Below, piece by piece: positions 1 to 44,419 of a DNA stretch of 44,419 nt. The translations under genes were made by a program, and so were the position numbers. How positions within the stretch are numbered: position 1 is the stretch's first letter; each line of letters begins with the position of its first letter. Under the pieces are notes generated by a model. That model had not been told where the DNA came from. It saw nothing but the letters and a program-made list of their open reading frames with translations, and ran no database searches. The stretch comes from an uncultured Pelagibacteraceae bacterium (lineage in GTDB: Bacteria; Pseudomonadota; Alphaproteobacteria; Pelagibacterales; Pelagibacteraceae): NCBI GenBank assembly GCA_902576395.1, contig CACGVB010000001.1, positions 1 through 44,419 of the forward strand. Reading direction: 5' to 3'.

Positions 1-78
1 AAAAAAAATGATTTAGTTAATGTCGAGATTGACATTATGTCAAAATACGTAAAAAAATTTATCAATGAAAAAAAGTAA
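1..78 (+). CDS. ribE: Riboflavin synthase alpha chain, C-terminal end (partial)
   Basis: Frame 1 reads KNDLVNVEIDIMSKYVKKFINEKK*, like the C-terminus of riboflavin synthase; overlaps ribB start; followed by ribBA and ribH. Confidence 0.7.
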   Translation, partial: KKNDLVNVEIDIMSKYVKKFINEKK

Positions 79-1180
79 TTTTAGCTCAATAGAAAGTATA
101 ATTAAGACAGTCAAGAAAAATGGAATGTATATTCTTGTTGATGATGAAAGCAAACATGAAGAAATGGAAAACGAAGGTGATTTAGTAATTTCAACATCAG
201 CTGTTAATCCTAATCATATTAATTTCATGGCCAAACATGCAAGAGGATTAATTTGTTTAGCAATGGATAATGCACAATCAAAAAAAATTGGATTAACTTT
301 AGCTTCACCAATAAATCAATCCAGAAGCAAAACTGCCTTTACTTACTCTATTGAAGCTAAAAAAGGTGTTACAACAGGTATATCTGCCTATGATCGTGCT
401 AGAACAATTAAAGCTGCGTCAAATAAAAATGCAAAAAAAAATGATATTGTATCTCCAGGACATGTTTTTCCAGTTATAGCAAGAGATGGAGGTGTACTTG
501 TTAGAGCAGGGCATACTGAGGCTTCAGTTGATATATCAAAACTTGCTAAAAAAAATAATTCAGCTGTTATTTGTGAAATTATGGCAGATGACGGAAAAAT
601 GGCGACAGGTAAAACATTATTTAATTTTGCTAAAAAACATAAACTTAAAATAGGTAAGATCGAAGATTTAATTGCTTATAGGTTAAAGAGAGAGAAACTT
701 GTTAAATTAAAAAAAACTTCTTCAATAATTGTTCAAAAACAAAAATTTAAAATAAAAGTATTTGAAAATATACTTGATGGATCAGAAAACTTTGCACTGA
801 TAAAGGGTAGCTTAAAGAAAGGAGCTGTGCCTAGATTAAGAGTAATATCATCTAATGTAGTTCAAAATTATCTAATTAATCAAAAACTGCCAAATTCATT
901 CGATAAAACAATCTCATATTTTAAAAAATATAATACTTGTGTTCTTGTATTTATAAGAGACCCTAATTTAAAATCAGTAACTCAAACACTTAAACAGTAT
1001 AAAAGTAAAACTTTTTATAAAAAAGGTCATGACAAATTGATCAGAAACTATGGTATTGGGGCCCAAATTATTAAATCTTTAAATATTAAAAATATGATAC
1101 TTGTTACTAGATCTAAAAAAAAAGTGATAGGTTTAGAAGGATATGGCATTAAAATTAAGAAACAGGAAATTATAAGGTGA
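65..1180 (+). CDS. ribB: 3,4-dihydroxy-2-butanone 4-phosphate synthase with degenerate GTP cyclohydrolase II-like C-terminal domain
   Basis: DHBPS motifs (DDESKHEEMENEGDLV, HARGLICLAM, SPGHVFPVIARDGGVLVRAGHTEASVD); C-terminal RNYGIGAQI remnant of GCHII. Confidence 0.93.
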   Translation: MKKSNFSSIESIIKTVKKNGMYILVDDESKHEEMENEGDLVISTSAVNPNHINFMAKHARGLICLAMDNAQSKKIGLTLASPINQSRSKTAFTYSIEAKKGVTTGISAYDRARTIKAASNKNAKKNDIVSPGHVFPVIARDGGVLVRAGHTEASVDISKLAKKNNSAVICEIMADDGKMATGKTLFNFAKKHKLKIGKIEDLIAYRLKREKLVKLKKTSSIIVQKQKFKIKVFENILDGSENFALIKGSLKKGAVPRLRVISSNVVQNYLINQKLPNSFDKTISYFKKYNTCVLVFIRDPNLKSVTQTLKQYKSKTFYKKGHDKLIRNYGIGAQIIKSLNIKNMILVTRSKKKVIGLEGYGIKIKKQEIIR

Positions 1181-1563
1181 AAAAAAAAATTCTAATTGTT
1201 GTTGCAAATTATTATGAAAACATTGCCAGGTCTTTGTTAAAAAGTGCAAAAAATAAACTTAAAAATAAATACAGTATAAAGGTGATTAATGTACCTGGTG
1301 CATTTGAGATACCTGTAACTATATCCAAAAATTTAAATAAGTTTAATGGTTTTATTGCTTTAGGATGCGTGATTAAAGGTCAAACACCTCATTTTGATTT
1401 TATATCCAGAGCAACTACTGACTCATTGATGACATTATCAATAGCATCTAAGAAACCAATAGGAAACGGTGTAATTACTTGCTTAAACAAAAAACAAGCT
1501 ATTGCACGTGGCAAGAAAGGTTCAGAGGCTGCGGAAGCAGTTTTATCTGTTCTTTCTCAATAG
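1177..1563 (+). CDS. ribH: 6,7-dimethyl-8-ribityllumazine synthase
   Basis: VPGAFEIPV, GCVIKGQTPHFDFI, GVITCLNKKQA motifs. Confidence 0.95.
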   Translation: MKKKILIVVANYYENIARSLLKSAKNKLKNKYSIKVINVPGAFEIPVTISKNLNKFNGFIALGCVIKGQTPHFDFISRATTDSLMTLSIASKKPIGNGVITCLNKKQAIARGKKGSEAAEAVLSVLSQ

Positions 1564-1566
1564 ATT

Positions 1567-1971
1567 ATGACAGTTCAATTTTCACCTCAAAGAAATCCTA
1601 GAGTAATAATAATACAAAAACTCTATGGAAAACTTTTTAATAATGAAGAAAATATAACTTTTCCTAAACATAGATTTAAAAAGTTTATCAAAGATATTGT
1701 TAATGGAACTATCGAGAGAGAAGATTTAATAAATACAGAAATTAATAATCATTTGGAAGAAGATTTAAAAATTAATAATATGGATAAAGTTTTTCAAATT
1801 ATAATTAAAAGTGCAATATTTGAATTCTTATATAAACCAAATACTTCAATAAAAATTATTATTAATGAATATCTTAAAGCATCAAATTTTTTCATAGATG
1901 ATTCACAGACCAAATATTTGAATGCATTATTAGATAAGATTTCAAAAAAAATTAGAATAAGCAATGGATGA
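1567..1971 (+). CDS. nusB: Transcription antitermination factor NusB
   Basis: Small NusB-like protein between ribH and thiL; C-terminal IIINEYLKASNFF...KYLNALLDKI. Confidence 0.85.
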   Translation: MTVQFSPQRNPRVIIIQKLYGKLFNNEENITFPKHRFKKFIKDIVNGTIEREDLINTEINNHLEEDLKINNMDKVFQIIIKSAIFEFLYKPNTSIKIIINEYLKASNFFIDDSQTKYLNALLDKISKKIRISNG

Positions 1972-2923
1972 GTTTACTCTAATTCAAAAATACTTTAAAA
2001 AATTAACCTATAATAACCCATCAGCATTAAGTTTGAATGATGATGTTTTTTTTGACAAAAAAAAAAGTGTTGTGATTTCAACAGATACTTATTTAGAAGG
2101 TGTTCATTTTCTAAATTTCAGAAACCCTGATTTAGTAATAAAAAAAATAATAAGATCTTCAATATCAGATTTGTATTGCAAAGGTGTTACACCAAAATTT
2201 GTCTTTATATGTGCTAGTGGAAATAATAAATCTTTCTCAAATAAAAATCTTAATATTATCTCTAAAAGTCTTAAAGAAGAGCAGAAGAAATATGGTATTA
2301 AATTATCAGGTGGTGACACAACAAGATCAAATAAAGCAATCTTTACAATAATGTCATTAGGTTATTCAAAAAAAATAGTTAAAAGAAATAAATGTAAGAG
2401 TGGTGATGATGTATACGTAACTGGAAACATTGGTGATAGCTACTTAGGATTACAAATCTTAAAAAGAAATATTTTATTAAATAGAAAAAAATATAACTAT
2501 TTTATAAAAAAATATTATTTACCCGACTTACCTATTAAGATTTGTTCAAACCTTTTTGATTTTGCAAATTCCTCAATAGATATTTCAGATGGTTTATTTG
2601 GAGATTTGAGCAAGTTAATCAATAAAAGTAAATTATTTTACAATATTGATATAAATAAAGTTCCAATTTCAGTAAACTTAAAAAAATATCTTATTAAATT
2701 CAAAAAAAAAAAAATTAACTTCATTTCAAAAGGAGATGATTATCAAATTTTATTTACATCCTCAAAATCTAAGAGAAATTATATTCACAAATATTTCAAA
2801 AAGATGAATCAAAAAGTAACATTAATTGGTAATTTAACTAAGGATGCAAAAAATAATGAAATTATTGATGGTGATAAGATATTAAAACATGCAAATAATG
2901 AAGGATATTCGCACAATTTCTAA
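1964..2923 (+). CDS. thiL: Thiamine-monophosphate kinase
   Basis: STDTYLEGVHF, SISDLYCKGVTPKF, LSGGDTTRS, IDISDGLFGDL motifs. Confidence 0.93.
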   Translation: MDEFTLIQKYFKKLTYNNPSALSLNDDVFFDKKKSVVISTDTYLEGVHFLNFRNPDLVIKKIIRSSISDLYCKGVTPKFVFICASGNNKSFSNKNLNIISKSLKEEQKKYGIKLSGGDTTRSNKAIFTIMSLGYSKKIVKRNKCKSGDDVYVTGNIGDSYLGLQILKRNILLNRKKYNYFIKKYYLPDLPIKICSNLFDFANSSIDISDGLFGDLSKLINKSKLFYNIDINKVPISVNLKKYLIKFKKKKINFISKGDDYQILFTSSKSKRNYIHKYFKKMNQKVTLIGNLTKDAKNNEIIDGDKILKHANNEGYSHNF

Positions 2924-2997
2924 CAAAGTTAAATATTGCGTTTTATATCATATTTTGTATTACATATTTTTCAAAACTTTAATAAACAAAGGAATCA

Positions 2998-5103
2998 ATG
3001 AACTCATCAACTGAAACAATAATGTATTATATTATAGCGGCTGGAATATTATCCATCGTTTACGGTTTTATAACTGGAAGAAATATTTTAAATTCAAGCT
3101 CAGGTAACTCTAAAATGCTTGAAATTGCATCTGCAATTCAAGAAGGAGCTAGAGCATATTTAAATAGACAATATAAAACAATCGCAATAGTTGGTGTGGT
3201 AGTCCTTATTATTATTACAATTTTATTTAGTCCTTTAGTTGGTTTAGGTTATTTAATTGGGGCAACTTTATCAGGTATAGCTGGCTATGTTGGGATGCTT
3301 GTTTCTGTACAAGCTAACGTTAGAACAGCTGAAGCCTCAAGAAAAAGTTTAGCAAGTGGATTGTCCATAGCATTTAAGTCAGGAGCAGTAACTGGAATGT
3401 TGGTTGCTGGACTGGCATTACTTTCAATTGCAGTTTACTATTATATTTTAATTAAAATTGGTGTTGAGGAAAGAGAAATAGTTAACGCACTTGTTGCGTT
3501 AGGTTTTGGTGCATCACTAATCTCTATTTTTGCAAGACTTGGTGGTGGTATTTTTACAAAAGGTGCTGATGTAGGTGCTGATCTAGTTGGCAAGGTTGAA
3601 GCTGGTATTCCAGAAGATGATCCAAGAAACCCTGCAGTTATTGCAGACAACGTTGGTGACAATGTGGGAGATTGTGCAGGTATGGCAGCTGATCTTTTTG
3701 AAACTTATGCTGTTACTATTGTTGCTACAATGGTCCTTTCATCTATTTTCTTTGTAAATGATTTAAATATGATGATCTATCCATTGGCTATTGGTGGAGT
3801 TTGTATTTTAACGTCTATACTTGGAACTTTTTTTGTTACTCTTGGTAAAGATAAAAATATCATGAAAGCGATGTACAAAGGCTTTGTAATAACTGCAATT
3901 AGTTCTTTAGTAATTCTATTTCCAATTACAAAACATGTAATAGGCTTTACCACTGAATATGTAGCAAATGGAAAAATATTCAATGGTTTAAGTCTATATT
4001 ATTGTGGAATTATTGGTTTAGTAATAACAGGATTAATAATTTGGATTACAGAATATTACACAGGAACTGATTACAGACCTGTTAAAAGTGTTGCTAAATC
4101 TTCAACAACAGGTCATGGAACAAATGTTATTCAAGGATTAGCTGTATCTATGGAGGCAACTGCTGTTCCAGCATTGATAATTGTTGGTGGAATTTTATGG
4201 ACTAACCATATAGCAGGACTTTATGGAATTGCTATTGCTGTAACTACAATGCTTGCGCTAGCTGGAATGGTTGTTGCTTTAGATGCTTATGGGCCTGTTA
4301 CAGATAATGCTGGCGGTATAGCTGAAATGTCAAATCTTCCAAAAAATGTACGTAGAACTACAGATGCCCTTGATGCAGTTGGTAATACAACAAAAGCTGT
4401 AACTAAAGGTTATGCTATAGGCTCTGCAGGTCTTGGTGCATTAGTTCTTTTTGCAGCATATACAGAAGATATAAAGCATTTTTCAAAAGTTGCTGGATCA
4501 AATTTAGAGGGTATATCTGTTACTTTTGATTTATCTAATCCGTACGTGGTTGTAGGATTACTAATTGGCGGCATGCTTCCTTATTTATTCGGATCAATGG
4601 GAATGCAAGCAGTGGGTAGAGCAGGTGGTGCTGTGGTAATTGAAGTCAGAAGACAATTTAAAAAAATACCAGGTATAATGAAAAAAAAAGCTAAACCTGA
4701 TTATGGTAAACTTGTTGATTTGCTAACTAGAGCTGCAATTAAGGAAATGGTAATTCCATCATTACTGCCAATTTTATCTCCAATTGTTTTATACTTAGTA
4801 ATTTATTTTATTGGTGGACAAGTTGCTGCATTATCATCTCTTGGAGCAATGTTACTAGGTGTTATTATAACAGGTCTGTTTGTTGCTGTTTCAATGACAG
4901 CTGGGGGTGGTGCTTGGGACAATGCAAAAAAATATATTGAGGATGGAAAATTTGGAGGAAAAGGATCAGAGGCACACAAAGCTGCAGTAACTGGTGATAC
5001 TGTAGGTGACCCATATAAAGATACAGCAGGACCAGCCGTGAATCCAATGATTAAAATTACAAATATTGTAGCATTACTTCTTTTGGCTGTAATTGCGGGT
5101 TAG
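2998..5103 (+). CDS. hppA: Membrane-bound H+-translocating pyrophosphatase, K+-independent type
   Basis: Multi-TM protein with [41 protein letters not shown] and [23 protein letters not shown] at the K+-independence positions. Confidence 0.96.
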
Positions 5104-6069
5104 ATAATTATCTAAATAATTTTGATAATTTTCATTCCAGAGGTTTTTCCACTCATCTTGAACGTCCGGTACATGTCTTGATATATGGTATGCTAAAGAA
5201 CCTATGGGAGCTAAACAATAATTATTTTTATAAATTTCGTGTAATGGTTTTTCAAAAGGATCATTTATTTGCTCCCCAACTAATTTAATATTTTCTTTAT
5301 TCTCTTCATATATTTTTTTAGAAAACATTATAGTAAGTAATGTTTCTCCAACGCTTCTCCATTTATAATTACTACCTAAAAATAATGATGTTGAATACAG
5401 TGCGTCATAATAAAAAGGATAATCAGCTGGACACATAATTATGTCTTTTTTAATAAGTGAAGAAATCCTTGAATAACTTAACAACATTTCTTCAATACAA
5501 TGTTGCTCAAAAAGGTAATCATCTTCAACAAATAAAATTAAGTCCTCAGAACTTTCTGCTTGATCACAGCATTCTAAATATGAACCTCTATTTCCTACTA
5601 TTTTAACGATATGATTTTTAATTGATATTTTTTTATGTTTTAATATTTTTGAAATATGTTCATCGAATTTTTTATCAGAATTATCACCTATTAAATTAAC
5701 ACATACTTCAACATCTAGATTATTTAGCATTGATTCAAGTGATTTTTTTAAACTTAATAAACAAACTGAAATTAACGTTTTTTTATTTATATTTTTAATA
5801 ATACGTTGTGCACCCTTTGATGAATTCCAGAGATTATTATTGGGTGAATATCTAAAAAAAATGTCTAATTTTTTTATTTTTCGCGTTAAATTTAAGAATC
5901 CTCGTGAAAATATAAAAGATTTATCATTAAATTTAATAAATTTTTTATGAAAATTTTCGATGTTAGGGTTTATAATATTGAGTGTTTCCTTATCGTAAGC
6001 ATATACATTAAGTAATTTTAGTATAAATCTTTTAAGTTTTGGTTGCTTTAATAACTTTCTTTTAAACAT
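5074..6069 (-). CDS. Glycosyltransferase (GT2/GT-A-like)
   Basis: VEDDYLFEQ acidic DXD-like motif, [26 protein letters not shown]; 3' end overlaps hppA by 30 bp. Confidence 0.6.
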
Positions 6070-6096
6070 GAAAATTAATATATAAAATAAATATTT

Positions 6097-6354
6097 ATGA
6101 AGTTTTATGTATATTTAATTTATGCAAAAAACAATAACAATCGACTAATTACCTATGTAGGTTATACAAATAATTTAGAGAAAAGAATTTTACTTCATAA
6201 TAAATCAAAAGGAGCAAAATTTACAAGAGGAAAAAAATGGAAATTAATTTTTAAAAAGGAATTTACATCTAAAAATGAGGCTATGAAGTACGAATACGAA
6301 CTTAAAAAAGATCGAATAAAAAGGTCTAAAATTAAAATGAATTATTTTAAATGA
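6097..6354 (+). CDS. GIY-YIG nuclease family protein
   Basis: YVYLIYAKNNNNRLITYVGYTNNLEKRILLHNKSKGAKFTRGKKWKLIFKKEF matches the small GIY-YIG (UPF0213-like) family. Confidence 0.9.
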   Translation: MKFYVYLIYAKNNNNRLITYVGYTNNLEKRILLHNKSKGAKFTRGKKWKLIFKKEFTSKNEAMKYEYELKKDRIKRSKIKMNYFK

Positions 6355-7391
6355 AAAGATATAAAATTTTACATATAACAGATTTGCATTTTAGGCACAA
6401 TGGAAGACTTTTTTATTCAACTGGAAAAAAACTGAATAATGGTCTGATACTAAACGGACATAACGTTTTAAATGTTTCAGATAGGGATTTGACTTCACAA
6501 AGAAAGAATATTTTTGATATAGGTTCCAAAAAATATCTATTAGATAAAATTAATACTAATATAGAAAATTTTAGACCAGATATGATTCTTTTAGGGCATG
6601 TTGATAGATTAGACTATGAAGGTTTTATTAAATTAAAAGAAAAATATAATTCTATAAAATTTGCTCAATGGTTTTTAGATCCCTTAAACACTGAAGGACC
6701 AGATTATGAAAAAAATAAAAATCGTTTTTTTCTTAAATATCAATTCTGTGATGCAAATTTTGTTACTACCTCTGTTAAAGAATTAGATTTTGCAAATAGA
6801 AAGAAGACATTTTTTATTCCCAATCCAATTGATCCATCAATTGATATTTATAGAAATTTTTTAAGCGATAAAAAAATTGATATGTTTATTGCCATTAGTC
6901 ACGGTCAACATCGAGGGATATTAAAAAGAGATTTTATAGACGACAGAGTAAAAGTTATTGAAAAAATGACAAAAAAAATAGAATATAATATTTTTGGTTA
7001 TAAAAATAATCCAGTATGGGGACAGGAATTTTTTGATGAATTGAAAAAGTGCTCTATGGCTATAAACTTGAGCAGAGGCAAACCTATAAAATATTATTCT
7101 AGTGATAGAATTTCATCGTTATTAGGAAACGGCCTTTTAACATTTATCCATCAAGATTATCATTACCAGGATTTTTTCAGTAATGATGAAATTGTAACGT
7201 ATAAAAATATTAATAATTTAAATAAAAAATTATTATTTTTTAAAAAAAATAAGAAACTATTAAAAAAAATAGCTGCCAAAGGTTATAAAAAAAGTCATAA
7301 AATTTTCAGTAATAAATTAATAAGCAGTTATATTGTGAGTAAAACAATGGATATTAAATTTATTAATAACCAAAAATGGATGAATGAATAA
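6351..7391 (+). CDS. Glycosyltransferase (CgeB/GT1-like)
   Basis: C-terminal DRISSLLGNGLLTFIHQDYHYQDFFSNDEIVTYKNINNL typical of CgeB-like GTs; ATGA overlap with preceding ORF. Confidence 0.65.
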   Translation: MKRYKILHITDLHFRHNGRLFYSTGKKLNNGLILNGHNVLNVSDRDLTSQRKNIFDIGSKKYLLDKINTNIENFRPDMILLGHVDRLDYEGFIKLKEKYNSIKFAQWFLDPLNTEGPDYEKNKNRFFLKYQFCDANFVTTSVKELDFANRKKTFFIPNPIDPSIDIYRNFLSDKKIDMFIAISHGQHRGILKRDFIDDRVKVIEKMTKKIEYNIFGYKNNPVWGQEFFDELKKCSMAINLSRGKPIKYYSSDRISSLLGNGLLTFIHQDYHYQDFFSNDEIVTYKNINNLNKKLLFFKKNKKLLKKIAAKGYKKSHKIFSNKLISSYIVSKTMDIKFINNQKWMNE

Positions 7392-8376
7392 ATTTTTGAT
7401 TTTCAGAACAGATAGGATTGGTGATTTTATTTTTTCTAGAATGTTAACTGAATCAATTAAATTAAAATATCCTGATAGTAAAATTGATTTTGTTTGTTCA
7501 ATGTATAATTCAAAATATATTAAAAATTTCAGAGATATAAGAAACATTTACATACTAGACAAATATAACATACCAATGTTGATTAAAAATTTAATCAAAA
7601 TTAACAAAGTTAATTATGATTATATAATAATTCTGGACGGTAAAAGAAGATCAATATTTTATTCTACATTATTAAAATCTAAAAAAAAATTTGTTATATT
7701 GAAGGATTTTAGACCATATTTAATTTTAAAATTTTTCTTTAATAAATATTTTATTAATTCAGAGGCAAATTCACAATTTAATAACTTTACTACAATTATA
7801 AATTATTTAAATCTAAAGGTGCCTGATAAAATTAATTATTATAATGGATATGGTTTTAAAAATTTAAAAAATAATTTAATATCAAATTTTACATTGTTGC
7901 ATCTTGATGAAAAATGGTTTGAAGGATTTTATCATAGTGATTATGAGTATATGAGTTTAAACTATAATAATTTTTATCAATTAATCAATACGATACATAG
8001 AAAGTTTAAAAAAAAAATTATTTTAACGTCTGGTAATATTAAAATTGATAATTTTGATCTTATTATTAAAAATAGATTTTATAAGAAAACAAAAAATATT
8101 TATTTTTCAAATAAGTTTAAAGATAAATTAATTTATTTTGAAAATACTTCTTTCCGCGACCTCGAAAGAATTGTTAAAAATAGTTCCTCAATAGTTTGTT
8201 GTGAAGGTGCAATCAGTCATGTATCCAATGCTTTTAACATTAAAACAATTGCTTTGATTAATAAAATGAGTTTTAAAACTGCAACTTATTGGACGAAACA
8301 TATGAACAATATAAGACTTGTTTATCGTGATAATATTAATTCTGTTTGCAAACAAATTAATAATGTTAAATTTTAA
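7384..8376 (+). CDS. Glycosyltransferase family 9 (heptosyltransferase-like)
   Basis: N-terminal FLIFRTDRIGDFIFSRMLTESIKLKYPDSKIDFVCS; C-terminal CCEGAISHVSNAFNIKTIAL. Confidence 0.75.
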   Translation: MNKFLIFRTDRIGDFIFSRMLTESIKLKYPDSKIDFVCSMYNSKYIKNFRDIRNIYILDKYNIPMLIKNLIKINKVNYDYIIILDGKRRSIFYSTLLKSKKKFVILKDFRPYLILKFFFNKYFINSEANSQFNNFTTIINYLNLKVPDKINYYNGYGFKNLKNNLISNFTLLHLDEKWFEGFYHSDYEYMSLNYNNFYQLINTIHRKFKKKIILTSGNIKIDNFDLIIKNRFYKKTKNIYFSNKFKDKLIYFENTSFRDLERIVKNSSSIVCCEGAISHVSNAFNIKTIALINKMSFKTATYWTKHMNNIRLVYRDNINSVCKQINNVKF

Positions 8377-8401
8377 GTATTATTATAGTATTTAAATATT
8401 A

Positions 8402-9443
8402 ATGAAATCAAAAAAAAGCTCTTATATTTGGTATCACGGGACAAGATGGATCCTATTTAGCTGAATTCTTATTAAAGAAAAATTATATAATACACGGTGT
8501 AAAACGAAGATCTTCAAGTGCTAATACAGAGAGAATTGACCATATATTTGATAGTATAAACTTTAAAAGTAAAAATTTATTTATTCACTATGGAGATGTA
8601 ACAGACAGTTCTAGCACTTTAAGTTTAATTAATAAAATTAGACCAGATGAGATATATAATTTAGCTGCTCAAAGTCACGTAAGAGTGTCGTTTGATATTC
8701 CAGAATATACAGCTAATTCAACAGCTTTAGGATCTCTCAGGATCTTAGAAGCAATAAAAAATTTGAAATTAAGAAAAACGAAATATTACCAAGCATCGAG
8801 TTCAGAAATGTTTGGAAAACAAAATAAAGGTATTTCTCAAAATGAGAAAACTCCATTTCATCCAATGTCAATTTATGGAGTTTCAAAAGTCTTTTCATAC
8901 TACACGACTATTTATTATCGTGAAGCTTTTGGAATTTTTGCATGTAATGGGATCTTATTTAACCACGAGTCGCCTCGTAGAGGTCCAACATTTGTTACAA
9001 AAAAAATAGTTCAAGGTTTGGTTAGAATAAAGCAAAATAAACAATTATCACTTACCCTCGGAAACTTATATGCAGTAAGAGATTGGGGTCATGCAAAGGA
9101 TTACGTTGAAAGCATGTGGAAAATTCTACAATATAAAAAACCAGATGATTGGGTAATTGCGACAAATGAAGAACTGACGGTAAAAGAATTTATTAATAGA
9201 TGTGCTAAAAAACTGGATATTAAATTAATTTGGAAAAATAAAGGAATTAACGAAATAGGAATCGACAAAAATACAAATAAAATAATTATAAAAATTGACA
9301 AAAAGTACTTTAGACCAGGTGAAGTAGATTTTTTGAAAGGTAATTATTCAAAGGCAAAAAAACTTTTAAAATGGAGACCTAAATATAAATCGAGTAGTTT
9401 AATTGATGATATGATTAAATATGAATTAGATTTATATGAATAA
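8402..9443 (+). CDS. gmd: GDP-mannose 4,6-dehydratase, reading frame broken by +1 at an A8 tract near the start codon
   Basis: Frame-0 reading from about 8412 gives KALIFGITGQDGSYLAEFLLKKNYIIHGVKRRSSSANTERIDH...NLAAQSHVRVSFDIPEYTA...; ATG AAA TCA at 8402 is in another frame; the ORF track starts only at GTG 8685. Confidence 0.9.
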
Positions 9444-10635
9444 ATATTTTTATCCTTTAATAGAAAATCCATACTCAAATAGTGATATAAGAAAGGGTAT
9501 AAATGTACTTAAATCAAAACAACTAACATTATCAAATGAAACGAAGAAATTTGAAAAAAATTTTACCACAAAACTAAAGTCAAAATATTCATTAATGGTA
9601 AATTCTGGGTCTTCTGCAAATTTATTAGCACTTCAATGTTTAATAAACCCATACAGAAAAAAGAAACTAAAAAAAGGTGATGAAATAATAATTCCAACTT
9701 TGTGCTGGTCAACATCTTTATGGCCAATTATTCAGTCGAATTTAAAACCTGTTTTTGTAGATGTAAACTCAGAAACCTTAAATATTGATGAGGCACAAAT
9801 TAAAAATAAAATAAATAAAAAAACTAAAGCTATTTTACTAGTTCATGTACTTGGAAATTCTTGTGATATGGATCAAATAATGAAAATTAAAAAAAAATAT
9901 AATCTTATTTTGATTGAAGATACTTGTGAGTCATTGGGTAGTAAGTATAAAAATAAATATTTAGGTACTTTTGGGGAATTTTCATCTTTTTCATTTTATT
10001 CATCTCATCAAATTTCTTCTGGAGAAGGTGGTATGATATGTTGTAAGGACAAAACAGATTATAATATAATCAAATCATTGAGATCTCATGGTTGGTCAAG
10101 AGGCACAACATTTGAAAATAAAATTTACAATAAAAATCCACATTTAGATAAAAGATTTATTTTTTTTAATTCAGGTTATAATCTTAGACCAACTGAAGTT
10201 GCTGCAACAGTAGGAAATAACCAATTTAAAAGAATAGACTCATTAATTAGAATGAGAAATATAAATAGAAAAAAAATTATAAATAAACTTTTAAGCAATA
10301 AAATTTTAAAAAATAAGATTGATTTTTATAAAGAAAATAAATTTGTTACCCCATCATGGTTTGGTCTATCTGTAAAGATACTTGAAACAAAAAAAAATAT
10401 AAAAAAAACTTTGGTTAAAAAACTAGAGAAAAATGGAATTGAGACAAGACCAATAATTAGTGGAAATTTTACAAAGCAACCAGCTACTATCAAGTACGGT
10501 CTTTCAAAAAGAAAAAAATATCCAAATACAGATCTTATATATAATAAAAGTTTTTTTATTGGATTACCGACGAAAAAAATTAGTAATAATTATTTAACAA
10601 AAATATCTTTAGCTTTTGAAAAATCATTTAAGTAA
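9436..10635 (+). CDS. PLP-dependent sugar 3-dehydratase of the DegT/DnrJ family (ColD/RfbH-like, His in place of catalytic Lys)
   Basis: FVDVNSETLNIDEAQI, LIEDTCESLGSKYKNKYLGTFGEFSSFSFYSSHQISSGEGGM; His aligns with the usual Schiff-base Lys. Confidence 0.85.
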   Translation: MNKYFYPLIENPYSNSDIRKGINVLKSKQLTLSNETKKFEKNFTTKLKSKYSLMVNSGSSANLLALQCLINPYRKKKLKKGDEIIIPTLCWSTSLWPIIQSNLKPVFVDVNSETLNIDEAQIKNKINKKTKAILLVHVLGNSCDMDQIMKIKKKYNLILIEDTCESLGSKYKNKYLGTFGEFSSFSFYSSHQISSGEGGMICCKDKTDYNIIKSLRSHGWSRGTTFENKIYNKNPHLDKRFIFFNSGYNLRPTEVAATVGNNQFKRIDSLIRMRNINRKKIINKLLSNKILKNKIDFYKENKFVTPSWFGLSVKILETKKNIKKTLVKKLEKNGIETRPIISGNFTKQPATIKYGLSKRKKYPNTDLIYNKSFFIGLPTKKISNNYLTKISLAFEKSFK

Positions 10636-11458
10636 TAAAATAATAGTAGGTTATATTGGTAATAACAGTTTTTTAGCAAAAAAATTTTACAAACAATATA
10701 AAAATAGAATAATATTTAAAGCATACCTTGATGACATCGCAAAACATAATAAATTTAAAAATTGGTTAATCAAAAATAAGGATATAAATATTTTAATAAA
10801 CTTTGCTGCAATTTCATCTGTGAAAAAGTGTGAGAATAATAAAGCAAAAGCATTAAAAATTAATTGTAAGTCTGTTATCAATATACTTAATGTTCTTAAT
10901 AAATTAAAAATGCCTAATTTTGAATATTTTTTAGCAATTTCATCAAGCCATGTTTTTAAAAAATCCTCTTTAAAATTAAAGGAAAATTCTGAAAAAAGAC
11001 CAAATAATTATTATGGTTTTTCGAAACTATCAATGGAAAAATTTATTCTAAAAAACTATAAAAAATTTTTTTTTAAAATTGGTATAGCGCGTATCTTTAA
11101 TTATTATAACAAGAATTCCAAAAATAATTTTTTTATAAATGATGTTATAAATAAATTTAAAAAAAAAGATAAAATAATTAAGTTTACAAATATTAATGCT
11201 TATAGAGACTATATTTCTGTAAAAGATATTAATACAGCCTTGTTTGAAATGATTAATCAAAAATTAGTAGGCGATTATAATATTTGCTCTGGTAAGAAGA
11301 TTTATTTGTCTGATATTGTAAAAAAAATTCACAAAAAGAATAATAAAAAAAAAGTAGCTATTATTAATAAAGGTTATGGAGACTTAATTGGTTCAAATAG
11401 TAAATTAAGAAGAAAAGGATGGAAAATAAGTAATTTTAATATTTTAAATGAGCTTTAA
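10616..11458 (+). CDS. NAD(P)-dependent sugar epimerase/reductase (SDR, RmlD/ColC-like)
   Basis: YIGNNSFLAKKF Rossmann start, INFAAISSVKKCE, YYGFSKLSMEKFI (YxxxK). Confidence 0.7.
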   Translation: MKNHLSNKIIVGYIGNNSFLAKKFYKQYKNRIIFKAYLDDIAKHNKFKNWLIKNKDINILINFAAISSVKKCENNKAKALKINCKSVINILNVLNKLKMPNFEYFLAISSSHVFKKSSLKLKENSEKRPNNYYGFSKLSMEKFILKNYKKFFFKIGIARIFNYYNKNSKNNFFINDVINKFKKKDKIIKFTNINAYRDYISVKDINTALFEMINQKLVGDYNICSGKKIYLSDIVKKIHKKNNKKKVAIINKGYGDLIGSNSKLRRKGWKISNFNILNEL

Positions 11459-12461
11459 ACAAAAAAAAATTATTGTTATTGATAATTCAGATTTATCTTA
11501 CACTGGTGATGATATAAATGGTAAAATAGTAAGAGGTACGGAAACCTCTTTAATTTTACTTTCAGAACAATTTATACGGATGGGGATAAGTGTTGATTAT
11601 TGTAACTCTACAAGATTAAGTAAAGAAGTTAATGGTGTAAATTATTTTAATAAAAATAATATAACTAAAAACAAGTTATATGACCTTGCTATAGTTATTT
11701 CAGATGCTAATGAATTTAAACGTGTTAATTCTTTAAAAAAAGCTGTTTTCTCAAATAGTAATCAACCTTTAGAAAAATTTATAAGAAAAAAACAACTAAT
11801 TCCATTTATTAAGTATAAGCCAACATTGATAACATTATGTGATTATCAATATCAAAAAAGATCATTTCTTACATCATTTTATGGAAAAAAAACTATTCCA
11901 ATAACTGTTGACCCCAAATTTTTAAATATTGATATTGATGAAAATCATATAGCTGAAAAAAAAGTTGTTTATAATATACGATCAAATAGAAATTTAGATA
12001 AATTAATTAATATTTGGTGTGAAAAAATATTTCCATACAACAATGAATTTCAACTTTATATAACTCCAGATTTACTGGAATATAATGATAAACTTAAAAA
12101 AAAAAATATATTTTTAAGATCTATTGGAAGTAGACAGGATATGATTAATGAATTGAAAACATATCGTGCTCTTACCTACCTTGGACATAAATCTGATATT
12201 TTTACACTTACAGCAGAAGAAGCTATTAAATTATGTTTGCCTGTTATTACCTTTGGAATAGGCTCATTAAAAGAGAGGGTAAAGCACATGGAAACAGGCT
12301 ATATAGCAAAAAATGACCAGGATTTTGCTAATTTTACAATTAAACTTCTCAATGATGATGAGTTTTACTTAGATATGAAAAGGAATATGAAAAAAAAACG
12401 TAAGGATAATAATTGGGAGACTATTGCTGATGAATGGATAAAATATTTTTTCAATGAGTAA
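11448..12461 (+). CDS. Glycosyltransferase (GT4-like)
   Basis: VRGTETSLILLSEQFIRMGISVDYC; C-terminal LTAEEAIKLCLPVITFGIGSLKERVKHMETGYIAKNDQDFANFTIKLLND. Confidence 0.75.
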   Translation: MSFKQKKIIVIDNSDLSYTGDDINGKIVRGTETSLILLSEQFIRMGISVDYCNSTRLSKEVNGVNYFNKNNITKNKLYDLAIVISDANEFKRVNSLKKAVFSNSNQPLEKFIRKKQLIPFIKYKPTLITLCDYQYQKRSFLTSFYGKKTIPITVDPKFLNIDIDENHIAEKKVVYNIRSNRNLDKLINIWCEKIFPYNNEFQLYITPDLLEYNDKLKKKNIFLRSIGSRQDMINELKTYRALTYLGHKSDIFTLTAEEAIKLCLPVITFGIGSLKERVKHMETGYIAKNDQDFANFTIKLLNDDEFYLDMKRNMKKKRKDNNWETIADEWIKYFFNE

Positions 12462-13497
12462 GATTTTGATTTTGAAAAATGACAGAGTAGGGGATCTTTT
12501 CCATTCAATAAAAGGTATTTTATCAATCATTGAAATTAATAAACATAAAAGTAATTGTAATATCGAGATTGTTTTGTCTAATTTTTCGAAAGAAATGGAT
12601 TTTTTGTTTAAAGCAAATAATGTTAAGACAAGTGTATTGAATTATAACCTTAACCTTTTTGATAAATTTAATATAATTAAAAAAATACTTAAAAATAAAT
12701 ATGATAAAATTTATATTCTATCTCCCAAAAACATTTATTTTTACCTACCTCTTATCACAAAATCTAAATTTTATGCAATTACAGTAAAAGATTTTAAAAG
12801 AGATAGACCTTATGATTTTTTAAAAAAAAAATTATACAAATATTATGTTAACGATAGAACAAATAAAAAACTAGGCGATAGTATTTCAAACCTTGTAGAA
12901 AAACTTTGTTATGAAGACTCTCTACAAATCCCAGTATTTCCTAATATTTGTAACAGTGTTATTTCAAATTCTCTGAAAAAAAATATTAATTTATTAAAAA
13001 AAGATTTTATTTATGTTCATTATAAACATTCCTTATTTAGTAAAAATGGTTGGACCTTGGAATCGTTTTTTGATTTATTAAATAAAATTTTAAATAAGAG
13101 AATATATAATACCGACAAAAATTATTTTTATCCAAAAATACTCCTTAGCTCTGATATTGGAAATTATGATTACAATAAATATTTTCTTGAAAAATTTTCT
13201 TTTATTAATTTTGATACTGAGAAATGTAAATTTTTGGACTCAAATATTACATATCTACATAACATTAAGATTAGTGATTTATTTAAAATTATTGCTCATG
13301 CGAGCCATGTAATCTCACCTCATGGAACAATGACTGTTATGGCAAGCTATTTAAATATAAACGTTATAGATATTTATGACGTAACAATTTCAAAAAACTC
13401 ATTTCGTGAATTTAAACCTCAAAATAATAATTATAACTTTCTTATATTAAAAAATAGCAGTGATCAGATAAAAGATAAAATTATTAATTTCCTATAA
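12454..13497 (+). CDS. Glycosyltransferase family 9-like
   Basis: KILILKNDRVGDLFHSIKGILSIIEINKHKSNCNIEIV; SHVISPHGTMTVMASYLNINVIDIYD. Confidence 0.7.
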   Translation: MSKILILKNDRVGDLFHSIKGILSIIEINKHKSNCNIEIVLSNFSKEMDFLFKANNVKTSVLNYNLNLFDKFNIIKKILKNKYDKIYILSPKNIYFYLPLITKSKFYAITVKDFKRDRPYDFLKKKLYKYYVNDRTNKKLGDSISNLVEKLCYEDSLQIPVFPNICNSVISNSLKKNINLLKKDFIYVHYKHSLFSKNGWTLESFFDLLNKILNKRIYNTDKNYFYPKILLSSDIGNYDYNKYFLEKFSFINFDTEKCKFLDSNITYLHNIKISDLFKIIAHASHVISPHGTMTVMASYLNINVIDIYDVTISKNSFREFKPQNNNYNFLILKNSSDQIKDKIINFL

Positions 13498-14445
13498 CTT
13501 TATTTTGTTTAAAGCATTATTTTTAAATAAATTTGCTTCATTAATATATCTTCTAACCATTTGTGTAGTTTTATGACCAGTCATAGCCATAATATTTCTT
13601 TCTTCTGCTCCAGCTTCAGCGGCTGATGTAGCAAAACCTGATCTTAGACTATGCCCTGCATATTTATTTGAGTCTAATCCTGCCAATGAAGCATATTTTT
13701 TAACGATTAAAGCTACAGATTTATCTGAAATATCAAATATTTTTCTTTTATTTTCTATTGCAAATCCATAAGTCATATAATTTTTTAGAGCTTTTACAGG
13801 ACAATATTTTTCATTATCAAAGTAGGGGATAGCTTTTATAGTTCCTTCTCCAGATTGATCTGTCTTAGATCTTTTAATGACTATTTTGACACCTTCTTGA
13901 ACAAACTCTATATCTTCGTACTCTATATTAACTAATTCCGATCTTCTAAAACCTCCTGCAAAACCTAAAAGTATTAATGCCTTATCTCTCTTGACATCTG
14001 ATGACTTAACTTTCGCTTCTACTAAACCTTTAGCTTTAATTTTTATCTCATTAATCACATTAATAATTAATTTTAACTCATTGATTAATATAGGTTTTTT
14101 AGCAATTTGCCTTGATCCCAAAGTTCTTTTAATGCCATGAAGGTTTTCCATTATTAATGGATGTTTTGTATCTAAATAATGCCCTTTCATCTTATGAATC
14201 ACGCTTATTGAGGCAATTCTTCTCTTTAAGGTGCTAAATTTAGATGATTTAGACAAGTACGTAAGATAAATGGATAGTATTTTAGGCTCTGTGGGCATTG
14301 AAGATAGGCCATTTTTAATACAGAATGCTGAAAAGTCCTTAAAATCAGCCTGATACGCACGTAATGTATTGTGAGCTTTAGAATTCTTTAAGTTTTTTAA
14401 AGTTTCCAATTCAAGGCTTTTAACGTCAGTTATTAAATTATTCAT
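13492..14445 (-). CDS. Tyrosine recombinase / integrase (XerC/D-like)
   Basis: FAGGFRRSELVNIEYEDI, KRSKTDQSGEG, HSLRSGFATSAAEAG, TGHKTTQMVRRYI: the R-K-HxxR-H-Y catalytic set is present. Confidence 0.95.
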   Translation of the reverse strand: MNNLITDVKSLELETLKNLKNSKAHNTLRAYQADFKDFSAFCIKNGLSSMPTEPKILSIYLTYLSKSSKFSTLKRRIASISVIHKMKGHYLDTKHPLIMENLHGIKRTLGSRQIAKKPILINELKLIINVINEIKIKAKGLVEAKVKSSDVKRDKALILLGFAGGFRRSELVNIEYEDIEFVQEGVKIVIKRSKTDQSGEGTIKAIPYFDNEKYCPVKALKNYMTYGFAIENKRKIFDISDKSVALIVKKYASLAGLDSNKYAGHSLRSGFATSAAEAGAEERNIMAMTGHKTTQMVRRYINEANLFKNNALNKIKL

Positions 14446-14450
14446 ATTTT

Positions 14451-14477
14451 TTTCCGATAACCATTAATTATCGGAAA
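14451..14477. repeat. Perfect inverted repeat TTTCCGATAA-CCATTAA-TTATCGGAAA (dif/att-core-like)
   Basis: Direct reading; 10-bp arms, 7-bp spacer, 5 bp upstream of the recombinase ATG. Confidence 0.9.
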
Positions 14478-14528
14478 CTATAATATAACACATTTTACAA
14501 GTCAAGCATTTAATGTAAAAGAACCTCA

Positions 14529-14693
14529 ATGCCTAAATATGTATTAATCGGTCTGATTGTTGTTATTGGAACATTTTTAGTTATGAATTACTGGCCAAAA
14601 TTAAAAGAACAAACAAAAAATCGTATTTTAATGATTATTTTTGGAATATTTTTTATTAGCATTTTTGTTCTGCTATTTTTATTAATGTTTTGA
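14529..14693 (+). CDS. Small membrane protein, 54 aa (two predicted TM segments)
   Basis: MPKYVLIGLIVVIGTFLVMNYWPKLKEQTKNRILMIIFGIFFISIFVLLFLLMF*; below ORF-track cutoff; directly precedes the DUF2938-like gene. Confidence 0.55.
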   Translation: MPKYVLIGLIVVIGTFLVMNYWPKLKEQTKNRILMIIFGIFFISIFVLLFLLMF

Positions 14694-14699
14694 GGTTAA

Positions 14700-15173
14700 T
14701 TGATAGATATTATTAGTATTTTAGTTGCTGGAATATTTTCATGCATAATTCTTGATATTCTAGGTTATTTACTCAAATTGATGGGTATTCCAGAACCATC
14801 TTGGGGAATTGTTGGAAGATGGACTTATTATATGCTTAAAAATGCTACTTTTTATAACCCAAATATTGCCCATATGCCTAATTTCAGGTATGAAGTTTTA
14901 CTTGGTTGGATTTTTCACTATTATGTATCGATTTGTTGGGCTGTAATCTATTATTTTTGTTTTTTAATGATAGGTCTAAAAATGACATATTTTTCAGGCT
15001 TTATATTTGGAGCTCTCACAACACTTGCTCCATTACTGATATTTTTACCATTAACAGGACAGGGAGTTTTTGCAAATAAGACTGGAATACCCATTAAAAC
15101 ATCAATTATGTTTCTAATCAGACACTCAATTTATGGAATCGCTATGTATGAAGGTTTTAGATGGTTTAGTTAA
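14700..15173 (+). CDS. DUF2938-like membrane protein
   Basis: GIPEPSWGIVGRWTYYMLKN...YEVLLGWIFHYYVSICWAVIYY...TTLAPLLIFLPLTGQGVFANKTG; TTG start. Confidence 0.65.
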   Translation: MIDIISILVAGIFSCIILDILGYLLKLMGIPEPSWGIVGRWTYYMLKNATFYNPNIAHMPNFRYEVLLGWIFHYYVSICWAVIYYFCFLMIGLKMTYFSGFIFGALTTLAPLLIFLPLTGQGVFANKTGIPIKTSIMFLIRHSIYGIAMYEGFRWFS

Positions 15174-15251
15174 AGCTTTAGATTAAGTTATCCCCATTAT
15201 TCAACCCTGTGAAAAACTAAGTATATTCAACGATAAAGTGATACATACAAC

Positions 15252-15466
15252 CTACTCTATCTGATATTGTCTAAAATGAATTAAGAGGCAACTCTTAACT
15301 GACCATCTGGGGAAAAACCGAGAGGTTCAAGCCCAGAGGGCAGAAAGCCTTGCAGAGTAGCGCTAAAATTGTAAGGTGGAGGGCATGGCGGTAGCGCATA
15401 CAACGACGTGCCAAAAACTACTGTTCTTTGTACCTGAAAAGGTGCAAGGAAACAGGGTTTTTTCTT
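15252..15466 (+). ncRNA. Candidate structured RNA (multi-helix, GNRA tetraloops) ending in an intrinsic terminator; class not recognised
   Basis: Locally G+C-rich; CTACTCT/AGAGTAG closing helix; TTAAGAG-GCAA-CTCTTAA; CTGGG..AACC-GAGA-GGTT..CCCAG; AGGGC-AGAAA-GCCTT; GCGCTA/TAGCGC; final GAAA-capped terminator. Confidence 0.7.
15421..15466 (+). terminator. Rho-independent terminator / possible attenuator immediately upstream of ogt
   Basis: CTGTTCTTTGTACCT-GAAA-AGGTGCAAGG(A)AACAG stem (about 15 bp, GAAA loop) followed by GGTTTTTTC. Confidence 0.85.
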
Positions 15467-15468
15467 TT

Positions 15469-15744
15469 ATGATCCTTAAAGGCACAAAATTTCAATTAAA
15501 AGTATGGAATTATCTTAAATCTATTCCTAAAGGTGAATTAAGGACTTATTCTCAAGTAGCAATAGCAATCAAAAAGCCAAAAGCAGTAAGAGCTGTAGCA
15601 AATGCCATAGGAAAAAATCCTTATGCTCCAAAAATACCTTGTCATAGGGTAATAAGGTCAGATGGCTCTTTAGGTGGTTATTCAGGTAAAGGCGGGATAA
15701 ATACCAAGAGAAAATTGCTAAAATTAGAAGGTATTTTGCTCTAA
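15469..15744 (+). CDS. ogt: Methylated-DNA--protein-cysteine methyltransferase (short, catalytic domain only)
   Basis: [60 protein letters not shown]-type motif; start set at ATG 15469 because the track's upstream part lies in the RNA/terminator. Confidence 0.85.
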   Translation: [91 protein letters not shown]

Positions 15745-15848
15745 AAATGTTAAATACCAACGTTTTTTTATAAATATACAATATTTAGTATTGATTTTAT
15801 AATATCGCCTATAAGTTGCACCGTAAAATTACAAATGCTTAAAATAGA

Positions 15849-15867
15849 CCCAATTTTGGGCTTTTAA
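15849..15867. terminator. Possible terminator hairpin CCCAATTTTGGG-CTTTT
   Basis: Short palindrome followed by T-run downstream of ogt. Confidence 0.35.
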
Positions 15868-16267
15868 ATGGTATATTCGAATATTGCAGAGCTATTTCAA
15901 AATCAGCTTTTTTCCCATAAAAATTTAATCATAATTATTTAAAAAATTTAATAAAATGTTTTTGAAACATGTAATTATCTTAATATTATCATATTAGCTT
16001 GTTTTTTAAGTTATTTATCATTAAGTTTTAGAAATTCTAATTTTATTTATAAACTGGTTTTTATTCCCCACTCTATTCTCATACGATCATGTCTAATTTG
16101 GAAAAAATTATGAATTAATTCAATAAAAATAAGACTTTTTTTATGATATTAATCTTTAAGTTAAAAAAATGAAAAATATTCTATAATTATATTATGTTTA
16201 AAAAAGCATTAAATTTCAATTATATATACTATAAACATAAAGTACTACATTAATATATTAGTAAATG

Positions 16268-17128
16268 CTACTTACCTAAATAAAGTCTTGATAAGTAATA
16301 CTCTCTCCTAGATATATAAATACCACAAAAGACTATTAAAGAAAGACCTAAATATGTCCAATTATCTGGCAATTCTTGAAATATATAATAACTAAGTAAT
16401 ATATTAGTAATAATTTCAGTATAACCAAGGGGAGCTAATTTAGAAGCATCAGCGTATTTAAGAGACAAAATAATAAAAAGATGGGCAATAGCTGCTATGA
16501 AGCCAATTAAAGCCATCATAATCCACTGACTATTTGATGGCTGTATCCAAACACCGGGCATAAATAAAGACATGACAATAGTACCTACTGTGCCAGCAAA
16601 TAATAAAGTCAATAGAGAGTTATCAGAGCTACTTAATTTTCTTGTAATAATTAAATAAAAACCATAGCAAATACCATTGCCCAGGGCTGCTAATGTAGCC
16701 AAATTAATCTCTATAAATCCAGGTCTAATAACAATTAAGGTACCAATAAAACCTATGGATACTGCTGTCCACCTTCTTAAGCCTACTTTTTCGTTTAAAA
16801 AAAAGGGGGACATTGCAGTTACACAAATTGGGGCAACAAATGCTAGAGTTAAGGCCTTGGGTAAAGAAATCTCAGATATAGCAAAAAAAAATAAATATGT
16901 TGAAAATACAAAAATCAATCCTCTTATCAATTGAAGCATAGGTTTTTTACTCCAAACCATGGATTTTCTATCAAAAAAAAGCATTATTGAGAGTGCAAAG
17001 ACAACTGTAAAAAAATATCTAGCCCAAGTAATTTGCAAAACATCCATAGATGAACTTAAATATTTTGCCAAAGCATCCATAAATGGAACAATCATCCAAG
17101 CTGATGCATTGAGAATAACAGCCTTCAT
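16268..17128 (-). CDS. EamA/DMT-family transporter
   Basis: Ten-TM EamA-like protein (ALTLAFVAPICVTAMSPFFLNEKVGLRRWTAVSIGFIGTLIVIRPG). Confidence 0.85.
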   Translation of the reverse strand: MKAVILNASAWMIVPFMDALAKYLSSSMDVLQITWARYFFTVVFALSIMLFFDRKSMVWSKKPMLQLIRGLIFVFSTYLFFFAISEISLPKALTLAFVAPICVTAMSPFFLNEKVGLRRWTAVSIGFIGTLIVIRPGFIEINLATLAALGNGICYGFYLIITRKLSSSDNSLLTLLFAGTVGTIVMSLFMPGVWIQPSNSQWIMMALIGFIAAIAHLFIILSLKYADASKLAPLGYTEIITNILLSYYIFQELPDNWTYLGLSLIVFCGIYISRREYYLSRLYLGK

Positions 17129-17144
17129 ATGAAAATTTTATCTC

Positions 17145-18044
17145 TTAATTAAAGTATTTTAAAGCAAAGAATACAGTTATGGGTACAGTTACAAGAGACA
17201 TTAAAGTTGAAATAACTATTGTGCTAGATATGTTATCAACAATTTCCTTAGGCGAATACATTGAAGCAACAAGATAACAAAGTATAGCACTTGGCATAGA
17301 TGACTGAATTAAAAGAACACCAGCAGCAAACCCAGATAGGTTAAAAAAAGAGATCAGCGAAAAGCCAATTAGTGGCCCTATAATAACTCTTCCGGTAGAT
17401 GTAATTAGAGCATCCTTAAAGGAAAAAACTTTCATTTGTGTTAATGAAACACCTAAAGACATTAAAATCATTACTATCATTCCATAAGCAAGAAGCATAA
17501 CAGTATTCAATACAAATATTGGCAAAGGTATTTCGTAATATAGAAAAATAATGGTAGCAATTATTGCATAAAATGACGGACTTTTTATTATAACCTTTAA
17601 ATCAAACTCACGTTTAGCTAAAAAAATATTAAGAGTAAAATGAAGAAGAACGACCAAAGAAGATATGGCTGCCGCAATACCCATACCCAATTTACCATAT
17701 GCAAACAAGCATATTGGAATACCCATATTGCCTGTATTAGGTAAAAAAAATGTTGGTAGTTCTCTCAAATAATCTTTCTTCATCAAAATTAAAAAAATTA
17801 GCCCAACAATTAAAAAAGAGGATAAAAGAATTACTGCATATAAAAAATACTCTGAAAACATTGCAAAAGTTACACCACTTGCCGAAATAGAGAATATTAC
17901 TATAGATGGAGTTCCAAAATTAGCAGAATAAGTAGTTATAAATGATGTATCAAAATTTGGATTTTTTTTACCTAAAAAATATCCGATACCAACTATAAAA
18001 AAAACTGGAAAAAGAACTTCAAATAATTTTATATAAAGTTCCAT
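17145..18044 (-). CDS. AEC-family (auxin efflux carrier-like) transporter
   Basis: FFIVGIGYFLGKK, LFLPNTGNMGIPIC-like motif (FFLPNTGNMGIPICLFAYG), TM pattern. Confidence 0.85.
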   Translation of the reverse strand: MELYIKLFEVLFPVFFIVGIGYFLGKKNPNFDTSFITTYSANFGTPSIVIFSISASGVTFAMFSEYFLYAVILLSSFLIVGLIFLILMKKDYLRELPTFFLPNTGNMGIPICLFAYGKLGMGIAAAISSLVVLLHFTLNIFLAKREFDLKVIIKSPSFYAIIATIIFLYYEIPLPIFVLNTVMLLAYGMIVMILMSLGVSLTQMKVFSFKDALITSTGRVIIGPLIGFSLISFFNLSGFAAGVLLIQSSMPSAILCYLVASMYSPKEIVDNISSTIVISTLMSLVTVPITVFFALKYFN

Positions 18045-19333
18045 TAAAATAATCGAATAAGAACAGGATTTTTAATAATATTTTTATTTGATTTAAATGA
18101 TTTAATACATCTTTGAGCGTCTAATTCATTTGCATTATGAGTAATAAGAACAATCGATGCTGTCTTACTTTTATGATCAGGTATTTGTATTAATCTTTGA
18201 ATAGAAATTTTATACTTCGCCAGAATCTTTGTTATAGAAGATAAAACGCCTGGTTTATCCTTAACTTCTAATCTTAAATAAAGAGAATTTGATGATTGGT
18301 CTTTATTAAATATTTTAGGTTTTAATCTTTTATTTTTAGATATACCAAAAGGATATTTTATATTACCTCTCAATATAGACAATAAATCAGACATCAAAGC
18401 AGAGGATGTTGGTCCTGGACCGGCCCCCTCCCCTTGCAATACAGACTCTCCAATAGGTGAACCATTTAATATAACAGCATTCATTACGCCATCCACATTT
18501 CCTATATAAGAGTCTTTTTTAACTAAACATGGATGAACTCTTTCAAAAATACTATTATTTATAATCTCAGTTATACCTAATAATTTTATTCTAAAATCTA
18601 ACTGATCAGCAATTTTAATATCTGCATAATCGATGTTTTCAATACCTTCCATTAAACATTCAGATTTTGAAATTTTCTTATTGAAAGCTAATGATGTCAA
18701 AATTTTTATTTTAGCTAACGCATCATAACCGTTAAGATCTAATTTTGGATTTCCAGGTTCAGCATAACCTAGTTTCTGTGCCATCTTGAGAACATTTTTG
18801 AAACTATCTTTAGTTCTCTCCATTTCTGACATGATGTAGTTACAAGTACCGTTAAGTATGCCATAAACTTTTGTGATTTTATTTGTAGCTAAACCTTCTT
18901 TTATTGTTCTTACAATAGGAATACCGCCTGCAACAGATGCCTCAAATTCTAAATTAACTTTATTTTTTTCAGCTAGTTCTCCCAGTTTATCACCATGTTT
19001 TGAAATTAATGCTTTATTTGGAGTTATAACATGAATTTTATTTTTAAGAGCTGTCTCAATAATTTTTTTTGAAATACCATCTGATAAACCTATTGCTTCG
19101 ATTACTATATCCAAGTTTTTAATCTTCAAAATATCTAGAGGATTTGAATAAAAAATTTTCTTATTAATTTTAAATTTTCTTTTCTTATTTATATTTTTAG
19201 CCGATATAGCTATAACTTTAATTCTCTTTCCAGTTTTAGTTTCAATATCTTTCTTTTTTGTATTTAACTCATTTAGAACATATGATCCAATTTGACCAAG
19301 TCCAATAACAGCAATATTTATGTTTTTATTCAT
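18044..19333 (-). CDS. hom: Homoserine dehydrogenase (with ACT domain)
   Basis: AVIGLGQIGSYV, ITPNKALISKHG, EASVAGGIPIVRTIKEGLATNKITKVYGILNGTCNYI, GEGAGPGPTSSALMSDL; C-terminal ACT. Confidence 0.96.
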   Translation of the reverse strand: MNKNINIAVIGLGQIGSYVLNELNTKKKDIETKTGKRIKVIAISAKNINKKRKFKINKKIFYSNPLDILKIKNLDIVIEAIGLSDGISKKIIETALKNKIHVITPNKALISKHGDKLGELAEKNKVNLEFEASVAGGIPIVRTIKEGLATNKITKVYGILNGTCNYIMSEMERTKDSFKNVLKMAQKLGYAEPGNPKLDLNGYDALAKIKILTSLAFNKKISKSECLMEGIENIDYADIKIADQLDFRIKLLGITEIINNSIFERVHPCLVKKDSYIGNVDGVMNAVILNGSPIGESVLQGEGAGPGPTSSALMSDLLSILRGNIKYPFGISKNKRLKPKIFNKDQSSNSLYLRLEVKDKPGVLSSITKILAKYKISIQRLIQIPDHKSKTASIVLITHNANELDAQRCIKSFKSNKNIIKNPVLIRLF

Positions 19334-19337
19334 TAAA

Positions 19338-19544
19338 TTAATCTAATTTAGGAAAGTCGCTGATCTTACCATATTGAATAACATTTTTTTTAAATTCTTC
19401 AAAAGATGTTTCATTTTCAAAGTTTAATTTCGAAACATCTTTGTCAGTACTGTTGTCCTCTATATTCCACATAGAAACAGGATGATTTATTGAACAATGT
19501 GATAATGAAAATATTAATAAAATTATAAAAATATATTTAAACAT
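19338..19544 (-). CDS. Small putative lipoprotein
   Basis: MFKYIFIILLIFSLSHC lipobox-like signal; 68 aa; between argC and hom. Confidence 0.6.
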   Translation of the reverse strand: MFKYIFIILLIFSLSHCSINHPVSMWNIEDNSTDKDVSKLNFENETSFEEFKKNVIQYGKISDFPKLD

Positions 19545-20562
19545 TTAGACCTTCGCTCTGATTAAAGCCATAATAATTATTCATATTTTGTACAGCTTGA
19601 CCTCCACCACCTTTAATCAAATTATCAATTGCAGACAATATTATTATTTTATCTTTATATTTGCTTTTACATACAGAAATAAAGCAATTATTGGTGTTGA
19701 TAACATCATTAGTACTTAAAAAAGTATTTATTTTACAGATTTTTATAAATTTATGATTCTTATATTGAACATTTAGAACATTAATTATTTTGTTTATGTT
19801 AATGCCCTTTTTTAAATCAACATAAATAGTGCTTAAAATTCCTCTAAACATAGGTGTAAGATGAGGTGTAAAATGAAATTTATTTTTTTTGCCAGTTTTA
19901 AGATCAAGCTCTTGTTGAATTTCAGAATTATGTCTATGATTTGCTAATCCGTAAGCACTCAAAGACTCATATAAATTTTTATCTTTATATTTTTTATGTA
20001 CTCCTCTACCTGCTCCTGAATAACCAGATTTTGAGTCAATAATAACTGTTTGATTATTAATTAAGTTTTTTTTTATTAAAGGGGTTAATGGAATTAATAC
20101 AGAAGTAGGATAGCATCCAGGACAAGATACTATCTGAAATTTTTTAATTAATTGTCCACTAATTTCAGGTATAGAGTAAATACTTTTTTTGATTTGATTT
20201 AACGCTTTGTGTTTAATTTTATACCATTTTTCATAATCTTTTTTATTATTAAGTCTAAAATCAGCCGCTAGATCTATTAATAAATTATTTTTATTTAAAA
20301 ATTTTGAAATATATTGTGCCTCACCATTTGGCAATGCTGTAAATATTATATCCACATTTGATAAATATTCTTTTTTAAATTTTGATATTTTTGGTAGTTT
20401 ATATTTTTTTAATTCTTGTTCATAGTAATCTATTTTTTTACCGACAGAAGTACTTCCACACAAATATTTAATACTTATTTTTTTATGTGTACATAGGAGT
20501 TTAGTTAGTTGTAGTCCTATATACCCAGTAGCGCCACATATAAGAACATTTTTCTTGCCCAT
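19537..20562 (-). CDS. argC: N-acetyl-gamma-glutamyl-phosphate reductase
   Basis: ICGATGYIGLQLTKLL, SCPGCYPTSVLIPL, SGAGRG, GLANHRHNSEIQQEL, TPHLTPMFRGILSTIY. Confidence 0.95.
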   Translation of the reverse strand: MGKKNVLICGATGYIGLQLTKLLCTHKKISIKYLCGSTSVGKKIDYYEQELKKYKLPKISKFKKEYLSNVDIIFTALPNGEAQYISKFLNKNNLLIDLAADFRLNNKKDYEKWYKIKHKALNQIKKSIYSIPEISGQLIKKFQIVSCPGCYPTSVLIPLTPLIKKNLINNQTVIIDSKSGYSGAGRGVHKKYKDKNLYESLSAYGLANHRHNSEIQQELDLKTGKKNKFHFTPHLTPMFRGILSTIYVDLKKGININKIINVLNVQYKNHKFIKICKINTFLSTNDVINTNNCFISVCKSKYKDKIIILSAIDNLIKGGGGQAVQNMNNYYGFNQSEGLNV

Positions 20563-20595
20563 AATTTAATATAACAGTTGAAATTTAAAAAGAAA

Positions 20596-21027
20596 TTATC
20601 TTTTAGAAAACTGGTAGCTTTTTCTGGCTTTTGCTCTACCAGGTTTTTTTCTCTCTACAGATCTTGAGTCTCTTGTAGTGAGTTTTTCTTTACGTAAGGT
20701 TGATTTTAAAGTTTCATCAAATTTTAGTAAGGCTCTTGAAATACCATGTACTAATGCACCAGCTTGACCTGTTTGCCCTCCACCTACTACTTTAGATCTA
20801 ACATCGTAATCGGTTGACTGATTAATTATTTCAAAAGGTCTTAAAATTTGCATTACATGGTTGGCTCTTGGAAAATAGTCGTTTAAAGATTTACCATTTA
20901 CATAAAATTTTCCTGAACCTTTTTTTAACCAGACTTTAGCTACAGATTTTTTTCTTCTTCCTGTTGCGTATTTACTATCTTTAAAGTCTAATTTTGTTTT
21001 TGGTGTAGATGTTTGAGAAGTTTCCAT
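20596..21027 (-). CDS. rpsI: 30S ribosomal protein S9
   Basis: ATGRRKKSVAKVWLKKGSGKF, C-terminal RDSRSVERKKPGRAKARKSYQFSKR. Confidence 0.97.
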   Translation of the reverse strand: METSQTSTPKTKLDFKDSKYATGRRKKSVAKVWLKKGSGKFYVNGKSLNDYFPRANHVMQILRPFEIINQSTDYDVRSKVVGGGQTGQAGALVHGISRALLKFDETLKSTLRKEKLTTRDSRSVERKKPGRAKARKSYQFSKR

Positions 21028-21028
21028 A

Positions 21029-21487
21029 TTAATTTCTTACAATATTTTTTTGATTAAGTTTACTGATTTCAATTATTTTTGGGTTTTGAGCTGAGTGAGG
21101 GTGTTTTTCTCCAGAATAAATTTTAAGTTTTGTTAATTGTTTTTTACCCAATGCGCCCGATGGCAACATTCTTTTAACAGCTAACTTTAATACTTCACCA
21201 GGTTTTTTTTCACTCAATTTTTCAGGTGTTATTTCTTTAATTCCACCTGGATATCCAGTGTGTCTGTAATATTTTTTATTTTGAAATTTATTGCCTGTAA
21301 ATTTTATTTGATCTACATTTTTGATAACAACAAAATCTCCATGGTCCATGTGAGGTGTATATGTTGTTTTGTTCTTCCCTCTTATAATTTTAGATACAAC
21401 AGTTGCCAGTCTACCAACAACTGCTCCTGTGGCATCGATTTCAAACCATTCGCCATTTATCTCATCTTTTTTAACAAACTTTGTCAT
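21029..21487 (-). CDS. rplM: 50S ribosomal protein L13
   Basis: EWFEIDATGAVVGRLATVVSKIIRGKNKTTYTPHMDHGDFVVIKN; start placed at internal ATG (MTKFVKKDE), shorter than the track. Confidence 0.95.
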   Translation of the reverse strand: MTKFVKKDEINGEWFEIDATGAVVGRLATVVSKIIRGKNKTTYTPHMDHGDFVVIKNVDQIKFTGNKFQNKKYYRHTGYPGGIKEITPEKLSEKKPGEVLKLAVKRMLPSGALGKKQLTKLKIYSGEKHPHSAQNPKIIEISKLNQKNIVRN

Positions 21488-21549
21488 GAATGCGGGATTA
21501 ATACTTATAATTACATATATTGTCAAATTATTATATTTTTGATGGACTG

Positions 21550-21600
21550 AATGGTTGATTGAATTATGACCATTTATTAGTAATAATAACGTAATAAAAA
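21550..21600 (+). promoter_or_regulatory. Candidate SAM-II/SAM-V-like pseudoknot riboswitch upstream of metY-like gene
   Basis: AATGGT/ACCATT stem enclosing TGATTGAATTATG, loop TTATG (21564-21568) complementary to tail CGTAA (21590-21594), followed by TAAAAA. Confidence 0.5.
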
Positions 21601-21633
21601 CGAACTCACAAAATTATAAATTAAAGGAGTCTA

Positions 21634-22965
21634 ATGAGTGATAAAAAAAAAGAATTAAAACCAAATACTTATAAATTTGATACGCTTAGTTTACATGCTG
21701 GTTATCAACCACACAAAAATGCAGGTTCAAGACAAGTGCCAATTTATCAAACCACATCATACCTTTTTGATGATGTTGATCACGCAGCTGCTCTTTTTAA
21801 TCTAGAAAGAGGTGGACATATTTATAGTAGAATTTCAAATCCAACTGTTGGTGTATTGGAAGAAAGAGTTGCTTCCCTTGAAGGTGGTACAGCAGCATTA
21901 GCTACATCTTCAGGAATGAGTGCAATATTTTTGACAGTAATGACATTATGTGAAGCTGGTGACCATTTAGTTGTATCATCTCAACTATATGGAGGCACTG
22001 TAAACCTATTTAGATTAACATTACCTAAATTTGGAATTAAATGTACATTTGTTAAACCAAGAGACACCGAAGGATTTAAAAAAGCAATACAAAAAAATAC
22101 AAAAGGTATTTTTGGAGAACTCGTTGGAAATCCAGGTAACGAAATAATGAACATGCCTGAAATCGCTAAAATTGCGCATGATGCTGGAATTCCGTTGATG
22201 GTTGATGCAACCTATCAAACTCCTTATTTATGTAAACCGTTTGAGCATGGAGCTGATATAGTAATTCATTCACTAACAAAATGGATGGCAGGTCATGGAT
22301 CTTCAATGGCAGGAATATTAGTTGAAGGTGGAAAATTTGATTGGATGCAAAATGATAAGTTTCCTACAATGACAAAACCATATGAAGGATATCATGGATT
22401 ATCATTTGCCGAGGAGTTTGGCCCAACAGCTTTTACAATGAAAGCTAGAGCTGAAGGTATGAGAGACTTTGGTCCTTGCTTAAGTCCTCAAAATGCATGG
22501 AATGTTTTACAAGGCATAGAAACTTTGTCAGTAAGAATGAAAAAACATTGTTCAAATGCCGAAGAAATGGTCAAATATTTATCTAACCATGAAAGTGTTG
22601 CTTGGGTATCACATCCAAGTGTCCCGGACCATCCTGATCATGAATTAGCAAAAAAACTTTTGCCTAATGGAAGAGGTTCTATGATTGCATTTGGAATAAA
22701 AGGTGGAAAAGATGCTGGAGTTGCATTTATTAATAACGTAAAATTAGCATCACATTTGGCAAATGTAGGCGATACAAGGACTTTAGTTATTCATCCTGCA
22801 TCTGGTACCCATTCGCAAATGGATGAGGCAACTTTGAAGTTTGCTGGGTTGTCTCACGACATGATTAGATTGTCTGTAGGTATTGAAGATATTGATGATA
22901 TAAAAAATGATTTCGAGATTGGTTTTAGAGCAGCAAGAAAACCAAGACTTGTTTCAAATCAATGA
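21634..22965 (+). CDS. O-acetylhomoserine sulfhydrylase-like PLP enzyme
   Basis: QVPIYQTTSYLFDDVDHAAALF, SRISNPTVGVLEERVASLEGG, HSLTKWMAGHGSSMAGILVEGG. Confidence 0.9.
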   Translation: MSDKKKELKPNTYKFDTLSLHAGYQPHKNAGSRQVPIYQTTSYLFDDVDHAAALFNLERGGHIYSRISNPTVGVLEERVASLEGGTAALATSSGMSAIFLTVMTLCEAGDHLVVSSQLYGGTVNLFRLTLPKFGIKCTFVKPRDTEGFKKAIQKNTKGIFGELVGNPGNEIMNMPEIAKIAHDAGIPLMVDATYQTPYLCKPFEHGADIVIHSLTKWMAGHGSSMAGILVEGGKFDWMQNDKFPTMTKPYEGYHGLSFAEEFGPTAFTMKARAEGMRDFGPCLSPQNAWNVLQGIETLSVRMKKHCSNAEEMVKYLSNHESVAWVSHPSVPDHPDHELAKKLLPNGRGSMIAFGIKGGKDAGVAFINNVKLASHLANVGDTRTLVIHPASGTHSQMDEATLKFAGLSHDMIRLSVGIEDIDDIKNDFEIGFRAARKPRLVSNQ

Positions 22966-23780
22966 AGTTTAAAGTAAATGGTCATGAGGTTTTTGCCTCT
23001 ACTGGCGGAAGACCTTTTGATAAAAAAAAACCTTTGATAATCTTTGTTCATGGAAGTGGTTTAACTCACATGACTTGGGTTCTTCAAACAAGATACTTTG
23101 CTTTTCATGGCTATAATTCTTTAGCTGTTGACCTTCCTGGACATGGATTGTCAAGTGGCAAAAGTCTTAAATCAATTGAAGAAATGGCTGATTGGGTAAG
23201 TTCTGTTATTGATGCTGTTGGTCATAAAGAAGCTTCATTGGTAGGACACTCGCAGGGATGTTTAGTAACTGTAGAATGCACATCAAGATATCCTAATAAA
23301 ATTAAAACTTTGAGTTTGATGGGTGGAGCTGGTGCTATACCTATGAATCCCGAACTACTTTCATTAGCTGAAAATAACGATCCAAAAGCAGTAGATTTAA
23401 TGATGGATTGGGCTCATGGTCCTGCCGGTCACTTTGGTGGTCATCCAGTACCTGGTCTTTACCATATCAACACAGGAACAATGCTTGCAAAATCTAGAAC
23501 TATACAGAATACATTAGGTGTCGATTTTAGAGCTTGTGATAATTACAAGAACGGATTTGAGGCAGCTAAAAAAATTAAATGCCCAACTCTATCAATTTTA
23601 GCAACTGATGACAAAATGTGTCCAGTTAAAGAGGGAAAAAAACTTGCTTCTTTAATTGATGGTAGTCAAGTTGATATTATAGATAATTGCGGACATATGA
23701 TGTTATTAGAAGAAGCAGATAGAGTTTTAACAGTTCTAAAAAAGTTTATAACAACTAATTATCCCCCATTATCAAGTTAA
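22962..23780 (+). CDS. Alpha/beta-fold hydrolase
   Basis: FVHGSGLTHMTWVLQTRYF, VGHSQGCLVTVE nucleophile elbow, CGHMMLLEEADRVL. Confidence 0.9.
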   Translation: MKFKVNGHEVFASTGGRPFDKKKPLIIFVHGSGLTHMTWVLQTRYFAFHGYNSLAVDLPGHGLSSGKSLKSIEEMADWVSSVIDAVGHKEASLVGHSQGCLVTVECTSRYPNKIKTLSLMGGAGAIPMNPELLSLAENNDPKAVDLMMDWAHGPAGHFGGHPVPGLYHINTGTMLAKSRTIQNTLGVDFRACDNYKNGFEAAKKIKCPTLSILATDDKMCPVKEGKKLASLIDGSQVDIIDNCGHMMLLEEADRVLTVLKKFITTNYPPLSS

Positions 23781-23803
23781 AAAAAAGCTTGATTGTATTT
23801 TTC
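23771..23803 (+). terminator. Weak hairpin ATCAAG...CTTGAT followed by TGTATTTTT
   Basis: 6-bp stem overlapping the hydrolase stop codon, followed by T-rich run. Confidence 0.35.
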
Positions 23804-23840
23804 ATTTTAGTTTAATAGCATTTTAAACAGAAGGGGAAAT

Positions 23841-25166
23841 ATGAGTAAAAATAAACATCCAGAAACAATTGCTTTACATGGTGGAGATTACAGAAGTGAT
23901 CCAGCTACAACAGCAGTAGCAGTACCACTCTATAGAACAACATCTTATCAATTTAATGATACAGATCATGCTGCAAATTTATTTGCACTAAAAGAATTTG
24001 GAAACATTTACACAAGAATTATGAATCCAACTAATGACGTACTTGAAAAAAGAGTTGCGGCGCTTGAAGGTGGGCTTGCAGCTGTAACTGTTGGTTCAGG
24101 ACAAGCGGCATCAACATTCGCTATAATGAACGTGTGTCAATCAGGAGATAACTTTGTAAGTTCAACTGATTTATATGGTGGAACGGTAAATCTATTCACT
24201 CACACACTTAAAAAATTAGGTATTGAATGTAGATATGCAGATCCATCAGATCCAAGTAATTTTGAAAAATTAATTGATGATAGAACAAGATGTTTTTATG
24301 CAGAAACTTTGCCTAATCCATATTTAAGAGTATTTCCAATAAAAGAGGTATCTGACATAGGCAGAAAGCACAGTATTCCATTAATTATGGATAATACTGC
24401 AGCACCTGTAATTTGTAAGCCTTTAGAACATGGGGCAGCTGTAGTAGTTCATTCACTTACTAAATTTATTGGTGGTCATGGTACGGTAATAGGAGGATGT
24501 CTTGTTGATGGAGGTAATTTTGACTGGACAAAGGATCCAAAAAGACAACCTTTATTTAATGAGCCAGATGCTAGTTATGGTGGCGCGCAATGGGGTGTTG
24601 TTGTTCCACAATTAACAGGAGCAAATGTCTCATACGCAGTAAGAGCACGTGTTGTACTATTAAGAGATCTAGGAGCACCATTAGCACCTGATAATGCATG
24701 GGGAATAATTCAAGGTTTAGAAACTGTTCCCTTAAGAATGAAACAACATTGTTCTAATGCCGAGAAAGCCGTTGCATTTTTACAAAAACATAAAAACGTG
24801 GACAGAGTTATCTACCCTACTTTGCATAAAGGAGAAATTGGTGAAAGATCCAAAAAATATATGAAGGGTGGAAATGGAGCACTTATAGGTATCGAAGTTA
24901 AAGGTGGTGTTGAAGCAGGTAAAAAATTTATAGAGTCATTAAAGATGTTTTACCATGTTGCAAATATTGGAGATGCTAGAAGTTTAGCTATTCATCCTGC
25001 AACTACGACTCACAGCCAATTAACTGAAGAGGAACTTTTAGCTGCAGGTGTAACACCTGGATATGTAAGATTGTCTATAGGTATTGAACATCCAGACGAT
25101 ATTATAGCTGATCTAGATCAAGCTTTAGGAGCTTCTGGAAAACCTAGCTTGAAAGCTGTAAGTTAG
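23841..25166 (+). CDS. O-acetylhomoserine sulfhydrylase-like PLP enzyme (paralog of 21634-22965)
   Basis: AVPLYRTTSYQFNDTDHAANLF, TRIMNPTNDVLEKRVAALEGG, HSLTKFIGGHGTVIGGCLVDGG. Confidence 0.9.
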   Translation: MSKNKHPETIALHGGDYRSDPATTAVAVPLYRTTSYQFNDTDHAANLFALKEFGNIYTRIMNPTNDVLEKRVAALEGGLAAVTVGSGQAASTFAIMNVCQSGDNFVSSTDLYGGTVNLFTHTLKKLGIECRYADPSDPSNFEKLIDDRTRCFYAETLPNPYLRVFPIKEVSDIGRKHSIPLIMDNTAAPVICKPLEHGAAVVVHSLTKFIGGHGTVIGGCLVDGGNFDWTKDPKRQPLFNEPDASYGGAQWGVVVPQLTGANVSYAVRARVVLLRDLGAPLAPDNAWGIIQGLETVPLRMKQHCSNAEKAVAFLQKHKNVDRVIYPTLHKGEIGERSKKYMKGGNGALIGIEVKGGVEAGKKFIESLKMFYHVANIGDARSLAIHPATTTHSQLTEEELLAAGVTPGYVRLSIGIEHPDDIIADLDQALGASGKPSLKAVS

Positions 25167-26175
25167 ATCTTGTATTTATAAATAAAAAATAGATACAAGA
25201 AGCTACTAAAAATATAGAACTTATTTGGTGCATAGATGCAATCAATATCTGTGCACCATATAATAAAGTAAATATTCCTAAGACAATCTGCAAAATTATA
25301 AAAATTCCTAAAATGTTTACTGATTTATATAAATCAGTTTTTTTATTCCTGTAAATATAAAATAATAAATACAGGTAAAATAATCCTATTAAATAAGCTA
25401 ATTTTCTATGTATAAATTGAACAAGAGAAGGTTCGCTAAAAGCAGATAATTTAAATAAATTAACAACACTATTATCATTTGGAAAAATTGAGTCACCCAT
25501 TAATGGCCAGGAATTATAAATTTTACCTGCATCCATTCCTGAGACAAATGCACCAATAGAAATTTGTAAAAAGACTAAAAAAAGAAAACTCAATGGGAAT
25601 ATTATATTTATAGTATTTTGAAAGTTGTTTTTAACTTTTATTTTTAAATAATTCCAAAAAATTAAAGATAAAATAAGAAAAGCTATTAATAAATGTATAG
25701 ATAATCTAAAATGACTAACATCAACCCTATCAATTAGGCCGCTACTTACCATATACCAACCTATAAATCCTTGAAAGCATATTAAAGCAAAAATGAAATA
25801 AAGATTTATTAATTTCTTAAATTTTATTTTGAAAGTGAAATATATTAGTGGAATTAGAAAAGCTAAGCCTATTAACCTTCCCATAAATCTATGAGCCCAT
25901 TCCCACCAAAAAATAACTTTAAATTCTTGCATGGACATATCATAATTTTGTAATTTAAATTCAGGTATCTCTTTATACAAGTCAAAATACATAATCCATT
26001 CAGAATTATTCAGTGGAGGTAAAAAACCAGAGAACAATTGCCATTTTGTAATTGACAAACCAGAATCAGTTAATCTTGTTAAACCACCAACTACGATCAT
26101 TGCTGAAATAATCCAAAACATACATATAAGCCATAATGATATTTGATTATTTAACTTTAGATTTTCGCTATACAT
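25144..26175 (-). CDS. ctaA: Heme A synthase (COX15/CtaA)
   Basis: GGLTRLTDSGLSITKWQLFSGFLPPLNNSEW, WEWAHRFMGRLIGL, GAFVSGMDAGKIYNSWPLMGD. Confidence 0.95.
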   Translation of the reverse strand: MYSENLKLNNQISLWLICMFWIISAMIVVGGLTRLTDSGLSITKWQLFSGFLPPLNNSEWIMYFDLYKEIPEFKLQNYDMSMQEFKVIFWWEWAHRFMGRLIGLAFLIPLIYFTFKIKFKKLINLYFIFALICFQGFIGWYMVSSGLIDRVDVSHFRLSIHLLIAFLILSLIFWNYLKIKVKNNFQNTINIIFPLSFLFLVFLQISIGAFVSGMDAGKIYNSWPLMGDSIFPNDNSVVNLFKLSAFSEPSLVQFIHRKLAYLIGLFYLYLLFYIYRNKKTDLYKSVNILGIFIILQIVLGIFTLLYGAQILIASMHQISSIFLVASCIYFLFINTRSNLQLSS

Positions 26176-26218
26176 ACGCGGATAAATATAATATTTTTTA
26201 AATTATCCAATTATATAA

Positions 26219-26512
26219 ATGTCGCCATTAAAAAAACAAAAACTAAGTAAAATACGAAAAGAACTGGATAATTTAGATAATATATTAATAAAAATAATTA
26301 AGAAAAGAACTAACTTGGTTAAAAGAGTTTTGTCACTTAAAGAAAAAAAGAACCAAATCGTTGACCAAAAAAGGATCAATTTAATCCTTAAAAATATAAA
26401 AAAAAAATCAATTAAAAATAAAATTGATCCAAAGATTACAAATAAAATATGGAAAAATATGATCTATGCATATATTGATTTTGAACGAAGAAATTTTAAT
26501 AAAAAAAAATAA
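26219..26512 (+). CDS. Chorismate mutase (AroQ type)
   Basis: KIRKELDNLDNILIKIIKKRTNLVKRVLSLK; IWKNMIYAYIDFE. Confidence 0.8.
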   Translation: MSPLKKQKLSKIRKELDNLDNILIKIIKKRTNLVKRVLSLKEKKNQIVDQKRINLILKNIKKKSIKNKIDPKITNKIWKNMIYAYIDFERRNFNKKK

Positions 26513-26513
26513 A

Positions 26514-26705
26514 TTATTTACTGTGTGGAGGTAATTTTTTTTCCACGAAAACTTCATGTTTTCTAGTTGCTGGATTATATTTTTTTGCTTTTAATTTAAC
26601 TTTAGCTTTTTCTCCGCCTGCAGGTTTTTTAACATAATAAAAAAAAGGACTATCTGGTTTAGCTTCAGGAACTAATCTAACTTTTACATGTGTTTTTTTT
26701 GCCAT
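26514..26705 (-). CDS. rpmG: 50S ribosomal protein L33
   Basis: MAKKTHVKVRLVPEAKPDSPFFYYVKKPAG...KKYNPATRKHEVFVEKKLPPHSK (alphaproteobacterial-type L33). Confidence 0.85.
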   Translation of the reverse strand: MAKKTHVKVRLVPEAKPDSPFFYYVKKPAGGEKAKVKLKAKKYNPATRKHEVFVEKKLPPHSK

Positions 26706-26706
26706 T

Positions 26707-27078
26707 TTAGTTCTTAAATTCTGTAATTAATTTTTTAATTTTTATAAGTTTTTGTTTAATAATATTTTTTTGCTTTATAGTAGTATTGTGTAATTCGTCA
26801 ATATCAGAATTTTCAGAATTCAGCACCTTTTTAACACCATTTAAAGTCATACCCTTATCTTTTAACAAATATTTAATTTTTTTTAGAATATTAATAGATT
26901 TTTCATCATAATAACGTCTATTACCTGAAAAATACTTTGGTTTTATCTGCCTAAACTCCTTTTCCCAAAAACGAATAGTATGTGTAGAAAAAGATCCTTT
27001 TTTCTTATTTACTAAATTTAATATTCTTGCAACTTCACCAATAGATTTATATTTGCTATTTGATTTATAATTAAACAT
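26707..27078 (-). CDS. MerR-family transcriptional regulator
   Basis: SIGEVARILNLVNKKKGSFSTHTIRFWEKEFRQIKPKYFSGNRRYYDEKSINILKKIKYLLKDKGMTL; start at MFNYKSN, the track's longer start overlaps ihfA. Confidence 0.88.
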   Translation of the reverse strand: MFNYKSNSKYKSIGEVARILNLVNKKKGSFSTHTIRFWEKEFRQIKPKYFSGNRRYYDEKSINILKKIKYLLKDKGMTLNGVKKVLNSENSDIDELHNTTIKQKNIIKQKLIKIKKLITEFKN

Positions 27079-27367
27079 TTTTATTAATATATTTCTTAAA
27101 GTCTTTGGAAGCTTTGAAAAGAATAACGTTTCTTTCAAAAATGACTTTTTTTTCTTTGGTTTTTGGGTTTCTACCAATTCGTTGATTTTTTTTTCTTAAT
27201 ATAAATGTCCCAAATTTTGAAATTTTAACTTTTTTATGTTTAATTATATTTTGTAAAATTAATTCAAGTATATCTTCTAATAATGTTTCACTTATTTTTT
27301 TTGAAAATCCAATCTGCATATAAATTGAATTTACTATATCTTTTTTAGTTAAATTAATTCTTTTCAC
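27071..27367 (-). CDS. ihfA: Integration host factor subunit alpha
   Basis: LTKKDIVNSIYMQIGFSKK, KISKFGTFILRKKNQRIGRNPKTKEKKVI. Confidence 0.9.
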   Translation of the reverse strand: MKRINLTKKDIVNSIYMQIGFSKKISETLLEDILELILQNIIKHKKVKISKFGTFILRKKNQRIGRNPKTKEKKVIFERNVILFKASKDFKKYINKNV

Positions 27368-28375
27368 TTATTTAATATTATCCTTAATCCTCTCTATTAA
27401 TTTACCTTTAATTGACTGTTCACACACCTTGAGGGAATTTGCAAATCCAATTGCGTCTGTTGATCCATGACTCTTTATTACTGGTTTGTCCAAACCAAGC
27501 AAAATAGCACCATTGTAAAATCTCGGATCTAGTTTATTTTTGAATTGTTTTAAATTTGTATAATTAATTAAAGATGATAATTTACCGACTAGATTTGATG
27601 TTAATGCTTTTTTCAACTCACTTGTAATAAAATTTGATGTTCCTTCAGCAGTTTTAAGAGCTATATTTCCTGTAAATCCATCTGCAACAATTACATTAAC
27701 ATCTCCATCCATAATATTATTTCCTTCAATAAAACCATTAAAATCAAAAAGTTTATATTTATTTTCATTAAGTATTTGATAAGTCTCTTTTATTATAGCA
27801 TTACCTTTTAACTCTTCAGAACCAATATTTAATAAAGCGACTTTTGGTTTCTCATTTTCAAATAATGCCTTAAATAAAGCTGAACCCATTATAGCAAAAT
27901 CTATGAGGTTTTTTGAATTACATTCAATATTTGCACCTAAATCTAAAACAACATTCATGGACTTTTTGCTGGGCCAAAGTGCTGACAACGCTGGTTTATC
28001 AATATTTTTAATCATTTGTAAATTTAATTTAGATATTAAAAATAGTGCACCCGTATTTCCTGCTGAAACAATTGCATGTGCATGATTTTTTTTTAATGAC
28101 TCGATAGCAAGCCACAAACTTGTATTTTTTCCTCTTTTTGCTGCTGTTAACGCCGTGTCTTCACCTTCAACTTTTTTATTTGTATGTGTAAAATCAATTC
28201 TTTTATTGTCTATGCTAAATTTTTTTAATAAAGGAATTATTAAATCTTCATCACCAAAGATCAAATAATTAACATCAATAGATTTTTTTGAGTGAAGACT
28301 TATTCCTTCAATTACCTTCTCAGGAGAATTATCACCACCCATTGCATCAATAGCAATATTTAGAGGGTTGTTCAT
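27368..28375 (-). CDS. plsX: Phosphate acyltransferase PlsX
   Basis: IAIDAMGGDNSPEKVIEGI, HAIVSAGNTGALF, VDGFTGNIALKTAEG. Confidence 0.96.
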   Translation of the reverse strand: MNNPLNIAIDAMGGDNSPEKVIEGISLHSKKSIDVNYLIFGDEDLIIPLLKKFSIDNKRIDFTHTNKKVEGEDTALTAAKRGKNTSLWLAIESLKKNHAHAIVSAGNTGALFLISKLNLQMIKNIDKPALSALWPSKKSMNVVLDLGANIECNSKNLIDFAIMGSALFKALFENEKPKVALLNIGSEELKGNAIIKETYQILNENKYKLFDFNGFIEGNNIMDGDVNVIVADGFTGNIALKTAEGTSNFITSELKKALTSNLVGKLSSLINYTNLKQFKNKLDPRFYNGAILLGLDKPVIKSHGSTDAIGFANSLKVCEQSIKGKLIERIKDNIK

Positions 28376-28380
28376 ACAAA

Positions 28381-28560
28381 CTATTCTTTAGGATCTAAAA
28401 CTTGTCTACCTTTATACATACCTGTTTTTAAATCAAGATGATGTGATAATCTATACTCTCCAGTTTTCTTATCTTCAATAATATTTTTTGAAGACATTCT
28501 TAAATGAGAACGTCTTTTACCAGCTCTAGATTTTGTAGTTTTTCGTTTTGGTACAGCCAT
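28381..28560 (-). CDS. rpmF: 50S ribosomal protein L32
   Basis: Minus strand reads [59 protein letters not shown]; 59 aa, just under ORF-track cutoff; between plsX and chaperone gene. Confidence 0.95.
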
Positions 28561-28562
28561 AA

Positions 28563-29036
28563 TTAAAATTTAATTTCTAATATATCTTTTGTAAACAATT
28601 TTAAAGAGTTTTTTGAGAGAAATTCATTATATTTGTCAAAATAAGTTATAATTAAATCACTATCTGCTTGTATATTCATAAAACCTGCAATTAAATCAAT
28701 TTTTTGCAATTTATTTAAACTCTGCCATATTTCAATTTTTTCTATTATAGAATAAAATAAATTTACATAATCTTTCATCTTCTTATTTACTGAAACATCT
28801 CCATATCCTATTTCTCTTATAGATAATTCAATTTGTCTTATGATGAAATCGAATAGTTTTTGAGCCTCTTTTTTTGGTTTCTCATCTTTGTAAACTTTTA
28901 AAAAAAAGCCAAAATGAAATAAAAGAATAATTAGTCTATCAGAAAAAGTGTCATTATTTTTTAAATCCAAGTAGAGATCTTTATTTCTAGTTAATTTAAT
29001 CAAATTATTGTAAATATTTAAAAAATCATTTTTCAT
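28563..29036 (-). CDS. Ubiquinol-cytochrome c chaperone family (CBP3-like) protein
   Basis: [63 protein letters not shown]. Confidence 0.8.
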
Positions 29037-29492
29037 ATGAAAAAAATAATATTATTTCTCCTTCTTTTTTTAATTACACTGAATTGTACAAAAAATAAAG
29101 TATCGAATATTCATGGAATAAGATTTATTGAGAAAAAATATGAAACTCTTATAATTAACAAAACAAATAAAAATGATGTAAGAAAAATAATTGGCCCACC
29201 CTCATCAGTAAGCAAATTTAATAACAAATGGATATACATAGAAAGAAAATTTAACAGTCAATCACTTTTGAAATTAGGTAAAAAAAAAATAGCTGCAAAT
29301 AATGTTTTAATCATAGAGTTTGATAAAAAGGGTATTATGGTTTCAAAAAATCTATTAAATATTAAAGATATGAATGAGTTATTGCTGTCAGAAAAAAGAA
29401 CAAATAAAGAGTTTAATCAGAACAATGTTTTATATGATATTTTTTCAACTTTAAGAGAAAAACTTAATGCAGGTACTAGAAACAAAAAATAG
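29037..29492 (+). CDS. SmpA/OmlA-domain (BamE-like) lipoprotein
   Basis: Lipobox LLFLITLNC; INKTNKNDVRKIIGPPSSVSKFNNKWIYIE. Confidence 0.75.
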   Translation: MKKIILFLLLFLITLNCTKNKVSNIHGIRFIEKKYETLIINKTNKNDVRKIIGPPSSVSKFNNKWIYIERKFNSQSLLKLGKKKIAANNVLIIEFDKKGIMVSKNLLNIKDMNELLLSEKRTNKEFNQNNVLYDIFSTLREKLNAGTRNKK

Positions 29493-29567
29493 TGGCGGTC
29501 CCTAGGGGAATCGAACCCCTCTTTCATGGATGAAAACCATGTGTCCTAACCGATAGACGAAGGGACC
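29493..29567 (-). tRNA. tRNA-Glu(TTC)
   Basis: Minus strand GGTCCCTTCGTCTATCGGTTAGGACACATGGTTTTCATCCATGAAAGAGGGGTTCGATTCCCCTAGGGACCGCCA; cloverleaf, anticodon TTC. Confidence 0.97.
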
Positions 29568-29598
29568 AGAGGAGGATCTTTTATTGTAATTTTAAAAA

Positions 29599-30546
29599 TT
29601 AATCAAGTAATGGAAAAATTTTTTTTACAACCTCTAGATTTGATTTGTGGTGAGTAAAAATGGTTTCAGTTATGAATTTATCATTTTTTTTATAAATACC
29701 ATTCATTAAATCGTTATTTGTTATCCCAGTTGCGCAGAATATACTCTCTCCTTTTACTATTTCATTAATTTCATATTTCTTATTAAGATCAACTATACCC
29801 ATTTTTTTAGCTCTAAATTTTTCTTCGTTTGATTTAAACAAGAATCTACCTTGAAACTTACAGTTTAAAGTTTTGAGAGCGGCTGCTGCAATTACACCTT
29901 CAGGACCACCCCCGGTACCCATAAATATATCTACATTATATTTTTTGTCTGAGACTAATAAAGCTCCTGAAACGTCACCATCTGAAATAAGTTTAATATT
30001 AACCTTTAATCTATTTAACTCTGATATTATTTTTTTATGTCTTGCTCTATCAAGAATGCAAACTGTAATATCATGAATTTTTTTACCAGTCATATCAGAG
30101 TAATTTTTAATATTTTTTTCAATTTCAAAATCGAGGTCTATGACATCATTTGGTACATGATTTCCAGTTGCAATTTTTTCCATATATGTTTCTGGAGCAT
30201 TAAAAAGATTGCCCTTCCCAGAAATGGCAATCACAGACATTGATCCGGGAAGATTTTTAGCTACAAAATTGGTACCTTCGACTGGATCTACTGCTATGTC
30301 AATTTCAGGACCATCCCCACTTCCAAGTTTTTCTCCTATATAAAGCATAGGCGCCTCATCTAGTTCACCTTCTCCAATAACAACCTTGCCTTTGATATTT
30401 AGTTTATTTAATTCTTTACGCATTACATCTGTTGATGCTTTGTCGGCTAAAATTTTTTCATTTTTTCCAATAAATGGGTAGCAAGCAATCGCAGATTTTG
30501 ATGTTATTTCAATTATATCATTTAATAATTCTTGAGATAATTTCAT
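29599..30546 (-). CDS. glpX: Fructose-1,6-bisphosphatase class II
   Basis: GEGELDEAPMLYIGEKLGSGDGPEIDIAVDPVEGTN; GTGGGPEGVIAAAALK. Confidence 0.96.
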   Translation of the reverse strand: MKLSQELLNDIIEITSKSAIACYPFIGKNEKILADKASTDVMRKELNKLNIKGKVVIGEGELDEAPMLYIGEKLGSGDGPEIDIAVDPVEGTNFVAKNLPGSMSVIAISGKGNLFNAPETYMEKIATGNHVPNDVIDLDFEIEKNIKNYSDMTGKKIHDITVCILDRARHKKIISELNRLKVNIKLISDGDVSGALLVSDKKYNVDIFMGTGGGPEGVIAAAALKTLNCKFQGRFLFKSNEEKFRAKKMGIVDLNKKYEINEIVKGESIFCATGITNNDLMNGIYKKNDKFITETIFTHHKSNLEVVKKIFPLLD

Positions 30547-30552
30547 TTAAAA

Positions 30553-31548
30553 CTAGGTCTTTAATTCTCTATTTATTTCTTCTGTTTCCAACTTATATTC
30601 AAATTCTCTTAATCTTTTATAAACACTTGCTAATTCTATAATTGTAGGCCATGCTTTTAAAATATATTGCATTGATCCTTCTACACGTCCAAAAGCTCTA
30701 ATAATTTGCTGCATCACACCAAGTGTAACAGCACCGGCAACTATAGCTGGTGCTAAAAAAACATATGCAGATAATACATTTGCTTGTAAATAAGCTATTC
30801 TACCAATATTGAAATAAAGATATCTAATATAACTTAAAAAATGAATACTTCTGACATCGTCAAATAATTCTTCTATTGATTTTGGTCTAACTGTTCCATC
30901 ATCTTCTGCTATGACTAAAATTTTTCTATAAGCTGCCTCTTTTTTTTGAAGATCATACTCCACACCAACTAATCTTAGAATTAAACCTAGAACAATTAAA
31001 AAAATTGTTCCACCGATAGACCAAATAAGAGCTCCAACAATTAATCCATATTCCCAATCACCAAAAAAGAAAATAGGAATACCAATACTTAGTCCAAATA
31101 AAATTGGCATGAATTCAACTAATATCATTATTGCTTCTATTAAACTTGTTCCCAAAGACTCCATTATTCTTGAGAATTTTATTGTATCTTCTTGAACCCT
31201 TTGAGATGCTCCTTCTATTTTACGAGCCTTTTCATATACGCTATGATAGTATTCAACCATAGCTGTTCTCCATCTAAACAAATAATGTGATGTAAAATAA
31301 CTTACAACAACAGCTACACCAACATACATTGCTGCAAGCACAATAAAGGAAAGCAAGCTAGCCCAATATTCTTCTATAGTAATAGCATTTGGAGCTCCTA
31401 GTGCCTTTTGAATCATGTCATAAAATTCACCAAACCACTCGTTAATTTTAACATCAATTTTAACCTGAACCCATAGAGATGATAAAATTATCAAGGATCC
31501 TATCCAAGACCATAGATACCATTTTTTTATAGTAAAAAATCTAAACAT
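30553..31548 (-). CDS. SbmA/BacA-family peptide transporter-like membrane protein
   Basis: WRTAMVEYYHSVYEKARKIEGASQRVQEDTIKFSRIMESLG, NEWFGEFYDMIQKAL typical of SbmA/BacA. Confidence 0.88.
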   Translation of the reverse strand: MFRFFTIKKWYLWSWIGSLIILSSLWVQVKIDVKINEWFGEFYDMIQKALGAPNAITIEEYWASLLSFIVLAAMYVGVAVVVSYFTSHYLFRWRTAMVEYYHSVYEKARKIEGASQRVQEDTIKFSRIMESLGTSLIEAIMILVEFMPILFGLSIGIPIFFFGDWEYGLIVGALIWSIGGTIFLIVLGLILRLVGVEYDLQKKEAAYRKILVIAEDDGTVRPKSIEELFDDVRSIHFLSYIRYLYFNIGRIAYLQANVLSAYVFLAPAIVAGAVTLGVMQQIIRAFGRVEGSMQYILKAWPTIIELASVYKRLREFEYKLETEEINRELKT

Positions 31549-31829
31549 TATTTTATAAAATTATCCGCATAAGATTTTTTATTTATCTTTCTTTTTTGAG
31601 GTTCAATAACTTCAAAAAGAATATTATTTTTTTTTGCATACTCTATGGCTAAATCTTTTGATTTAAATTCTAAGTTTAATTCTGAATAAGTGTCGGATGA
31701 ACTTTCCCATCCCATTAGTGGATTTTTGCCAGGATCTTCGGTTATAAATTCTATAATCCACTTATCAAACTTTTTAAGACCAGATTGCATGGCTGTTTTA
31801 GAAGGTTTGTAAATTTTTGCTTTTTTCAT
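31548..31829 (-). CDS. NADH dehydrogenase accessory subunit, NDUFS4-like (ETC complex I subunit)
   Basis: IYKPSKTAMQSGLKKFDKWIIEFITEDPGKNPLMGWESSSDTYSELNLEFKSKDLAIEYAKKNNI. Confidence 0.9.
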   Translation of the reverse strand: MKKAKIYKPSKTAMQSGLKKFDKWIIEFITEDPGKNPLMGWESSSDTYSELNLEFKSKDLAIEYAKKNNILFEVIEPQKRKINKKSYADNFIK

Positions 31830-31835
31830 AAGTAA

Positions 31836-31912
<77 letters not shown>

Positions 31913-32006
31913 ATTGGTGTACTAATACAGTAGATAAAAAAAAATTCAAAGTATAAAAACACGTTTTAAAAAGAATTTTAAACATTTATACTATATAAGA
32001 AGATTT

Positions 32007-32501
32007 ATGATCATTAATTGTGAGTGTGGGAAAAAAAAATTTAATATTGATAGCAGTCTAATACCTGAAGAAGGTAGATTATTAAAGTGTGGGAGTTGCA
32101 GCAAAATTTGGCATTATACACCTGTTTTAGAAACTAAAAATGATGAAGATTTAAATCTTAAAATAAATGAAAATATTAGTAAAAATGAAGTTCATTCTAA
32201 TGAGGTAATAAATAATGAGAATTTTACTGATACAAATCAAGGTGTTTTATCTGAAGAAAACACTGAAGATGAAAAAATAGATATAAAAGATGAAAACGAA
32301 ATTGAGAAAAAAGATGGAAAATTAAAATTTTTATTAATCTATTTTATTATAATTCTTATATCTTTATTAGGCTTTATATTTTTACTCGATACATTTAAGT
32401 CATATTTATTGAGTATATTTCCAGGTATAGCACCTTTTTTTGATAGTTTTTACCAAACTGTTTTAGATTTTAAACTTTTTATAAAAGACCTTGCTAACTA
32501 A
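32007..32501 (+). CDS. Zinc-ribbon (MJ0042-type) domain protein with one TM helix
   Basis: CECGKKKFNIDSSLIPEEGRLLKCGSCSKIWHY followed by acidic linker and TM. Confidence 0.85.
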   Translation: MIINCECGKKKFNIDSSLIPEEGRLLKCGSCSKIWHYTPVLETKNDEDLNLKINENISKNEVHSNEVINNENFTDTNQGVLSEENTEDEKIDIKDENEIEKKDGKLKFLLIYFIIILISLLGFIFLLDTFKSYLLSIFPGIAPFFDSFYQTVLDFKLFIKDLAN

Positions 32502-32503
32502 AA

Positions 32504-33676
32504 ATGATTCAAAAAATTACAAAAGGCTTTACATCATTTTTTAAACTTGAGGCGGCAAGTGGAATAGTACTTCTTTTTGCAGCTGTAATAGCATTGGTTA
32601 TAAGTAATTCTGAACTATCAAATCTATATTTTTCAACTTTAGAAAGGTATTTATTTATCGGAATAAATAATTTTGGTCTTAAACTTTCAGTTCTTCACTG
32701 GATAAATGATGCATTAATGGCAATCTTTTTCTTTTTTGTAACACTTGAAATTAAAAGGGAATTTTTACAAGGAGAACTGTCTAATATTAAACAAGCTTTG
32801 CTTCCTATAATTGCGGCAGTTGGTGGAATGGTAATTCCAGCATTAATATATGTAATTATAAACCTGGGAGATGGGGAAACATTAAAAGGTTGGGCAATAC
32901 CTTCGGCTACGGATATAGCTTTCTCATTAGGTGTATTGTCATTATTGGGTAAGAGAGTGCCTCTCTCACTAAAAGTTTTTCTAACAGCCTTAGCAATTAT
33001 AGATGATTTGGGAGCAATAGTTATAATAGCTCTATTTTATTCTGGTGATTTAAGTATTAAATATTTATCGTTGATGCTGTTAGCATTTATTATTCTATTA
33101 GTTATTAATAAATTTAATATAAAAAAATTTCTTCCTTATTTAATAGTTGGAATTTTCCTTTGGGATTTTACTCATAACTCAGGAATTCACGCAACTATAG
33201 CAGGAGTATTGCTTGCAATGACAATTCCTCACAGAAAAAAAGATAAGGATTTTTCACTTTTAATTAAAGTAGAGCATGCAATAAGTCCTTATGTTGCATT
33301 TGGAATAATGCCTATTTTTGCTTTTGCAAATGCTGGTGTGTCTTTAGAGGGTTTATCTTTTTCATCATTATTAGATAAAGTTCCATTAGGTATTGTTTTA
33401 GGTTTATTTGTGGGAAAACAATTAGGCGTTTTTGTTTTTTCATACATTTCGATTAAATTAAAAATTGCCCAAATGCCTAGTAATACCAGCTGGTACAATT
33501 TTTATGGTGTAGGTGTTTTAACTGGAATTGGTTTTACAATGAGTTTATTTGTTGGAAATTTAGCATTTGCCGAAAGTATGCAATACATGGATGGTGTAAA
33601 AATTGGGGTTCTAACTGGGTCATTATTATCCACTTTATTTGGGTACTTTTTAATACTACTTACACCAAATAAATAA
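32504..33676 (+). CDS. nhaA: Na+/H+ antiporter NhaA
   Basis: WINDALMAIFFFFVTLEIKREFLQGELS, WAIPSATDIAFSLGVLSLLGKRVP, ALAIIDDLGAIVIIALFY. Confidence 0.97.
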   Translation: MIQKITKGFTSFFKLEAASGIVLLFAAVIALVISNSELSNLYFSTLERYLFIGINNFGLKLSVLHWINDALMAIFFFFVTLEIKREFLQGELSNIKQALLPIIAAVGGMVIPALIYVIINLGDGETLKGWAIPSATDIAFSLGVLSLLGKRVPLSLKVFLTALAIIDDLGAIVIIALFYSGDLSIKYLSLMLLAFIILLVINKFNIKKFLPYLIVGIFLWDFTHNSGIHATIAGVLLAMTIPHRKKDKDFSLLIKVEHAISPYVAFGIMPIFAFANAGVSLEGLSFSSLLDKVPLGIVLGLFVGKQLGVFVFSYISIKLKIAQMPSNTSWYNFYGVGVLTGIGFTMSLFVGNLAFAESMQYMDGVKIGVLTGSLLSTLFGYFLILLTPNK

Positions 33677-33684
33677 TTAAAATA

Positions 33685-34233
33685 ATGAAAAATCTTCTAA
33701 TAATTGGAGTAACTATAATTATGTTTTTTTTTAAAAGTTCATCTCATGCTGATTATGAAAAGATTTTTTATGACTTCAAAATAAATAGTATTTCAGGTGA
33801 TATAATAGATTTAAATGACTTTAAAGGTAAGCCTGTTTTAGTAGTGAATACTGCTAGTTTTTGTGGGTTTACAAAACAATATGATGACATGCAAGAGTTA
33901 TGGGAAAGATATAAAGATAAAGGGTTGATTGTGCTTGGCGTACCATCAAATTCTTTTAATCAGGAAAAAAAACTAAATAGTGAAGTAAAAAAATTTTGTG
34001 AGGTTAACTTTAACATTAACTTTCCACTTACTGAAATAACTGATGTAAAAGGTGATAAAGCACATGAAATATATAAATGGGCCAAAGAAAACTACGGTAA
34101 ATCTGCTGTACCAAAATGGAATTTTTATAAAATTTTAATAAATAAAGAAGGTATAATTGAAGATACTTATGCATCTTTAACTAACCCAACATCAAAAAAA
34201 ATTACAAAAAAAATTGAAAGTTTATTAGATTAA
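33685..34233 (+). CDS. Glutathione peroxidase (Cys type, signal peptide)
   Basis: KPVLVVNTASFCGFTKQYDDMQELWERYKDKGLIVLGVPSNSFNQ; KWNFYKILINKEG. Confidence 0.93.
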   Translation: MKNLLIIGVTIIMFFFKSSSHADYEKIFYDFKINSISGDIIDLNDFKGKPVLVVNTASFCGFTKQYDDMQELWERYKDKGLIVLGVPSNSFNQEKKLNSEVKKFCEVNFNINFPLTEITDVKGDKAHEIYKWAKENYGKSAVPKWNFYKILINKEGIIEDTYASLTNPTSKKITKKIESLLD

Positions 34234-34998
34234 TACTGTTAATCCATCATGTGCGGGAATTACATTTTTGGGTAATTTTTTTTTTATTTCATTATAATCA
34301 ATTTCATTACTTAGATTTGTAAGAATTGTTTTCTGAGGTTTAACTATTCTTATTAATTTTAGCACATCATCTAAATTAAAATGTGTTGGATGATAATTAT
34401 ATCTTAAGCAATCAATAATAAAATATTTTAAATTTTTTAAATATTTTAAATCATTACTATCTATATAGTTGACATCAGGTGCATAAGCACATTTTTTATT
34501 AATAATATAACAAATACTTTTTATTGATCCATGATGAACCTTTAATGATTTAATAACAATCTTACTATTTGTATCATTTAATATGTGTTTATTCTTTAAA
34601 GTTTTTGCATCAAGTATTGACGGATAATTTTTGTAATCTTCAAAACAATAAGCAAAAGTATTTATAAGACTTCTTTTTGTAATTAAGTCAGCATAAATAG
34701 GTATTTTTTTTTTATTTTTTAATGAGAACACTCTTAATTCATTAATTCCATGTGTTTGATCTGCATGAGCGTGTGTATAAAAAACTTTATCAATATTTTT
34801 AACTTTATTTGATAACAATTGAGATTTTAGATCTGGAGAAGTATCAATTAGTATGTTTAAATTTTTAGATCTTATTAATGCTGAACATCTTGTACGTACA
34901 TTTTTCTTGTTATTGGGATCACAGTTTCCATAATAGCCATCAATTCTAGGTATACCTAGGGAACTACCACATCCTAGAATGGTAAATTTTAATGTCAT
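34225..34998 (-). CDS. MBL-fold metallohydrolase (PhnP-like)
   Basis: FTILGCGSSLGIPRIDGYYGNCDPNNKKNVRTRCSALI, YTHAHADQTHGINELR. Confidence 0.88.
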   Translation of the reverse strand: MTLKFTILGCGSSLGIPRIDGYYGNCDPNNKKNVRTRCSALIRSKNLNILIDTSPDLKSQLLSNKVKNIDKVFYTHAHADQTHGINELRVFSLKNKKKIPIYADLITKRSLINTFAYCFEDYKNYPSILDAKTLKNKHILNDTNSKIVIKSLKVHHGSIKSICYIINKKCAYAPDVNYIDSNDLKYLKNLKYFIIDCLRYNYHPTHFNLDDVLKLIRIVKPQKTILTNLSNEIDYNEIKKKLPKNVIPAHDGLTVLI

Positions 34999-35765
34999 TT
35001 GTTAAAAAATAATCTATTAAAATTTTCTGTAGTTATTTTGTCAAGTTTTTGAACTTCAATATTTTTTAACTCTGATAGTTTTTTTAAGGTGTAACGTACA
35101 AAAGATGGTTCATTTTTCTTACCTCTCATTGGCTCGGGTGCTAAAAAGGGACTGTCTGTTTCAATTAGTAATCTATCTAAAGGTAATTGTTTAAAAGTAT
35201 TTTGAAGATCATTGCTATTTTTAAATGTAATAATGCCACTGGCTGAAAAATAAGAATTAAGCTCCATTAATTTTATAGCAAATGAAAGGGAGCCTGTGAA
35301 ACAATGCATTAGAATTTTTAAATTCTTGTCTGAATTTTTTAATATTTCATAAGTTTCATCTTCAGCATTTCTTGAATGAACAATTAAAGGAAAGTTTAAT
35401 TCTAATGCAGCATTAATATGATTTTTAAAACTTGTTATTTGATTATCTTTATCACTATTATTGTAATAAAAGTCTAAACCTGTCTCTCCTACTCCAATAA
35501 TTTTACTATTTGATTTAATTTTACTTATTATTTCATCTTTAGAAATTTGATCAGTATTTGTTTCATGAGGGTGTATACCAAAAGTTCCAAATATCATTTC
35601 ATCTTTATCAACAATATCCAAAATTTTTGGAAAACCACTTAATGTTGTAGAAATTGTTAATACTTTATTAATTCCCTCCTTTTTGCATCTTGATAAAATA
35701 TCTTGAATATTTCGGGCTAAAGGTTCGTGATCTAAATGGCAATGTGAATCAATCATTTTTTTCAA
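34995..35765 (-). CDS. TatD-family hydrolase/DNase
   Basis: MIDSHCHLDHEPL, FGIHPHET, GETGLDFYYN, LIVHSRNAEDE, LIETDSPFLAPEPMRGKKNEP. Confidence 0.95.
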   Translation of the reverse strand: MKKMIDSHCHLDHEPLARNIQDILSRCKKEGINKVLTISTTLSGFPKILDIVDKDEMIFGTFGIHPHETNTDQISKDEIISKIKSNSKIIGVGETGLDFYYNNSDKDNQITSFKNHINAALELNFPLIVHSRNAEDETYEILKNSDKNLKILMHCFTGSLSFAIKLMELNSYFSASGIITFKNSNDLQNTFKQLPLDRLLIETDSPFLAPEPMRGKKNEPSFVRYTLKKLSELKNIEVQKLDKITTENFNRLFFNK

Positions 35766-37287
35766 TCTTTTTAAATAAGATATCTAATTTACTCAATTTG
35801 AGACCTTTTTTAAGATAATTGTTTTCTTTTATAGTTACAAAATTTATTTTTTCTTCATTTATACCAAATATACCTAAAACTTTTAGAGATGATGATGGTA
35901 TAATAGGATAAAGTAATATAGTTACTTTTCTTATTAGTTCCAAAGCAACATAAATAATTGTATTCATCCTTAATTTATCATTCTTTTTTTTCCAAGGTTC
36001 TTGATCATTAAAATACTTATTTGCTGAAAATAGTTGCTCAACAATAAAATTTATGTATGAATTTACATCTTGATTATCTGAATACTTTACTAAATCATCA
36101 TAATATTTAGAGTATTGATCTAAAATAATCTTATCATCCTCTGTTAGATTATCTACTTCAGGAACTTCCGAGTTAGCATTCTTATCACAAAATGCTAAAA
36201 CTCTTTGACACAAATTTCCATAATTATTAGCTAAATCACTATTAATACAAGATTCTAATTTTTCTTGTGAAATATTTCCATCATTACCAAATGAAACTTC
36301 TTTGATTAAATAGTATCTTAAAGGGTCTAGACCATAATTTTCTATAATCTCAAGTGGGTCTAAAATGTTACCTTTAGATTTAGACATTTTTTCATCACCA
36401 GAAAGTATCCATCCGTGGCCAAATACTCTTTTTGGTGGATCTATATCAGCAGCTAAGAGGAAAGCTGGCCAATAAATAGCATGAAATCTTAATATATCTT
36501 TTCCAATAAGATGTAGATCTGCGGGCCAAAAAGATTTAAATAAATTATCACTTTCATTTGGATAATTTAAAGCACTTAGATAATTTGTTAGAGCATCTAA
36601 CCAAACATAAATAACATGGTCTTTATTAGATGGAACTTTTATACCCCAATTAAACGATTTTCTACTCACAGATAAATCTTTTAATCCTGATTTAACAAAA
36701 CTGATAACTTCATTTTTTCTTGTTTCAGGTAGTATAAAATCTGGATTTTTGTTATAAAACTCAATTAATCTATCTTGCCAATTTGATAATTTAAAAAAAT
36801 AAGATTCTTCTTCTACCCACTCTACTTTAGAACCTGAACTAATTGATTTTTTTGTACCGTCTAAATCTTCAATTTCATTTTCTGCGTAAAATGCTTCATC
36901 TGATACTGAATACCAACCAGAGTATTTAGATAGGTAAATTTCACCTTTTTTTTCTAAAATATTCCAAAGATTCTCCACAGATTTGGCATGTCTAGATTCT
37001 GTGGTTCTTATGAAATCATTATTAGATAAATTTAATGTACCAGATAAATCTCTAAAGGTTTTACTAATTTCGTCACAAAATAATAAAGGATCCATTTTTT
37101 TTTCTTCTGCAGCTCGTTGTATTTTTTGCCCATGCTCATCTGTTCCAGTTAAAAAATAAACTTTAAAACCCTGTATTCTTTTTAATCTTGCAAAAAAATC
37201 AGCAATAATGCTTGAATATGCGTGACCCATATGTGGTTTTGCAGAGGGATAGTATATTGGAGTTGTAATGTAGTAATTTTTATTCAC
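35749..37287 (-). CDS. metG: Methionyl-tRNA synthetase
   Basis: YYITTPIYYPSAKPHMGHAYS, FLTGTDEHGQKIQ, KMSKSKGN. Confidence 0.97.
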   Translation of the reverse strand: MNKNYYITTPIYYPSAKPHMGHAYSSIIADFFARLKRIQGFKVYFLTGTDEHGQKIQRAAEEKKMDPLLFCDEISKTFRDLSGTLNLSNNDFIRTTESRHAKSVENLWNILEKKGEIYLSKYSGWYSVSDEAFYAENEIEDLDGTKKSISSGSKVEWVEEESYFFKLSNWQDRLIEFYNKNPDFILPETRKNEVISFVKSGLKDLSVSRKSFNWGIKVPSNKDHVIYVWLDALTNYLSALNYPNESDNLFKSFWPADLHLIGKDILRFHAIYWPAFLLAADIDPPKRVFGHGWILSGDEKMSKSKGNILDPLEIIENYGLDPLRYYLIKEVSFGNDGNISQEKLESCINSDLANNYGNLCQRVLAFCDKNANSEVPEVDNLTEDDKIILDQYSKYYDDLVKYSDNQDVNSYINFIVEQLFSANKYFNDQEPWKKKNDKLRMNTIIYVALELIRKVTILLYPIIPSSSLKVLGIFGINEEKINFVTIKENNYLKKGLKLSKLDILFKKIEKND

Positions 37288-38200
37288 TTAACAATTTATC
37301 ATTAAATTCTAGAAAAAATGATTCAAAATCTAAATTATATTTTTTAACAAAAGAAAGTTTTAAATAAAAATATTTTTTTATTTTAAATGAAATTCTCTTA
37401 GAATTATTTATATTTTTGTAGAAAAAAAGTTCAATAAATAAATTCAAGTATTCTTTAATAAACTCGTTTGATATATAAGATTTATTTTTAATTACATAGG
37501 TTAACAAATCCTCTATTTTACACTCTTTTATAGATAAATCATTGCTTTCTAGAAAATTTACCAATGATATTAAAAATGATGGTGAATTATAATTATTTAT
37601 AAAATCATAACTAATATCGTTATATATATCACAATTAAAATAATAATTAACAATCTCCATTACTTCTGAATTTATTAAATTTAATTTAAATTCTATACAT
37701 CTTGATTGAATTGTTTCTAAAATTTTATATTCAGAATTATTAATTAAAATAAAATATGTTTTATTATTAGGTTCTTCGATGGACTTTAGCAGAGCATTGG
37801 CAGAGTTAATACCCAATAAATTTATATCTTCAATTATTATAAACTTCCTATCATCATTAAAAGAAGTTTGATTTGTAAATTGAATCATCTCTCTAATTTG
37901 ATCAATACCAATTATTTTTTTATCTTTGTTTTTTTTAATTTTAAAAATATTAGGATGTGTGTTGGTAGATATAAGTTTTGATAAATTATTATTTAATTTT
38001 AGTTCATTTTTTTTTAAATCATAGGTTTTGTCATAATTTTTTGAATAAAAATAATTCAAAAAATGGTTTATTAAAATTTTTTTACCAATACCTTTACGAC
38101 CATTTATTAATATCTTATTTGGGAATTTTTGTATTTGATCTAGATAAATTAAATTACTAAAAATAGTTTTATGACCTATAAGTTTGCTCACTTCACTCAT
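37280..38200 (-). CDS. holB: DNA polymerase III subunit delta'
   Basis: LIGHKTIFSNL, INGRKGIGKKILINHFLNYF, IEDINLLGINSANALLKSIEEPNNKTYFILI. Confidence 0.88.
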   Translation of the reverse strand: MSEVSKLIGHKTIFSNLIYLDQIQKFPNKILINGRKGIGKKILINHFLNYFYSKNYDKTYDLKKNELKLNNNLSKLISTNTHPNIFKIKKNKDKKIIGIDQIREMIQFTNQTSFNDDRKFIIIEDINLLGINSANALLKSIEEPNNKTYFILINNSEYKILETIQSRCIEFKLNLINSEVMEIVNYYFNCDIYNDISYDFINNYNSPSFLISLVNFLESNDLSIKECKIEDLLTYVIKNKSYISNEFIKEYLNLFIELFFYKNINNSKRISFKIKKYFYLKLSFVKKYNLDFESFFLEFNDKLLSE

Positions 38201-38821
38201 TTACTTTAAAATTTTCTTAATTTTATTAATTAATTTATTTTCGATAATTTTTAGACTATCTTTATTACTGTCTAATATTAAGTATTTAGATTTATTTTTA
38301 TTCGCAATTTTTAAAAAACCCCTTTGAACATTATCATAGAATTTGTATTTAAAATTATCATATTTATTAGTAATTTTTCTTAATTTTAGTCTCTTGTGCA
38401 TATTTTTTTTATTTACAACACTTAAAAAAGTGAAGTTTGGCTTTGTATTGCCTAATAAAAAATTATTCATTTTTAAAATTAAATCTTTATCTAATCCCAT
38501 TCCATAATGCTGGTATGCTAATGTTGAGTCTACAAATCGATCAATCAATACAACTTTATTTTTATAATTTTTTTCTAAAATTTTATCAATATTTTCTGAT
38601 CTAGAAGCCATTAGCAGAAATAAATCTGTTTTATTGTTTAATTTTGATTTTTTATTTAACATTAGTAATCTTAATTTTTCAGAAAAATTGGTGCCACCAG
38701 GCTCACGAAAACTAATATATTTAATTTTTTTTTTTTTTAAATATTTTATAGCTTTTTTTAAATAAGTAGATTTTCCAGAAGTCTCTATACCTTCAAAAAC
38801 TATTAGAGGATTTTTAGACAT
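38201..38821 (-). CDS. tmk: Thymidylate kinase
   Basis: IVFEGIETSGKSTYLKKA, FREPGGTNFSEKLR, DRFVDSTLAYQHYG. Confidence 0.95.
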   Translation of the reverse strand: MSKNPLIVFEGIETSGKSTYLKKAIKYLKKKKIKYISFREPGGTNFSEKLRLLMLNKKSKLNNKTDLFLLMASRSENIDKILEKNYKNKVVLIDRFVDSTLAYQHYGMGLDKDLILKMNNFLLGNTKPNFTFLSVVNKKNMHKRLKLRKITNKYDNFKYKFYDNVQRGFLKIANKNKSKYLILDSNKDSLKIIENKLINKIKKILK

Positions 38822-39968
38822 CGCCCCAAATAATGAAATTTATTGAGGAAATAAACCTAGAAAAGATATTCTGTCTTTTTACATCTTCTAATGCTAAAAG
38901 ATCATATTCTCCGATTTGTTCGTCTTTATAAGAAATTTTAACTTTTCCTATTACGTCATTTTTTAATATTGGAGCTTTTAGTGGTCCTTGATAATCAACA
39001 GAAACTTTTAAGTATTTTTTTTTTGCTTTTGGAATTGTTTGATAAACGTCTTCTGTTAAATAAGATTTAACTGTTTTTTGTACACCTTGCCAAACTTCTA
39101 ACTCATCAAATATTTCATTCTTTTTAGCAATATTAATTGTATCAAAATTAGTTAGTCCATAAGTTAATAATTTAAGTGACTCTTTTGACCTTGAATTTTT
39201 TGATACAAAACCACTTCCAACAGCAATAATTCTTCTTTCATTTCTTTTAATAGTTGAGGCTAGTGAATATTTTTCATACGCAAGATATCCTGTCTTTATT
39301 CCATCAACACCAATATTTTTATAAAGCAAAGGATTACGATTACCCTGTTTAATTGGATCTCCACCAGTTCTATCCCAAGTAAATTCAGTTTCCTTATAAT
39401 AATCATAATAATTAGGGTAATTTTTAATCAAATAATTAGACATAATTAATATGTCTCTTACAGTTGATAAATTATCTGGTGCATTTATCCCAGATGAGTT
39501 AGAGAAATTTGTATTTTCCATGCCAATTTCTCTTGCTTTTTCAGTCATCATAATTGCAAACTCTTCCTCAGTGCCTGCAATACCCTCAGCAAGTGCAATA
39601 CAAGCATCATTGCCTGATGAAACGATGATGCCTCTTAATAAATTTTCAACAGTTATTTCATCTCCAACCATAATAAACATTGACGAGTATCCTGCTTGTG
39701 ACAATCTCCATGCATTTTCGGAGACCAAAAACTTATCATCCAAAGACAATTCACCATTTTTAAGTAAATCAAATGCTATGATCGAAGTCATAATTTTAGT
39801 CATAGACGCAGGAAAAATTTGTCTATCAGCATCTTTTTCAAACAATATTTTGCCAGACAAAAAATCTTGAACAATAGCAGTTCTTGCATTTACATCAAAA
39901 TTTGCAAAAACTGGTTTAATAAAAAATATGAAAATTGTTAAAATTAACAAAAAATTTTTTATTTTCAT
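38814..39968 (-). CDS. D-alanyl-D-alanine carboxypeptidase
   Basis: PASMTKIMTSIIAFDLL (SxxK), SSGNDACIALAEGIAG, DGIKTGYLAYEKYS (KTG). Confidence 0.95.
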   Translation of the reverse strand: MKIKNFLLILTIFIFFIKPVFANFDVNARTAIVQDFLSGKILFEKDADRQIFPASMTKIMTSIIAFDLLKNGELSLDDKFLVSENAWRLSQAGYSSMFIMVGDEITVENLLRGIIVSSGNDACIALAEGIAGTEEEFAIMMTEKAREIGMENTNFSNSSGINAPDNLSTVRDILIMSNYLIKNYPNYYDYYKETEFTWDRTGGDPIKQGNRNPLLYKNIGVDGIKTGYLAYEKYSLASTIKRNERRIIAVGSGFVSKNSRSKESLKLLTYGLTNFDTINIAKKNEIFDELEVWQGVQKTVKSYLTEDVYQTIPKAKKKYLKVSVDYQGPLKAPILKNDVIGKVKISYKDEQIGEYDLLALEDVKRQNIFSRFISSINFIIWGDV

Positions 39969-40792
39969 AATTTAATTATTTCAATACTATCAAAATCAAG
40001 ATTTTCGATATTATGAAACCCTTTCTTTAATTTTTCAAAATCTTTATATGGTCCTTTATAAACTCTAAAATTATTTTGTGACATCTTTTTGATTAAAATG
40101 TTCTCGATATTATATTCTTCAAATAACCTGTTTTTTAACATAATAGCTGAGTCTTCAAAATAAAAATCAGCGAATTTAATTATATAATTAAAATTTGTTA
40201 CAAGATTCTCTGTATTAGATTCTTTTGTTTCCGTCTCAAGACTTATATTCTGAATCATTATATCGTCAACAGGAGCTTTATTGGCAACTTCTTTTTCTTC
40301 ATCAAATGTTTTTACATCATTTGCAACATATAATTTATTAGAATTGATAGTTTCAATGTATATATAGGGTTCACTCGGATTAATTAATAATTCATTTACA
40401 ATTCTAGATGTAATTACTGAATTATAATAGATAGGTAAAACAGTTTTTTTTTTTACAACGGTTATCAAGGATCTTCCATTGATTATATTTGTTATTCTAA
40501 CTGGTGTTCCATTAGGCAAGTTAGGACTTAATATGTTAATTGATGAGTCGTCTAATTTATATTTTGACGAATTATCAGTATCTTTATTGTATATCAAAGC
40601 AAAACCTTTGTTAGAATAAACAATATTAATTAACTCTTCTTTTTCATTTTTTTTTGGTGATTGTTTAATTGCTTCTTTTTGAACTATAGATTTTGTCTCT
40701 TTTGGCTTGTTCTTAATATTTATGTTTGATGAATGATGTTCACATGCAAATAGAGTTAAAAATATAAAATATAAAATATATTTAAATTGCAT
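39965..40792 (-). CDS. RlpA-like lipoprotein with SPOR domain
   Basis: Lipobox LTLFAC; LPNGTPVRITNIINGRSLITVV; C-terminal SPOR-like FADFYFEDSAIMLKNRLFEEYNIENILIKK...YKGPYKDFEKLKK. Confidence 0.7.
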   Translation of the reverse strand: MQFKYILYFIFLTLFACEHHSSNINIKNKPKETKSIVQKEAIKQSPKKNEKEELINIVYSNKGFALIYNKDTDNSSKYKLDDSSINILSPNLPNGTPVRITNIINGRSLITVVKKKTVLPIYYNSVITSRIVNELLINPSEPYIYIETINSNKLYVANDVKTFDEEKEVANKAPVDDIMIQNISLETETKESNTENLVTNFNYIIKFADFYFEDSAIMLKNRLFEEYNIENILIKKMSQNNFRVYKGPYKDFEKLKKGFHNIENLDFDSIEIIKL

Positions 40793-41780
40793 TTTTAAAC
40801 TTTTTTTTCAATGTACATACAGCTAGTGCAAATCTTAAAGATCTATTCCATTTTAAAATTAATTCATAATTATCAAAAACTACATATGCTGGTGTTAATT
40901 TTTTTGCTTCGGGAATAATGTCATAATCAGGAGTTACAAGGGCTGCTTTTAAATTATCAAGATCGTTTAAAATTTGACTATTTTTTATGTATTTTTTTAA
41001 ATAGGATATTTTATTTTTATGTTTTATTTGTTTTGCGGATGTATTTAGATATTTATGAGGTGTTTCATTAATAAGTTCAACTTTGTAAAAACATGGAGTA
41101 TTATTATCCCATCCTATTTTATTTAAGTAATTAGCTGCCGATGCAAATGAGTCCTCGATACTTTTTAAATTTATAGTTTCATCTTTATTATAATCAATTG
41201 CATAATTTTTAATAGTAGAGGGCATGAATTGGAAATTACCGAATGCTCCTGCCCATGATCCTAGATAATTATTTGGATTTATAATTCCATTATCGAAGAG
41301 GATTAAAAGAGTTATGAGTTCTGAGGTAAAAAATTCACTCCTTCTTTTATCATAACTTAAAGTTGCCAAGGATGAAACTATATCCATTTTTCCTAAGTAA
41401 TTGCCAAAATTCGTTTCAATTCCCATTAAGGACAAGAGCAAATCTCTATCTACAGAAAATTCATTGGTAATTTTATCAATTACTTTTTTGTTTATTTTAT
41501 AGATTTTTATTCCAGAGTTAACTTTTTTAATATTAGTTCTTTTAGAAACATAGGTTTTAGTGTCCTCATAAAATTCTGGTTGATATCTGTCATATTTAAT
41601 AACATTTTTTAAAAAAGAGGATTTACCGATAGTATTTTCAATAGTATGCAGGCTCACACCTCTTTCTAGAGCAATTAATTTAAATTTCTCCTTCCACTCC
41701 TCAAATTCGGAGTCATTAGCATATGCATTAAAATTTATGAGAACTAAAAGAAAAAAAATATAAATTTTAATTTTTTTCAT
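40782..41780 (-). CDS. Lytic murein transglycosylase (MltB-like)
   Basis: LLSLMGIETNFGNYLGKMDIVSSLATLSYDKRRSEFF, SWAGAFGNFQFMPSTIKNYAID. Confidence 0.93.
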   Translation of the reverse strand: MKKIKIYIFFLLVLINFNAYANDSEFEEWKEKFKLIALERGVSLHTIENTIGKSSFLKNVIKYDRYQPEFYEDTKTYVSKRTNIKKVNSGIKIYKINKKVIDKITNEFSVDRDLLLSLMGIETNFGNYLGKMDIVSSLATLSYDKRRSEFFTSELITLLILFDNGIINPNNYLGSWAGAFGNFQFMPSTIKNYAIDYNKDETINLKSIEDSFASAANYLNKIGWDNNTPCFYKVELINETPHKYLNTSAKQIKHKNKISYLKKYIKNSQILNDLDNLKAALVTPDYDIIPEAKKLTPAYVVFDNYELILKWNRSLRFALAVCTLKKKFKNAI

Positions 41781-42648
41781 ATATATCTTTCAAATATATA
41801 AATACAGCAATCCATATTAAAATAAAACTAACTAACTGATTTATATTAAATTGTTCATTATATATGAAAAAACCAAGTATAAATTGCAAAGTAGGAGTAA
41901 TATAAAAAATCATTCCAGCTGGTCCTAATCCTGCTAATTCAACACCCCTCACATACAAAAAAAGTGGAATCACCGTCATAGGTCCTGCTAACATTAATAA
42001 TGGCATCAAAGAGGGATTTGATAGACTGAAATCGTTGTAATTATTTATACTTATAAAATAAAATGCAACTAACACAAAAGGAAGTATATACAAACTTTCT
42101 ATAAGAAGACCTATATCGGTTTCAACATTAATTTTTTTTCTGAATAGATTATAAAAACTCCAACTCAAAGCTACAATTAGACCTACCCATGGAATTGAAC
42201 CAAAATCTAATAATAGCAAATAGCTTACTGAAATAATTACTAAAAATATTGAAATTTTACCTTTTTTTGTGATCGATTCCTTAAAGAAAAAATTACCTAG
42301 GAAAACACTTATGATTGGCATTATAAAATAACCAAAGCTAGCATCTATTATTTTATCCACACTTACAGCATAGATCCAAACACCCCAATTAATAAATATT
42401 AAGAAACCAGAAAAAAAAAGTATTAATAATTTTTTTTTATCTTTAAGAATTTTTTTAAAAATACTCCATTTAGAGAATAAAAAAGTAGTAATTATTAAAA
42501 CAAAAGCTGTCCAAACACTTCTATGAATTAATACTTCTACATGACCTGCAAAAGAAATATATTTGAAGTAAATAACTCCAAAAAAACCCCACCAAAACGA
42601 ACCAAAGGATGTTAGTAAAACTCCTTTATTAAAATTTTTTTTGATCAT
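41767..42648 (-). CDS. RarD-type EamA transporter
   Basis: GSFWWGFFGVIYFKYISFAGHVEVLIHRSVWT; NWGVWIYAVSVDKIIDASFGYFIMP. Confidence 0.92.
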   Translation of the reverse strand: MIKKNFNKGVLLTSFGSFWWGFFGVIYFKYISFAGHVEVLIHRSVWTAFVLIITTFLFSKWSIFKKILKDKKKLLILFFSGFLIFINWGVWIYAVSVDKIIDASFGYFIMPIISVFLGNFFFKESITKKGKISIFLVIISVSYLLLLDFGSIPWVGLIVALSWSFYNLFRKKINVETDIGLLIESLYILPFVLVAFYFISINNYNDFSLSNPSLMPLLMLAGPMTVIPLFLYVRGVELAGLGPAGMIFYITPTLQFILGFFIYNEQFNINQLVSFILIWIAVFIYLKDIYEKN

Positions 42649-42732
42649 TTTTTATTATTTGAATACTTGTAGTAACTACTTAAGTCATTTTATTCTTGAA
42701 ATATATATTAATAATAATAAAACCTTGCAAAC

Positions 42733-42822
42733 GGAGAGATGGCTGAGCGGTTGAAAGCATCGGTCTTGAAAACCGACAAAGGGGCAACTCTTTCCTGGGT
42801 TCGAATCCCAGTCTCTCCGCCA
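42733..42822 (+). tRNA. tRNA-Ser(TGA)
   Basis: GGAGAGATGGCTGAGCGGTTGAAAGCATCGGTCTTGAAAACCGACAAAGGGGCAACTCTTTCCTGGGTTCGAATCCCAGTCTCTCCGCCA with long variable arm. Confidence 0.97.
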
Positions 42823-42823
42823 T

Positions 42824-43069
42824 TCATTTAAAGTCAATTAACAGTTTAAATATTTTTTTATTTTCAAAGATAATTTCATTTTTTGAAATTTTCGAAATAT
42901 CTTCGTCATTCATGTTAACTAATGTATCTAGATCTTTTAAATCATCTATTGATAATGAATCAATAATGGATTTAACAAAACTACTAACAAATATATCCAT
43001 TTCTTTTGTTCCTCGATATTGAGATCTATAAATAATTTTATTAATTAAATTTTGTTTGTTTGAATTCAT
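42824..43069 (-). CDS. Succinate dehydrogenase assembly factor 2 family (SdhE)
   Basis: INKIIYRSQYRGTKEMDIFVSSFV (RGxxExD motif). Confidence 0.88.
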   Translation of the reverse strand: MNSNKQNLINKIIYRSQYRGTKEMDIFVSSFVKSIIDSLSIDDLKDLDTLVNMNDEDISKISKNEIIFENKKIFKLLIDFK

Positions 43070-43095
43070 TAATTATACCCATATATATATATTTA

Positions 43096-44419
43096 ATGAG
43101 TAATTTTGAATATTTATTATCACCCATAGAAAATATTAAAGGCGTAGGCAAAAAAACATTAAATTCATTTAACAAGAAAAAAATATTCACAATTTTTGAT
43201 CTTCTATGGCATTTACCTATATCAAGAATTGAAACCGCCGAAGATACAGAGATTGATGATTTACAAGTTGGAAAAAATTACAATATTAAAATAATACCAA
43301 TTAAGTATAATTTCCCTCGAATTAGAAATTTACCCAATAAAGTAATATGTGAAAAAAATGGAGTTATATTGGACTGTATATTTTTTAATAGTTATGAGGG
43401 ATATATCAAAAAATTATTACCATTAAATGAAGAAATAATAATACATGGTAAAGCAAATAACTTTAGAAATAAATTTCAATTTATAAATCCAACAACAAAA
43501 AAGACAAATAATTTAAATATTATAAATGAAGATAGTAAATATAGTCTTTCTGATGGTTTAACATTAAATAAATATAATCAAGTTATAAATAGTGTTTTTC
43601 AAAATTTACCCGAGTTAGAAGAATGGTTGCCAAAAGAAGTATCGAGTTTATTTGATAATGTATCATGGAAAGAATGTATTATAAAAATTCATAATGAAGA
43701 ACTTACAAAAATTAGAGATACAAAATATTTTAAAAGGCTTGTTTTTGATGAGATATTTGCAAATTTTTTACTTTCGTCTGATATTAGAAATAAAATTAAA
43801 AAAATTAAAAAAAAAAATAAAATTTTAGATTTACAGTATCAAAATAAACTCATTAACAATTTAAAATTTAAACTTACAACTGATCAAATAACTTCATTAA
43901 CAATTATAAATAAGGATATGGAGTCAAAACAAAAAATGTTTAGATTATTACAAGGAGATGTGGGATCTGGAAAAACAATAGTATCTGTAATAGCTGCATT
44001 AAATGCTATAAAAGCTGGCTATCAAGTTGCAATAATGGCTCCAACTGAAATATTAGCTATTCAACATTATAAATTTATATTAGAAAATTTTAGCAACTAT
44101 TGTAATCCGGAAATATTAACAGGTAAGACTGAGTATAAAAAAAGAAAAAATATTTTAAATGATCTCTTAAATAATAAAATTAATATCTTAATTGGCACGC
44201 ATTCTCTTTTTCAAGAAAAAATTACATACTTTAACTTAGGTTTAATTATTATTGATGAACAACATAAATTTGGTGTAAATCAAAGAAAAAAACTATCAGA
44301 TAAAGGAGGTAAAGATTGTGATGTACTCGTTATGTCAGCAACCCCAATTCCAAGAACAATGATGATGACTATTTATGGAGATATGGATATTTCTCTAATA
44401 AAATCTAAACCAAAAAATA
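43096..44419 (+). CDS. recG: ATP-dependent DNA helicase RecG (partial, runs off window)
   Basis: ATG 43096: MSNFEYLLSPIENIKGVGKKTLNSFNKKKIFTIFDLLWHLP...LLQGDVGSGKTIVSVIAALNAIKAGYQVAIMAPTEILAIQHY...IIIDEQHKFGVNQRKKL; no stop before window end. Confidence 0.96.
   Translation, partial: MSNFEYLLSPIENIKGVGKKTLNSFNKKKIFTIFDLLWHLPISRIETAEDTEIDDLQVGKNYNIKIIPIKYNFPRIRNLPNKVICEKNGVILDCIFFNSYEGYIKKLLPLNEEIIIHGKANNFRNKFQFINPTTKKTNNLNIINEDSKYSLSDGLTLNKYNQVINSVFQNLPELEEWLPKEVSSLFDNVSWKECIIKIHNEELTKIRDTKYFKRLVFDEIFANFLLSSDIRNKIKKIKKKNKILDLQYQNKLINNLKFKLTTDQITSLTIINKDMESKQKMFRLLQGDVGSGKTIVSVIAALNAIKAGYQVAIMAPTEILAIQHYKFILENFSNYCNPEILTGKTEYKKRKNILNDLLNNKINILIGTHSLFQEKITYFNLGLIIIDEQHKFGVNQRKKLSDKGGKDCDVLVMSATPIPRTMMMTIYGDMDISLIKSKPKN

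Follow-up and report, generated by a model that had tools for sequence, protein, structure and literature searches.

The Xer systems closest to the locus reported here use either two recombinases or one. In the XerC/XerD system of most bacteria, which has two, dif has a 6-bp centre, inner arm ends of the form ...ATAA / TTAT... and a unique position at the terminus, together with an FtsK that carries a gamma domain. Streptococci and lactococci have one recombinase, XerS (356 aa), and an imperfect site with an 11-bp centre, difSL, that lies directly beside the gene at the terminus (PMC5357621). XerH (~354–362 aa) of Helicobacter and Campylobacter is also a sole recombinase; difH, whose arms are unequal, lies at the terminus and near the gene in most species (PMC2731167). 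The Legionellales were a gap in the 2009 survey by Carnoy and Roten that was filled in 2022 by XerL, again a single recombinase overlooked by homology surveys, whose dif site has long, perfect arms of 10–12 bp at the GC-skew maximum and lies >400 kb from xerL in Legionella (PMC9765430). The other gap was Pelagibacter, which was said to have no dif/Xer system, having reportedly lost it through genome streamlining (PMC2731167). Neither a later dif prediction restricted to XerCD genomes (PMC3025954) nor a review devoted to single-recombinase systems (PMC5357621) mentions a SAR11 system in its main text. Our literature search, outside which most subscription journals fell, found nothing on SAR11 dimer resolution, and priority is unproven.

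Here we describe a palindrome and an adjacent gene that very probably represent the dif site (working name difP) and the recombinase (working name XerP) of a single-recombinase Xer system of the Pelagibacteraceae. Instead of a loss by streamlining, XerCD was apparently swapped for a one-protein system, probably one descended from a mobile-element integrase. Like XerS/difSL, this putative system combines one recombinase with a site directly beside its gene at the terminus, but XerP has 317 aa and its site has perfect arms and a 7-bp centre. It shares with XerH/difH the single recombinase and the terminus location near the gene, and XerP matches XerH weakly in fold; the arms of difH are unlike those of the SAR11 site. 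Long, perfect arms at the GC-skew maximum are a likeness to Legionella dif, yet the SAR11 site stands in the leader of its recombinase gene. The inner arm ends, the gamma domain of FtsK and the unique terminus site are also those of XerC/XerD-dif, but XerP is a single protein that scores far under both the XerC and XerD cut-offs and sits on a separate long branch.

The window, that is, the whole stretch of 44,419 nucleotides that was analyzed, comes from a SAR11 bacterium (Pelagibacteraceae); the features of its recombinase locus are collected in Table 1.

Table 1. Features of the recombinase locus in the window, and viral contigs that carry the same arms together with a recombinase
Feature	Position	Strand	Remarks
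XerP, Xer-like tyrosine recombinase, 317 aa	13492–14445	−	Phage_integrase match; below all Xer equivalog cut-offs
difP, putative dif site, type A	14451–14477	−	TTTCCGATAA-TTAATGG-TTATCGGAAA on gene strand
difP arms	14451–14460 and 14468–14477		
difP spacer	14461–14467		
Invariant 17-bp core	14456–14472	−	GATAATTAATGGTTATC; common to 113 orthologous leaders
Predicted sigma-70 promoter of recombinase	14477–14505	−	TTGACT (14505–14500), 17 bp, TATAGT (14482–14477)
GGAAA in downstream arm	14451–14455	−	Possible ribosome-binding site for ATG at 14445 (inference)
Glycan-synthesis cluster	8685–13497	+	Dehydratases, aminotransferase, glycosyltransferase
IMES-2 RNA motif	15274–15414	+	RF02035, 164 bits
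Viral contigs with own recombinase			L431, L462, L465, L466, L413, L414, L513, L403, L430, L411, L420, L455, L432, L407

The 27-bp palindrome, TTTCCGATAA-CCATTAA-TTATCGGAAA, has arms that are complementary at 10 of 10 positions around a 7-bp spacer, and it ends 5 bp before the ATG of the recombinase gene, exactly as the original prediction had described. The span first assigned to it, 14446–14480, encloses a real site but carries 3–5 surplus bases on either side; the true limits are those in Table 1. The location is intergenic and noncoding. No further match with up to three mismatches occurs in the window, and none arose in 100 shuffles. The whole-genome search that had been proposed returned a single copy, the palindrome being the sole exact match in the 1.11-Mb assembly with spacers of 4–10 allowed, and one copy per genome was likewise observed in 20 of 20 genomes (≤3 mismatches). 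The last base of the −10 box of the predicted recombinase promoter is the outer base of the palindrome, and TTGAC and TATA boxes are kept upstream of the recombinase across orthologous leaders.

No terminator-like site was detected near the palindrome, in agreement with the earlier view that it is not a terminator, and a terminator reading was dropped. A LexA/SOS or other regulon operator was dropped as well, since one copy per genome implies that there is no shared regulon. No known RNA element was found at the palindrome, the window containing only IMES-2 and tRNAs. The IMES-2 motif lies ~0.8 kb from the dif site, as it does at <1 kb in 12 of 20 related loci. An ogt frame at 15376 overlaps this motif, so that the true ogt start is probably further on.

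Orthologous loci were drawn from related genomes and GTDB contigs, with some loci sharing one genome; every relative that the public records name belongs to the Pelagibacteraceae or Pelagibacterales (SAR11). Absence of the site beside orthologous recombinases would have refuted the dif-like reading. When this test was run, the palindrome was present in the leader of 144 of the 150 loci holding the orthologous gene, and the remaining 6 are loci where the retrieved sequence stops within the gene or its leader; the reading was thus not refuted. The core GATAATTAATGGTTATC accounts for 113 of the 144 leaders and GATAATTAATTGTTATC, with the spacer TTAATTG, for 25, leaving 6 with other cores. Judged from these leaders, the conservation of the palindrome is far beyond chance.

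The sites fall into two types. Type A, TTCCGATAA-TTAATGG-TTATCGGAA, occurs at 108 loci, and type B, TTACTAayGATAA-TTAATtG-TTATCaaTAGTAAT, at 33 loci plus 3 close variants. Across 103 distinct type A leaders, 25 bp are near-invariant and both flanks drift, the promoter boxes excepted. The outer arms of type B are altered in mirror fashion on both sides, as would be expected if a single protein binds both arms. Type A and type B proteins are set apart mostly by residues at positions 239–242, beside a four-residue insertion in type B, and alignment with XerD places these positions at the start of a helix. In both XerD and Cre, the corresponding helix recognizes bases in the DNA. XerP would be a small recombinase that comes in two natural specificities, the arms changing with the protein.

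In all nine genomes tested, 0.6–3.7 kb separate the site from the maximum of the cumulative GC skew. In the single-contig genome G012 (1,343,202 bp, of which 1,300,000 bases entered the skew analysis), the GC-skew peak falls at 615,773, the site at 617,610 and the T-A skew extremum at 620,846. For eight further genomes, skew was computed over 40–80 kb on either side of the site, and its sign flips across the site in all eight. The promoter-side genes of G085 and G087 are wholly unlike those of the other six compared, yet the skew peak is still at the site; thus, the site tracks the terminus rather than one fixed neighborhood. The nine genomes are mutually related, so these tests are not fully independent. 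For SAR11, the ocean's most abundant bacteria, difP gives an exact terminus marker. A survey of 6–8-mer strand skew in G012 for a KOPS-type motif yielded G-rich candidates such as GAGTAGG, with 51 leading-strand copies versus 8, and nothing decisive. On its other side, the recombinase gene is reached by the glycan-synthesis cluster, whose last frame shares 6 bp with the 3′ end of the recombinase gene, so that a variable island adjoins the terminus.

The catalytic residues R168, K194, H265, R268, H291 and Y300 are complete in XerP and near-invariant in its orthologues. The protein scores 59.5 and 68.7 bits against the XerC (TIGR02224) and XerD (TIGR02225) models, whose cut-offs of 335 and 330 are not reached, 68.4 bits against XerS (NF003462, cut-off 267) and 68.1 bits against archaeal XerA (NF040815, cut-off 220). 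In a phylogenetic tree, a long, supported branch divides XerP from the Xer proteins of E. coli and of a sister family; the phage rows are long-branched, which makes their join to the SAR11 clade unsure. The best fold match of the predicted structure is Cre and the next XerH (13–16% structural identity). This structure model is moderate (pLDDT 75, pTM 0.63, poor at ~269–280) and was used for fold only.

XerP was found in 9 of 9 Pelagibacteraceae genera sampled, in 11 of 11 single-contig genomes listed and in 99 of 113 genomes that are at least 90% complete; the 14 without a match may reflect assembly gaps. It is the sole conserved tyrosine recombinase of the family, extra phage-like integrases being sporadic (G028, G036 and G087). 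Canonical XerC and XerD had no match in any Pelagibacteraceae genome examined. The sister family has two Xer proteins, which score ~250 and ~320 bits against the XerD model, and no XerP. A degenerate search for canonical dif gave no convincing site in Pelagibacteraceae and too few matches in the sister family to conclude. A sequence resembling canonical dif, ATTCGCATAATATATATTATGACAAAT, does lie at G039:C2:75856-75882 in this sister family, which retains XerC/XerD. FtsK_gamma was detected in 10 of 10 closed Pelagibacteraceae genomes examined, and no match to it was found in the source genome itself, which is 75% complete. Outside the family, a close XerP orthologue (E 6e-144) occurs at G575:C46:216-1169 (locus L375), in a genome of another family in the class; it stands close to the beginning of a contig with a late number and may represent contamination or transfer.

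In G098, which we take to be Ca. P. ubique HTCC1062, the recombinase gene lies at 997,875–998,828. Gene order and a single XerD-like match in this genome indicate that SAR11_1019 is most likely the XerP gene. On arrays, this Ca. P. ubique “xerD” was up ~8-fold and recA ~7-fold under sulfur limitation (PMC5069961), and xerD has been reported together with recA in light (PMC3090418). Induction alongside recA fits a role at times when recombination, and hence dimers, rise.

A role in dimer resolution is inferred from the terminus position of the site, its uniqueness, the gene content of the family and the conservation of the palindrome. Recombination between sister chromosomes would yield a dimer bearing two dif copies at the terminus, and FtsK would collect both copies at the septum. 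Four copies of XerP would occupy the four arms, and strand exchange across the asymmetric 7-bp spacer would restore two monomers. Binding, cleavage, resolution itself and the dependence on FtsK are all inferred in this scheme, which is very well supported; the sequence evidence for dimer resolution is very strong, and there are no bench data. Autorepression is inferred as well. The palindrome spans the end of the predicted −10 box and the transcription start, so a bound recombinase should repress its own gene. That bound XerP would probably do so is a plausible proposal whose only basis is this promoter overlap, without repression data.

It is useful to weigh dimer resolution against other functions that such a palindrome could serve. 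It might be an operator only, bound by a dimeric repressor (XerP or another regulator) with no recombination taking place there. Its overlap with the predicted promoter and transcription start is what such an operator would show, and a like arrangement is found ahead of related viral recombinases. However, this leaves unexplained the position at the skew maximum, the conserved asymmetric spacer and the loss of XerC/XerD, as well as the copies in phages that have no recombinase and no promoter. Furthermore, the operator of a regulon should recur, whereas the palindrome is present once per genome. We regard a purely regulatory site as very improbable. The presence of a single copy at the terminus in every closed genome, across nine genera, also argues against XerP serving an integrated phage or island as integrase, with the palindrome as the attachment core. 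The nearest relatives of XerP outside the family are indeed scattered integrase-like proteins, and the glycan-synthesis cluster adjoins the gene, but no second site bounds an element, no phage genes surround the palindrome, and vertical inheritance across the family tells against a mobile state. As a description of the present locus this is hardly credible; as the evolutionary origin of the system, a mobile-element integrase with its attachment site may well be correct.

Finally, XerP could flip DNA between two such sites as an invertible switch, given that invertases of the FimB/FimE type are among its weak relatives. Two sites are not available, since there is one copy per genome at ≤3 mismatches, and across the loci listed the promoter keeps both its upstream place and its orientation. 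We give inversion practically no chance, and the suggestion in the original prediction of an invertible site is unsupported by the single copy in each genome checked. Its comparison with Xer dif sites, by contrast, is borne out by the terminus position, by XerP being the sole conserved tyrosine recombinase and by copies of the site in phages.

These phage copies are numerous. At least 120 viral stretches of IMG/VR contain the type A arms around a 7-bp spacer of any sequence, and 52 contain those of type B, compared with 4 matches for a scrambled palindrome of equal composition. The genes around the viral site match those of pelagiphage HTVC106P. A TerL start is present in 98 viral loci, and in 97 of these the site lies 319–1170 bp upstream of it (median 491 bp). 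Within 60 bp of 17 of 27 type B viral sites there is also a type A-like site (≥15/18), a score that shuffled flanks did not approach (≤13). HTVC035P, whose host is HTCC1062, has a type A and a type B site, each 17/18, and HTVC106P and HTVC100P both have sites of 17 and 15 (of 18). Greip has a perfect type B site with a 6-bp spacer, HTVC024P reaches 16, and HTVC010P is marginal (15 versus 14 in shuffles). No site was found in HTVC028P or in a Methylophilales phage taken as a control. Viral imitations of dif without a recombinase, often as a type A/B tandem before the terminase, are seen at L310–L337, L376–L530, L531 (HTVC106P) and L532 (HTVC035P).

The known parallel is that of integrative mobile elements exploiting Xer (IMEX), such as the CTX and VGJ phages of Vibrio and LME-1 of Legionella, which have a dif-like site whose centre differs from that of the host. 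As in IMEX, no integrase was recognized in the two pelagiphages inspected: none is annotated in HTVC106P or HTVC035P, and none emerged from a domain scan of their larger uncharacterized proteins, which are a subset of the proteins. Unlike IMEX, the pelagiphages are tailed and often have two site types side by side ahead of the terminase, and their integration has not been observed. The spacers usual in viral type A sites follow the pattern TTAA-NN-G, and the exact host core CGATAATTAATGGTTATCG, with the TTAATGG spacer, had no match in viral contigs. Host flanks gave only short matches to viral contigs; no prophage at dif was seen in the host loci examined, where phage proteins gave weak, scattered matches only.

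On balance, and with considerable reserve, we favor the idea that HTVC010P-like and HTVC106P-like pelagiphages, which abound in the sea, use the single Xer recombinase of the host, through imitations of both dif types with spacers unlike the host's, to integrate at the terminus, or else to circularize or resolve their own genomes. Such use is probable, resting as it does on site sequence and position without bench data, with the circularization of phage DNA, or the resolution of its dimers, standing as an alternative of equal weight to integration. For pelagiphages without a recognized integrase, it would open a way to lysogeny or to a circular genome that can be put to the test. A few host sites have a rare spacer in place of TTAATGG, namely TTAAACG (L084), TTAATAG (L081 and L099) and probably TTAAAGG (L026). 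Since viral sites use TTAAACG and TTAATAG too, these host spacers might be footprints of phage recombination.

Apart from the imitations, 14 viral contigs combine the same arms with a recombinase gene of their own, whose product is 28–38% identical to SAR11 XerP (Table 1). In 13 of these 14, the site lies just upstream of the recombinase frame or at its start, and the spacers are quite different. Conserved arms with free spacers are as predicted for the core site of a recombination reaction. This arrangement suggests that the SAR11 module began as an integrase of this kind together with its own attachment site.
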